The notes under the pieces: generated by a model | Told to the model about the DNA's origin: nothing | Databases searched by the model: none | Seen by the model: only the letters and a program-made list of their open reading frames with translations | Source of the DNA: a virus | Virus record (IMG/VR): IMGVR_UViG_3300034072_000527 | Coordinates: 1-44,018 of that record | Strand: one strand, 5' to 3' | DNA: 44,018 nucleotides | Translations under genes and position numbers: made by a program | Shown: in pieces, positions 1 through 44,018 of the stretch | How positions within the stretch are numbered: the first letter of the stretch is position 1 | Layout of the letters: each line of letters starts with the position of its first letter

Positions 1-129
1 GCCGATGATGTTGTGCCCGATCAGGAGGCTCTGCTCCATGAGCAACTGGCAGCCCTCTTCGAGGGTACCGTCGCGGGGCGCAGGGGAACCGTCGGCGAAC
101 TTGCCGCCGTTGAAGCGGAGGCGCTTTTG
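1..129. repeat. Terminal overlap of a circular assembly
   Basis: Bases 4-129 are identical to bases 43893-44018; base 3 differs (c here, g at 43892). An exact end overlap of this size is typical of a de Bruijn assembly of a circular or terminally redundant genome. It lies inside the DNA polymerase coding region, so it is very unlikely to be the natural terminal repeat. Joining the ends restores one continuous polymerase reading frame. With the g at 43892 the frame reads HNIIRFDLPAL, the expected family motif, so the first bases of the window are probably noise. Confidence 0.95.
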
Positions 130-210
130 GTCGCGAATGTCGAGGCAGTGCAGCGTGTGGACGCGGTCCAGCTCCGGCAGAAGGCCGTTGGTCTCGATGT
201 CGAAGATCAT
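1..210 (-). CDS. DNA polymerase (T7 gp5-like), N-terminal end
   Basis: This is the first 69 or so codons of the family A DNA polymerase whose remainder lies at 42075-43892. The start is ATG at 210-208, with GGAG seven bases upstream. The protein opens with MIFDIETNG; D4 and E6 match the metal-binding pair of the 3'-5' proofreading exonuclease (T7 gp5 has DIEAN at the same place). The frame continues through LLIGHNII and resumes across the assembly join. A strong terminator ends only about ten bases upstream of the start, so most polymerase mRNA must come from read-through. Confidence 0.95.
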   Translation of the reverse strand, partial: MIFDIETNGLLPELDRVHTLHCLDIRDQKRLRFNGGKFADGSPAPRDGTLEEGCQLLMEQSLLIGHNIIG

Positions 211-220
211 GGTAGCTCCA

Positions 221-253
221 CGAAAAAAAGGGCCACCCGCGAGGGCAGCCCTT
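221..253 (-). terminator. Intrinsic terminator just upstream of DNA polymerase
   Basis: On the minus strand an 11-bp stem (arms 243-253 and 228-238, with two G-T pairs) closes a four-base loop and is followed by seven T. It would stop transcripts coming from the promoter at 905-922 before they reach the DNA polymerase start at 210. It probably acts partially, setting the amount of polymerase mRNA. Confidence 0.85.
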
Positions 254-549
254 GGAGAATGGGTGGGGGAGGTAGGGACCCGCGTCCCCCGGCGCGGCTG
301 CAGCCCCATAGTGTGCCCGCCGTTCCCACAGCCCGGCCAGCCTGGCGGAGGAGTGTGGGGCGACTATTCCGGCCTTCGCCGGGGCAGAGGGGGTCTATTC
401 GTGATCTGGAAGAGCGCCGGGAAGCGAAGGGGCCTGCAGCAACACCTGCAGCGCCCCTCGGCCTCCCCGGTACGGGACTTGCCCGATCTTCGGGAGTGTA
501 CCGCTCCCTTATCAGGTCGTCGCCCGGCGCTCGCCAAGATCACGACGAA

Positions 550-573
550 GGGGACGCCCCGAAGGACGCCCCC
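550..573 (-). terminator. Hairpin with TTCG loop after the 582-884 gene
   Basis: Arms 564-573 and 550-559 form a 10-bp stem (two G-T pairs) around a TTCG loop. The bases after it on the minus strand are TTCGTCGTGATCTT, only a weak U tract, so it may be a weak terminator or an mRNA 3'-end stabiliser. Confidence 0.45.
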
Positions 574-581
574 GATGTTCG

Positions 582-884
582 TCAGCGCAGCAGCGCGCCG
601 AGGCGGGCCTGCACCTTCGCAGCCCGGTCAGCTTCGGCGAAGGCTGCTTCGGACATCTCGTCGTACTGGTCGGCGAGGTCCGAGTAGCGTTCGCCCCGCG
701 AGTTGGCGACGGCCTGCGCCGCAGCGAGGCGGGCCTGCAGCTTGTCGAAGCCCGAGAGGACGTAGTCGACCGAGCGGAAATCCGGGGTGCCCGGCAGACG
801 CGCGATCAGCGACATCGCGTATTCGGAGACCTGCGCGAGGACCGAGAGGGCCACGGCGTAGGCGATCTTGAGGTACTTGGTCAT
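582..884 (-). CDS. Small protein with N-terminal membrane segment
   Basis: A 100-residue protein of unknown function. Residues 6-28 are hydrophobic (YAVALSVLAQVSEYAMSLIA), suggesting a membrane anchor or signal segment. The rest is an Ala/Glu/Arg-rich, probably helical cytoplasmic or periplasmic domain. AGGAG stands eight bases before the ATG. It is the first gene after the phage promoter at 905-922 and is followed by the hairpin region before DNA polymerase. I do not recognise the family; the promoter, ribosome site and codon pattern support a real gene. Confidence 0.8.
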   Translation of the reverse strand: MTKYLKIAYAVALSVLAQVSEYAMSLIARLPGTPDFRSVDYVLSGFDKLQARLAAAQAVANSRGERYSDLADQYDEMSEAAFAEADRAAKVQARLGALLR

Positions 885-904
885 GGGGTGCTCCTGTTCG
901 ATAA

Positions 905-922
905 CCGATAGTGCGTGTTAAT
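905..922 (-). promoter_or_regulatory. Phage RNA polymerase promoter (A type)
   Basis: The minus strand carries ATTAACACGCACTATCGG, one of five near-identical copies in the genome and similar in layout to T7 promoters (CACTATAGG end). Initiation is expected at the final GG, giving a leader into the 582-884 gene. The element overlaps the stop codon of the upstream 922-1425 gene. Confidence 0.85.
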
Positions 923-1425
923 CACCACGGGCGGTTGCGGGAGGCAGGCGACGGGGGCAGACCGAGGTCACGCTCCAGCTCTTCCTGCAGGTTCGCCATC
1001 GCCCGCCAAGCGAGCGCAGCGGCGTGACGCTGGCCCTTGTCGTCGAGCTTACCGGCGTCGATCATGTGCCGCCCGATCTTGTTCAGGTGATCGGTCGACT
1101 TGCTGCGATCCCAGTGCATGGGCTGGTCGGGGTGGTGCTGCTGCGTCGCCGCGTAGGACAGCTTGGCGACCTCGGCCATTGCGTTCGGGAAGTAGGCCAT
1201 GAAGCCGTCGAACAGCTTCATTGCGTTGCGCTCTTCCTGATCCTCGGGAAGGGTCACCTGCCGAGGAGGCGTGGACGCGGGCTTCTCTGTGGACCACGGC
1301 CCGTGCGGGCCACCACACGGGGTGAAGCCCATTGGGTTGTCGCCGTCCACCGTGCAGCCGTGCGGGCAATGAGTTCCATCAGCCGGGCACAGGCCGACGC
1401 GGTTCGGGAGATCAGAGCTGGTCAT
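922..1425 (-). CDS. dATP/dGTP diphosphohydrolase-like protein (DUF5664 type)
   Basis: A 167-residue protein. Its N-terminal third is Cys/His-rich (CPADGTHCPHGC and a nearby C, possibly zinc-binding). Residues from about 70 to the end match the helical phage family annotated as dATP/dGTP diphosphohydrolase N-terminal domain (DUF5664), with the typical run FDGFMAYFPNAMAEVAKLS and a later HMIDAG. Such proteins are thought to shape nucleotide pools; activity here is inferred only from family resemblance. I chose ATG 1425 rather than 1434 because AAGGA lies about eight bases upstream of it. The gene overlaps the end of primase-helicase by 14 bases. Confidence 0.75.
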   Translation of the reverse strand: MTSSDLPNRVGLCPADGTHCPHGCTVDGDNPMGFTPCGGPHGPWSTEKPASTPPRQVTLPEDQEERNAMKLFDGFMAYFPNAMAEVAKLSYAATQQHHPDQPMHWDRSKSTDHLNKIGRHMIDAGKLDDKGQRHAAALAWRAMANLQEELERDLGLPPSPASRNRPW

Positions 1426-3073
1426 CAGTTTCATCCTTGAAGGGGGTGTCGCCGTCTTCCGGCATGTCGGTCTCGACCATCCGGCCCGTCTCCCGGTCGT
1501 AGGACAGGGCGATGAAGGGGCCGATGGCGTCGCCCGTAAGGCGGTCCTTGAGGCCCCGAATGATCGTCGGGGCGTCGGGGTCTTGCTTGTTACGCTCCAG
1601 CCCCATCAGGTAGTGGGACCAGAAGGCCACGGCGCGGGAGCCACGGAAGTGCTTCTCCTGCACCCGCCCGCCGTCCTCGTGGCTCTTCCCTTCCGGGGTC
1701 GCCAAGTGGAAGACGAGGTGGATCGTGACGTCGAGGTCTTCGGCCAGCTCGGCCAGCTCGCTCATGATCCCGTCGAGAGACTGCCGCTCGTTCTCGTCCC
1801 CTGCCGTCAGCGCGGTCATGGGGTCGATGATGAAGTCGCGGACGCCCTCGGCGTGGCACAGGTACTTGATGGTCGACTTGACGGTCTCCCAGTTCCGCGC
1901 GCCCTTGAGGGACACCGACTTGAGCAAGGGCCGAAGCTCACGCATGATGCGCTTGGCCTCCTCCTTGTCGTACTCGGTGCCTGGAACGTGGATGCGCTGG
2001 CCCATCACCATGCCTGCAAGGGTCTTGAGCGTCTGCTTGAGGGGCTCCTCGTACAGGATGGTGCCGACCGGGCGCGGCGCGGGCATGGGGAAGAGGTCCG
2101 AGTGGTCCTCGCCCATTTCAGGGCGCATGGCGCAGAGCGCGAGCTGCTTGACCAAGGTGGTCTTGCCCGAGCCAGTACCCGCGCCCCAAGTGTACAAGGC
2201 CGACCGGCGCTGGCCGTAGGTCTTCATGGTCATGGTACGCCACGGCCACGGCAGACCCCAGCCCTGCTCTTCCGAGGCTTCCTCAATCAGGTCGTCGTCG
2301 ATCTCGTTGAGGACCTCGGGGGTCCACTGGCGGGCACCCCACACGGCATCGACCAGTTCCTTCGAGCGGCCTGCCTTGACCATCTCGTTGGCGTCCTTGA
2401 GCGGCAGCTTGCCGATGAACGCCTTGCCGTAGGACAGCAGCGGGGCGCACTCTTCGATTGCCGCGCGGCCCGGCTCGTCCTCGTCGAAGAGGAAGACGAC
2501 CTTGTCGAAGCTCTCAAGGAACTCGATGCCCTTGGCGACCGCCTTGCGGGCACCGCTGGCACCGTTGGGCACCGACACGGCAGGCCAGCTCAGGCCCATC
2601 GCTTGGGTCACCGACATGGCGTCGATCTCGCCCTCGGTGATCACGATCATCTTGCCGCCGGAGCGGCACAGGTTCTGGCCGTAGAACGGCAGGGCTGCCT
2701 TGAGGTCCCCGAGGACCGCGAAGTCCTTGCCGGGGAGCCTGATCTTCTGCGCGACCATCGAGCCGGAGGCGTCGTAGTAGGGCGCGATGTGGCACTTCTT
2801 GCCCTTGAACTCGCCGACGGTGTAGCCGTACTTGCGGCAGACTTCTTCATCGAGCTTGCGCTTGGGCAGCGGCTCGGACACTCCGTACAGGAGGCCTTCC
2901 ATGCGGGAACCTTTCGATCTGGAGGGTGCCGCGCCCTCCACACCGTCCTCCCGTCCATGAGTGCGGCAGCTGAAACAGAACGTGTGCCCGTCATCGTAGA
3001 CGGCGTTCGCGTCGCTGCTGCCGCACTCGGGGCAGGAGGTCTTGTAGAGGAGCTGGCTTTCGCTCTCGCTCAC
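1412..3073 (-). CDS. DNA primase-helicase (T7 gp4-like)
   Basis: A 553-residue bifunctional replication protein (T7 gp4 has 566). Residues 14-36 form the zinc ribbon (C14, C17, C33, C36) that reads primer start sites. The TOPRIM primase core has EGEID at 147-151, FLFDEDEPG at about 195-203 and KDANE at 226-230. The helicase Walker A motif GAGTGSGKTT is at 297-306 and a Walker B IIDPMTA is near 388. It unwinds the fork and makes primers for the DNA polymerase. An internal ATG (M58, at 2902) with AAAGG seven bases upstream matches the position of the T7 4B start, which gives a helicase lacking the zinc ribbon. The start overlaps the previous stop by ATGA. Confidence 0.97.
   Translation of the reverse strand: MSESESQLLYKTSCPECGSSDANAVYDDGHTFCFSCRTHGREDGVEGAAPSRSKGSRMEGLLYGVSEPLPKRKLDEEVCRKYGYTVGEFKGKKCHIAPYYDASGSMVAQKIRLPGKDFAVLGDLKAALPFYGQNLCRSGGKMIVITEGEIDAMSVTQAMGLSWPAVSVPNGASGARKAVAKGIEFLESFDKVVFLFDEDEPGRAAIEECAPLLSYGKAFIGKLPLKDANEMVKAGRSKELVDAVWGARQWTPEVLNEIDDDLIEEASEEQGWGLPWPWRTMTMKTYGQRRSALYTWGAGTGSGKTTLVKQLALCAMRPEMGEDHSDLFPMPAPRPVGTILYEEPLKQTLKTLAGMVMGQRIHVPGTEYDKEEAKRIMRELRPLLKSVSLKGARNWETVKSTIKYLCHAEGVRDFIIDPMTALTAGDENERQSLDGIMSELAELAEDLDVTIHLVFHLATPEGKSHEDGGRVQEKHFRGSRAVAFWSHYLMGLERNKQDPDAPTIIRGLKDRLTGDAIGPFIALSYDRETGRMVETDMPEDGDTPFKDETDDQL
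2900..2914 (-). promoter_or_regulatory. Internal ribosome site for a 4B-like short helicase
   Basis: AAAGG followed by seven bases and an in-frame ATG (M58 of the primase-helicase). T7 makes 63-kDa and 56-kDa forms of gp4 from an internal start at nearly the same residue, so two products are likely here too. Confidence 0.6.
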
Positions 3074-3231
3074 TTGCGCTTCGGGCGCTTGTCACGCCGG
3101 GTCACTGACCACGTCGCTTCGCGCTTCTGCGGGAGGACCGAGGGGTCCACGTCGATGCCAAGCTGCGCGGACGCGGCTGCCGCGAGGGCGAGGCCGAGGC
3201 CGGTCGGGCGGCGGATCAGGGCGCGGCTCAT
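3070..3231 (-). CDS. Hypothetical basic protein
   Basis: A 53-residue protein coupled by ATGA overlaps to the genes on both sides, between a winged-helix protein and primase-helicase. It has an Ala/Leu-rich segment at about 11-22 and a strongly basic tail (RRDKRPKRK), which would suit nucleic acid binding. I do not recognise a family. The ATG at 3231 is chosen because it overlaps the upstream stop. Confidence 0.65.
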   Translation of the reverse strand: MSRALIRRPTGLGLALAAAASAQLGIDVDPSVLPQKREATWSVTRRDKRPKRK

Positions 3232-3482
3232 GCTGCCACCTGCATCGGCTGCTGCTCGACCAGCTGCCATTCGACGTAGCGGTTGCCTCCGACGTCCTTC
3301 TTCTCCACCGAGATGATCTTCATCCCGGCGGGGATCAGGTGCGGCTTGCGGTTCTTGATGCGCCAGATCGCGGAGGCGACCTGAACACGGCCCAGCTCGG
3401 CGAGGCCGGTGGCTTCGGTGATGTGTCCGCGACGGCTTAGGATAGCCATCACTTGCTGTTCACGGGTCAGGGTGCGGGTCAT
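3228..3482 (-). CDS. Small winged-helix DNA-binding protein
   Basis: An 84-residue protein. Residues 5-45 have the pattern of a winged helix-turn-helix (TREQQVMAILSRRGHITEAT, then a helix around VQVASAIWRIKN), followed by a beta wing ending in YVEWQL. AGGAG precedes the ATG by nine bases. It sits between the amidase and primase-helicase genes, a position with no T7 counterpart. It could regulate transcription or take part in replication; its target cannot be read from the sequence. Confidence 0.7.
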   Translation of the reverse strand: MTRTLTREQQVMAILSRRGHITEATGLAELGRVQVASAIWRIKNRKPHLIPAGMKIISVEKKDVGGNRYVEWQLVEQQPMQVAA

Positions 3483-3507
3483 GTTCAGGTTCTCCTGTTG
3501 GGGTTCG

Positions 3508-3966
3508 TTACTTCGTGACGGAGGCCCACCAAGCGCGAGCGTCGAAGCTCGGGCAGGCCTTCTTGACGCCCGGCACGTCGCGGTGGCCGAGGACTTCGGC
3601 GCGCGGGTGCTTGGCGTGGAGCTGCTTGACGAGGGTCTCCAGCGCCGCCCATTGGGCAGGCGTGAAGTTGTTCTCGCCGAGGCCCCGGCGGTGCGCGTCG
3701 GAGCCGATGGGCGGGGACCCGCCGACCAGACAGACCGCGAGGGAGTTGCGGTTGATCTGGCGCTCGTGTGCGCCAGGCTGGTCGTCAGGGCGGCCCTTCT
3801 GGACACGCCCGTCGCGGGTGATGACGTAGTGGTAACCGATGTCGCGCCAGCCCTGCTTGCGGTGCCAGCTTCGGATCGTGTTCGCGTCGACCTTGTCGGA
3901 GGTTGCTGGCGTGGCGGAACAATGAATCGCAATATAATCAATTCGTTGCATGGGCTTGTAACTCAT
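3508..3966 (-). CDS. N-acetylmuramoyl-L-alanine amidase (T7 lysozyme, gp3.5-like)
   Basis: A 152-residue endolysin that cuts the amide bond between MurNAc and the peptide stem (T7 gp3.5 has 151). Zinc ligands are H15 (IAIHCSAT), H128 (LGHRD) and C138 (KACPSFD); Y45 and K135/K136 match the T7 catalytic Tyr and Lys. There is no signal peptide, so it needs a holin. In T7 the same protein binds and inhibits the phage RNA polymerase; the conserved length and N-terminus make that plausible here but it is inferred. The ATG shares one base with the stop of the upstream HNH gene. Confidence 0.96.
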   Translation of the reverse strand: MSYKPMQRIDYIAIHCSATPATSDKVDANTIRSWHRKQGWRDIGYHYVITRDGRVQKGRPDDQPGAHERQINRNSLAVCLVGGSPPIGSDAHRRGLGENNFTPAQWAALETLVKQLHAKHPRAEVLGHRDVPGVKKACPSFDARAWWASVTK

Positions 3967-4409
3967 TAGCCAAGCCCCTCGGCCCAGCGAAGAACTGCGC
4001 GGAGTTCCTCAACGGTGGCGTTGTTTTTGATGCGGTTGGCCTTGGAGCTGATGACGGTCACGTTGCCGGGGACGTACCCTCGGCTTGGGACGTGGCGGTC
4101 GATGGTGGGGGAACCCGGATGGCAAGTGCCCACCCCGATGGAGAGGGGGATGCCGAGGACCGGGCAGGTGGGGGGCACGGAGAGGTCTTCCGCGCAGATC
4201 GTGCAGGGCACGTTCGCTTTTTTCGCGCGCTTCCGAGCCAGAGTGACCAACGCGGGACGCTGGTCGGCGTGATAGCGCCTCTTCGTTGGGTACTTCTCAT
4301 TGTGACAAGTGCGGCAGTAGGTGGCCCTTCCGTCGCGCTTGCGCCTGTCGGGGGAGAAGCAGTCGTGCGGCTTCGCCTCCCCGCAGGCGGGACAGTTCTT
4401 TTCGCTCAC
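3966..4409 (-). CDS. HNH homing endonuclease, free-standing
   Basis: A 147-residue protein starting at a GTG that overlaps the RusA stop (GTGA). The N-terminus carries a zinc ribbon (CPACG at 6-10, CRTC at 32-35). The C-terminal HNH core has CPVLGIPL near 82-89, SPTIDRHVPSRGYVPGNV near 100-117 and VISSKANRIKNN. Such enzymes nick or cut alleles lacking the gene and spread it by repair. It stands between rusA and the amidase gene, which are adjacent genes in the T7 layout (3 and 3.5), so it looks like an insertion. It is related to the HNH genes at 31437 and 41762. Confidence 0.88.
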   Translation of the reverse strand: MSEKNCPACGEAKPHDCFSPDRRKRDGRATYCRTCHNEKYPTKRRYHADQRPALVTLARKRAKKANVPCTICAEDLSVPPTCPVLGIPLSIGVGTCHPGSPTIDRHVPSRGYVPGNVTVISSKANRIKNNATVEELRAVLRWAEGLG

Positions 4410-4810
4410 AGCTCCTGCGTGATGGTGATGCGGATAGAGGGTTCCTCGTCGGTCCACCGTTTGGTGACCGAGAGGGTCTGGACTTGGCTGTCGTCGGACC
4501 AGAAGCGCCCGTCCTTCGTGATGGCGTCGAGGACGCCCTTCGCGTAGTTGTCGACGTCGGGCTTCGGGTGAGGCAGCTTGGTGGTCTTGGGCTTCGCGGC
4601 GGAGCATACGATGGAGACCGCGCAAGGCCCTTCGACCTTGAACGCGGTGACGCTCGCGAGCGCCGCTGCCGCTTCGTCCTGCCACTCCCGGTATTCCTTG
4701 GGGGAGTAGAAGACAGCGAGGGGCTTCCGCCCCGCCCCGGAGATTACCCGCGCCCTCGGTCGAGGGGTGGGCATCGGTGCCAGAGCGAGGCGAAAGGTGG
4801 TGGAGGTCAC
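4406..4810 (-). CDS. rusA: RusA-like Holliday junction resolvase
   Basis: A 134-residue endonuclease of the RusA family. The motif KPDVDNYAK gives D85 and D87, and WSDDSQV gives D106/D107, matching the three catalytic aspartates of E. coli RusA. It occupies the place of T7 gene 3 (endonuclease I), directly after the single-stranded DNA-binding protein, and probably resolves branched replication and recombination intermediates before packaging. The start is GTG at 4810, overlapping the upstream stop as GTGA; longer frames upstream run through the membrane protein gene and are not likely. Confidence 0.92.
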   Translation of the reverse strand: MTSTTFRLALAPMPTPRPRARVISGAGRKPLAVFYSPKEYREWQDEAAAALASVTAFKVEGPCAVSIVCSAAKPKTTKLPHPKPDVDNYAKGVLDAITKDGRFWSDDSQVQTLSVTKRWTDEEPSIRITITQEL

Positions 4811-4980
4811 AGGATGCGTTCGACCAGAGCGCCTGCGGCTGCGCCGAAGGTGGCGACGAAGGCCACCAGCCCGTAGAGCCGGAGCCACGCGGGGGTGCCG
4901 TTACCGTCGATCACGAGTGACAGCGACACGGCCATCAGCAGCATCCCGACGAGAAGACCGATAAGCGCGCCGACGATCAC
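4807..4980 (-). CDS. Small two-helix membrane protein
   Basis: A 57-residue protein with two hydrophobic stretches: residues 2-24 (VGALIGLLVGMLLMAVSLSLV) and about 38-55 (LVAFVATFGAAAGALVE). The short loop between them contains charged and polar residues. The GTG start overlaps the stop of the single-stranded DNA-binding protein gene and its stop overlaps the rusA GTG, so it is translationally coupled on both sides. I do not recognise the family; membrane location is the only inference. Confidence 0.75.
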   Translation of the reverse strand: MIVGALIGLLVGMLLMAVSLSLVIDGNGTPAWLRLYGLVAFVATFGAAAGALVERIL

Positions 4981-5654
4981 AGCTCGTCGTCCTCGTCACC
5001 GTCGACATCGCTGTCGTCAGCACCGGCAGTCTCGCGGTCGTTCTCGATGCCGTCCTCGATCTCGTCGCCATCTTCCTCGGCACCGAAGCCGTAGGAGGCG
5101 GCGTCGCGGGCACCGTACGAGACCAGCTTGATGATCTGCACGGCGTTGAGGCGGAAGGTGCAGCCGACGGTCTTGTCGTTGGCGGCGTAGTAGGGGACCA
5201 GCTCGATCACCATCTTCATTTCGCTGCCCGAGCCAATCTGCGGCGGGTTCTTGAGCTGCACACCCCGGGCGTTGAAGTAATCCGGCCACCGCTTCCACGG
5301 CTTGCCGGTCTTCTGCGAGATGCCCGAGTGCTTCATCGAAGCCTTGATGATCTTCCGGCCAGTCTCCTCGCCGGTCTCTTCATCTTCCTCCGCCTTGATC
5401 AGCGAGACGAGCTGGAGCTTGTTGGCGACGGCCTTCTTGCCCTTCGAGATCAGGTCTTCCTTGACCTCTTCGAGCTTCGCCTGCGCCAGCTCTTCGGCCT
5501 TCGCTTCGATCTCCTGCAGGGTCTCGTCGTCGGCGTCGAAGGCGAGCGCGACGGAGAACTTGCCGTCCTTGTCGAACTTGGTGTCGGGGTTGTTCAGGGT
5601 GACCCAGCCAACGGCGGTGCCGCGCGAGGTACGGAAGGTGGGGTTCTTTGCCAT
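4977..5654 (-). CDS. Single-stranded DNA-binding protein (T7 gp2.5-like)
   Basis: A 225-residue protein (T7 gp2.5 has 232). It begins MAKNPTFRTSRGTAVGWVTLN, as many gp2.5-like proteins do, has a charged helical insert around residues 50-95 and ends in a very acidic tail (DDSDVDGDEDDEL). In T7 that tail contacts DNA polymerase and helicase. AAGGA precedes ATG 5654; longer frames upstream overlap the next gene and are rejected. It coats single-stranded DNA at the replication fork and helps strand annealing. Confidence 0.93.
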   Translation of the reverse strand: MAKNPTFRTSRGTAVGWVTLNNPDTKFDKDGKFSVALAFDADDETLQEIEAKAEELAQAKLEEVKEDLISKGKKAVANKLQLVSLIKAEEDEETGEETGRKIIKASMKHSGISQKTGKPWKRWPDYFNARGVQLKNPPQIGSGSEMKMVIELVPYYAANDKTVGCTFRLNAVQIIKLVSYGARDAASYGFGAEEDGDEIEDGIENDRETAGADDSDVDGDEDDEL

Positions 5655-5694
5655 GTGGTGGGGTTCCTTACAGGTCGTGTGCGCCGGGCCAGAA

Positions 5695-5883
5695 CTAGGT
5701 CTGCCGGGGGTCTGAGGGGGCGGTGCGGTTGGAGATTTCGGCGAGGACGTCGCCTTCGAAGGTGTCGACGGCGAAGCCTTGGGCGTCGGCGCGGGACAGG
5801 GCGTCGAGAGGGACACGCTCCGTGCCCCCCTCGATCATCTTGTCAGCCACCGCGTCCACGAGAGCGCGGTAGGAGTGGCTCAT
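5695..5883 (-). CDS. Hypothetical 62-residue protein
   Basis: A small protein coupled by ATGA to the upstream gene, with an Ala/Asp-rich helical first half. Its length and place (just before the single-stranded DNA-binding protein) recall T7 gene 2, the 64-residue inhibitor of host RNA polymerase. I see no convincing residue match, so that role is only a positional suggestion. Confidence 0.65.
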   Translation of the reverse strand: MSHSYRALVDAVADKMIEGGTERVPLDALSRADAQGFAVDTFEGDVLAEISNRTAPSDPRQT

Positions 5884-6527
5884 GCGAACGGGTTGACCGT
5901 GCCGCCGCTACGGGTGCGGAGCTGCGGGCGGCGGGGGTAAACCGCAGCGTTGACGATCTCGCCGTTGGTCGTGCGGACCTGCTTGAGGTAGCCGACGGCG
6001 ACCTTGCCGTACTTGGTGTGGGCGAGTGCATCGGTGTACGAGCGATGCTCGGTCGAGCCGATGGTGCCGTCTGCGTAGATGTTGCGGTAGACGGTGACGT
6101 TCGGCGCGTCCGGGACGACCTCCCAAAGATCGCCATCGGCGTCCCGAAGGTCCGCACCGACGATGTAGGCGCTGCTGGTCACGGAGCCGGTCTTCTGCAC
6201 CACGAGCTGGCCCGCGTCGGTCAGGGCGATCACCTTGCCGGTGATGGCCGCGTAGCCAAGGCAGCGGACCTTGTCCCCCACCTTCGCAGCAGGAGCGGCG
6301 ACGTTGCGGAGCGTCCATGCGTCGCGGTGGCAGTAGTCGCGACCGTCGTCATACCACGTCTCGTTGCCGGTGGTCTGGCAAGGGCTGCGCGTGGTCTTGA
6401 TTAACCGCTCTCCGGGCTTCACGTACGAAGCGCGGTACGGCTTCGCCATGCCGAGCGGGACGACGCGCCCGGTGCGCTTACACACGGCTTCGACGGGACG
6501 CGAGAGGTCGATCTTGGTGGTGGTCAT
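5880..6527 (-). CDS. Hypothetical 215-residue protein
   Basis: A protein rich in beta-strand-like segments with repeated Val/Gly turns; residues around 81-105 (KVGDKVRCLGYAAITGKVIA) resemble a KOW/SH3-like barrel. It has no signal or membrane segment. Both ends overlap neighbours by ATGA. A middle-class gene between RNA polymerase and single-stranded DNA-binding protein; I do not recognise the family. Confidence 0.75.
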   Translation of the reverse strand: MTTTKIDLSRPVEAVCKRTGRVVPLGMAKPYRASYVKPGERLIKTTRSPCQTTGNETWYDDGRDYCHRDAWTLRNVAAPAAKVGDKVRCLGYAAITGKVIALTDAGQLVVQKTGSVTSSAYIVGADLRDADGDLWEVVPDAPNVTVYRNIYADGTIGSTEHRSYTDALAHTKYGKVAVGYLKQVRTTNGEIVNAAVYPRRPQLRTRSGGTVNPFA

Positions 6528-6793
6528 GCGAGTTCTCCTGCCGCGTAGTCGCGGACTGCTTCGATTTCAGGGTTGCGGGTAAGCTCGGCCTCGCGCAGCT
6601 GGCGGCGGGACCGAATGATCAGTTCGTGAGGGTCGAGACCCGCCGACTGGCAGATCGCGGTGAAGGTCAGGGACAGGGCGTCAACTTGCGCCGCCGGGTC
6701 CGGGGTGCGCTGCATCCCGTCGATGATCAGGAAGGCGGGAGCCTTGAGGCCGCGCAGGGAACTGCGAGCCATGATGCGGTCGCGGAGGGTCAC
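6524..6793 (-). CDS. Hypothetical 89-residue protein
   Basis: Starts at a GTG overlapping the upstream stop (GTGA) and ends overlapping the next ATG. It is mostly helical and charged in its second half (ELIIRSRRQLREAELTRNPE). No recognisable domain. Coupling on both sides supports translation. Confidence 0.7.
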   Translation of the reverse strand: MTLRDRIMARSSLRGLKAPAFLIIDGMQRTPDPAAQVDALSLTFTAICQSAGLDPHELIIRSRRQLREAELTRNPEIEAVRDYAAGELA

Positions 6794-7038
6794 ACGAGGT
6801 GCCCCATGCGGCGAAGCTCCGAGCGGACGGCGTCCGCGAACGCCTGTCCCATGGCGGCGGCGACTGCGCTCAGACGTTGGCCGTATTCCTCACAGGTCTC
6901 GGGGCGACCCCGGAACATGCGGTAGTCCTCGTCCGCGATGCTGTAGCTGACCTCGCTGTCCTGCAGGCGGACCTGCAAGATTTCTCGGGCAGCCATCTGG
7001 TCCGCGACGTCGCGCCGGAAGGTGATGCGCTCAATCAT
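6790..7038 (-). CDS. Hypothetical 82-residue protein
   Basis: Begins MIERITFRRDVADQMAARE; ATG 7038 lies within the last codons of the upstream 42-residue gene (8-base overlap), preferred to a longer frame that starts inside that gene. Helical and charged, unknown function. The stop overlaps the next GTG. Confidence 0.7.
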   Translation of the reverse strand: MIERITFRRDVADQMAAREILQVRLQDSEVSYSIADEDYRMFRGRPETCEEYGQRLSAVAAAMGQAFADAVRSELRRMGHLV

Positions 7039-7159
7039 GATTGCCGCGCTCCCGCTCGCCGATTGCGGCGTGGACGGCGCTCCCGACACGCACGGCGATG
7101 CCGGGGTTATTCTCGGCCATCTGGCGGGCCAGACGGGCGGCGAAACTCTCGTTCTTCAT
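7031..7159 (-). CDS. Hypothetical 42-residue protein
   Basis: The first gene after the phage promoter at 7191-7208. GAGGAG is well placed before the ATG. The peptide MKNESFAARLARQMAENN is helical and amphipathic; no family recognised. The strong ribosome site and promoter proximity are the support for a real gene. Confidence 0.65.
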   Translation of the reverse strand: MKNESFAARLARQMAENNPGIAVRVGSAVHAAIGERERGNHD

Positions 7160-7190
7160 GAGGTCACTCCTCGTGGATTTGGTTCAATAA

Positions 7191-7208
7191 CCGATAGTGC
7201 GTGTTATT
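7191..7208 (-). promoter_or_regulatory. Phage RNA polymerase promoter (A type)
   Basis: The minus strand carries AATAACACGCACTATCGG, followed by GTTATTGAACC, which could form a small 5' hairpin. It drives the middle gene block from 7159 downward. The upstream half touches the operator-like dyad at 7207-7221. Confidence 0.85.
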
Positions 7209-7221
7209 CGACGACGTGGAA
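7207..7221. promoter_or_regulatory. Operator-like dyad, copy 6
   Basis: TTCGAC-GAC-GTGGAA on the plus strand, one of six copies of the dyad TTCGAC-N3-GTGGAA. It lies between the RNA polymerase stop (7224) and the promoter at 7191-7208 and shares about two bases with that promoter, so a bound protein could block initiation. Confidence 0.6.
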
Positions 7222-7223
7222 GT

Positions 7224-9704
7224 TTAGGCGAAGGTGTAGGCGGCGTTCAGGACCGCGTTCAGGTCCAGCGTCCCGGCCTTGGGCGGAGCCGGAAGCTCCT
7301 CGGCAAGCTCTTCGCCGAGCTGCTGCTTGAGCTGCTCGTAGAAGTCCCCGAGGACGTCGCCTTCGTACTGCTTGATGAACGTCTCGCGCAGGATGCCCGA
7401 GAGGCGGTCAGTGTCGGCAGCGTGGGTCCCGAAGCTGTCATGGATCATCGCAAGGTGCGCGATGCCTTCACGACGGGACTGCAGCGCGACCGACTGCAGG
7501 TGCGCGGCATCGAGCGAGTGGACGAAGTTGGGAGCGACGCCGTTCGCTTGCGCCCGGCTGTCGATCTTCTCTTCCTCCACACTGAGCATCACGTCGAGAC
7601 GTGCCCCTGCCCAATGCGTGATGATGCGCTTGCCCTTGCTCTTCTTGTACTCCTGCAGGATCGGAAGGCCCATCGGGGTCTCCCACCACAGCGGGAGGTC
7701 AGCCTTCGCCGCCACCTGTGCCGCGTCCCGCAGCCAGTCCATTGCCGCAGCCGCCGACCGAATGGTCGAGCGGATCGCCCGGTAAAGGACGTGCGACAGC
7801 CACATGGCAGCGTGGTAGTTGTCCGCGCCGCCGAGGTAGGACTGCTCCCCGGCCAGCGCAGCTTCCCGGTCCAGTTCCTTGAGGGTCTGGTGGATCATCT
7901 GCTGCATCCCGAAGCGGGTTGCCGAGTAGCAGTAGGTCATCGTCGGGCGCTTCGCGATCTTGCGGTTCACCTTCCCTCCCCGCCAAGGGTTCGGGATGGT
8001 CAGCTCGATCCCTTCCGCGTTCTCGAAGGTGATCGTGTCGGTCGCGTCGGCCTCTTCCTGCGCCTTGGTGGCGACCGCCATATAGACGTCCGCCGGGGTC
8101 TCCGAGGGCAGGAGGTTGACCGTGCGCCCGCCGTCCTCGTCGCGGAGCATGGCGGAGAAGTGCTGCAGGCCGGAGCAGGACCCGTCGAGGGCCACGGGGA
8201 TGCGGCTCTCATAGGTCGTCGGGTCGTCCAGCGACATGGCCCGGTTCAGCTCCATGCAGGCCGCGAGGGCACAGTAGGGGCTGTCGGCGGTGGTCCAGAA
8301 GCGGGCACCGTCGAGCGGGTTCGCGCCGCTGTCGAGGATGGCGTCGATGTTCTCGGCGACCCACGCGAGGCGGTCGTCGAAGCTCACCTTGTCCACCCCG
8401 AACAGGTTGGCGATGTGGATTTGCAGCCAGCGGAAGCCCTGCAGACCGAGCGCCTTGCCGTCGGCGAAGTGGATCAGCGCCTTCTGCCAGTCGCTGCCCT
8501 GCGGCGAGGGGCCGAAGACCGGGATCGGGTAGGCCCGGCCACGGAAGTCCAGCTCGTGCGGGAAGTAGATGCGGTCCTCGTCGACAAAGCGGCGAGCGAC
8601 CCACAGCCCCTGCATGACAGCCATACGGGCGCTGACACGCTCGGCGTTGGCCGCATAGACCCGCGCTGCCTCGCGCTTCCACTCAGCCTTGGCGGCTTCG
8701 TTGGTGTCAATGTCGTGCGGCTTGGCCGGGATGGGATCGTCGGCGCGCTGCGGGAGACCCCCGAGGGACGTGCCGTCGCTCCACACCTCTTGCATGACCG
8801 CGAGGACGTCGGCGTTGATCTGCCACGGGGTGTCCTGAATGTGGTTCACCGACTCGTAGCAAGCGTCGACGTCATGTCCGCGCAGCTCTTCGTGATAGGC
8901 CTTGTTCCGCTGCTTGACGAAGCGGTTCCCGGCCCGGGGCGTGAGGTAGCCGCCATAGGTGGGCGAGCGCCAGCGGCGCGGGCGGACCAGCATCGGCAGG
9001 TTGATCGGCTCCATCGTGGAGCAGCGGTCGTGCTGGTTGTCGAGCCAGCCCTGCAGGGTCTCGGTCGGCATCAGGCGGTAGATCGTGCCGCGCTTGTGCT
9101 TCGAGCCTTCCTTCGTGAACAGCCCGGTCGCTTCGATCACCAGCTCCATGAGCTTGAAGCCGATCTGCGCGCGGGTGGTCTTCGGCAGCTCGCGGCGGAC
9201 GCCTTCGGCCTCGAACAGCTTCTGGACGGCAGCCCGGCGCTGGCGGGAGTAGCCGCGCTTTTCCTGCGCCTTGAGGTAGCCCTTGTAGCCCACGCGGTTC
9301 TGCTCACGGAACGCCTGAAACTCCAGGCTCTCGATGATCGCGTCGGCGATGCTGATAGCGATGTTCTGCAGGGTCGCGCGGGCGACTGCCATGTTCACCA
9401 TGACGCGGACCGTCAGGTAGGCGACCTCGTCGGCGTCCATCAGGAGGATGAAGGGGACCACGTCGTGGCGGCGACCGGCCTTGCCGTTGCAGGCTTCCGC
9501 TTCCAGCTCGCGGATCGCGGCAGCGACAGGCTCGATGCAGGCCTTCACCAGCATCCGGCCCGGCGGCAGGTTGGCTTCCTCTTCGACCGTCCCGGCCTCG
9601 ACCTTCCACGGCAGCTGCCGCGAGTGATAGCGGGAGATACCGAGGGCGCGGCTTTCGTCTTCCAGCTCCAGCTGGCGGCGGATCAGGTCACGGATATTCT
9701 GCAT
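7224..9704 (-). CDS. Single-subunit phage RNA polymerase (T7 gp1-like)
   Basis: An 826-residue polymerase (T7 has 883). Catalytic residues match T7: D507 (LDGSCSGLQHFSAML), K585 and Y593 (AKRPTMTYCYS), H730 (PNFVHSLDAAH) and D756 (IHDSFG). The conserved DFRGRAY is at about 386-392, and the C-terminus ends in FA as T7 polymerase does. ATG 9704 is chosen because AAGGAAA lies five to eight bases upstream. It should recognise the five promoters at 905, 7191, 9813, 15541 and 39158. A promoter for itself lies upstream at 9813-9831, giving positive feedback once the first polymerase is made. Confidence 0.98.
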   Translation of the reverse strand: MQNIRDLIRRQLELEDESRALGISRYHSRQLPWKVEAGTVEEEANLPPGRMLVKACIEPVAAAIRELEAEACNGKAGRRHDVVPFILLMDADEVAYLTVRVMVNMAVARATLQNIAISIADAIIESLEFQAFREQNRVGYKGYLKAQEKRGYSRQRRAAVQKLFEAEGVRRELPKTTRAQIGFKLMELVIEATGLFTKEGSKHKRGTIYRLMPTETLQGWLDNQHDRCSTMEPINLPMLVRPRRWRSPTYGGYLTPRAGNRFVKQRNKAYHEELRGHDVDACYESVNHIQDTPWQINADVLAVMQEVWSDGTSLGGLPQRADDPIPAKPHDIDTNEAAKAEWKREAARVYAANAERVSARMAVMQGLWVARRFVDEDRIYFPHELDFRGRAYPIPVFGPSPQGSDWQKALIHFADGKALGLQGFRWLQIHIANLFGVDKVSFDDRLAWVAENIDAILDSGANPLDGARFWTTADSPYCALAACMELNRAMSLDDPTTYESRIPVALDGSCSGLQHFSAMLRDEDGGRTVNLLPSETPADVYMAVATKAQEEADATDTITFENAEGIELTIPNPWRGGKVNRKIAKRPTMTYCYSATRFGMQQMIHQTLKELDREAALAGEQSYLGGADNYHAAMWLSHVLYRAIRSTIRSAAAAMDWLRDAAQVAAKADLPLWWETPMGLPILQEYKKSKGKRIITHWAGARLDVMLSVEEEKIDSRAQANGVAPNFVHSLDAAHLQSVALQSRREGIAHLAMIHDSFGTHAADTDRLSGILRETFIKQYEGDVLGDFYEQLKQQLGEELAEELPAPPKAGTLDLNAVLNAAYTFA

Positions 9705-9796
9705 GGGATTTCCTTCCGGGTCAGGGATGAGGCCCGCGATGCGCAGGCCGAGGGTCCGAAGGGGCACCGAGGGCGCTCCTAAAGGTCTCTCTCAGT

Positions 9797-9831
9797 GGGT
9801 GTGTTCACACCCCCGATAGTGCGTGTTAATT
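9797..9831 (-). promoter_or_regulatory. Phage promoter with 5' hairpin ahead of RNA polymerase
   Basis: The minus strand carries AATTAACACGCACTATCGG (9813-9831). Right after the start GG comes the perfect inverted repeat GGGTGTG-AA-CACACCC (9797-9812), which would cap the transcript with a hairpin. About 90 bases of leader follow before the polymerase ATG. Confidence 0.85.
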
Positions 9832-9840
9832 GGGCATCCC

Positions 9841-9874
9841 GGCACGATCTTCGACGAGGCGGAAGTATCGTGCC
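9841..9874. promoter_or_regulatory. 34-bp composite palindrome: operator dyad inside inverted octamers
   Basis: GGCACGAT at 9841 and ATCGTGCC at 9867-9874 are perfect inverted repeats. Between them lies operator-like copy 5, TTCGAC-GAG-GCGGAA (9850-9864). The site is between the integrase stop (10004) and the RNA polymerase promoter. It could be a repressor site controlling RNA polymerase; its size and spacing also resemble a tyrosine recombinase core site, which is an alternative reading. Confidence 0.5.
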
Positions 9875-9901
9875 AGAACGTGCCACGGCGCATCGCGCCT
9901 A

Positions 9902-9928
9902 ATCGTGCCAGTTGGCACTGGCGTTTTT
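9902..9928 (+). terminator. Hairpin with T tract on the plus strand
   Basis: GCCAGT-TGGC-ACTGGC (9907-9922) followed by GTTTTT. It has the form of an intrinsic terminator for rightward, antisense transcription toward the integrase gene. An ATCGTGCC octamer overlaps its left arm. Confidence 0.5.
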
Positions 9929-9963
9929 CTCCGTGTAAGTGATTGATTATTTAGGGAGTTATT

Positions 9964-9994
9964 GGAGCGGGTAGGGGGACCCGCTCCGTTTATT
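9964..9994. terminator. 9-bp perfect hairpin downstream of integrase
   Basis: GGAGCGGGT and ACCCGCTCC flank a six-base loop (9964-9987). It lies 17 bases past the integrase stop. The T-rich side (GTTTATTTT) is on the plus strand, so as an intrinsic terminator it would work best rightward; for integrase mRNA it may simply stabilise the 3' end. Confidence 0.5.
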
Positions 9995-10003
9995 TTCAGT
10001 GAC

Positions 10004-11284
10004 TTATTCATGGCTCACCGCGACAGCCTCGGCACGATCTGTTCCACCTGATCGACGATCTACAGTGGGGCATGGTGTGCCATCCGCTTTCGCTTTCCCC
10101 CCACCGTAGGCGTTGAGGATAGACGTGCCCCGCCAGACGTGGCTGTTCATCAGGTGCAGGTAGCGCCCGGCGGTGATCTTGATGTCCGAGTGCCCGAGCC
10201 AGTCGCGCAGAGCGACCAGATCGAGGCCACCCTCGGCGAGGCGGGTGGCGCAGGTGTGCCGGAAGGTGTGCAGCACGACGTCGTCGAACTGGAACCCCTT
10301 TGCCGCCATGTCCTGCCGGATATTCTGGAGCAGGTAGAGCGGGCCGGAGCTACCCTTGGCCCACGGGAACCAGCGGGTGCCCTCGACGCGCTCGTTCAGC
10401 TCTTCGATCACGCGCAGCGCCCGGTCGGTGAGCGGGACGTCGCGGGGTTTCTTGCTCTTGGTCACCACGATTTCCCGCCCGGCGTAGATGGTGCGCCGAG
10501 GGATGGAGAGCCACACCCCTTCCTGCTGCTCGCCCGTCAGCGGGTCCGTCCAGCGTTTCCGCTTGACCCACGAGGGACCCGCGAGGATCGCCTCGGTCAG
10601 GCGGGTGCCGGTGTCGGTGAGCAGGATGATCAGCCGCTCGAAGTGCCACCATGCTCGGAGAGGCTCGGCCTGCCGCCGGGTCAGGATGCAGTCGAGCAGC
10701 GCCGCCTCTTCGTCGAGGCTCACCACCCGGTCGCGCTCGTTCTCGACCTTGATCGAGGGGAAGTCGGGCATGGCCTTGAGGACCCCTTCCCTCACCGCGT
10801 GGCGACACGCTGCCGACAGGCTGCCGGTCAGCTTGCGGACGCTGGCCGGGGCGTAGCCCGCCTCGAACAGATCGTCGGTCAGCTGCTTGGCAATGGCCGA
10901 GGTCACCTGTCCGATCTGCAGATCGCTGGGCAGCATCTTGTTCAGGATGCGGACGTTCGACCGATGCGTCGCGTCGGCCCGGCAGTCTCCCCACACGTCG
11001 CGGTGCGAGAGGCACTGCGCCAGCCACGCGGACAGGTAGGGCGTGTCGAGCTTCGTCAACGTGGAACCGTCGCGGCTGATCTGGCGACCCTTCGGTGCGA
11101 TCACCCCGCCCACGGCAGGGTGCAGCGGGTGGACCCCAGCAATCCAGTCGCGGCGCTGGGCCTCGGCCTCGGCCCGGTCCTTCGTCTTGAGGCCCACGCG
11201 GGACCGGCGGGTGCCGCCCTGTCCGTCGGGGACCTCGGTGTCGAGGTAGTAGATGCCGTTCGGCTTCTGCTTGAGCGCGGTCAT
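10004..11284 (-). CDS. int: Tyrosine recombinase / phage integrase
   Basis: A 426-residue integrase with a SAM-like core-binding domain (about 80-180) and a C-terminal catalytic domain. All active-site residues are visible: R228 (TGTRLTEA), a lysine among K276-K279 (KSKKPRDVPL), H339 and R342 (LHTFRHTCATRL), H365 (WLGHSD) and nucleophile Y375 (AGRYLHL). It would join phage and host attachment sites. Integrases beside the RNA polymerase gene are known in some T7-like phages of marine bacteria. AAAGGA precedes the ATG, which overlaps the upstream stop by ATGA. A tail of about 50 residues after Y375 is longer than usual. The gene appears intact. Confidence 0.96.
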   Translation of the reverse strand: MTALKQKPNGIYYLDTEVPDGQGGTRRSRVGLKTKDRAEAEAQRRDWIAGVHPLHPAVGGVIAPKGRQISRDGSTLTKLDTPYLSAWLAQCLSHRDVWGDCRADATHRSNVRILNKMLPSDLQIGQVTSAIAKQLTDDLFEAGYAPASVRKLTGSLSAACRHAVREGVLKAMPDFPSIKVENERDRVVSLDEEAALLDCILTRRQAEPLRAWWHFERLIILLTDTGTRLTEAILAGPSWVKRKRWTDPLTGEQQEGVWLSIPRRTIYAGREIVVTKSKKPRDVPLTDRALRVIEELNERVEGTRWFPWAKGSSGPLYLLQNIRQDMAAKGFQFDDVVLHTFRHTCATRLAEGGLDLVALRDWLGHSDIKITAGRYLHLMNSHVWRGTSILNAYGGGKAKADGTPCPTVDRRSGGTDRAEAVAVSHE

Positions 11285-11448
11285 GGCTTGGTCCTTTCCA
11301 TCGGGTACTGCCCGGCGCGGCGGGACAGGCTGATCTGCCCGGCCCCGTAGGACTCGGCGTAGTTGATGATCTTGGCGCGCGACCGCGTGTCCGGGGTGAC
11401 TTCCCCGAAGAGGTCGAGGGCGCGCTCGCTGTGCGGGTCTCGGCTCAT
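11281..11448 (-). CDS. Hypothetical 55-residue protein upstream of integrase
   Basis: ATG 11448 one base after the MarR-like gene's stop; the stop overlaps the integrase ATG (ATGA), so the three genes form one operon. The middle (TRSRAKIINYAESYGAGQISLSRRAGQ) is basic and helical. The position suggests a recombination directionality factor or integrase partner, but no helix-turn-helix is clear. Function unknown. Confidence 0.7.
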   Translation of the reverse strand: MSRDPHSERALDLFGEVTPDTRSRAKIINYAESYGAGQISLSRRAGQYPMERTKP

Positions 11449-11449
11449 G

Positions 11450-11842
11450 TCAGCTCTCCATCGTAATGGCAGCGGCGACCGTGTCGATCACGCGCTGCCC
11501 GGTTCGTGTCAGCCGCAGGAACTTGCGGCGGTGGTCTGTCGGGTCCAACTCGGCCACGAGCCAGCCCAGCCCGTCGAGGCGGTCCCCGTCGCGCTTGCGG
11601 CCTTCCTTGAGGAAGACCTTGTAGGTGGTATGCAGGCTGCGGTTGACCTCAAGACCGAGGGTCTCTTTCAGGTCGGTGAACGTCGCCGCCCGTCCCGCGC
11701 GGTCGGCCAGCGCCGCCGTGAGGAAGAACGCAGCCTGCGCCAAGGTCAGCTGGCGCGGAGCGATTTCAGCTAGGACGATCAGGCCTGCCGAGAAGTTTCG
11801 CAAGGCGGGCGTGTACCGCCGCCGCTCGGTCGTTGTTGGCAT
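11450..11842 (-). CDS. MarR-like winged-helix regulator
   Basis: A 130-residue protein with the MarR outline: N-terminal dimer helix (ALRNFSAGLIVLAEI), a helix-turn-helix (LTLAQAAFFLTAALADRAGRAATFTDLKETLG, then recognition helix around NRSLHTTYKVFLK) and a wing ending RRKFLRLTRTGQRVID. AGGAG precedes ATG 11842. It heads the operon with integrase, like a repressor-integrase cassette. An operator-like dyad (11883-11897) sits just upstream, suggesting autoregulation. It is the most likely protein to bind the six dyads in this genome; that is inference. Other winged-helix families cannot be excluded. Confidence 0.75.
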   Translation of the reverse strand: MPTTTERRRYTPALRNFSAGLIVLAEIAPRQLTLAQAAFFLTAALADRAGRAATFTDLKETLGLEVNRSLHTTYKVFLKEGRKRDGDRLDGLGWLVAELDPTDHRRKFLRLTRTGQRVIDTVAAAITMES

Positions 11843-11882
11843 GGTGTTTCTCCTGCGTCCCTTCGATTTCATGCAAGGGACG

Positions 11883-11920
11883 TTCGATCATGTGGAACTT
11901 ATCTGCGGTCATGTCAATGT
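11883..11920 (-). promoter_or_regulatory. Candidate promoter with operator-like dyad (copy 4) before the MarR-like gene
   Basis: The plus-strand dyad TTCGAT-CAT-GTGGAA is at 11883-11897. On the minus strand a perfect -35 TTGACA lies about 20 bases upstream, with a weak -10 (CATGAT, 19-base spacer) inside the dyad. A protein bound here would cover the -10, which fits autorepression. Confidence 0.5.
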
Positions 11921-11969
11921 TCTTTGGTCGGACCCGCCGCCGATGGCAGGACCTCAGGGTTGCGACCCT

Positions 11970-12016
11970 CGCCGCCCGGCTTGGGCGTAGGCCAACGATG
12001 CTCGGCCCGGGCGGCG
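11970..12016. repeat. Long inverted repeat upstream of the MarR-like gene
   Basis: Ten-base perfect arms (CGCCGCCCGG at 11970-11979, CCGGGCGGCG at 12007-12016) with a 27-base loop. No U tract follows on the minus strand. It separates the early small genes from the regulator-integrase operon and may end early transcripts or act as a protein site. The stretch 11843-12061 shows no convincing gene. Confidence 0.5.
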
Positions 12017-12061
12017 TAGGGATTTGTTCCTTATGTGTTCTCGTTCGTGTAGGAAAGTGTC

Positions 12062-12241
12062 TTATTCGCAATCAGGGAGCCACTTAGGCAGCGGTCGGGA
12101 CAGCTGGCCGAAAATCAGCGGGGTGTAGGCGCGAGGCTGCGCCGGGGTTTCCGAAGGGGCCGGGCAAGAGCGTAGCAGGGCGCGCTGCGCCCCGGTGGTG
12201 TGCCGGTCGGGCCGGTGCCCGTTCCAGTTGGGGCGGCTCAT
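12062..12241 (-). CDS. Hypothetical 59-residue protein
   Basis: Starts MSRPNWNGHRPDRHTTGAQR; the ATG overlaps the upstream stop (ATGA). Pro- and Arg-rich, no domain seen. Last gene of the early block before the inverted repeat at 11970-12016. Confidence 0.6.
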   Translation of the reverse strand: MSRPNWNGHRPDRHTTGAQRALLRSCPAPSETPAQPRAYTPLIFGQLSRPLPKWLPDCE

Positions 12242-12333
12242 GCCCACCCCCGCTGCTCGAAGGCTTCATCGGTGGCTTCCTGCAGCTGATCGAGCAGCGC
12301 GTCGGACAGGTGGTGTGCGTAGGTGTCAAACAT
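12238..12333 (-). CDS. Very small acidic helical protein
   Basis: A 31-residue peptide beginning MFDTYAHHLSDALLDQLQEA. GGAGGAT stands eight bases before the ATG and the stop overlaps the next gene. The excellent ribosome site is the main support. Unknown function. Confidence 0.6.
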   Translation of the reverse strand: MFDTYAHHLSDALLDQLQEATDEAFEQRGWA

Positions 12334-12335
12334 GG

Positions 12336-12539
12336 TCAAAATCCTCCGTTGTAGATCGAGTGATATTGCCCCCGCGCCTTGGCGTGGAAGGTGAGCATCT
12401 GGGCGTAGAAGCGGTGCCGAGCGGCGCGCTTGGCAGGGTCCCGGCGGTGGCGCTTGAGAATGAGGCGGCGGGCACGGCGGACGACTTCGGTGTCGCTGTC
12501 GGCGACGTGCAGGCCGAGGCGGAGATATTGGGCGAACAC
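12336..12539 (-). CDS. Small basic early protein
   Basis: A 67-residue protein, GTG start with AGGAGG seven bases upstream. Very Arg/His-rich (RRARRLILKRHRRDPAKRAARHRFY), likely helical and possibly nucleic acid-binding. Similar short basic proteins occur in early regions of other phages, with no known role. Longer frames upstream overlap the neighbouring gene and are rejected. Confidence 0.65.
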   Translation of the reverse strand: MFAQYLRLGLHVADSDTEVVRRARRLILKRHRRDPAKRAARHRFYAQMLTFHAKARGQYHSIYNGGF

Positions 12540-12541
12540 GA

Positions 12542-12724
12542 TCAGGCCTCCTGTGTTGCGAGTAAGGCCCGCGCTTCGTTGTGCCCCTTGGACCACTCAA
12601 GGTGGCCTTTGGTGCCCTCGGGCATCGGGTTGTCGGTGTAGGCGGTGCCTTTGATCGCCGCCCGGCGACCCATGCGGCGGCAAGCCTCGTAGTGGGTGAT
12701 CACGATCATGCTTCGGGTGGTCAC
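12542..12724 (-). CDS. Rmf/CrpP-like small protein
   Basis: A 60-residue protein starting at a GTG with AAGGAA eight bases upstream. The pattern GRRAAIKGTAYTDNPMPEGT followed by HLEWSKGHNEA is the ribosome modulation factor/CrpP fold signature (G-A-G, DNPxP, W-G-A). Cellular Rmf dimerises 70S ribosomes, so a phage version could bind host ribosomes or mRNA early in infection; this is inference. The gene lies in the early block, where host-takeover factors are expected. Confidence 0.75.
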   Translation of the reverse strand: MTTRSMIVITHYEACRRMGRRAAIKGTAYTDNPMPEGTKGHLEWSKGHNEARALLATQEA

Positions 12725-12726
12725 GT

Positions 12727-12915
12727 TCAGTTTCCTTCGATTTCCCGGCCGTGCCGGGTGTAAAGCGGGCCGCTGTAGAAGGCGGCGTTGGCGAGGCGCT
12801 GGCGGTCCCGTTCGAGGCCTTTCAGCAGCGCCGGGACGCGGCTTGCGCTGTCGATCAGCGAGGCGAGGGCGCAGACCCCCGCGCCGATCAGGAAGAGGGC
12901 GATGGCGATGCTCAT
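12727..12915 (-). CDS. Small membrane protein
   Basis: A 62-residue protein with one N-terminal transmembrane helix (residues 2-22, SIAIALFLIGAGVCALASLID) and a basic cytoplasmic tail. The ATG overlaps the upstream stop (ATGA). Function unknown. Confidence 0.7.
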   Translation of the reverse strand: MSIAIALFLIGAGVCALASLIDSASRVPALLKGLERDRQRLANAAFYSGPLYTRHGREIEGN

Positions 12916-13391
12916 GCGTCGAGCCTTTCAGTGGACCAGCGCACCAGCTGTCGGCGGCTGCGGTGTTGGGATGCAGGGGCGGCTTGTGTCTGATCGATCA
13001 CGATGCCGTCGCGGACGGTGACGACGTGCCGGGACACGCAGACCATGTAGGTCACCCCCGGCTTGGCGTAGCGCCGGGCGAAGGTCTCCACGCTGCAGCG
13101 CGGCAGGTAGTCGGCAAGGCTCGGCGATTTCATCATCCGCAGCCACTGCAGGTCCCCGGCGGGAACGTGCTGGCGGTGCTTGCAGGGCACCCCCAAGGTC
13201 TCCAGCGCGGCCTTGCGGTGCAGGTGGTGGGTTCCCCCGGTCCACTTGCGCCGCCCGGCGGCGTAGTAGGGCGCGAGGGTGTTCCACGCCTTTTCGAAGG
13301 GCACCCCGGCGAGGATTGCGGTGGCGAGGACCCCGCAATGGCCCCAGAGGGGCACGGTGCCGTAGTCGGCGGGATAGAGCGGATGCGTCAT
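12912..13391 (-). CDS. Predicted papain-fold cysteine hydrolase
   Basis: A 159-residue protein. Near residue 19 WGHCGVLATAILAGVP puts a Cys at the start of a helix, and near residue 121 SRHVVTVRDGIVIDQ puts a His on a beta strand, the usual Cys...His order of papain/C39-like folds. Between them are a conserved-looking GGTHHLHRKAALETLG segment and extra His/Cys residues. Similar short phage proteins of unknown substrate exist. It could be an early anti-host protease or amidase; activity is inference. ATG 13391 follows the upstream stop by one base. Confidence 0.6.
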   Translation of the reverse strand: MTHPLYPADYGTVPLWGHCGVLATAILAGVPFEKAWNTLAPYYAAGRRKWTGGTHHLHRKAALETLGVPCKHRQHVPAGDLQWLRMMKSPSLADYLPRCSVETFARRYAKPGVTYMVCVSRHVVTVRDGIVIDQTQAAPASQHRSRRQLVRWSTERLDA

Positions 13392-13392
13392 G

Positions 13393-13731
13393 TCAGAACG
13401 CCCCCAGCTTGAGGGTGAACGACCGGCCAAAGCCGCTGGGCACCTTCACCTTACCCGTCTGGCAATCGACCGAGAAGATCACCCCGTCGAAAGCCGTGTT
13501 GATCGGCATGATGCCCAGCGAGAGACCGCCGGGGATTTTCTCGTGGCACAAGCCCACGAACCGGGCCGCAGCGTAAGACCCGTCGCCCTTGCGCATCCGG
13601 GGTGCGGCCTCTTTCAGCCAGTCAATGACGTCGTCAGCGTTCCAATGGAGATAGACCTCGACCCCCATCGGGCGGTCCATGTCAGCGGACAATTGAGCGT
13701 CGGGGAAGCGGATGATTGCGCGGTTACCCAT
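13393..13731 (-). CDS. Conserved-looking hypothetical early protein
   Basis: A 112-residue alpha/beta protein beginning MGNRAIIRFPDAQ, with GVEVYLHWNADDVIDWLKEA and YAAARFVGL segments. AAAGGA precedes the ATG. I recall similar small proteins on phages and plasmids, without function. It is the second gene of the early block. Confidence 0.75.
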   Translation of the reverse strand: MGNRAIIRFPDAQLSADMDRPMGVEVYLHWNADDVIDWLKEAAPRMRKGDGSYAAARFVGLCHEKIPGGLSLGIMPINTAFDGVIFSVDCQTGKVKVPSGFGRSFTLKLGAF

Positions 13732-13812
13732 GGTGATGTTCCTTTCGTGATTTCGGTGCCTGTCTCGTCAGCGCCGGGCGGCTATCCGGCGGACCCTGCG
13801 CGGTGGCAGGGT

Positions 13813-13827
13813 TTCGACTAGGTGGAA
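13813..13827. promoter_or_regulatory. Operator-like dyad, copy 3
   Basis: TTCGAC-TAG-GTGGAA on the plus strand, just after the stop of the 13830-14603 gene. It is part of a 20-base direct repeat (13812-13831) identical to 14617-14636. A 7-bp hairpin (ACCCTGC/GCAGGGT) follows on the minus strand. Confidence 0.6.
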
Positions 13828-13829
13828 GT

Positions 13830-14603
13830 TTAGGCGAAGTGCCGCTTGCCGGTGCCGTGTGCGGCGATGGTGATCGACGCCTTGGCCTTGCCAGCGGTGC
13901 CCATGCAGGCCTTGCAGGTGATGCAGCTGGTCACGTTGCCCTTTTCGTCCGACGCCGGGCAGGTGGTTTCCTTGCCCTTCACGTTCTGGAAAGGCTCGGC
14001 GGTGACGCGGAAGGTCCGATAACCCATGCCGTGGGCGGCTTCCATGTCGGCAAGGCTGTCAGCGGACGCCATAACCAACTCGCTCCAACGGGCCGGGATT
14101 GCCTGCCACTGGTGGGTGTAACCCGTCCAGCCCTTCGCATTGATCAGGGCTGTTTTCCAGAGAGCGAACGGGGCGGCTGCCGGGTCCCCGTAGGTCCCGA
14201 GACGGACCATGCGACCAGCGAACAGGGCTGCAGCTTCGAAGGCGTTCGCCTTGGGATAGATGCCGCGCTGATAGGCCGCAAAGACGCTCCGGGGACCGTG
14301 CATCAGGGTGACGTAGCAAGAGCGGCCCTTGCCGGTCCCGTCGCCGCGATGCGGGCAGGTCCCGCAGATCGACACGTCGTCACCCGAACGGACGGCGCTA
14401 ATCGGGTCAATGTCGCTGCGCAGGATATAGGTCTGCACCATTGCCCCGGTCTTTTCGTTCGTGGACTTGGCGCGCAGCCCGGTGGCGATCACGACAATCG
14501 GCTTTCCGTCCAGCTTGCTCGGGCCTTCATACAGCACGACGCCGTTGGCCTTTGCGAGGACGGGCGACAGGGCAGCTTCGGTGGCGGGTTGAATGTTGAA
14601 CAT
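13830..14603 (-). CDS. First early gene: Cys-rich hypothetical protein
   Basis: A 257-residue protein. An alpha/beta N-terminal part contains GKPIVVIATGLRAKSTNEKTG; it is followed by two Cys clusters: CGTCPHRGDGTGKGRSC near 79-95 and CPASDEKGN plus SCITCKACMG near 214-233, likely zinc-binding. I recognise the family from other phages but know no function for it. ATG 14603 has AAAGGA upstream. It is the first gene behind the host-type promoter at 14946-14973, the position of T7 gene 0.3 (anti-restriction), though there is no similarity. Identical 20-base repeats holding operator-like dyads flank the gene. Confidence 0.8.
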   Translation of the reverse strand: MFNIQPATEAALSPVLAKANGVVLYEGPSKLDGKPIVVIATGLRAKSTNEKTGAMVQTYILRSDIDPISAVRSGDDVSICGTCPHRGDGTGKGRSCYVTLMHGPRSVFAAYQRGIYPKANAFEAAALFAGRMVRLGTYGDPAAAPFALWKTALINAKGWTGYTHQWQAIPARWSELVMASADSLADMEAAHGMGYRTFRVTAEPFQNVKGKETTCPASDEKGNVTSCITCKACMGTAGKAKASITIAAHGTGKRHFA

Positions 14604-14617
14604 GGTGACGGTTTCCT

Positions 14618-14632
14618 TTCGACTAGGTGGAA
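14618..14632. promoter_or_regulatory. Operator-like dyad, copy 2
   Basis: TTCGAC-TAG-GTGGAA on the plus strand, identical to copy 3, 15 bases before the ATG of the first early gene. It lies in the leader rather than over a visible promoter, so it may act as a roadblock or at RNA level. Confidence 0.6.
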
Positions 14633-14945
14633 GTTTCAAGCGTTCGCTTGCAACGCCCCCGGACCTAGCCCGGAAGCGATGCAAACGGCCCGGCGGGTAT
14701 GGCCGGGCACCTATTTGCTAGGGGGCGCTTGTGTCCCCCAATCCGGCGCGTTCCTATCGCTCCGGGTCACCCAGCACCCCTACTCGCCCTGCCTATGCAG
14801 TAACGCCCCCCTAGTGGACGCCTTCAGCTTTCTATGGTGCCTTTCGGCTTGCCCTCTATGTCAGCCCGGGCCGGGTGATCTAGGCGGTAACTGCGAGGCC
14901 CTGCTAGTGCCGTGGGCCGGTGCGTCCGTCGCTTCGATGTTTTGG

Positions 14946-14973
14946 AATATAAGCCCGTCTGATTGATAGTCAA
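14946..14973 (-). promoter_or_regulatory. Host sigma70-type early promoter
   Basis: On the minus strand TTGACT, 16 bases, TATATT, pointing to the early gene block starting at 14603. It is the only strong host-type promoter I find, and it lies at the head of the map as T7 early promoters do. Operator-like dyad copy 1 (14969-14983) overlaps its -35. Confidence 0.75.
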
Positions 14974-14983
14974 CCACGTGGAA
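14969..14983. promoter_or_regulatory. Operator-like dyad, copy 1, over the early promoter -35
   Basis: GTCAAC-CAC-GTGGAA on the plus strand; the right half-site is exact and the left half keeps four of six bases. It covers the -35 box of the early promoter, the expected place for a lysogeny repressor to silence early transcription. Confidence 0.5.
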
Positions 14984-15070
14984 CGAAAAAAATGCACTTT
15001 CGGCCAAACTTTTTTCGGTTTCCGTTGTTTTTCAACGGCTTTTCAGGCGAAAAAAATGCAGGGCAAGGCG

Positions 15071-15103
15071 CGATTGCGCCCCGATTGCACCCCGATTGCG
15101 CCC
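15071..15103. repeat. 11-bp tandem repeat, three copies
   Basis: CGATTGC[G/A]CCC three times in a row without spacer. Together with the 12-bp array that follows it recalls the short repeat arrays next to T7 terminal repeats. Confidence 0.85.
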
Positions 15104-15118
15104 CTATGGTGCCCCTAG

Positions 15119-15187
15119 GGTGCCCGGCATGGTGCCCGGCATGGTGCCCGGCATGGTGCCCGGCATGGTGCCCGGCATGGTGCCCGC
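15119..15187. repeat. 12-bp tandem repeat, five copies plus a partial
   Basis: GGTGCCCGGCAT repeated exactly five times from 15119 to 15178, then GGTGCCCG. A short open frame across it (His-His-Ala-Gly repeats on the minus strand) has no ribosome site and is not taken as a gene. Likely involved in DNA end processing or replication. Confidence 0.9.
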
Positions 15188-15540
15188 TAGAGTACCGAAG
15201 GGGCCGGGCACGAAACAAAGCAGGGCACAGCGAAAGGATGCGCGCGCCATTGCGCCCTAGGTGCCCCGGCGGACCCCCTGCCCCCTGCCCCTATGGTGCC
15301 CGGCAGGGCGGGGCACGATTCGATTGGAACAGTACAGGGGAATGAACGCGCGCAATCCCTAGGGGTGCCGTCAATCGTGCCGCCCTATCGCGCCACGGTA
15401 TAGGTGGCCGGGACGTCTCAGGCGCGCCTAGATTAGAAGGCACGATAGGCATGGACCACCCCGGGACCCCTAGGGGGGTAGCGGCGCTGACCGCTGCGTA
15501 TATGGGGCTTCGGATTTTTGCAGCAAAACCAACGGCCTTC

Positions 15541-15559
15541 AATTAACACGCACTCTCGG
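15541..15559 (+). promoter_or_regulatory. Phage RNA polymerase promoter, reversed orientation (C type)
   Basis: The plus strand reads AATTAACACGCACTCTCGG, matching the promoter at 39158-39176 and continuing GAGGGTGGA against GAGAATGGA there. All genes are on the minus strand, so transcription from it runs into the 3' end of terL in antisense. It lies at the probable genome end. Confidence 0.8.
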
Positions 15560-15782
15560 AGGGTGGAGATACTGAAAGAGAACTCTAAGAGTACCCCATA
15601 GGGTCTCCTGCAGATCACCTCATGATCCCCTGAGGAGCCACGAGGGCCTGTTCGAGGTGGGGTATTGGAGTGGTGGAGAGGATCATTCCCCTCCCCACTC
15701 TTCTGGTACACCCCTGTGGCTCGATCTGAGGCCCGTGGGAGGCCGACAGAGGCCTCTGGGGTACTCGGGTAGCCTGCAGGCG

Positions 15783-17525
15783 TCAGCGCCTTCCTCGGCC
15801 TCCTACGGGGCGGCCTACGGCACGACGTGCAGCGACCCCTCCCCTGCTCTTCTCCATCAAGGTGAAGACGGAGGTGCCGGAGAAGAAGCGGCGCTCGTTC
15901 TCCCGCTCGATCTCGGCTGCCCGCTCCCGCTCGGCCTTCTTGGCGTCGGCGTTGAGGTACTCGGACCAGTAGCAGACGCCCATGGACAGGACGTCGACCA
16001 TGTCGTCATGGCGGAGTGCGCCACGGGCGTTCTGGATGTGGGTCAGCTGATAGAGACCCCTATGGGCCATCGGGGACAGCATGTCTGCCCGGAGGACGGA
16101 CAGGTCGATGACGAGGCGGTGCTGCTTCATGACCGGCTCCAGCCAGCTGATGATGCGCGCCTCCTTCATGCCGCTGACCTTCATGCCCTCGATCCGGCAG
16201 GGCCGGAGTGCGTTGACGTGGGTCTCCAGCAGCTTGGCGAACATGCCGTCGCCGAAGTTGTCCTCGGTGATGATGGCGTTCACCTCATGCCTGGCACTGA
16301 TCTTCGCCAGCTCCGACAGGGTCTCGGGGGAGTAGCCCTCGCTGAACCCGCCCCACGCCGTCACGAAGACGTAGCCGAGCAGGAACTTGGTCACCACGTA
16401 GGTGGTGCGGTCGCGGCCACGGCCCGAGGGGTCGATGTGCATGACGGCCCCGGTGTACGGCAGGAACTCGGTCTGGTGCCGCATGGGGCGGTACAGCCGG
16501 TCGCCGTCGAAGCCGACGTTCTCGATGTCCTTGATGACCAGATCGGGGTCGCTGGACCAGATCAGATGGCCGGGGGCCACCTTCTTATCCAGATCGGTGA
16601 CGATCAGGTCGCGGGTCTTGAGCGGGTACCGCTCGGCGTCCGACAGGGTCGTGTCGAGCTGGAACTGCAGCAGGAAGCCCGCCGCCCGGTACTCGGTCTC
16701 GCGCTCGATCAGGTCGAGGTCGTTGAACCGCTCGGGGTCCGTCGGTGCCCCGCCGAGGCTCGAAGACATCGGCTTGGCGAGGTCGGGGTTCGCCTTGAGG
16801 TCCTCTAGGAGCATGGGGGCGAGGAAGCCACGGTAGTTGTGGAGCTTGTCCGCCGTCGGGTAGCGGGCAGGCCACACGCGCACCTCGTAGCCCTTCTCGG
16901 GCAGGTGGCGGTAGATCGACTGCTCGCTCTGCGGGGTACCGAGATACACGATCTCGCCGCCCGGCTTGAGGATAGCGGCGTACTCCTTGGTCTTGCTCTC
17001 CAGCTTCTCGCGCATCAGCTCCGTCTCGGAGTTCTTCACGACCTCGACGTCATCCGAGATGACGAGGTCGCCGCGCGAGCCGGTGAGCTGGCCGGTGATG
17101 CCGACCGCTTTGACCGAAGGGGACTTGTCAGCCTTGGCCGGGCCGACGTCGAACACGAGGGTCGACGACCGCTGGCCGGGCCGGGCGCGCAGCTCATCCC
17201 ACAGGCCGTCCCCGGCGTCGTGGTCGATGATCTGCTTGATGAAGGATGCGATCTCGTTGGCAAAGGCCTCGTTGGCCGAGACGATCACGACCTTGAGATC
17301 GGGGTTGCGCCACAGCCGCCAGACGACGTAGGCGGCAGTGAGGAAGGTCTTACCGACCCCTCGGAACGCCTGAATGAACCGGCGTTTCCCGCCGCCCACG
17401 AGGAACCGGGCGATGTCTTTCTGTACGCGGGTCGGCTCCGGCAGGAGCAAGAGCCGGGTCCACACGTAGAAGATGAACTTTAGGAAGGACCCTTGAAGCT
17501 GGTCGCGCGCGGAGGGTAGGCTCAT
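15783..17525 (-). CDS. terL: Terminase large subunit (T7 gp19-like)
   Basis: A 580-residue packaging motor (T7 gp19 has 586). The ATPase half has a Walker A-like GVGKTF at about 51-56 and a Walker B-like DLVISDDVEV near 129; the nuclease half has HIDPSGRGRD, a DNFGDG segment and a final HDDMVDVLSMG. It cuts concatemers and pumps DNA into the prohead with TerS and the portal. ATG 17525 overlaps the HNH stop (ATGA). The longer frame upstream lies over the HNH gene and is not used. The C-terminal tail is basic (GGRGRR). Confidence 0.96.
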   Translation of the reverse strand: MSLPSARDQLQGSFLKFIFYVWTRLLLLPEPTRVQKDIARFLVGGGKRRFIQAFRGVGKTFLTAAYVVWRLWRNPDLKVVIVSANEAFANEIASFIKQIIDHDAGDGLWDELRARPGQRSSTLVFDVGPAKADKSPSVKAVGITGQLTGSRGDLVISDDVEVVKNSETELMREKLESKTKEYAAILKPGGEIVYLGTPQSEQSIYRHLPEKGYEVRVWPARYPTADKLHNYRGFLAPMLLEDLKANPDLAKPMSSSLGGAPTDPERFNDLDLIERETEYRAAGFLLQFQLDTTLSDAERYPLKTRDLIVTDLDKKVAPGHLIWSSDPDLVIKDIENVGFDGDRLYRPMRHQTEFLPYTGAVMHIDPSGRGRDRTTYVVTKFLLGYVFVTAWGGFSEGYSPETLSELAKISARHEVNAIITEDNFGDGMFAKLLETHVNALRPCRIEGMKVSGMKEARIISWLEPVMKQHRLVIDLSVLRADMLSPMAHRGLYQLTHIQNARGALRHDDMVDVLSMGVCYWSEYLNADAKKAERERAAEIERENERRFFSGTSVFTLMEKSRGGVAARRAVGRPVGGRGRR

Positions 17526-17977
17526 GCGAGCGCCTCCGCGACCCTTTTGAAGAAGGTCTTGGCGTCCTCTTCTGTCGCCGTGCTTTTCGCGGCGTTGAAA
17601 GCGTATAGAACCACCTTGGTGTTGTCCTGCGTGTAGCCGCCTGCGGGATCGACCTTGTCGAGCGAGGGGGCGTAGAGATTGCGGACGTGTCCGAGGGACA
17701 TATCGAACGGGAGTGCTGTCACCTGACAGACCCCGGCGCGCAGAGCGGCCTCCACCCAATCGACCGTGATGTCGAAAGGGAGGGACTTTTTCTCTGCGCG
17801 GTAGCGAGCGCGCTGGTAGAGAGCGCCCGCTCGGTGACGCAGCGTCCCCTCGTACTTCTTCCGGGTATTCGCGGCCCGACAGGGCTTGCACACGTTGGTG
17901 TGCCCGTCGGTGTTCCGGCGGTCGCGGTCGAAGTTGTCTAGGGGAAGCCGGTCACCGCAGCTGCGGCAAGGCTTCAT
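17522..17977 (-). CDS. HNH endonuclease between terminase subunits
   Basis: A 151-residue protein with an N-terminal zinc ribbon (CRSCG at 4-8, CKPC at 30-33) and an HNH-like core with CQVTALPFDM, LDKVDPAGGYTQDN and VLYAFNAAKS. It differs from the other three HNH genes in this window, so it was probably acquired independently. It separates terS from terL, which are separated only by the small gene 18.5/18.7 region in T7, and overlaps both (TGATG and ATGA). Likely a homing endonuclease targeting terminase genes. Confidence 0.85.
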   Translation of the reverse strand: MKPCRSCGDRLPLDNFDRDRRNTDGHTNVCKPCRAANTRKKYEGTLRHRAGALYQRARYRAEKKSLPFDITVDWVEAALRAGVCQVTALPFDMSLGHVRNLYAPSLDKVDPAGGYTQDNTKVVLYAFNAAKSTATEEDAKTFFKRVAEALA

Positions 17978-18246
17978 CAGTGCCTGAGACTGATCGCCTC
18001 GTCGTCAACGTCAACGTCCAGCGCGGAGAGCTGCTGGGCCAGATCGTTGAGGGGCTTGTTAGAAGCCGGGGCGGTGACGTCGTTGTCCTTGAGGAACTTC
18101 ATGACCTTGTCGAGGAGCTGGGGGTTGATAGGGACGCGGTTTCCGTCCTCGTCGCGGGCGCTCATGGCCCGCTCCAGCTCGTCTTTCAGTGCCCCGGCGA
18201 GCATCCCATGGATGGCGTCGAGGATGTCGTTGGATGCGCGGCTCAT
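17977..18246 (-). CDS. terS: Terminase small subunit (T7 gp18-like)
   Basis: An 89-residue helical protein, the same length as T7 gp18, beginning MSRASNDILDAIHGMLAGALK with an acidic C-terminal part (LDVDVDDEAISL). It recognises phage DNA and recruits the large subunit. Assignment rests on length, position before terL and the typical TKVMKFLKDNDVTA-like linker. Its stop overlaps the HNH start by one base. Confidence 0.85.
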   Translation of the reverse strand: MSRASNDILDAIHGMLAGALKDELERAMSARDEDGNRVPINPQLLDKVMKFLKDNDVTAPASNKPLNDLAQQLSALDVDVDDEAISLRH

Positions 18247-18255
18247 TGAGCCTCC

Positions 18256-18615
18256 TTATTTCTTCTTGGGAAACCAGCTGTCCCAGCGGGCCAGCCACCA
18301 GTCCCACGCCTGCTTCGGCGCGGTGCGCGCGACTTCGGCGATGGAGACCCGAAGGGCCTTCGCGGTCTCGAAAGCGCCGACCCCGGCGGTGAAGCCAATG
18401 GCGTTCTTGACGACCCCTTCGGCCCCGAGGAGGGCCGCGCCAGCTTCGCCAGCGTAGTAGGAGACGACGATGCCGACGGCGATCTGGACGAACCGCTGCA
18501 TCCACGTCAGGGACGTCTGCACGGCCACAGCCACGGCAGCCCCAAGGGCACCGGGGACCAGCGCCTTGGCGAAGGCAAGCGCCCCGAGGGCGATGTCGTG
18601 GAGTTGCTCTTTCAT
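18256..18615 (-). CDS. Probable holin
   Basis: A 119-residue protein with two or three hydrophobic segments (about 8-27, 37-55 and 58-80, the last Gly/Ala-rich) and a basic, Trp-rich C-terminus ending PKKK. Size, topology and place before terS match the T7 gp17.5 holin, which opens the inner membrane to release the amidase. ATG 18615 overlaps the stop of the 24-residue gene (ATGA). Family not identified beyond this. Confidence 0.65.
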   Translation of the reverse strand: MKEQLHDIALGALAFAKALVPGALGAAVAVAVQTSLTWMQRFVQIAVGIVVSYYAGEAGAALLGAEGVVKNAIGFTAGVGAFETAKALRVSIAEVARTAPKQAWDWWLARWDSWFPKKK

Positions 18616-18686
18616 AGTCCTGTCCAGCGAGGGTCTGCCAGCGCCGCACAAAGCAGCGCCAGCAGAGCCAGTGCGAGTTCAATCAC
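18612..18686 (-). CDS. 24-residue hydrophobic peptide
   Basis: GTG start overlapping the upstream stop (GTGA) and stop overlapping the holin ATG (ATGA). The peptide (IELALALLALLCAALADPRW) is a single membrane span. Coupling at both ends suggests that it is translated; it may be a holin partner or only a coupling device. Confidence 0.5.
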   Translation of the reverse strand: MIELALALLALLCAALADPRWTGL

Positions 18687-18826
18687 CGAACGACGTGGTC
18701 GACGGCGGGGTCGCGGCGGCCACCGCCGGAACCCGAGGGGGCGTCTTCGCCTTCATCGCGGGTGATGAAGAGAGCGAAAGCTCCGAAGGCGACGAGGACG
18801 GTCGCCAGAACAATCAGGATTTCCAT
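18683..18826 (-). CDS. Small membrane protein near the holin
   Basis: A 47-residue protein with one N-terminal membrane helix (EILIVLATVLVAFGAFALFI) and a polar Gly/Asp-rich tail. AAGGAA lies seven bases before ATG 18826. Possibly part of the lysis module; no family recognised. Confidence 0.65.
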   Translation of the reverse strand: MEILIVLATVLVAFGAFALFITRDEGEDAPSGSGGGRRDPAVDHVVR

Positions 18827-18848
18827 AGTCTTTTCCTTAGGTTGTGCG

Positions 18849-19271
18849 CTAGAACGCGCGGAAGTAGGAGTGAGGCACCGACACTCGGTACACCTGACCG
18901 CCGACCGTGACGTCGCAGTAGAAGTCCGCAGAAGCGGAATCGATGACGCTGGTTACTCGGGCAGTGGCCGAGGAGAGGCCCTGACCAGACGCAACGGACC
19001 ACGTGCCGCCGCTCGGGAACAGGAAGCCCCAAGAGTAAGCAGTCGCGGTCCCGCCAGTCACCGTCACGGTGCAGGAGGGGAAGGTGAAGCTGGAGGTCGA
19101 GCCGGAGGCGTCGCGGAAGGCGGGGCTGATGCTTACGCTGACGGGGGACGCGACGAGCTTCCAAGTGCCTGCGTCGTTGACCCAGACCTCTGGACGCTTC
19201 CACGTCCCCGCGTCATTCAGCCACACCTCGGGGGTCTTCCACGTGCCCCCGTCGTTGATGTGGAATGTCAT
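18849..19271 (-). CDS. Tail fibre-associated protein with Trp repeats
   Basis: A 140-residue protein opening with three copies of a 12-residue repeat (NDAGTWKxPEVW type), a common feature at the ends of phage tail proteins. The rest is a beta-rich, Ser/Thr-rich domain (SVSISPAFRDASGSTSSF...). The ATG shares a base with the stop of the long tail fibre gene. It may cap or accompany that fibre; receptor binding is inference. Confidence 0.7.
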   Translation of the reverse strand: MTFHINDGGTWKTPEVWLNDAGTWKRPEVWVNDAGTWKLVASPVSVSISPAFRDASGSTSSFTFPSCTVTVTGGTATAYSWGFLFPSGGTWSVASGQGLSSATARVTSVIDSASADFYCDVTVGGQVYRVSVPHSYFRAF

Positions 19272-21655
19272 CAGACCTTGAGCCAGATGTCCCCGCTGGA
19301 GCCGCCCGATGGGGCGGCGGTGGATACGGTGATCTTCGCCGACCCGTAGGACGACGAGCCGTGGTAGGCCACGCCGCCTGAGCGGAAGGTGAGCGGGAGG
19401 CCGACGCCAGAACCGAGGGCGTTGCCCCCGTTGCCGAAGTTTATGTACCCGACGTCGGTATTCTGCGCCCCACGGAAGGCCACAGTGTTCGCGGCGTTGA
19501 TGTCCGCGAAGTACCCGTCGTCGCCCACGTTGTAGCGCGGGGCACCAACAGTCCCCGACAGAGTCCCGCCGGTCAGCGGAAGGTAGGCGTGGGTATGCGA
19601 TGCAGCCGCATAGGAACCCGCCGCTTGCTTCCCGTCGAGAGCGGCCTGCAGGCCGGTGACCTGCGCGATGGTGTGGGTGTGGCCCTCGTAGGAGACATTC
19701 GCGTTCTTTACGCTGCTAAAAATGTTGCCCGTGGCGAACTCCAGCCTGAACTGGTGGAAGGAGCCGCCGTTATCGAAAAGCCGGATATAACCAGCGAGAG
19801 CGTCGATGATGACATCCCCTGAGGTCGTCATCATGTCGCCCTTCTGGAGGACCATTTCCCCGCCTTCGTTCCCCTGCTTCCTGACAGTGAAGCCGGACGG
19901 AACAGACAGCGCCCCGCTAAGGGTCCCGCCTGTAAGGTTAAGCTTGCCATCCAGAGCAGTCTGAAGCCCCGTCACCTGCGCGATGGTGTGGGTGTGTCCG
20001 CTCTTGGAGAACGCAACCCCTGCGCTGTCGATAAGGTCGCCCCACACGCGGACCTGACGTCCCGTACCGACAGTGGTCTGCACCCCCACGATGTTCAGCC
20101 CAGAGGCGAAGCGCCCAGCGGCAATGATGCCGTCATTCCCGTCGGTCTGGTTGGTGTGACCGAACCGCACACCGCCCGCCGACTCCTGAGAGAAAGCCAC
20201 GTTGCCGACGCCAGAGCCGCCGGAGATGTTCAGCTTCCCATCCAAGGCTGACTGTAGACCAGTCACGTCGGAGATCGGGTGGGTGTGCGCGGCGGCGGCG
20301 TAGGAGCCAACGGCTTGCTTCCCATCGAGCGCCGCCTGCAGGCCGGTCACCTCAGAGATGGCGTGGGTGTGGGCGGAAGGGGTGAAGGTCGCGGGCTTGC
20401 CCGACAGGTTCGCCCAAGTGAACGACGCGGTCGACAGCTTCCCGTCCAAGGCCGCCTGCAGACCCGTGACGGCAGAGATCGCATGGGTGTGCGCGAGGGC
20501 TGCTTTTCCGTCGATGTCGTTGAGGACGTCCCGGCCAGCGACTGTCAGGCTCGTCTGTATAGTCACCGCCCCGGTTTCATAAGCAGTCAGGGCAGGTCGA
20601 GCTGCGCCCGCCCACAGGTTAATCTGAGTCCACGCGCCGCCGCCAATGCGGAGCTGTGTGTCGTTCTCGACGATGGCGAACGTGCGCGGAGTTGCGTCAA
20701 GCGGGCGTAGGATAGAGAACCCGCTGTCTGCGGAAGCGTTGGTCTGGTTCCCAGCGGTGACCCCGCCAAAGACCGACAGCCCTCCACTCAGCGCGCCCCC
20801 CTCCAGCCCGAACTTCCCGTCCAGCACCGCCTGCAGGCCAGTGACCTGAGCGATGGTGTGGACGTGGGACAGCGCAGCCTTTCCGTCGAGGGCAGTCTGC
20901 AGGCCCGACACGTCTCCGATGACGTGACCGTGGACCAGCGGGGCTTTACCCGCCAGCGAGTTGGTGACGGTCGTCGCGAAGTTGGGGTCGTCCCCCAAAG
21001 CCGCTGCCAGCTCGTTCAAGGTGTCCAGAGTTGACGGTGCCTGGCCGATGATCTCCTCAAACCGGGCGTCTACGGTCGCCGTGGTGGCGAACTGCGCGGG
21101 GTCGATGGAGATCGCGTAGCCGTAGGCGGCGTCTCTGGCTTCCTCGGCGGCCACGCGGGCTGCGAGGGCGTCCAGTGCGTTCTGCTGGCTCTCGTCGCGG
21201 TACTGCAGCGAGAGCGTGGTCGCGGTCGCGACCTCAAGCTGCCGGGCGTTGACCTGCCCATACCAGAAGTTGACGTCCGACCACTTGGCCGCGACATCGT
21301 CCCGCTGGACCTGCACCACGTCCCGGTAGCCGAGGGTGGTGCTTCGAATATCGTTCGCCGCGCTCTGCGCTGCTTGCGCCGCAATGCGGGCGGCCTCGGC
21401 CAGCGCCGCTGCGGTCTCGGCGGCCTGCTGTGCGCTGGCGGCGGCGGCAGCCGGGCCAGACACTTGATCGAGGATTGCCGGGAGAGAAAGGAACAGCTCG
21501 GTCTCGCCTTCGGCGTTCGTGAGCGGGTAGCGTCCGTCGCCATTCGGACCCCCGGCAGGGTCGCCAGTGAGCCAGTCGGCCATCTGATCCTGCTGGGCGT
21601 TCCAGCGGGTCATCAGGTCGACGATCTGCGCGGAGAGCTGCGCGGGGGTCGTCAT
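19271..21655 (-). CDS. Second tail fibre protein
   Basis: A 794-residue fibrous protein. The N-terminal 190 residues are Ala-rich and probably coiled coil. The centre has about seven copies of the repeat VTGLQxALDGK preceded by HTHxI, a trimeric fibre motif seen in many tail fibres, mixed with LTGGTLSG modules. The C-terminus (GSAKITVSTAAPSGGSSGDIWLKV) has the PxGxxGDxWxKV ending common in fibre tips. GAGGAA, inside the end of the preceding gene, is its ribosome site. It is probably the receptor-binding fibre. Confidence 0.85.
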   Translation of the reverse strand: MTTPAQLSAQIVDLMTRWNAQQDQMADWLTGDPAGGPNGDGRYPLTNAEGETELFLSLPAILDQVSGPAAAAASAQQAAETAAALAEAARIAAQAAQSAANDIRSTTLGYRDVVQVQRDDVAAKWSDVNFWYGQVNARQLEVATATTLSLQYRDESQQNALDALAARVAAEEARDAAYGYAISIDPAQFATTATVDARFEEIIGQAPSTLDTLNELAAALGDDPNFATTVTNSLAGKAPLVHGHVIGDVSGLQTALDGKAALSHVHTIAQVTGLQAVLDGKFGLEGGALSGGLSVFGGVTAGNQTNASADSGFSILRPLDATPRTFAIVENDTQLRIGGGAWTQINLWAGAARPALTAYETGAVTIQTSLTVAGRDVLNDIDGKAALAHTHAISAVTGLQAALDGKLSTASFTWANLSGKPATFTPSAHTHAISEVTGLQAALDGKQAVGSYAAAAHTHPISDVTGLQSALDGKLNISGGSGVGNVAFSQESAGGVRFGHTNQTDGNDGIIAAGRFASGLNIVGVQTTVGTGRQVRVWGDLIDSAGVAFSKSGHTHTIAQVTGLQTALDGKLNLTGGTLSGALSVPSGFTVRKQGNEGGEMVLQKGDMMTTSGDVIIDALAGYIRLFDNGGSFHQFRLEFATGNIFSSVKNANVSYEGHTHTIAQVTGLQAALDGKQAAGSYAAASHTHAYLPLTGGTLSGTVGAPRYNVGDDGYFADINAANTVAFRGAQNTDVGYINFGNGGNALGSGVGLPLTFRSGGVAYHGSSSYGSAKITVSTAAPSGGSSGDIWLKV

Positions 21656-21658
21656 GGG

Positions 21659-24442
21659 TTATTCCTCTGTGGCAAGAACGCTCACCGACTGACGAATGAT
21701 CGTCCCGAGGGTGGCGTTGGTGCGAGTGGTGATGGTGGCGGTGAAGGTGCGATCCTGCGTTCCGCCAGCGTTGTCGGTGGACGTGATCGTCCCAGCGACC
21801 GTGCGGGTGTACACAAGCTCGCCCGTGGTCCCGTCGCCGGGCAAAGGCTCGTAGCCCGTGAGGCGCTCGGAACCCCCGGTGATCGTCAGGGTGGCCCAGC
21901 CAGCTGTGGTGGAGCTTCCGACCGTGCGGTCGAGGCGGACGGTCACGGTACACGAGATCGTCTTCGTCGCGTCGACGGTCCGAGAACCCAAGGGTCCCGT
22001 GGGGGTTGCGCCCCAAGCGGAGACCGCGCTGGACCAGTTGCTCACCCCGGTCGAGGTGGCAGGGTAGGTCGCGGTGTTCCGGCTCTCGGCGGAGTACCAA
22101 GTCAGGATTTGGATCGGGTTCCCGTTGGTCCCGAACGGCCCCACAGTGACCGAGGAGGATGCCCCGGTGTCGGTGGACTGCGCGCTGTTCTTGAGGATAC
22201 CTGCGGACAGGCTCCCTCCGAAGTAGGCGTCGCCGTTGGTCTTGAGGTAGCTGATCGCGTTGGCTTCGGAGCAGAAGGCGATGTCCATCTTGGGACCGAA
22301 CCATTCGATGAACTGACCGGCGGAGCCGAAGCCCACTCCCGCCACCTTCATGTGCGTCCCGTTGTCCCAGACGATCCTCCCGGTGCCCACGTTCCAATCC
22401 CCGTTCTGGGTGATCGTCGCGTTGAGAGCGCCGGAGTTCAGTCGCTCGACGTCGAGGTTGCCGATGGCTGCCTGCTTGATGCGAACGACGCCGCCGGAGA
22501 CCTCGAAGGGCACCGTCGGTGCAGCCCCCGGGGTCACGATGGCGAAGCGGTCGGCGAGGATGGTGAAGTCCCCGCTGGTCCCGTCGTTGTTCTGCACGAA
22601 CCCGGTGACGTATCCGTTGACGTCCAACGACACACCATAGCGCGCCTGCAGCCCGTTGACCGAGCTTTGCAGCGTCGAGACCGAAGCGGTGTTCCCGTTC
22701 ACGGTCGTGGTCAGGGTCGAGATGTCGCTCGCCAAGGCGCTGTCGGCACTGGACCGTGCGGTCTGCTCGTTCACGATTGCTGCGGCGTTGGAGCCGATGG
22801 CCGTGTCGATGCCCGACAGGCGGGTGCCGAGGGTGGTGGTCGGGCTGACCTGCACCTTGCTTAGGTCCAGTATCCAGCCAGTCCCTGCGGCGTTTCTTGC
22901 GCCAATCAGGGAGAGATCGGCCACAATCGCGCTATCCCCAGCGGCCCTTGCGGTCTGCTCCGTGGTGATCGCTGCTTCCGCGCTGGTTACCCGGGCGGCG
23001 AGTTCGGCACGGGCCGACGCCTCTGCGGAGTCCCCCGCGATGCGGGCGTTCTGCTCGGTCACGATGGCCGCTTCTGCGGTGCCCAAGCGGGTACCGAGAC
23101 TGTTCACCGAGGAGGTCAAGGCGTTGTCGGCGTCGATGCGCGCGGTCTGTTCCGACTGGATCGCAGCGACGTTCGCGCCGTCAGCCGCCGACAGGGCGCT
23201 GAACCGGGTAGCCAACGTCTCGCCGCCGCCGATCTGCGCGGTCGCGGTGTTGATCACGAACGCCGTCGAGGTCCCGTTGCGGGCACCGAGGAGCGCAAGC
23301 TCCGCTGCGAAGGCGCTGTCGGCAGACGCCGCCGCCGTTTGGTTGGTCACGATGTCGGCTTCGGCCTGACCCACGCGAGACGTGAGCGTGGTGAGCTGTG
23401 AAGCCAGCGCGGCGTCCCCGCTGGAACGGGCCGTGCTTTCCGTCGTGATCGCGGCTTCGTTGTCGTCCATCCGGCTATAAAGCGTGGTGATGTCCGAGGT
23501 CAGCGCGTTGACGGCGTTGATGCGCGCCGTCTGCTCGCTCGTGATCGCCGCTGCGTTAGCGCCGTCCGTGGCCGACAGGGCCGACAGCCGCTGCGACAGG
23601 GTCTCCGTCGGAGACACGCGGGTGGTGTTGAGGTTGAGGATGAACGAGAGGTTGTCGCCGCTCTTCGCCCCAAGAAGCGAGAAGGTGTTGGCGAGAGCCG
23701 TGTCACCCGCGATACGGGCGTTCGTCTCTTCCTGAATGAGGGTCGCCACGCCGGTACCGGGGTCACCGCCAGCGAGGGCGTCGACCACACCCACGAGGGT
23801 GTCGTGGTCGTTTCGCAGGGTCCCGAGGCGCGTATCCACGTCGCCCACAGTCACCGACAGTGCCGCGATGGCGTTGTCAGTGGACAGCTGCAGGGATGCG
23901 ATGGAGCCGTTCGCGGCCACCACGGCTTGGTCCACCCGATCAATGTCGAGGGCCTGCGCGAGGATGCTTTCGGCGTTGAGGTCGATGTCGGCGATGCGGT
24001 TGCGGAAGTTGTCGAGGACCTGATCCTCAAGGACCAGCTCCGCCAACTCCTGCGCGACGTTCGCCGGATCGGTCACGATGCCGAGGGTGTCCCCAAGGCG
24101 CACCTGCGCGGCGCGGAGTGATCGATCATAGAGGCCGGTGACCTCTTGCTGCTTGTAGAGCAGCTGCTGGACGGCAATGTTCAGGTCCTCTGCGGTGAGG
24201 ATGTTGCCGTCCTGAAACTTCACGAGCTGCTCCTCTACGGGAGTCTGACGCTCGATTTCGATTGCGGCCCCTGCGGCCACTGCGGCGGGCAGCCGAAGCC
24301 GCGTCGCCGAGGGCCACGAGAAGGGGACCACGGGAGTCCCATTGACCCGCACCTTGACGTGCGAGCGGTTGATGTACGGGAACGGCACGTCAAAGTCGCG
24401 CTGTCCCGCAGCCGCGACGTAGGTCACGTATGGTTGGGTCAA
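21659..24442 (-). CDS. Chimeric tail fibre: T7 gp17-like N-terminus, gpJ-like C-terminus
   Basis: A 927-residue protein. Residues 1-140 match the T7 gp17 particle-binding domain (YVAAAGQRDFDVPFPYINRSH, NILTAEDLNIAVQQLLYKQQE). Residues 200-600 are degenerate coiled-coil repeats around ITTEQTARAAGDSAI. From about 620 (DVNGYVTGFVQNNDGTSGDF) the sequence resembles the DUF1983/lambda gpJ-type central and tip regions of siphophage tail proteins. Starts at TTG 24442 with GGAG eight bases upstream. It anchors fibres to the tail and may carry the distal baseplate-like part. Confidence 0.88.
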   Translation of the reverse strand: MTQPYVTYVAAAGQRDFDVPFPYINRSHVKVRVNGTPVVPFSWPSATRLRLPAAVAAGAAIEIERQTPVEEQLVKFQDGNILTAEDLNIAVQQLLYKQQEVTGLYDRSLRAAQVRLGDTLGIVTDPANVAQELAELVLEDQVLDNFRNRIADIDLNAESILAQALDIDRVDQAVVAANGSIASLQLSTDNAIAALSVTVGDVDTRLGTLRNDHDTLVGVVDALAGGDPGTGVATLIQEETNARIAGDTALANTFSLLGAKSGDNLSFILNLNTTRVSPTETLSQRLSALSATDGANAAAITSEQTARINAVNALTSDITTLYSRMDDNEAAITTESTARSSGDAALASQLTTLTSRVGQAEADIVTNQTAAASADSAFAAELALLGARNGTSTAFVINTATAQIGGGETLATRFSALSAADGANVAAIQSEQTARIDADNALTSSVNSLGTRLGTAEAAIVTEQNARIAGDSAEASARAELAARVTSAEAAITTEQTARAAGDSAIVADLSLIGARNAAGTGWILDLSKVQVSPTTTLGTRLSGIDTAIGSNAAAIVNEQTARSSADSALASDISTLTTTVNGNTASVSTLQSSVNGLQARYGVSLDVNGYVTGFVQNNDGTSGDFTILADRFAIVTPGAAPTVPFEVSGGVVRIKQAAIGNLDVERLNSGALNATITQNGDWNVGTGRIVWDNGTHMKVAGVGFGSAGQFIEWFGPKMDIAFCSEANAISYLKTNGDAYFGGSLSAGILKNSAQSTDTGASSSVTVGPFGTNGNPIQILTWYSAESRNTATYPATSTGVSNWSSAVSAWGATPTGPLGSRTVDATKTISCTVTVRLDRTVGSSTTAGWATLTITGGSERLTGYEPLPGDGTTGELVYTRTVAGTITSTDNAGGTQDRTFTATITTRTNATLGTIIRQSVSVLATEE

Positions 24443-24459
24443 TGGGTTTCTCCGTAGGG

Positions 24460-27400
24460 TTATTCGAGCTGGTCCGCCCGGGTCGGCGTCAGGCCGATGG
24501 CCTGCGTATCCGCGATGGCAGCCGCTCGGGCTTCTTCGGGGGGCATGACGAGGTCCATGTACGCCTTGAACGAGCGCGAGGCCTCTCGGTCCGCCAGATA
24601 GGTCTGGTTGCGCTGCTCGAAGATCGCCCTGGCGTCCTCGTTGAAGTCCCCCATCACTTCGGTGATGGCGTCCTGCACCTGCGACTTGGTCGTCAGGGAC
24701 TGGAAGTCGGGATCGGCCAGCAGGTCCTCAAGCGCCTCACGCATCGATAGGCCGTCCGAGTTGACGGCTTCGGTTGCGCGGATGCGGCGCAGCTCCGACA
24801 GCTCCTCGCTGGTCAGGTCGAACCCGGCAGGGTCCGCCTTCTTGAGGTTGGTCAGGTTCACGCCGAGCGCCCGGATGCGCTGAGACAGCTCGTCCAAGTC
24901 TCCGACGGTCCCAGCGGCGAGGCCCATGGTCCTGCCGTCCACCTCGTTCCCCAAGGGGTCGATGCGGGTCGGGAGGTAGGCACCCATGCCGGGCGTGACC
25001 TTCGTTAGCTGATCGATCAGACTGACGGCTTCGAGAGCCGTTCCGTTCGCCGTCTCGTTGACCTGCCGGATGGTGCCGGAGGCCGGGAGGATTCGGGCCG
25101 CCGCGCCGCCATACAGCTTCTGGAAGTACTCCACTGCGGCCTCTGGGCTGGGGGAGGAGATTGCCTCCGCCAAGTCCCGCGCGCCGGTCATGTAGCTCTT
25201 CTCAAGGATGCTATCGCGTACGCCGTGGAACGCCGTAGCCAGCGCCTGTGCGACGGCCTCGGAGTCCCCGTACTGCGCGCCAGCCTCTTGCCGTGCCTGA
25301 TACATCTGCCCGATGATCGCCCCCAGTGCGAGGGTCATCGACAGAGGATCGAGGCGCGACAGCTCGACGTACCCGCCGCCCGGCAGGTTAAGCCGGTTCG
25401 GGGGCGCACCTCCGAGGTTGCCGGAGCTTTGGTAGCCGCCGTTGGTGACCGTGATGGCACCAGACGCCGCCATCATCATGCCGAAGCCCATGACGGTGCC
25501 GCCGATCTCCATCCGAGCGCGCTCAAGCGCCGCCTCGGGTCCGCCTCTGGCGAGGATTTCGGCGACCTCTTTGGACTTCGCGGCCCACGGGGTGTAGCTC
25601 ACGAGGCCGCGTTCGAGGATGCGCGTCGGGGTCCCGATGTACGGGAACAGGATGCCCTTGAACTGACCGAGTCCGACGACGGTGTCGAGACCGTCAGCCA
25701 CCCTTGCGGCGGCCCGGCCCACGTTCGTCTGCGGTCCGTCGAGGAACAGGACCTTGTCCGCCTCTTTCTCAAGGGCGTACCCACGGTTCAGCAGGAACTT
25801 GTCCGCTTCGTCGAGGTCCTTGCCGTCGAGGATTTTACGCTCGACCGCCGCGAGGATTTCTTCCGGCGGCATGTCGACCAGCTGCTGGGTCCGCTTCGAG
25901 ACCCACTCGACGATCTTGTCTTCGGGGATGTTTCGGCGGATCGCCTCCTCAGTCGCGTGACCGGCGCTCAGGGCGTAGACCTCGCGGGCCTGAACCATGG
26001 CCCGGCCATAGTCGTCGAGGGTGCCTGACACGACCTTGGCGGTCGCGGTGCCGATGGCGTCCAGAACCCCCCCTGCGACAGCTGCGCTGCGCTCAAGGAT
26101 GTTCACCAGAGAAGCCAAGGGCGCATCGCTTGCTGCGCGGGCGTTCAGGCGCTCGTTGAAGGCGTCCACGTCTCCGACTTTCAGGCGGGCCTTGAGGTCG
26201 TACTCGCGGATCGCGGGCGGGCGGTAGCCGTTGGCGACCATTGCCTGCCGCGCAGCGGAAGCGCGCAGGCGCACCTTGGATGCCCCCGCGACTCCGGCGA
26301 TGTTCCGAATGTCGTCGAGAGCTTCCCACTTGATGCGTCGCATGGCAGCCTTGAAGCCTTCGAGCTGCGCCTTCCAGCGCACGGCCTTCGATGCCTCGTT
26401 AGCCAGCTCGTAGATCAGGGCTTCCTTGTCGTTGCCCTCTGCGCGCGCCACGCGGGCGGCGATAGAGCGGGCCATGGGGTTCCGAAGGGTGTAGTGGAGC
26501 TGCGCACCGATGAAGTTGATCACGCCGGTCATGGGGGTGAGGGTGTTCGACTTGATGAACGCCTCGAAGGTGTTCTTCGTCCTGATCCACCCGCCGACCT
26601 TTGCAGCCCGCGCGGGGTCCAGAAGGACCTCTGCCACCTCTTCGAGGTTCGACAGGTCGCGTACGCGGTTCAGCAGCTCGTTCAGCCCGTCGTCGCCAAG
26701 GTTGTCCATGGCTTCCTTCACGCGGGCGGCGACCTCGTCAGCGGAGGCTTCTACCTCACGCCCGTCGGCCATCTGCTTGAACAGCAGGTCCCGGCTCTTC
26801 GAGAGCATCCCGAGATTTCGCCCGGCGGTGCTGATCAGGTACTGCCCCTTCGCGCTCCAGCGGAGAGCGTCGGAGAGGTTCTGCGCCAGCTCGGCCCGGG
26901 CTTCCTTGTTGCCCTTGAGGACCTCGGGAAGGAGGTCGTTGGTGGTGCGGGAGAACTTCGCCCCGGCGAGGAGCTTCACCATGGTCCCGAGGCTTGCGCC
27001 GCCTTCGGCTGCCTTGGTGTTGGCGATCCACTTGTCGAGCGACGCCTCGTCGAGGCCTCCCCGGAAACGGTCGCGGAGCATCTTCTGCATCCCGTCGACT
27101 GTCCGGGTCCCCATGCCTGCCTTCTCAAGGATGGCGCGGGAGATGTCGTTCAGCTGCTCGGCAGCTTGGATAATCAGGTCGCCTTCGTCGCCGAAGTCAG
27201 ACAGGTCGAGGCCGAGGAGCGAGCGGAAGTGCGGGTCCTTGGTCCAGTTGCCGGTCTTGACGACTTCTTCGAGGCTCTGCGCCATGGTTCGGGCAGCCTG
27301 GGGGGTCAGCTTGGCGACCTTCTCAAGCAGCAGCTCGCGCTTCGCAGGGTTCGCGAGGTCAGCGCCGGAGGCAATGGCCCCCTCTTCGATCTCGTCAGCG

Positions 27401-28257
27401 CGCTTCCCGGTGATGCGGTTGATCAGCTGGGTCGTCGCGGAGGCCTTCGGGGCAGCGCGGGGCGCGCCAGAAGGGGTGGGAGCAGCGCGCCCGGCAGTGC
27501 GCCGGAGGCTTTCCACGTCTTCCGCCACGTCGTCGGCAACTGCCGTCGCGCGGGCCTGCCACTTGATGTCGAGGCGCTGCGGGCGTCCGTTACGGAACGC
27601 CACGGCAAGACCCCGGGCAGACGAAGTGGCTGCGATCACAGTGGTGCCGAGGATAAAGGAACCGCCCGCCCCGAGCGCGCCCATGTAGGCGGCGTTCTGG
27701 AGCCGGTCCCCGAAATCCCCGTCGGCACTGCCGGAGCCGTAGAGGGCACCGTAGGCAGCACCTTCGGCTGCCATGCGCCCAAGCCCGGCTGCTCGGCCAG
27801 TCTTAACGGCGGTGACGGCAGCCTTCGCGCGCCCGGCCCAGCCAAGGGCGGGAACAAAACCGCCCGCGATCTGCCCGGTCAGGAACGTGCCGGAGAAATC
27901 CCGCTCGTACTTGTCGAGGATCAGACGGTTGCGCCGCAGGCTGTCGTCGTAGTTCAGGCCGGAGCCGCCTAGCCACTCGGGGAGGGAGCTGTCGACGAAC
28001 GCGCCCAGCTCATCCAGATACCCGAAAGTGACGGTGTCGAAGCCCCCTGCGAAGAAGGCACCGACCCGCCCGGTTTCATAGTCATCGACGTCGAGTTGGA
28101 CGACGTCAGGTTCGCGGTCCCGAACCCCACGAACGACCACGGGCGCGCTTCCGCCGGGGGCCATGGGGGACATCCCCGTCTTGACCGGCGGGGGCAGATT
28201 GGGAGACGGCGTCGAGGCCGCTCCCGGTGCCATTGCACCGAAGCTAGGTTCGTTCAT
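24460..28257 (-). CDS. Large internal virion protein (T7 gp16-like)
   Basis: A 1265-residue protein (T7 gp16 has 1318), last of the three core proteins. Its N-terminus is Pro/Gly-rich; 100-210 holds hydrophobic Ala/Gly segments, and most of the rest is helical. By family role it is ejected first or with gp14/gp15 to form the DNA channel across the cell envelope. Unlike T7 gp16 I see no lytic transglycosylase domain at the N-terminus; the lysozyme domain is in the preceding gene instead. Assignment rests on size, order and composition. Confidence 0.85.
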   Translation of the reverse strand: MNEPSFGAMAPGAASTPSPNLPPPVKTGMSPMAPGGSAPVVVRGVRDREPDVVQLDVDDYETGRVGAFFAGGFDTVTFGYLDELGAFVDSSLPEWLGGSGLNYDDSLRRNRLILDKYERDFSGTFLTGQIAGGFVPALGWAGRAKAAVTAVKTGRAAGLGRMAAEGAAYGALYGSGSADGDFGDRLQNAAYMGALGAGGSFILGTTVIAATSSARGLAVAFRNGRPQRLDIKWQARATAVADDVAEDVESLRRTAGRAAPTPSGAPRAAPKASATTQLINRITGKRADEIEEGAIASGADLANPAKRELLLEKVAKLTPQAARTMAQSLEEVVKTGNWTKDPHFRSLLGLDLSDFGDEGDLIIQAAEQLNDISRAILEKAGMGTRTVDGMQKMLRDRFRGGLDEASLDKWIANTKAAEGGASLGTMVKLLAGAKFSRTTNDLLPEVLKGNKEARAELAQNLSDALRWSAKGQYLISTAGRNLGMLSKSRDLLFKQMADGREVEASADEVAARVKEAMDNLGDDGLNELLNRVRDLSNLEEVAEVLLDPARAAKVGGWIRTKNTFEAFIKSNTLTPMTGVINFIGAQLHYTLRNPMARSIAARVARAEGNDKEALIYELANEASKAVRWKAQLEGFKAAMRRIKWEALDDIRNIAGVAGASKVRLRASAARQAMVANGYRPPAIREYDLKARLKVGDVDAFNERLNARAASDAPLASLVNILERSAAVAGGVLDAIGTATAKVVSGTLDDYGRAMVQAREVYALSAGHATEEAIRRNIPEDKIVEWVSKRTQQLVDMPPEEILAAVERKILDGKDLDEADKFLLNRGYALEKEADKVLFLDGPQTNVGRAAARVADGLDTVVGLGQFKGILFPYIGTPTRILERGLVSYTPWAAKSKEVAEILARGGPEAALERARMEIGGTVMGFGMMMAASGAITVTNGGYQSSGNLGGAPPNRLNLPGGGYVELSRLDPLSMTLALGAIIGQMYQARQEAGAQYGDSEAVAQALATAFHGVRDSILEKSYMTGARDLAEAISSPSPEAAVEYFQKLYGGAAARILPASGTIRQVNETANGTALEAVSLIDQLTKVTPGMGAYLPTRIDPLGNEVDGRTMGLAAGTVGDLDELSQRIRALGVNLTNLKKADPAGFDLTSEELSELRRIRATEAVNSDGLSMREALEDLLADPDFQSLTTKSQVQDAITEVMGDFNEDARAIFEQRNQTYLADREASRSFKAYMDLVMPPEEARAAAIADTQAIGLTPTRADQLE

Positions 28258-28272
28258 GGGGTTCCTTGGGGT

Positions 28273-30474
28273 TTACTTGGGGAGGAGGGCGTTCAGCTTG
28301 GGGCCGAACCGCTGCTCAGTGAGGGTCTTGGCCTCGGCGGGGGTCTTACCTTCGGCCAGCAGGCGGCTGTAATAGACCAAGGACTGGTCGATCATGTCGT
28401 TTGCCTGCTCGGTCAGGATACGCCCCCGGTTGCCGGGAACTCGCAGCTTGATGGCGGCTTCCCACTGGTCGCGCAGGTCGATGTCAGCGGCTCTGATATA
28501 AGAGCGGGCCTCGTCGCTGTTCTGCAGGGCGTTCTCGACCGAGTTCGCCACGGACATGACGTTGGCGAGAAGCTCAGGACCGATGTCAGGGTTGGCCGCA
28601 GCGGCGCGCAGACCAGCACTACGCGCCTCGCCTCCCGACAGGTTGCCGGTGATGAGAGGTGCCAGAATGGCTGCGGTTTCGTCTTCCAGCAGCTTGCGCT
28701 TGCGGCGGTCTTCGGCGCGGTCCGCTCGGGCTTCCGCGCGTTCTGCCGCGCTTTCGCGCCGGTCCTGCTCCGCGCGGGACAGCCGGAACAGCGCGTTCGC
28801 GTCGTCCAGACTGATGCGGCGTTCCGCCAGGGCGTCCCGGATTTCCTTGTCGGAGAGCGGCTCGCCCTGCCCGAGAAGGCGAAGGGAGAACGCGCCTGCA
28901 TTGTGGCCCTGCTCTTCGGCCTGCCTCACAGCCCATGCCTGTCGCATACGGGCCGTCGCCGAGGCGTAAAGCTCGTCCATGCGGGCAACCTGCTCCGGCG
29001 AGAACTGCACGTCCTCAATGCCGACGATGTCGACCATTTCCCCCGACTGTTCGAGGCGGGTGATGGGGTCGGCGAACGGACTCTGCAGGCGAAGGCCCCC
29101 GGACTCCGGCGCGGTCCCCGAAGGGGCGGCGGCAGGCTCCGGCGCGGTCCCGTAGAACTCACGCGCGGCCTTCATTCGGTCGCGGGTACTCTTTCGGTCC
29201 GACCGCTCGTAGAAGTGGTCGATGGCCCGGGCTGCTTCCTCTGGCGTCTCCGCGTTGAGGATCGCATCCCGCTGCTTCTTGGTCATCCCGGCAGCTTGGT
29301 AGTTGTCCAGCTCCCACTTGATGAACTGCACCGATTGCTCGGGGCTGGCGTTCTTGGGGTGGACCCCCACGATGCGCTTGAAGTTCTCGACCCGGTCCTC
29401 GCGCCACTGCGCGTGACCAAAGGCGGTCCCGTTGTCGCCGACCCGGGAGCTGTCGAAGCTGCTCTCGTGCTGGAGGTTCCCGAGGAACCCGGCGATAACG
29501 ACGTCGGACAGGCCGACTTCCTTGAAAGCTGCAGCAAACTGCCCGGCGGTGCCGGTGGCGTTCACGGTGCCTTCCTGCGGAGCGCCGACGGACTCCGTCA
29601 GCTCAACGCCAGTGGACACAGGAGCGCGGGTACGCTGGCGAAGCCCGGCGTACAAGCCTGCTGCCTCGGCGAACCGGCCCTCTTCTTCAAGCGCCCGCGC
29701 CGCGTTGGCGACGGATAGGAAGACGTTCTCCGCGAACTCCTCGTCGGTGACGATGGAGGGCAGGAGGGTGCGGGCAGCAGCGAGGTCGACCGTCCCGGTC
29801 TCAAGCGCCTGCTCGGTGATGTTGGTGTTGAAGTGGCCGAAGGCCTCGGCCTTGAACTTGGTCTCCACCATTTCCCGGGCGGCGGCTTGCGCCTTGGGCC
29901 GGGTCGTCTGGATGGTCTCTGCGAGGTACCGCATGGCCCCGGGGGACTGCAGGTAATCCCGCAGCTCGCCGGTCTCAGGGTCCTTCGCGAAGTTGGTGAA
30001 GAAGTCTTCGATGCTCGCGTCGATCTCAGCGAGGCGCTCTTCGAGGATCGGGCTTTCCTGCCCTTCGATCAGCGCCTTGAGTTCTTCGTCGAACTCCCGG
30101 CTCGCCTTGGAGAAGTTGGTGACGGTGCGCCCCTTGGTGACCGCGTTGCGGTACCCGAGGCTCTTGTTCATCATTTCCTCGTCGACGGTGCCTACGGCCT
30201 CGTCAGCGAAGCCCTGCGCGATGTTGTCCTTCTCGTCGAGGGCGTTCTTGTTCGTCATGTAGTTGACGATGTCGGAGCCAGCGTCCTGCGCCAGCCCAAG
30301 GGTCCGAAGGAGCGCCTCTGCGCCACCGACGTCGCCCCGACGGGCCGTGCGGAGGTTGCCTGCCGACTCAAGCGCGGGTGCGCGGGTCTCGCGGCGTTCT
30401 GCGATGATCGACGTGCGCCGACCGATCTGCTCCTGCTGCTGTACGTCCCGCGCCCGGTTCTGTGAGAGGTTCAT
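28273..30474 (-). CDS. Internal virion protein with lysozyme domain (T7 gp15-like position)
   Basis: A 733-residue protein (T7 gp15 has 747). Residues about 308-445 form a phage tail lysozyme domain (PF18013 type): GQFAAAFKEVGLSDVVIAGF, NLQHESSFDSSRVGDNGTAF with likely catalytic E337, AQWRED, and VQFIKWELDN. The flanks are long charged helices typical of ejected core proteins. It would open a small hole in the peptidoglycan during DNA entry. The ATG overlaps the upstream stop (ATGA). Confidence 0.9.
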   Translation of the reverse strand: MNLSQNRARDVQQQEQIGRRTSIIAERRETRAPALESAGNLRTARRGDVGGAEALLRTLGLAQDAGSDIVNYMTNKNALDEKDNIAQGFADEAVGTVDEEMMNKSLGYRNAVTKGRTVTNFSKASREFDEELKALIEGQESPILEERLAEIDASIEDFFTNFAKDPETGELRDYLQSPGAMRYLAETIQTTRPKAQAAAREMVETKFKAEAFGHFNTNITEQALETGTVDLAAARTLLPSIVTDEEFAENVFLSVANAARALEEEGRFAEAAGLYAGLRQRTRAPVSTGVELTESVGAPQEGTVNATGTAGQFAAAFKEVGLSDVVIAGFLGNLQHESSFDSSRVGDNGTAFGHAQWREDRVENFKRIVGVHPKNASPEQSVQFIKWELDNYQAAGMTKKQRDAILNAETPEEAARAIDHFYERSDRKSTRDRMKAAREFYGTAPEPAAAPSGTAPESGGLRLQSPFADPITRLEQSGEMVDIVGIEDVQFSPEQVARMDELYASATARMRQAWAVRQAEEQGHNAGAFSLRLLGQGEPLSDKEIRDALAERRISLDDANALFRLSRAEQDRRESAAERAEARADRAEDRRKRKLLEDETAAILAPLITGNLSGGEARSAGLRAAAANPDIGPELLANVMSVANSVENALQNSDEARSYIRAADIDLRDQWEAAIKLRVPGNRGRILTEQANDMIDQSLVYYSRLLAEGKTPAEAKTLTEQRFGPKLNALLPK

Positions 30475-30959
30475 ACGTCACCGGCCTTCCTGATGGCGAG
30501 CTTGCTGTTCTGGATGCCTGCCCAGCCCGAGGCGGCTGCCCCGGCGACCTGCAGCCCGGCACCCAACAGGGTCGGCGACTGCACCTGCGAGAGCATACTC
30601 TCGGCTTCGGCGTTGTTGGCCGCGTTGCGGCTTTCCATGTTGGCGATGGTGCGCGAACCCTGCAGCTCCATCTGCATGGCGCTGTCGAACAGGAGGCCCT
30701 CAATGGAGCCGCCGTTCAGGCCCAGCCCGGCTTCACCGGCAGCGGTCCTGATCCGGCCCTGCTCGCGGCGCGCGTTGCGCATCTGATCGAACAGCTCGGC
30801 GGAGGCCGCGTCACGGTTCTCCTCGTTGACCAGCTCCTGCTGGGCACGGATGGCCTTGGTCTGCGCCTTGGCCGACTTGGCCTGCGCGATGGCGCTCCCG
30901 GCTGCGCCGACGGTCGAGACGACGGCGAGCGCAATGGACGCCGAAACGGGATCACACAT
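30471..30959 (-). CDS. Internal virion protein B (T7 gp14-like)
   Basis: A 162-residue protein beginning MCDPVSASIALAVVSTVGAAG, the hydrophobic N-terminus usual for gp14-like proteins. A charged helical centre follows (KAQTKAIRAQQELVNEENRD), then a Gly/Ala-rich end. In T7 gp14 forms the outer-membrane pore on ejection. It overlaps the upstream gene by eight bases. T7 gp14 is 196 residues. Confidence 0.87.
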   Translation of the reverse strand: MCDPVSASIALAVVSTVGAAGSAIAQAKSAKAQTKAIRAQQELVNEENRDAASAELFDQMRNARREQGRIRTAAGEAGLGLNGGSIEGLLFDSAMQMELQGSRTIANMESRNAANNAEAESMLSQVQSPTLLGAGLQVAGAAASGWAGIQNSKLAIRKAGDV

Positions 30960-31440
30960 GGGTGTTCGTCCTTGCGAAGGTGTGGAAGGTGCGGCCCTCG
31001 GGGCCGTGGTTCGGGTGTTCGGCGAGCAGCTCGAACCCGCCCCAGCGCAGCCAGCGCATGGACAGGGAGTTGCGTCCGTCGATGTAATTCCAGAGGACCG
31101 GGTACTCAGCGTTAAGCTGGTCGAAGTACTGGCGCGTCTGCTTGGCGATGCTGTACCCCTCGCGGCGGATGCCGTCCGTGCCCAGCATCCATACGATGCC
31201 GAGGCCGGGGAGGCCGCCGGGGGCCGCGCCGAAGATCGCGCAGGGTCCGTGGGTGTCGCTCTCAACGCAGAAGGCGATGGAGGACAGGGCGAGGCTGGCT
31301 TGAACCGCCTCGGTCGGCGAGAGCGCGCTGCTGGCGCGGACCTCGTCTATGTCTGATTGGCGCATGTTCGCGCCGATGTGATCGGCCCACGCCCTTGCCG
31401 TATCGGCAGGGACACGGCGAAGGTCGTGGACTTTGATCAT
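30952..31440 (-). CDS. Internal virion protein A (T7 gp13-like, acetyltransferase fold)
   Basis: A 162-residue protein with a GNAT-like layout: FCVESDTHGPCAIFGAAPGG, GIVWMLGTDGIRR and LSMRWLRWGGFELLAEHPNH, then the C-terminal EGRTFHTFAR. Such proteins sit between gp12 and gp14 in T7-like phages and are annotated as gp13. Whether it keeps acetyltransferase activity is unknown. The ATG overlaps the stop of the HNH gene. Confidence 0.85.
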   Translation of the reverse strand: MIKVHDLRRVPADTARAWADHIGANMRQSDIDEVRASSALSPTEAVQASLALSSIAFCVESDTHGPCAIFGAAPGGLPGLGIVWMLGTDGIRREGYSIAKQTRQYFDQLNAEYPVLWNYIDGRNSLSMRWLRWGGFELLAEHPNHGPEGRTFHTFARTNTHV

Positions 31441-31838
31441 TGGGCTTCCATCCAGCTCAGTAGAAGGCGGACCTCTTCGAGGGTCGCATTGTTCTTGAGC
31501 CGATTTGCTCGTTGGGAAATGACCGCGACGTTCCCCGCCACGTAGCCCTTCTCAGGGATAAGGCGGTCGAGGCTGGGGGAGCAGTCATGGGGACGCTTGC
31601 CTTCGCCCTGCACAACGCGAAGCGGGATGCCGAGGACAGGGCAATGCGTAGGGATCGTAATGTCGCTAGGCGACAGACAGAAGGGAACACCACAAGCTGC
31701 CGCCCGCACCTTCGCGCGGCGAACGAGGTGTCGTTCGGGATGCGCTAGGCGACAGGCGGCGTCTTGTTGGCGAGCCTTCTCGGGATCGCGGAGGCGCGCT
31801 TCGCGCTTCCTCTCCCGGTCTTGCTCTTTGGTTCTTAT
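31437..31838 (-). CDS. HNH homing endonuclease without a normal start codon
   Basis: The frame from 31838 to 31437 encodes 133 residues with a charged N-terminal helix (DRERKREARLRDPEKARQQD) and the HNH core: AAACGVPFCLSPSDI, CPVLGIPL, SPSLDRLIPEKGYVAGNV, VISQRANRLKNN. The homologous part begins well before the first GTG (31709). The frame is open back to a TAG just beyond 31838, and the only start in coupling position is ATA at 31838, overlapping the tail tube stop as ATAA. Translation may begin at ATA, by frameshift from the tail tube gene, or only at GTG 31709 (90 residues). It lies between gp12- and gp13-like genes and resembles the HNH genes at 3966 and 41762. Confidence 0.8.
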   Translation of the reverse strand: MRTKEQDRERKREARLRDPEKARQQDAACRLAHPERHLVRRAKVRAAACGVPFCLSPSDITIPTHCPVLGIPLRVVQGEGKRPHDCSPSLDRLIPEKGYVAGNVAVISQRANRLKNNATLEEVRLLLSWMEAQ

Positions 31839-34018
31839 CCGATTGCCCTATTGAAATAGTACCCCTCCCACTCGGCGGACACGAATGTCGCCCCAAGGTG
31901 GGTGTCGTTCGAAAGGGTGATGACGGACTGCGCCGCGTCGCCGTAAATCTGGAAGCTGTAAGCCCCGGACTGGAACGACGGCTTGTTCAGCCGAAGCTCC
32001 TCCTCGCCAACGATCTTGCCGGTGAACTGGGAGAGCAACGCCGGGACAATCTCTTCCACCTCGGGGTCCATCGCGGCCCCGTAGGGCGCAACCTCGGTGC
32101 GGAAGAAGGCGGTGTTGGCGTAGTTGATGGTGAACGTGCGGAGCTGCAGCCGCCCGGTCGTCACAGCGCGCCCCTGATAGTCCAGAGGGAACTGCTGCGA
32201 GAACGTGAGCGCCTGCCGATAGGACTCCCCTGCGGTGACCGCAGACACGTTGCCAGGCACCCGTACGGTCCGAAGGTCCGCCCAAACGTACGTCGAGGGG
32301 TCGATCAGAGACCCGGGGGCCGTGGGGTGCGAGCCGGTACGGATCAGCTGCAGCTTGGACTGGTCGGGGATGAACGGCAGCACGAACGTGGTGGTGTCGG
32401 TGACGTCGAAGTAGCTGCCAGTCGCGGTCGCCCGCATATCGAGGTAGACCTGATGCAGCTGGTTGTCGGGCTTGGCCCGCTCTTCGAGGTTCACGCGGGT
32501 CAGGTAGACCCCGTCGTCCCGCCGAACGACCACGAACAGGAAGTCGTCCATCTGCTTGGCGGCGAGCGCCTGCCCGGCCAGCTCCCACTTGCGCCATGCC
32601 GACTGGATTTTCTCGTTCCCGTTCCAGTAGAACTGATAGACGTAGATCGAGCCGGTCTGCGTGAGCGCGAACAGGGCCTTGGAGTTGGGCGCGGCGACGA
32701 GCTGCTTGAGTCCTGCTGGGATATACCCGGGGACGTGGGCGCTGATCTCGGCTGCGGTCAGGCTGTCGCCCTGCGCGAGCCGGGTGTACTCCCACACCAC
32801 AGTGCCGCCGTTGCTGTCGCCACAGAAGTAGACTTCCATGCCGATGTTGACCGGGCGGCAGCGCGTGTTGATCTCGTAGTTGGTGACCGGGGAGATCGCG
32901 AGGCTCTCTGGCGAGAGACCCTCTTCCCCGTTCTGGATCGAGAACTGCGTCTGGTCCGCGAAGGCCATGATGCCGTCGTTGAACGGCACGGCGAACTTGA
33001 GCAGCGAGACGCTGGTCGTCGCCACAGCGTGGTCGACCATGTCGCTGGAGATGTAGTCGAGGACGGTGTTGCGCCAGAAGTTGCCGAAGTCCCCGGTGCA
33101 GGAGAACACGATGTTCTCGTCCACGAGGAAGCCGAGGCGGTTCTGGTAGAAGAACACGTCGGAGATCGTCCGCCCGATGAAGCTCGGCGGCGGGTTGCTG
33201 TCCTTGTCGCCCACTCGGCGGGGTGCCCAGCTGAACGGGGCGAACGAGAAAGAGCCGTCAGCCGTCCGCACCAGCGCATGGGGCATGGTGAGCGGATCGA
33301 GCGCGTTGATCTGGTTCGGGGCGACGGTCTCGTCCCACACGGACCCGTTGCGGACCACGTAGTAGCTGACGAAGCCGGTCTCCACGGACCCCACGATCTT
33401 GTACAGGTCCCCGTTGGGGGCCGTCTCAGGGAGCTTCTCGATGGAAGGCAGCTCGCCCCGGTAGGTCCCGGCGGCGGTGTTTGGCCGATACTGGTAGGGC
33501 TGGCCGGTCGCGATGGTGAACCCCAAGGCCCCCAAGGGGGTCAGGGTGCCCAGCCCCGAGGTGCCCCGGTTGAGCCAGATCGAGGACGTAGGGTCGGCCA
33601 CGAGGTCTGCCCCGGCGGCGTCCATCTGGCACACGACGTCCGAGTTCACGATGAACGTGTAGTCGGCGACCGTCACGGCTTGGAAGTTGGAACCCGTCCC
33701 GAGATACGAAAGGCCTTGAGGGGCGTTCACGGTCTGCTCGGCCCCGGTCAGAGCGTCGAAGACCCGGAGCGTCCCGGCGTCGATGATCACGCAGTACCGC
33801 TCGGTGGTGTCGCGGTTGATGTAGTGGATGAAGACGTCCTCGGAAAACCCGTCGGAAATCTTCGCGACCAGCTCGGCAGGCGGGCGTTTCGCGAGGCCGT
33901 CCGACATGGACGACCACGTGTTCAGCTCGTCCTCGTTCTGGTCGCTGGCGCGCATGATCGGCGGCTGCCGTGAGACCCCGTTGAGGATCGAGGGGATGAC
34001 CCGGTGGCGCAGGCTCAT
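31835..34018 (-). CDS. Tail tubular protein B (T7 gp12-like)
   Basis: A 727-residue nozzle protein (T7 gp12 has 794). It begins MSLRHRVIPSILNGVSRQPP, a very typical opening, followed by IMRASDQNEDELNTWSSMSDG and a beta-propeller-like body (YWNGNEKIQSAWRKWEL). It forms the distal tail tube and binds fibres. The ATG shares a base with the gp11-like stop. The end (YYFNRAIG) is immediately followed by the HNH reading frame. Confidence 0.95.
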   Translation of the reverse strand: MSLRHRVIPSILNGVSRQPPIMRASDQNEDELNTWSSMSDGLAKRPPAELVAKISDGFSEDVFIHYINRDTTERYCVIIDAGTLRVFDALTGAEQTVNAPQGLSYLGTGSNFQAVTVADYTFIVNSDVVCQMDAAGADLVADPTSSIWLNRGTSGLGTLTPLGALGFTIATGQPYQYRPNTAAGTYRGELPSIEKLPETAPNGDLYKIVGSVETGFVSYYVVRNGSVWDETVAPNQINALDPLTMPHALVRTADGSFSFAPFSWAPRRVGDKDSNPPPSFIGRTISDVFFYQNRLGFLVDENIVFSCTGDFGNFWRNTVLDYISSDMVDHAVATTSVSLLKFAVPFNDGIMAFADQTQFSIQNGEEGLSPESLAISPVTNYEINTRCRPVNIGMEVYFCGDSNGGTVVWEYTRLAQGDSLTAAEISAHVPGYIPAGLKQLVAAPNSKALFALTQTGSIYVYQFYWNGNEKIQSAWRKWELAGQALAAKQMDDFLFVVVRRDDGVYLTRVNLEERAKPDNQLHQVYLDMRATATGSYFDVTDTTTFVLPFIPDQSKLQLIRTGSHPTAPGSLIDPSTYVWADLRTVRVPGNVSAVTAGESYRQALTFSQQFPLDYQGRAVTTGRLQLRTFTINYANTAFFRTEVAPYGAAMDPEVEEIVPALLSQFTGKIVGEEELRLNKPSFQSGAYSFQIYGDAAQSVITLSNDTHLGATFVSAEWEGYYFNRAIG

Positions 34019-34608
34019 TAGTACTGCCTCCGCCCGAAGGCGCTGATGCCCCGATTGCCGGTGAAGAGGTTGGTTCGGCGCGACGCGCGCTCTTCGCGCA
34101 TCAAGGCGACCCACGCCTTCATTTCGTCTTCCTGCTCGTAGCGGTCGAGGATTTGGGAACCGATTGCCTTGGACTGGAAGCGCCGGGCGGCGACCGTGGC
34201 GACGTAGTCGCGGGCGGTCTGCGGGATCGCCTCGTACTCGAAGCCCCACACGACCCTTACGGTTACCGGGTCGGTGAACTCGAAGGTCTCGGTGGCCCGG
34301 TCCCACAGGCACCGGCCCTTGCCGTCAAGGACGCGCTCGGTGATGTCGAGGTCGTCACTGTCGATCTTGAGGGCGTTCGCTGGGACGATGATGTTCCCGT
34401 CGAGGTCCGGGGTGAGGGTGTAGGCCTCGTCGGTGTTGAACCACCAGCCCTTCGTCAGGGCGGTGCGAAGCGCGGTCTGCAGGCGCTGGCGGGCGACTGC
34501 CACGTCCTTGATGCCGGTGACCGCGAGGGTGTTCACTGGAGCCTGACCGATGCTCATCAGCATTTCGTTGACGGCTTCCAGCTCGGTCATTGCGTTGATG
34601 GTGGGCAT
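34018..34608 (-). CDS. Tail tubular protein A (T7 gp11-like)
   Basis: A 196-residue gatekeeper protein, the same length as T7 gp11. Typical segments are TELEAVNEMLMSIGQAPV near the start, TALTKGWWFNTDEAYTL and ETFEFTDPVTVRVVWGFEYE. It forms the ring between portal and nozzle. AGGA lies upstream of ATG 34608. A terminator and tRNA-like fragment separate it from the capsid gene. Confidence 0.95.
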   Translation of the reverse strand: MPTINAMTELEAVNEMLMSIGQAPVNTLAVTGIKDVAVARQRLQTALRTALTKGWWFNTDEAYTLTPDLDGNIIVPANALKIDSDDLDITERVLDGKGRCLWDRATETFEFTDPVTVRVVWGFEYEAIPQTARDYVATVAARRFQSKAIGSQILDRYEQEDEMKAWVALMREERASRRTNLFTGNRGISAFGRRQY

Positions 34609-34625
34609 GGATGAAGTTCCTGTGT

Positions 34626-34675
34626 TGGCGAGGGTGGGCGGAATCGAACCGCCGTCCCACGGTTTTGGAGACCGG
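34626..34675 (-). other. 3' half of a tRNA-Trp(CCA) gene, candidate attP core
   Basis: The minus strand contains an anticodon arm with loop CTCCAAA (anticodon CCA at 34666-34668), a five-base variable loop, a perfect T arm GGCGG-TTCGATT-CCGCC, the 3' acceptor strand CACCCTC, discriminator G and an encoded CCA. Upstream of the anticodon stem the match to tRNA stops: no proper D arm and only five of seven acceptor pairs (with GTCGGTG). A fragment from anticodon arm to CCA is what phage attP sites carry when they integrate into a tRNA gene. It lies 23 kb from int, which is unusual. Confidence 0.7.
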
Positions 34676-34700
34676 GGAGCGCCCAGCGCGCACCGACGTG

Positions 34701-34733
34701 AAAAAATAGGGGCCACCCCGAAAGGTGACCCCC
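34701..34733 (-). terminator. Intrinsic terminator after the capsid gene
   Basis: A 9-bp stem (724-732 with 709-717 of the 34-kb stretch; GGGGTCACC / GGTGGCCCC, one G-T pair) with a six-base loop, followed by TATTTTTT on the minus strand. It is in the same place as T7 T-phi, between genes 10 and 11, and should raise capsid mRNA relative to tail mRNA. Confidence 0.92.
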
Positions 34734-34750
34734 ATTTTGGAGAGTGTGGC

Positions 34751-35734
34751 TTACACCGGGATCGCGCCCGTGCGCAGCTCCACCGCACACTTGTTGCGGA
34801 GGGTGCGGGTGCCGACCATCAGGCGCGAGAGCATGAGGGTGCCCTGCTTGCGGACCTGATCTTCGGTCTGGAACGAGACGTCCTGCACGATGGCCGAAGC
34901 CGCCGCCATCGGGGTCCACACGAGGCCGACGGTCGTGCCGTACTTGCCCCGGTAGTACGCCGGGATGAAGGCGTCCTTGGTGTCGTTGATGAAATCACCC
35001 GCAGTCGAGTCCTCGCCGAAGGGCGTGATGTTCGACTTGTGGATCATGATGTCGTCGATGGTCGTGAGCGTCATGCTCTTGATGCTCGACCCGCCACCGT
35101 TGGTGTCCTGGTTCAGGTTCTTGTCGCTGCGGGCGACCAGATACCACTGAGCGGGCTGCAGGAGGCCGTGGACCGGCATCGAGTCGATGGGCACGTCCTT
35201 CTCGTCGAGGGTCTGCTTGGCAGCCGAGAAGCCGTCGATCAGCGTGTTCGCGGTGTTGGCGAACGCAGCGTTCTCGATGCCGGTGCCGCCCTGATCGCCG
35301 GGGAACAGCGCGCCGCCACGGGCAGCCTTGATGATCGAGCGCATGACGTTGGCGTCATACTTGCGCGCGAGGAAGGCACCCATTTCGGTGGTGTACGGCT
35401 GCCGCACGTCGAAGTGGTTCAGCACCTCGTCGATGTCCGAGACGAAGACGTCCGAGATGAGCTTGTCATCCGGGTCGATCTTGATCTCGGTGTGCGGAAT
35501 CTTGCGGCCAGTGATTTCAGTGCCGGGGACGTGGTAGCCGCCGCCCGCGCGCCAGATGGCCGGGAACTTGAACGACTTACCGCCCGAGAGCGACTTGGTC
35601 TCATGCTTGTCGCGCATGATGGTCTTGGTGCCGAAGGCGGTCAGGACTTCGCCTGCAGCCAGTTCGAGCATCAGAGCGCGGGTATCGCCAGCGCCGAGGT
35701 TCTGGCCCGGGAAGTTGGGAGTGCTGTTAGCCAT
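34751..35734 (-). CDS. Major capsid protein (T7 gp10-like)
   Basis: A 327-residue HK97-fold protein (T7 gp10A has 345). Recognisable parts are ALMLELAAGEVLTAFGTKTI, KFPAIWRAGGGYHVPGTEITG, the IDEVLNHFDVRQPY segment and the C-terminal TEDQVRKQGTLMLSRLMVGT. About 415 copies build the T7 head. No gp10B-type frameshift extension is visible: the stop is followed directly by the terminator. The ribosome site is weak; a 229-base leader precedes it. Confidence 0.95.
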   Translation of the reverse strand: MANSTPNFPGQNLGAGDTRALMLELAAGEVLTAFGTKTIMRDKHETKSLSGGKSFKFPAIWRAGGGYHVPGTEITGRKIPHTEIKIDPDDKLISDVFVSDIDEVLNHFDVRQPYTTEMGAFLARKYDANVMRSIIKAARGGALFPGDQGGTGIENAAFANTANTLIDGFSAAKQTLDEKDVPIDSMPVHGLLQPAQWYLVARSDKNLNQDTNGGGSSIKSMTLTTIDDIMIHKSNITPFGEDSTAGDFINDTKDAFIPAYYRGKYGTTVGLVWTPMAAASAIVQDVSFQTEDQVRKQGTLMLSRLMVGTRTLRNKCAVELRTGAIPV

Positions 35735-35963
35735 TATTTTTGGGCTTTCGCTTGGGGATTGGAGAGAGGGGTTGACGCGCCGTCGGCTCGGACCATGCGA
35801 TGCCAGTGCCGGTTATCCCTTTCGGGGCCGGTGGGCTTCACGCACAGGGGCGTTAGGGGCGGAAATCCCAGACGCTGATCAGGCGTCGGGGCGGCGGACG
35901 GGCGCTCTGCGGAACCGAAGGGGGATCAGCCCAACGGCACTGCGAGCGCCCGCCGCAAGTCAG
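35735..35963 (-). other. Structured leader before the capsid gene
   Basis: 229 bases with no supported gene. It contains long-range complementary arms GGGCGCTC/GAGCGCCC (35-base loop) and a GACGC/GCGTC hairpin. No copy of the phage promoter is present, although T7 has its strong phi10 promoter here. A 20-codon frame (ATG at about 35797) ends at a TAA that overlaps the capsid ATG. It may control capsid translation. Confidence 0.45.
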
Positions 35964-36833
35964 TTAGCGGTTGAAGGAGACGCCAGCTGCGCGGGTGCGC
36001 GCCAGCTTCTCGACCACTTCCTTCTGGTAGACGACGTCGCGGGCGTAGCGGGGGTCCGCCATCGCCTGCGTCAGTTCGTCGCGGGAGTTGAAGATGTCAC
36101 CGGCAGTCGGCGCACCGTTGACCGGGGCGACCTTGCGGCCTTCCGACGGGGCGGTACGGCTGTAGCGGGCGAAGAGGCCGACCACGGCGTTCTCAGCCAG
36201 CGCCGGGTTGTCGAGCGCGGTGTTGAAGGCATCGAGTTCGGCGTCCGACAGGTTCGCGGCAGCCCAGCGGGCCATCGCGTTGTAGTTGTCCTCGCCACCC
36301 ACGAAGCCGTGGACCTTGGCCGTCTGCTGTTCCTGCAGCGCCGCAAGGCCTGCGAGGTACACCTGCTGGACTTCCGGGGGGATGCCCAGCTCTGCCAGCT
36401 TGGTCGAGGTCTCTTCGGTGAACTTGCCCTCTGCCGTGAACTCGGTCGCAGCGGCAGTGATCGTGGCGGTCAGCGGATTGTCTCCCGCAGCCGGGGCCTC
36501 TTCGACCTTCTTCTCGATCTTGCCGTTCTTGACTTCGACGTCCACAGGGTCCGCCGCCGGGTCTGCCGGGGCTTCCTGCTTGCCGGAGAGCTTGGCCTCC
36601 AGCTCGGCGTAGGACTTCGCCAGATCGCTTACGCGCAGCTCACCCTTCTCGGCATCCCAGAACTTCTCAGGGACACCCTCGGGGCGCTGGGGGCGGTTGT
36701 CGGGCTTGGAGTGGGGATCGACCGGCGGCAGGCCCTCACGGGCGACCTGCAGTGCTGCCTGCTCCTGCGGAGACAGGGCGGCTTCTGCCGGGGTGACCGC
36801 AGGGGTCTCGGGGGTCTGGGCCGGATCGCTCAC
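35964..36833 (-). CDS. Scaffolding protein (T7 gp9-like)
   Basis: A 289-residue acidic, Pro/Ala/Glu-rich protein (T7 gp9 has 307) with segments GVPEKFWDAEKGELRVSDLA, YAELEAKL and FVGGEDNYNAMARWAAANL, typical of gp9-like scaffolds. It guides prohead assembly and is then released. Starts at GTG 36833 overlapping the upstream stop (GTGA). Confidence 0.93.
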   Translation of the reverse strand: MSDPAQTPETPAVTPAEAALSPQEQAALQVAREGLPPVDPHSKPDNRPQRPEGVPEKFWDAEKGELRVSDLAKSYAELEAKLSGKQEAPADPAADPVDVEVKNGKIEKKVEEAPAAGDNPLTATITAAATEFTAEGKFTEETSTKLAELGIPPEVQQVYLAGLAALQEQQTAKVHGFVGGEDNYNAMARWAAANLSDAELDAFNTALDNPALAENAVVGLFARYSRTAPSEGRKVAPVNGAPTAGDIFNSRDELTQAMADPRYARDVVYQKEVVEKLARTRAAGVSFNR

Positions 36834-37012
36834 AGGTAGTCCACCACCTTGAACTCGCCGAACTCACGTTCGGTCGGGGTGCCGGTTGCCGGAGCCGCAG
36901 CGGCGGCTGCCTCGGTGTTGTCCACCACCTCGAACTGGTCGTTCGAGACGACCTTCACAGGTTCAGCGGCGGTTTCTGCCGGAGCTTCGGCGGGGGTCTT
37001 GGGCTTGGTCAT
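36830..37012 (-). CDS. Hypothetical Pro/Ala-rich acidic protein
   Basis: A 60-residue low-complexity protein between portal and scaffold genes, ending GEFKVVDYL. AAGGAT precedes the ATG; the stop overlaps the scaffold GTG. Its composition resembles the scaffold's first part. Unknown function, perhaps an assembly helper. Confidence 0.65.
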   Translation of the reverse strand: MTKPKTPAEAPAETAAEPVKVVSNDQFEVVDNTEAAAAAAPATGTPTEREFGEFKVVDYL

Positions 37013-37015
37013 GGG

Positions 37016-38560
37016 TTATCCTTGGGGTTGTTCGGTCAAGGCGGCTGCGCCAGCGCGAGCGAGCGCGGGGACGGCGGCCTGCGTGGCCTGCTGCGCCTGC
37101 GCGGCTTCGGACTCTTGGGCGAGCTGCTCTTGGCTCTTGATCAGGGAAGCGACGTCTTCGATGCCGTAGTTGTCGGCGAGGCGGCGGCCCACTTCGGAGC
37201 TGTCGGTGATCTGCGAGATCACGGCATCGCCGTAGGTCGTCTTCATGTCGGTCAGCCACATGCGCAGCTTGTTCGCTGCGTGGTTGCGGCCAAGGGCTTC
37301 GAAGCCGGTCACAATGGTTGGCTCGACGTCGTCCGGCAGGGCCGGGACCTTCTGCTCACGCTCAAGGGCGTACAGAAGCCGCTTGATCAGCGGGAGCTGC
37401 AGCTCGGCGGACATGACAGTGTAGACTCCGCCAAGCACGTTCTCCAGCTCCTGCGCCATCGCGCGGATTTCCTCCGCAGTGACGCGCTCGGCGTTACGTA
37501 CGGTGCCGCTCTGGAGCATGAAGGCGTGAGACAGGCGCAGCTCAAGGCGCTCGGAGACAGCCGACGCGACTTGGAAGTCCTGGCCCTTGTCGAGCTGCAG
37601 GGACTGCACCTTGTCAGCGTAGCCGGTGACGTACTCTCCAGTCTCGGCGCGGTTCAGCTCTTCGATGTCGATCATCGAGTTGGGGTCGACGATGTGAACG
37701 ATGCGTGACGCGACGGCGGCGAACTGGATGATGGACTTCGAGAGGTCTTCGAGGGACATGAGGTCCCCGATGTACTCGCTGACGTGCGCCCGACCGTAGT
37801 CGCTGCCGGGCACTGCCTGCCACCGAAGGGCCATCCACCCGGCCTTGTCGCGGGGCGCGCGGCCCTCGCTTCCCGGCACGATGATGCCGTTGATCTCCTG
37901 ATAGTCGACGAGGTCGTCGCCATCGAGCTGCACATGGGTGTACAGGTCGATCAGCTTCTCCTTGTCCTTGCCCTCTTCCACGACAACCTTGCAGGTCGTC
38001 CGGGTGGCGTCGTCAAGGGTGGCGGGGTAGACCTTCTCGTGGACCACGGCCTCGATCAGCCGTCCGCGCTCGTCGCGCAGACAGACGTACTGGTCGAGCC
38101 GCCACATGCGCGGCGGGACGTTCTCGATAGGGACGTGGATCAGGGCGTTCCCGGCGACCACGAGGTGCCGGAAGGTCTCCATCATGATCGGGCGCATCGC
38201 CATCGTCTCGACCCGGAGGTGAGCCTTGCTGGAGATGCGGGCCAGAGCGGTCTGGACTTCGGACAGGCGCTCCCCAAGCTCCTGCGCGGTGTCCTCGTGG
38301 ACACTGATGCGGGCAAAGGGGCTGTCAGGCGGGAACTGGGTGACCAGCATCCACGAGGCCAGATTGTTCACGCAGCGGGCACCTAGGGACTGGTAGGGCT
38401 GGGAGAAGCTGGTGCTGCTGTCCTGCCCGTCCGCAGGCACGAGGCCCGGGATGGTCAGCTCGGAGTTGCTGCGGGCGCGTTCGAGGATGGTGTTGCGGCC
38501 CGACTTGAGCTGCTCGTACCGGGCCTTGGCGACCGGGGTGACGGTGAAGTTAGCGGACAT
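37016..38560 (-). CDS. Portal protein / head-tail connector (T7 gp8-like)
   Basis: A 514-residue protein (T7 gp8 has 536). Typical parts are RYEQLKSGRNTILERARSNS, SLGARCVNNLASWMLVTQFPP, RHLVVAGNALIHVP and the core RIVHIVDPNSMIDIEELNRA, followed by ERVTAEEIRAMAQELENVLGG. It forms the dodecameric ring through which DNA enters. The ATG lies 11 bases inside the end of the upstream gene. Confidence 0.96.
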   Translation of the reverse strand: MSANFTVTPVAKARYEQLKSGRNTILERARSNSELTIPGLVPADGQDSSTSFSQPYQSLGARCVNNLASWMLVTQFPPDSPFARISVHEDTAQELGERLSEVQTALARISSKAHLRVETMAMRPIMMETFRHLVVAGNALIHVPIENVPPRMWRLDQYVCLRDERGRLIEAVVHEKVYPATLDDATRTTCKVVVEEGKDKEKLIDLYTHVQLDGDDLVDYQEINGIIVPGSEGRAPRDKAGWMALRWQAVPGSDYGRAHVSEYIGDLMSLEDLSKSIIQFAAVASRIVHIVDPNSMIDIEELNRAETGEYVTGYADKVQSLQLDKGQDFQVASAVSERLELRLSHAFMLQSGTVRNAERVTAEEIRAMAQELENVLGGVYTVMSAELQLPLIKRLLYALEREQKVPALPDDVEPTIVTGFEALGRNHAANKLRMWLTDMKTTYGDAVISQITDSSEVGRRLADNYGIEDVASLIKSQEQLAQESEAAQAQQATQAAVPALARAGAAALTEQPQG

Positions 38561-38849
38561 TCACGTTGGCCTCGCGGCTGATGCGACCACCCCCGCCACG
38601 AACAGGCGAGCCGCCGGGCACTGCCGGGGCGCTCGGGATAGCGAGCGGCGGCGGGCTGGGCGTAGGGGTGGCCGTCGGCGGGGCGCTCGGCGTTACGCCA
38701 GAGCCTCGCGTGATGCGGAGAGACGCGCGACCGGCGCGCATGGCCTTGGCCTGCGGACCGACGCCGTCGAGATAGGGGTTGCGAATGACCGTAGGGTCTT
38801 TCGGCTTGCTTGCGTTCGGGTCGACCTTCGGGGTCTTGACGAGGCACAT
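38550..38849 (-). CDS. Small virion/tail assembly protein (T7 gp7.3-like)
   Basis: A 99-residue protein, the same length as T7 gp7.3. It begins MCLVKTPKVDPNASKPKDP, has NPYLDGVG and the basic motif RAGRASLRITRGSG, similar in pattern to the SLSVARSSGGG end of T7 gp7.3, then a Pro/Ala-rich low-complexity tail. T7 gp7.3 is needed for adsorption and tail assembly. AAAGGAA precedes the ATG. Confidence 0.65.
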   Translation of the reverse strand: MCLVKTPKVDPNASKPKDPTVIRNPYLDGVGPQAKAMRAGRASLRITRGSGVTPSAPPTATPTPSPPPLAIPSAPAVPGGSPVRGGGGRISREANVNVR

Positions 38850-39103
38850 CAGCGTTTCCTTTCGCGGACACGCGGCGGGCCGTTGCGGCGGTCGCGGAGG
38901 AGTTTCAGGAAGACGACAAGCTCGCGCTTGCCTGCTTGGCGCTGGATGGAAATCAGGCTCTCGTCCGCCGAGGGGATCACTTCGGGGACGAGGCGATCCA
39001 GCTCGTCGATCAGTTCGTCGACGGATGCGGGGAGCTTCTGGATGGCGGGTCTCGCGCTGCTCGGCACATGAAAAAAAGGGGACCGCCGAACGCCCGAAGG
39101 CAT
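38849..39103 (-). CDS. Hypothetical small protein at the head of the virion operon
   Basis: An 84-residue protein with a likely conserved core VDELIDELDRLVPEVIPSADES and GKRELVVFLKLLRDRR. The best ribosome site (AAGGGGA) precedes ATG 39103, but both lie inside the terminator stem-loop at 39071-39116, so the first dozen residues would be encoded by the terminator. GTG 39067, just after the T tract, is an alternative start (72 residues) with no ribosome site. Function unknown. The stop overlaps the next ATG (TGATG). Confidence 0.6.
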   Translation of the reverse strand: MPSGVRRSPFFHVPSSARPAIQKLPASVDELIDELDRLVPEVIPSADESLISIQRQAGKRELVVFLKLLRDRRNGPPRVRERKR

Positions 39104-39116
39104 CAGCGGTCCCCTT
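39071..39116 (-). terminator. Intrinsic terminator 45 bases after a phage promoter
   Basis: Arms 39106-39116 and 39077-39087 form an 11-bp stem (AAGGGGACCGC/GCGGTCCCCTT) with an inner GCC-TTC-GGGC hairpin, then seven T on the minus strand. It ends transcripts from the replication genes and would also stop most transcripts begun at the promoter 39158-39176 unless the polymerase reads through. Confidence 0.92.
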
Positions 39117-39157
39117 GAGGTACCGAAAGGAAATCAGATCAGAGAATGTTCCATTCT

Positions 39158-39176
39158 CCGAGAGTGCGTGTTAATT
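39158..39176 (-). promoter_or_regulatory. Phage RNA polymerase promoter (C type) for the virion operon
   Basis: The minus strand reads AATTAACACGCACTCTCGG and overlaps the TAA stop of the exonuclease gene. The transcript would begin GGAGAATG-GAA-CATTCTC, a 7-bp hairpin at its very 5' end. It is the only promoter seen for the whole structural region. Confidence 0.85.
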
Positions 39177-40010
39177 GGCCCATCCGCGCAACATGCTGGG
39201 AACCCACGGAATAATCCGCGATCCGTCCATGTCGCTGTGCTTGAGAATACGGGCCAGATTGACCTGCGTGATGGCGTCCTGTTCCGTCAGGCCTGCCTTG
39301 AGGTAGGCGGACACGACCCGAGTCCACGCAGGGTCCTCGCTGGCCCCGAGGGACCAAGTCGTCTCGACGGTTCCTGCGCGTTTCCCTCGGGTGATCTCCC
39401 GGTGGGACACGAACCACTGCTCCCCATCAAGGATACGATCAGCCGCCTTCGGGCCACAGCCAGGGCACCCGGGGTACCCGTCGGTCTGGTCGCCGGTCAG
39501 CGCCTGCCAGAGCATGAAGCGTTCAGCCTGATCGGGGGTGATGGTGCGGACCTTGGTGTCCTTGTTCGGGTTGAACAGGAGGCCGGGGATGGTCTGCATG
39601 TCCTTGTCGGCGGACACGATGATTCGCTCGCCCTCGTGAGGCTCGGTCGACAGGATGCCCATGACGTCGTCGGCTTCGAGACGGGGCCGCATCGCGGTCT
39701 TGAACTCCGACGCGAGCCATTCCTTGAGGTCGTAGAGGTGCTGCGGGCGCTCGGTCCCGACGCGGTTCTGCTTGTATCGGGGCCACACCTGCTCGCGGAA
39801 GTTCTGCACGTCGTCAGACAGGCAGACGATCACGGCGTCAGCCTTGAGCTGCTCGGCGAAGCCATCAATGGCGTCGGCGGCGGCCCGTTTGGCTGCGTCG
39901 AAATCGGCCACCTGCGACGTGACGCCATCGCCCCAATCGTACTTCCGCTGGTTCGCGGCAGAGGACTGGTAGGCGATGATGTCAGCGTCGATCAGGAGGG
40001 TGCGGCTCAA
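39171..40010 (-). CDS. 5'-3' exonuclease (T7 gp6-like)
   Basis: A 279-residue FEN-like nuclease (T7 gp6 has 300). Metal-binding acidic residues lie in LLIDADIIAYQSS, PRLEADDVMGILST and VSADKDMQTI, with the H3TH-like DGYPGCPGCGPKAADRIL. It removes RNA primers and degrades host DNA. Starts at TTG 40010, whose TTGA overlaps the preceding stop. Its own stop lies inside the late promoter. Confidence 0.93.
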   Translation of the reverse strand: MSRTLLIDADIIAYQSSAANQRKYDWGDGVTSQVADFDAAKRAAADAIDGFAEQLKADAVIVCLSDDVQNFREQVWPRYKQNRVGTERPQHLYDLKEWLASEFKTAMRPRLEADDVMGILSTEPHEGERIIVSADKDMQTIPGLLFNPNKDTKVRTITPDQAERFMLWQALTGDQTDGYPGCPGCGPKAADRILDGEQWFVSHREITRGKRAGTVETTWSLGASEDPAWTRVVSAYLKAGLTEQDAITQVNLARILKHSDMDGSRIIPWVPSMLRGWAN

Positions 40011-40288
40011 TCCGGATCACCGAAGTGGTGGCCGAGGCCTGACTGGCGGACCCGCATGGAGCATAGGGCCTGCCACACCGACCGCCCATTGAACAGGCGG
40101 CGGATCACGTAGGAACGCACGAGGCTGATGGCGGTGAAGGCGAGGCCGATCAGGACGTTCTGCCCGAGGGTCATGGAGACCCCGAGGACCGCCGGGAGGA
40201 TCAGCCAGTTGGCGACGGTGGAGACCACGAGGCCGATGATGATGTTCACCACCGACTCCATCAGACTGTCGATCCGGGATTGGTTCAT
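40007..40288 (-). CDS. Two-helix membrane protein (DUF7220-like)
   Basis: A 93-residue protein beginning MNQSRIDSLMESVVNIIIGL, with two membrane helices (about 14-36 and 44-61) and a polar tail. The pattern QSR...S..E...N..IG....LGQN..IG..FTA.S..R.Y..RR is that of a phage family of unknown function (DUF7220, named from memory). ATG overlaps the stop of the small zinc-motif gene. Confidence 0.75.
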   Translation of the reverse strand: MNQSRIDSLMESVVNIIIGLVVSTVANWLILPAVLGVSMTLGQNVLIGLAFTAISLVRSYVIRRLFNGRSVWQALCSMRVRQSGLGHHFGDPD

Positions 40289-40443
40289 GTGGACCGCCTT
40301 TCGACACGGTTGCATTTCAAGCAGCGCCGCTGCTGGACCCGGATGGGGATGGCGAAGACGATGTGGGTGTACGGCTGGACTTCCCGCTTGGTCGCCTCTT
40401 CGACGTCTTCCCACTTGTCCCATCGGTGCATCAGGCACCTCAT
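40285..40443 (-). CDS. Small Cys/Trp protein, possible zinc ribbon
   Basis: A 52-residue protein with C3, H6, W8, W11 near the start (MRCLMHRWDKWEDV) and CLKCN near the end, a spacing that fits one zinc site. Similar short phage proteins exist without known role. Coupled at both ends by ATGA overlaps. Confidence 0.65.
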   Translation of the reverse strand: MRCLMHRWDKWEDVEEATKREVQPYTHIVFAIPIRVQQRRCLKCNRVERRST

Positions 40444-40691
40444 TCCGGGTCCACCTCAAGCGACGTCAGGAGCGCCTCGTGACGCTCCCGGAGGAAGTTC
40501 ACCACCGCGTCGAAGTCGTTCGACGACAGCGGGATCGAGGTGATGCCAGCGTACTGGGTGTTGAGGGTCAGCTGCCCTCCCCGGTCGTATCCGCCCAGCC
40601 CGTCGAGGTAGCTGAGTGCGTTGATGCTGGCGGCGGCGACGCGGACTTCCTTGCGGGTGATCCGTCCGGGGCTGTCGAGTTCCGGCAGCAT
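40440..40691 (-). CDS. Hypothetical 83-residue protein
   Basis: Begins MLPELDSPGRITRKEVRVAA; its ATG shares a base with the upstream stop (TGATG). Mixed alpha/beta, no domain recognised. A longer frame upstream overlaps the 39-residue gene and is rejected. Confidence 0.65.
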   Translation of the reverse strand: MLPELDSPGRITRKEVRVAAASINALSYLDGLGGYDRGGQLTLNTQYAGITSIPLSSNDFDAVVNFLRERHEALLTSLEVDPE

Positions 40692-40810
40692 CACGACACG
40701 AAGCTCGCGAGCAGCTCCAGCTCGAAGCCGAAGACGATGCCGTTCGAGAGGATGCGGTCGATCACGTCCTGCAGGTTCCACGGCAGGCCTGCGTAGTTGA
40801 CGATCTTCAT
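40691..40810 (-). CDS. Hypothetical 39-residue protein
   Basis: Peptide MKIVNYAGLPWNLQDVIDRI followed by a short helical end. The ATG overlaps the outer spanin stop (ATGA) and the stop overlaps the next ATG. Coupling is the main support. Confidence 0.6.
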   Translation of the reverse strand: MKIVNYAGLPWNLQDVIDRILSNGIVFGFELELLASFVS

Positions 40811-41085
40811 GGCTTGATCTCCGTTGGACAGGGGCTGTTGTTCGCGGCGCGCAGCCGGGTGTTCTCGGCCTTGAGCAGCTCGATCCGGGCAGCCGCCACG
40901 GCAGCCTTGCGGGCCACGTTGGCGTCAGGCTCGGCGACCGGCAGTTCCGTTGCGGGAACCTGCTCGATCTCGCAGGGCACCGGGATGGGGATGCGGACTT
41001 CCTTGGGAAGCTCGGGCGTGGTGGCGCAGGCCGGGACGAGCAGGATGATGCCCATCGCGACCAGCCAGCGTTGCAAGCGGGTCAT
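40807..41085 (-). CDS. Outer-membrane spanin lipoprotein (Rz1/o-spanin-like)
   Basis: A 92-residue lipoprotein: basic start MTRLQRW, hydrophobic segment VAMGIILLV and lipobox VPAC with acylated Cys19. The mature part is Pro-rich near the start (RIPIPVPCE), as in Rz1 proteins, and helical at the end. With the inner spanin at 41197 it would fuse inner and outer membranes in the last step of lysis. Separate from, not nested in, the inner spanin gene. Confidence 0.82.
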   Translation of the reverse strand: MTRLQRWLVAMGIILLVPACATTPELPKEVRIPIPVPCEIEQVPATELPVAEPDANVARKAAVAAARIELLKAENTRLRAANNSPCPTEIKP

Positions 41086-41086
41086 G

Positions 41087-41200
41087 TCAGATATCCTTGA
41101 GAAGCACGTAGCAGGCGAGGAAAAGCCCGATTAAGGCGGTGACGATCAGGCCCCCGAGGCCCCCGAGGGCGACGACGAGGGCGAAGTCGATGGGCGTCAT
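41087..41200 (-). CDS. 37-residue membrane peptide within the spanin cassette
   Basis: One hydrophobic helix (FALVVALGGLGGLIVTALIGL, residues 6-30) between the inner and outer spanin genes. The ATG overlaps the inner spanin stop. It may be a pinholin-like or regulatory peptide, or the true holin; the sequence cannot decide. Confidence 0.6.
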   Translation of the reverse strand: MTPIDFALVVALGGLGGLIVTALIGLFLACYVLLKDI

Positions 41201-41562
41201 TGCGTGACTTCTCCCAAGATGTGGTCGGCGACCACACAGGCTTCTGCGGGGTCCGTGGGGATCGGGGTGGCGAGGTAATCGCTGGCCTTGATCTCCAGCT
41301 TGATCGCCTGCTTCTCGGCAGCCTTGAGACCGGCGAGGTAGACGTCGCGGTTCATGGCGGCGGCGGCTTCGAGAGCGAGGACGGCGTCGTTCTGGTTCTC
41401 GATCAGCTTGCCGAGGGTGGACACCTGCGACCGGGCCAGATCGCGCTCGGCGGTTCGGGCGTCGATCTGCGAGTGCAGGCCGGTGATGTAGAGGAACCCG
41501 GCGACGATGGTGGCGACAAGCGCCATCCACTGCCAGTTCCCCGCGAGGAAGCGGAGGATCAT
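41197..41562 (-). CDS. Inner-membrane spanin (Rz/i-spanin-like)
   Basis: A 121-residue protein with an N-terminal membrane anchor (residues 12-30, WMALVATIVAGFLYITGLH) and a periplasmic coiled coil (SQIDARTAERDLARSQVSTL onward), the Rz topology. It pairs with the lipoprotein gene at 40807. In T7 the spanins (18.5/18.7) are near terminase; here they sit between DNA polymerase and exonuclease. ATG overlaps the upstream stop. Confidence 0.82.
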   Translation of the reverse strand: MILRFLAGNWQWMALVATIVAGFLYITGLHSQIDARTAERDLARSQVSTLGKLIENQNDAVLALEAAAAMNRDVYLAGLKAAEKQAIKLEIKASDYLATPIPTDPAEACVVADHILGEVTQ

Positions 41563-41765
41563 GAGGGTTTCCTTAGGTCCGCCAGAGACATGGTCAGGTC
41601 CATGCTGGCGCGCTTGAGGGCGGCGGTGGCGCGGGTGTCGTTGATGACGAAGTAGCTGCGACTTTCGCCGAACTTGCGAAGCTCGAAGGCTTCGATGGCG
41701 GGGTTGACCCGGTCGAGGAAACGCTGTGCTTCCTGCGCGGCCTTGACGATCTTCTCTGGGTTCAT
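41559..41765 (-). CDS. Hypothetical 68-residue protein
   Basis: A helical, charged protein (MNPEKIVKAAQEAQRFLDRV...). Both ends overlap neighbours by ATGA. No family recognised. Confidence 0.68.
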   Translation of the reverse strand: MNPEKIVKAAQEAQRFLDRVNPAIEAFELRKFGESRSYFVINDTRATAALKRASMDLTMSLADLRKPS

Positions 41766-42073
41766 GGGGTTGCTCCGTAGAAATCGGCCAGCGCCCGAAG
41801 CTCGTCTGGTGACAGATCGTTCTTCGCCCGGTTGGCCCGGTTGGATATGACCACGACGTTGCCGGGCACGTAGCCACGGGACGGGACGATGCGGTCGAGT
41901 GTGGGGGAGTTTCCGCCCGGCCCCTTCGATCCCAGAGAGCGCACCAGCAGTGTCCCCAAGACGGGGCAGTACACTGGGATTTCGATGTCGCTCTCTTGGA
42001 GGTCGAAGGGGACGTTCTGACGCTTTGCTCGCTGCCTTGCGGCTTTGAGCATTGCGCGTTTGGGACAGGTCAT
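41762..42073 (-). CDS. HNH homing endonuclease next to DNA polymerase
   Basis: A 103-residue short form: MTCPKRAMLKAARQRAKRQN, then CPVLGTLL, SPTLDRIVPSRGYVPGNV and VISNRANRAKND. The N-terminal zinc ribbon of the 3966-4409 relative is missing, leaving one CPK start. ATG 42073 lies one base after the polymerase stop. It probably protects or spreads with the polymerase gene. Confidence 0.85.
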   Translation of the reverse strand: MTCPKRAMLKAARQRAKRQNVPFDLQESDIEIPVYCPVLGTLLVRSLGSKGPGGNSPTLDRIVPSRGYVPGNVVVISNRANRAKNDLSPDELRALADFYGATP

Positions 42074-42074
42074 G

Positions 42075-44018
42075 TCAGTGGCTGTCGGCCCAGCTGTCGC
42101 CAGCATCGAAGGAACCGGCAAGCTCGACGCGCATACCGTAGGCTTCGCCCGCAGCGCGGATCGAGGCCTTCGCCAGCTCGCCGATCTCATCGACCAGATG
42201 CTCGGGGATTTCCATCTGGAACTCGTCGTGGACGTTGGCGACGAAGCCCATGACGTCGTCCCCTCTGGTCCACGCGCCGGTCAGCCGGTCAGGCACCCAG
42301 CCCCGCTCCATCAGCCAGTCGGCCAAGATCGCGAGGGCTTTCTTCATGACCACCGCGCCGCCGCCCTGCAGGAGGGTGTTGAGCGCGGAGTGCTGGGAAC
42401 GGACATGCAGCTTCCCGCCGTCGAGGGTGGTGAGAACGCCGTCCCGTCGGGCGAGCCGCTTGACCCGGTCTTGCAACTTGCCGAGAGCCGGGAGGCCTTC
42501 CTCGACGCGGGCACGGGCTGCCTTGCCTAGGGCGGCGATGGTGCCTTCCTTGAAGGCGAGCCAGTCGTCGGGCTTCCGCTTTCCTTTGGCGACGAGAGCG
42601 TCGAACCGCTTGCGGGTCTTGAGGTTGAAGGACTCGCGCTGCTCACCCGTCATGTCCTCGACGATCACCATGCCCAGCTTGAGCAGGCCAGCGCCATAGA
42701 GGTAGGCGTAAATCCACGTCTTGGCGGAGTTGCGGGAGTTGAGTTGGATCAGCCGCTGGTTCACGGTGTGAACGTCGGTGCCATCTTCCTTCTTCCCGTC
42801 GACGACCGCGCGGCCATATTCACCGCCGTCGTCCTTCGCCATGTAGTGGGCCAGCATACGCAGCTCCAGCCCCTCTGCGTCGCAGCCGCCCAGCTTGCAG
42901 CCGGGGCGTACGGTGAACAGCGAGCGGCTTTCTTTGCCGTAGGGCACCACGCCTCGTGCGTTTACGAGCGAGGGCACCTGCGCCATGTTCGGCTTCGAGT
43001 GCGTCATGCGCCGGGTGATGGCCCCGAGGGTGTTCACGTCGCCGTGGATACGCCCGTCGGCTTCGACCATCTTGAGCCATGCGTTGTCGCCGTCGGCCAG
43101 CTGCCCAAGCCGCTTCTCGACCGTGAGGTAGTCGATCAGCACCTTGGCTTCGGCGATGTGGTCCAGCGAGCCGAGCGTCGTTTCGTCGACCTTTGGCTGG
43201 CCCTTGTCGGTGAACTCGATAGGCTGCCAGTCGTAGAGCGTCTGCAGGCGGTTGGCGATCTGCAGGCGGCTGCCGGGGTTGAACGAGACCAGCTTGGTCT
43301 TGGTCATGGGGACCCCGGCGACGTAGCCGCGCTTCGCGTCGTTCCGCTTGGGAACGAACACCACGGGCTGGCCGCCTTTCTTCTCGGCCTCATACCAAGG
43401 CGGGAAGGCGTCGCGGAGAGCGTCCATTAGCTCGGCCTTGCGACCGCGCAGCTCTCGCTCCAACTCGGTCGCGGCGTCCACATCGAAGCGGAAGCCGTAG
43501 GCCGTCTGCATGGCGATAAGCTCTTGGGTGCGCTGCTCCAGCTCTTCGCACTCTTCGGAGACCGGGCGCTCCAGGCACTTCTCCCACAGGGCATAGTTGG
43601 TGACCGGGTCCTGTTCCGCGTAGGTTTCCATCTCCTGCGTGAAGCTGTGCCACTCGCCGTCGTAGTCCGCCTTGAGGACCCCGAGGCGGAAGCCCCACGC
43701 CTTGAGCGTGTTCGCGCCGACCATCGATCCCGTGAACTCCGGCGGGCGCTTGCCGCGCCTGATGGCCTTGCTGTCGATCTCGCGCAGGTTCGGCCAGCGG
43801 AGCCGGGCCATAACCATCGTGTCGCGGATCGTGGTGGTAAACGGGATGCGGAACCACGGGTAGACCTTCTGGAGCGCCGGAAGGTCGAAGCGGATGATGT
43901 TGTGCCCGATCAGGAGGCTCTGCTCCATGAGCAACTGGCAGCCCTCTTCGAGGGTACCGTCGCGGGGCGCAGGGGAACCGTCGGCGAACTTGCCGCCGTT
44001 GAAGCGGAGGCGCTTTTG
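42075..44018 (-). CDS. DNA polymerase (T7 gp5-like), main part
   Basis: Continues from 1-210; full length is about 674 residues (T7 gp5 has 704). The exonuclease domain continues with HNIIRFDLPALQKVYPWF. The polymerase domain shows motif A GGCDAEGLELRMLAHYM, motif B KTWIYAYLYGAGLLKLG and motif C FVANVHDEFQMEIPEHL with its catalytic Asp. It copies the phage genome with the primase-helicase and single-stranded DNA-binding protein. Whether host thioredoxin is used as in T7 cannot be told. Bases 43893-44018 duplicate the start of the window. Confidence 0.97.
   Translation of the reverse strand, partial: QKRLRFNGGKFADGSPAPRDGTLEEGCQLLMEQSLLIGHNIIRFDLPALQKVYPWFRIPFTTTIRDTMVMARLRWPNLREIDSKAIRRGKRPPEFTGSMVGANTLKAWGFRLGVLKADYDGEWHSFTQEMETYAEQDPVTNYALWEKCLERPVSEECEELEQRTQELIAMQTAYGFRFDVDAATELERELRGRKAELMDALRDAFPPWYEAEKKGGQPVVFVPKRNDAKRGYVAGVPMTKTKLVSFNPGSRLQIANRLQTLYDWQPIEFTDKGQPKVDETTLGSLDHIAEAKVLIDYLTVEKRLGQLADGDNAWLKMVEADGRIHGDVNTLGAITRRMTHSKPNMAQVPSLVNARGVVPYGKESRSLFTVRPGCKLGGCDAEGLELRMLAHYMAKDDGGEYGRAVVDGKKEDGTDVHTVNQRLIQLNSRNSAKTWIYAYLYGAGLLKLGMVIVEDMTGEQRESFNLKTRKRFDALVAKGKRKPDDWLAFKEGTIAALGKAARARVEEGLPALGKLQDRVKRLARRDGVLTTLDGGKLHVRSQHSALNTLLQGGGAVVMKKALAILADWLMERGWVPDRLTGAWTRGDDVMGFVANVHDEFQMEIPEHLVDEIGELAKASIRAAGEAYGMRVELAGSFDAGDSWADSH

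Follow-up and report, generated by a model that had tools for sequence, protein, structure and literature searches.

The window analysed here is the whole 44,018-nucleotide stretch of IMGVR_UViG_3300034072_000527, the genome of a temperate T7-like phage whose key genes lie on the minus strand. A single-subunit RNA polymerase (RNAP), a T7-type TerL and an integrase are all present in it, and the genome is of the temperate T7-like (Autographiviridae-type) kind. From high to low coordinates, the window carries TerL (15783-17891), a left end of about 1 kb devoid of large genes, the first early gene (phrog_2554, function unknown; 13830-14603, minus strand), several small genes, the gene of a 130-residue MarR-fold protein proposed as the immunity repressor (11450-11842, minus strand), the tyrosine integrase gene int (10004-11284, minus strand), the T7-type single-subunit RNAP gene (7224-9704, minus strand), and the gene of a ssDNA-binding protein (4977-5816). 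The best sigma-70-like promoter of the early region, TTGACT-N16-TATATT at 14946-14973 on the minus strand, was assigned by consensus match only. The putative phage RNAP promoter AACACGCACTATCGG was located upstream of the RNAP gene (9813-9827, minus strand) and beside the last of the sites described below (7191-7205, minus strand); its exact copies in the window start at 905, 7191 and 9813, and copies with one mismatch at 15545 and 39158.

Site copies in the window

The sequence-only reading had described six copies of a 15-bp dyad, TTCGAC-N3-GTGGAA, between the genes of this region. Related sequences were found at all six coordinates, and the exact dyad in only three of the six. Compared with TTCGACNNNGTGGAA, the copies at 7207, 13813 and 14618 are exact, those at 9850 and 11883 have one mismatch and that at 14969 has two. 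At up to two mismatches to TTCGACNNNGTGGAA, 18 matches were obtained in the window against 3.4 expected. The gene-strand pattern TTCCRCNNNRTYGAM fits all six reported sites, and the motif in this orientation (TTCCRC-N3-RTYGAM) gave 8 matches in the window where 0.10 would be expected from shuffles, an excess which is partly by construction as TTCCRCNNNRTYGAM was derived from these very sites; conservation in relatives is therefore the stronger evidence. Two of the matches are additional to the reported six, one at 10042-10056 on the opposite strand in the 3' end of int and the other at 765-779. The match at 765-779 has no special position and was left uncounted as a site, being unexplained or due to chance. 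The placed copies in the window number seven.

The placements given earlier were borne out once the copies were counted in the order of transcription, with copy 1 at 14969 and copy 6 at 7207. Site 1 (TTCCACGTGGTTGAC, 14969-14983, minus strand) overlaps the -35 of the early host promoter, as had been claimed. Sites 2 and 3 (both TTCCACCTAGTCGAA; 14618-14632 and 13813-13827, minus strand) bracket the first early gene in the manner proposed, the former preceding it and the latter lying 2 nt past its stop codon. Site 4 (TTCCACATGATCGAA, 11883-11897, minus strand) precedes the MarR-like gene, also in agreement with the earlier claim, and is directly downstream of a TTGACA. The RNAP gene is likewise flanked, by site 5 (TTCCGCCTCGTCGAA, 9850-9864, minus strand), which stands between the putative attP and RNAP and is enclosed by the arms GGCACGAT and ATCGTGCC, and by site 6 (TTCCACGTCGTCGAA, 7207-7221, minus strand), which is 2 nt past the RNAP stop codon and abuts the putative phage promoter. 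Site 7 (TTCCACCTGATCGAC, 10042-10056, plus strand), absent from the first list, is in reverse orientation within the 3' end of int.

Occurrence of the sites in related phages

At the DNA level there is hardly any similarity to known phages, so relatives were sought by protein. The searches gave contigs (denoted by L numbers) with the common module TerL-(early gene)-MarR-like-int-RNAP. Scanning of IMG/VR with a longer pattern returned only the nearest relative and three contigs without demonstrated relation, and de novo repeat searches of whole early regions were swamped by GC-rich coding sequence and left-end repeats; the approach that worked was anchoring on the borders of homologous genes. 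As a simple gene caller marks some of the gap sites as coding, distances to the stop codons of homologous genes were used and not a split into coding and intergenic DNA.

Each phage was found to have its own version of the element in the gaps adjoining orthologous genes, for example TTCCATTAACCCGAC (L007), TTCCACATAAACGAC (L018), TTCCACTAGACAGAC (L022), TTCCATTAGRSSGAG (L024) and TTCCACAAGRSAGAC (L108). A matrix built on 73 sites of 13 phages gave TTCCRYNARNNNGA with about 14.5 bits; it is asymmetric in the 12 relatives, and its symmetry is limited to TC...GA, where positions 2-3 mirror positions 13-14. The mean distance between copies was 3.4 for those of one phage and 5.7 for those of different phages, a difference reached in 0 of 5000 permutations, and curation of the 73-site list with the consensus in view inflates the common positions more than this contrast at the variable ones. 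Greater likeness of copies within a phage would be expected of arrays that each co-evolve with a binder of their own. When the sites of each phage were scored with matrices built without that phage, 163 matches reached a score of at least 9 against 44 in shuffles. In the arrays a short asymmetric site is repeated many times, in promoters and in short intergenic gaps; L007 has up to about 10 copies, phage LUZ100 has 8 and the window 7. Their orientation follows transcription, nearly all exceptions being the reversed copy at the int end, which is present in 10 of 14 phages (the window, L007, L011, L018, L020, L021, L022, L024, L108 and L128).

At the edge of the set, L117 and L118 have the MarR-like gene and few recognisable sites, and in L127 and L129, two of the three Novosphingobium matches, neither RNAP nor a clear array was found. 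Phage Pasto has palindromic GTCACTCAARGGTGAC-type repeats past the RNAP stop and elsewhere. The TTCCA-type repeats of BB8 were left out of the set because bb8_p18 does not look MarR-like.

The sequence-only reading had named retention at the same positions in relatives as a test, and the sites are kept there. At the position of site 6, TTCCRY begins 0-4 nt past the RNAP stop codon in all 10 clade relatives (chance about 0.012 per genome); the phages are related and the 10 cases are not independent events, though the surrounding sequence has diverged. TTCCRY is absent from this position in two distant phages found only by RNAP. Sites also flank the early gene and occupy the int-RNAP gap in relatives, and site 2 is kept in L019, L018, L020, L016, L022 and L024. 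At the host promoter, a site overlaps the -35 in the window, L007 and L022 and falls within the -35/-10 spacer in L108, L020, L128 and L011; L018 and L019, the latter being the nearest relative with this region, have the promoter with no good site on it. Such promoter copies, whether on the -35 or within the spacer, would therefore act as DNA and not as RNA. Most copies follow stop codons and are remote from host promoters, and L007, L017 and L010 have more copies past stop codons in middle or late regions.

The Pseudomonas phage LUZ100 is related only distantly, its RNAP being 36% identical. ATCCACYAGCGCATA-type copies were found inside the spacers of P1 and P2, its annotated host promoters, as well as 4 nt past the RNAP stop, directly after gp14, the primase/helicase gene and the capsid gene, in the gap from int to RNAP and behind the small terminase gene. 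The 8 placed copies have one direction, and the backwards-pattern control gave none. According to its report (PMC10134795), the transcription start sites of LUZ100 were mapped, the MarR-like gene lies upstream of int and RNAP, and no stable lysogens were obtained by the authors. The same paper, citing Boeckman et al. 2022, proposes a MarR-based control of lysogeny in which RNAP is repressed through sites near its promoter. The sites in that proposal lie on either side of the promoter that precedes RNAP, whereas the array found here is directional and genome-wide; no description of such an array, or of the host-promoter, post-stop and int-end sites, was found in the accessible text of PMC10134795.

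MarR-fold protein as candidate binder

The 11450-11842 protein gave no Pfam match and a weak PHROG match to a transcription regulator. Its AF2 model (pLDDT 78.7) was compared with the PDB by Foldseek, and the top matches listed were almost all of the MarR family, with a best E of 7e-4, predicting a MarR winged-helix fold. The predicted fold is like that of MarR, CouR and BpsR; the protein is unlike them in having no Pfam match. Its gene adjoins int in the relatives having it and encodes the one DNA-binding protein common to all relatives examined. The segment N(R/K)SLHTTY(K/R), which lies in the predicted recognition helix, is nearly invariant, as TTCC is in the site.

Variation of the helix was seen together with variation of the site. 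L011, with NKSLNTTYR as this segment, has TTCGAGTA-type sites at the usual positions: the spacer of the host promoter, the gap separating int from RNAP and, in reversed form, the int end. The Caulobacter phage S2B has a divergent homologue, gp057c, with a different helix, and TTGCGTCA sites; these read [CG]TTGCGTCARTSC and are located past the RNAP stop, on either side of the early gene and around a promoter-like TTGACG. The covariation of helix and site is drawn from these two phages. Judged by sequence and by the predicted fold, the adjacent MarR-fold protein is the best candidate for the binder of the sites.

Putative attachment site and prophage ends

Between int and site 5, the sequence GGGTCCCCCTACCCGCTCCA at 9982-9963 (minus strand) resembles the 3' end of a tRNA-Gly gene and, by analogy with L010, is the putative attP core of the window phage. 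The start of L010 has a tRNA-Gly(CCC) ending in TTCACCCGCTCCA, followed by a site and then by RNAP, all in the same direction. In the isolate contig L145 of Novosphingobium lindaniclasticum, tRNA-Pro, two sites, RNAP and a further site occur in this order. In L024 and L127 the tRNA is found on the side of int and points towards that gene, and the reversed site of L024 would face the tRNA. Related modules abut host tRNA genes in these four contigs. Since the attP of the phage resembles a tRNA 3' end, both ends of the prophage would carry inward-facing sites. If the attP core is correct, the prophage ends would be marked by site 7 and site 5, each opposing transcription from the chromosome.

Proposed role of the array

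The sites are likely to be the recognition sequences of the phage's own MarR-fold repressor and to form an operator/stoperator array, which probably keeps bacterial transcription off the viral RNAP gene by means of this virus-made repressor. We infer that the MarR-like protein binds the sites, arrests elongation and insulates the prophage ends. In the lysogen, the repressor on site 1 would block initiation at the early host promoter by covering its -35, that on site 4 would damp its own operon, and that on sites 2 and 3 would act as a directional road-block between early genes. Road-blocks at sites 5 and 6 would stand on either side of the RNAP gene, and it is proposed that stray host transcription is thereby kept from producing the phage RNAP, which amplifies itself. 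Sites 5 and 7, which would flank attP and face inward at the prophage ends, may stop chromosomal read-through, notably from an abutting host tRNA gene. A T7-type prophage carries a self-amplifying RNAP, so leaked host transcription into the RNAP gene should trigger lysis. The array supplies a candidate repressor, a candidate DNA site and a logic of positions for prophage silencing. It would also allow immunity groups to be predicted from sequence, and would represent another, unrelated origin of stoperators.

Regulators of the MarR family generally have a single palindrome at a divergent promoter, and usually bind palindromes as dimers. The asymmetry of the window-type site counts against a MarR binder, and the sites here are multi-copy. 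A conventional set of palindromic operators, on which a MarR-like dimer controls promoter initiation only in a lysogeny switch, would agree with the dyadic look of the window copies, with the presence of sites at the early host promoter, ahead of the MarR-like gene and beside the phage promoters, and with the palindromic repeats of Pasto. This explanation is unlikely, as the dyad is lost in relatives, the sites have a strong strand bias and most copies are past stop codons, far from host promoters, several relatives having them also in middle and late regions; the palindrome of the window copies appears incidental, and confinement of the sites to promoters does not hold. A simple promoter switch accounts for the sites less well than a stoperator (road-block) array does. 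Of the lysogeny switch put forward in the sequence-only reading, the multi-copy regulatory set across the host-transcribed early region, tied to a MarR-fold gene upstream of the integrase, stood, and the classical palindromic operator did not.

It is quite improbable that a different protein, either a regulator of the host or a phage protein so far unrecognised, binds the sites, be it to the same end or to another. Among the small early genes several are uncharacterised, and site binding by the MarR-like protein is itself inferred only; however, the presence inside one clade of a separate version of the site in each phage speaks against a host factor, the sites of L011 and S2B change along with the MarR-like helix, and no second DNA-binding protein is common to all relatives examined.

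In phage T7, the RNase III sites are RNA hairpins between early genes and around the RNAP gene, and the sites of the window are alike in placement. They are directional, lie directly past stop codons and ahead of ribosome-binding sites, and the int-RNAP copy sits in an inverted repeat, all of which would suit an element of the early transcripts acting in processing, termination or translational control. Such an RNA-level role is nevertheless very improbable, since window-type sites occur also in promoters, where the -35 and spacer copies are upstream of the transcription start, the reversed copy recurs at the int end, and no consistent hairpin is formed, the two halves not pairing in relatives. 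Boundary repeats for recombination or shuffling of exchangeable early genes, suggested by the bracketing of single genes such as the early gene and by other repeats likewise placed in S2B and L023, are hardly credible as they leave unexplained the -35 copies, the post-RNAP copy in every relative and the reversed int-end copy.

Comparison with mycobacteriophage stoperators

With a repressor-bound array as the preferred explanation, the window array looks like a MarR-based counterpart of the mycobacteriophage operator/stoperator arrays. The cluster A mycobacteriophages (L5, TipsytheTRex; PMC9283540) are alike in having many short asymmetric sites that sit in promoters and in short gaps between genes and point along transcription, in versions that differ between phages, and in using a phage-encoded repressor as the binder, which is the proposal made here. 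The cluster A repressor is a two-domain monomer with an HTH and a stoperator domain (PMC9283540), whereas a MarR fold is predicted here, and because the folds differ the window array would be an analogue and not a member of the cluster A stoperators. In cluster A the bound repressor halts elongating RNA polymerase in an orientation-dependent manner (PMC9283540), an arrest that is proposed for the present array. The array described here also differs in belonging to a T7-like phage with its own RNA polymerase and in the additional inward-facing pair of sites at the prophage ends.

A wider proposal, to which we give somewhat less than an even chance, is that temperate T7-like phages in general, including LUZ100 and S2B, may silence their prophage with a MarR-fold immunity repressor that halts elongating RNA polymerase at many directional sites, with an inward-facing end pair insulating the phage RNAP gene from host tRNA read-through, and that these stoperators arose independently of the actinobacteriophage ones.

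Site-like stretches in coding DNA

Some site-like stretches fall in coding DNA. The near match at 11052-11066 inside int, noted earlier, was rejected as a site, being part of a coding stretch common to L004, L006 and L019. In 6 of 10 RNAP genes a site-like stretch starts with AGT-TCC and encodes SS(I/V)S, AGT being a rare serine codon in L007, L010 and L145. This stretch may represent either a further site or coding conservation.

Results

The gap between the tyrosine integrase gene (int) and the RNA polymerase (RNAP) gene was found to carry repeated GGCACGAT/ATCGTGCC elements at 9841-9874 of the window, where they surround site 5, the motif copy between the inferred attP and the RNAP gene. 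Such elements are repeated around this site in the int-RNAP gaps of nearly all relatives and are possibly integrase arm-binding sites.

Site-like stretches starting AGT-TCC were also observed inside the RNAP genes of relatives, at 8944 in L007, 3125 in L010, 16054 in L017, 16849 in L021 and 3429 in Novosphingobium lindaniclasticum (L145), as well as in that of L009. Some of these genes seldom use the serine codon found in this stretch, which is perhaps a site within coding sequence.

The phage Pasto (L122) carries palindromic repeats of the GTCACTCAARGGTGAC type at 552, 698, 8768, 8868, 11856 and 12370, one of them a short way past the RNAP stop. These repeats are probably the counterpart array of a more distant lineage. 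GTTCCAYN3GGGAA-like repeats are located between the early genes of Bordetella phage BB8 (L125), in the gaps after 1140, 1353 and 3990, and the BB8 gene preceding int has no MarR-like look. The early gene of Caulobacter phage S2B (L015) is flanked on both sides by repeats of ~90 bp with nested hairpins, which start with the S2B site.

The noncoding left end of the phage, upstream of the first early gene, holds a run of a 12-bp repeat (GGGCACCATGCC) and related GC-rich repeats on the minus strand at about 15118-15190 of the window. The left ends of relatives are likewise filled with similar repeats, differing in sequence from those of the window. A phage-borne tRNA-Trp with anticodon CCA was called by ARAGORN in the late region, at 34626-34697 on the minus strand.
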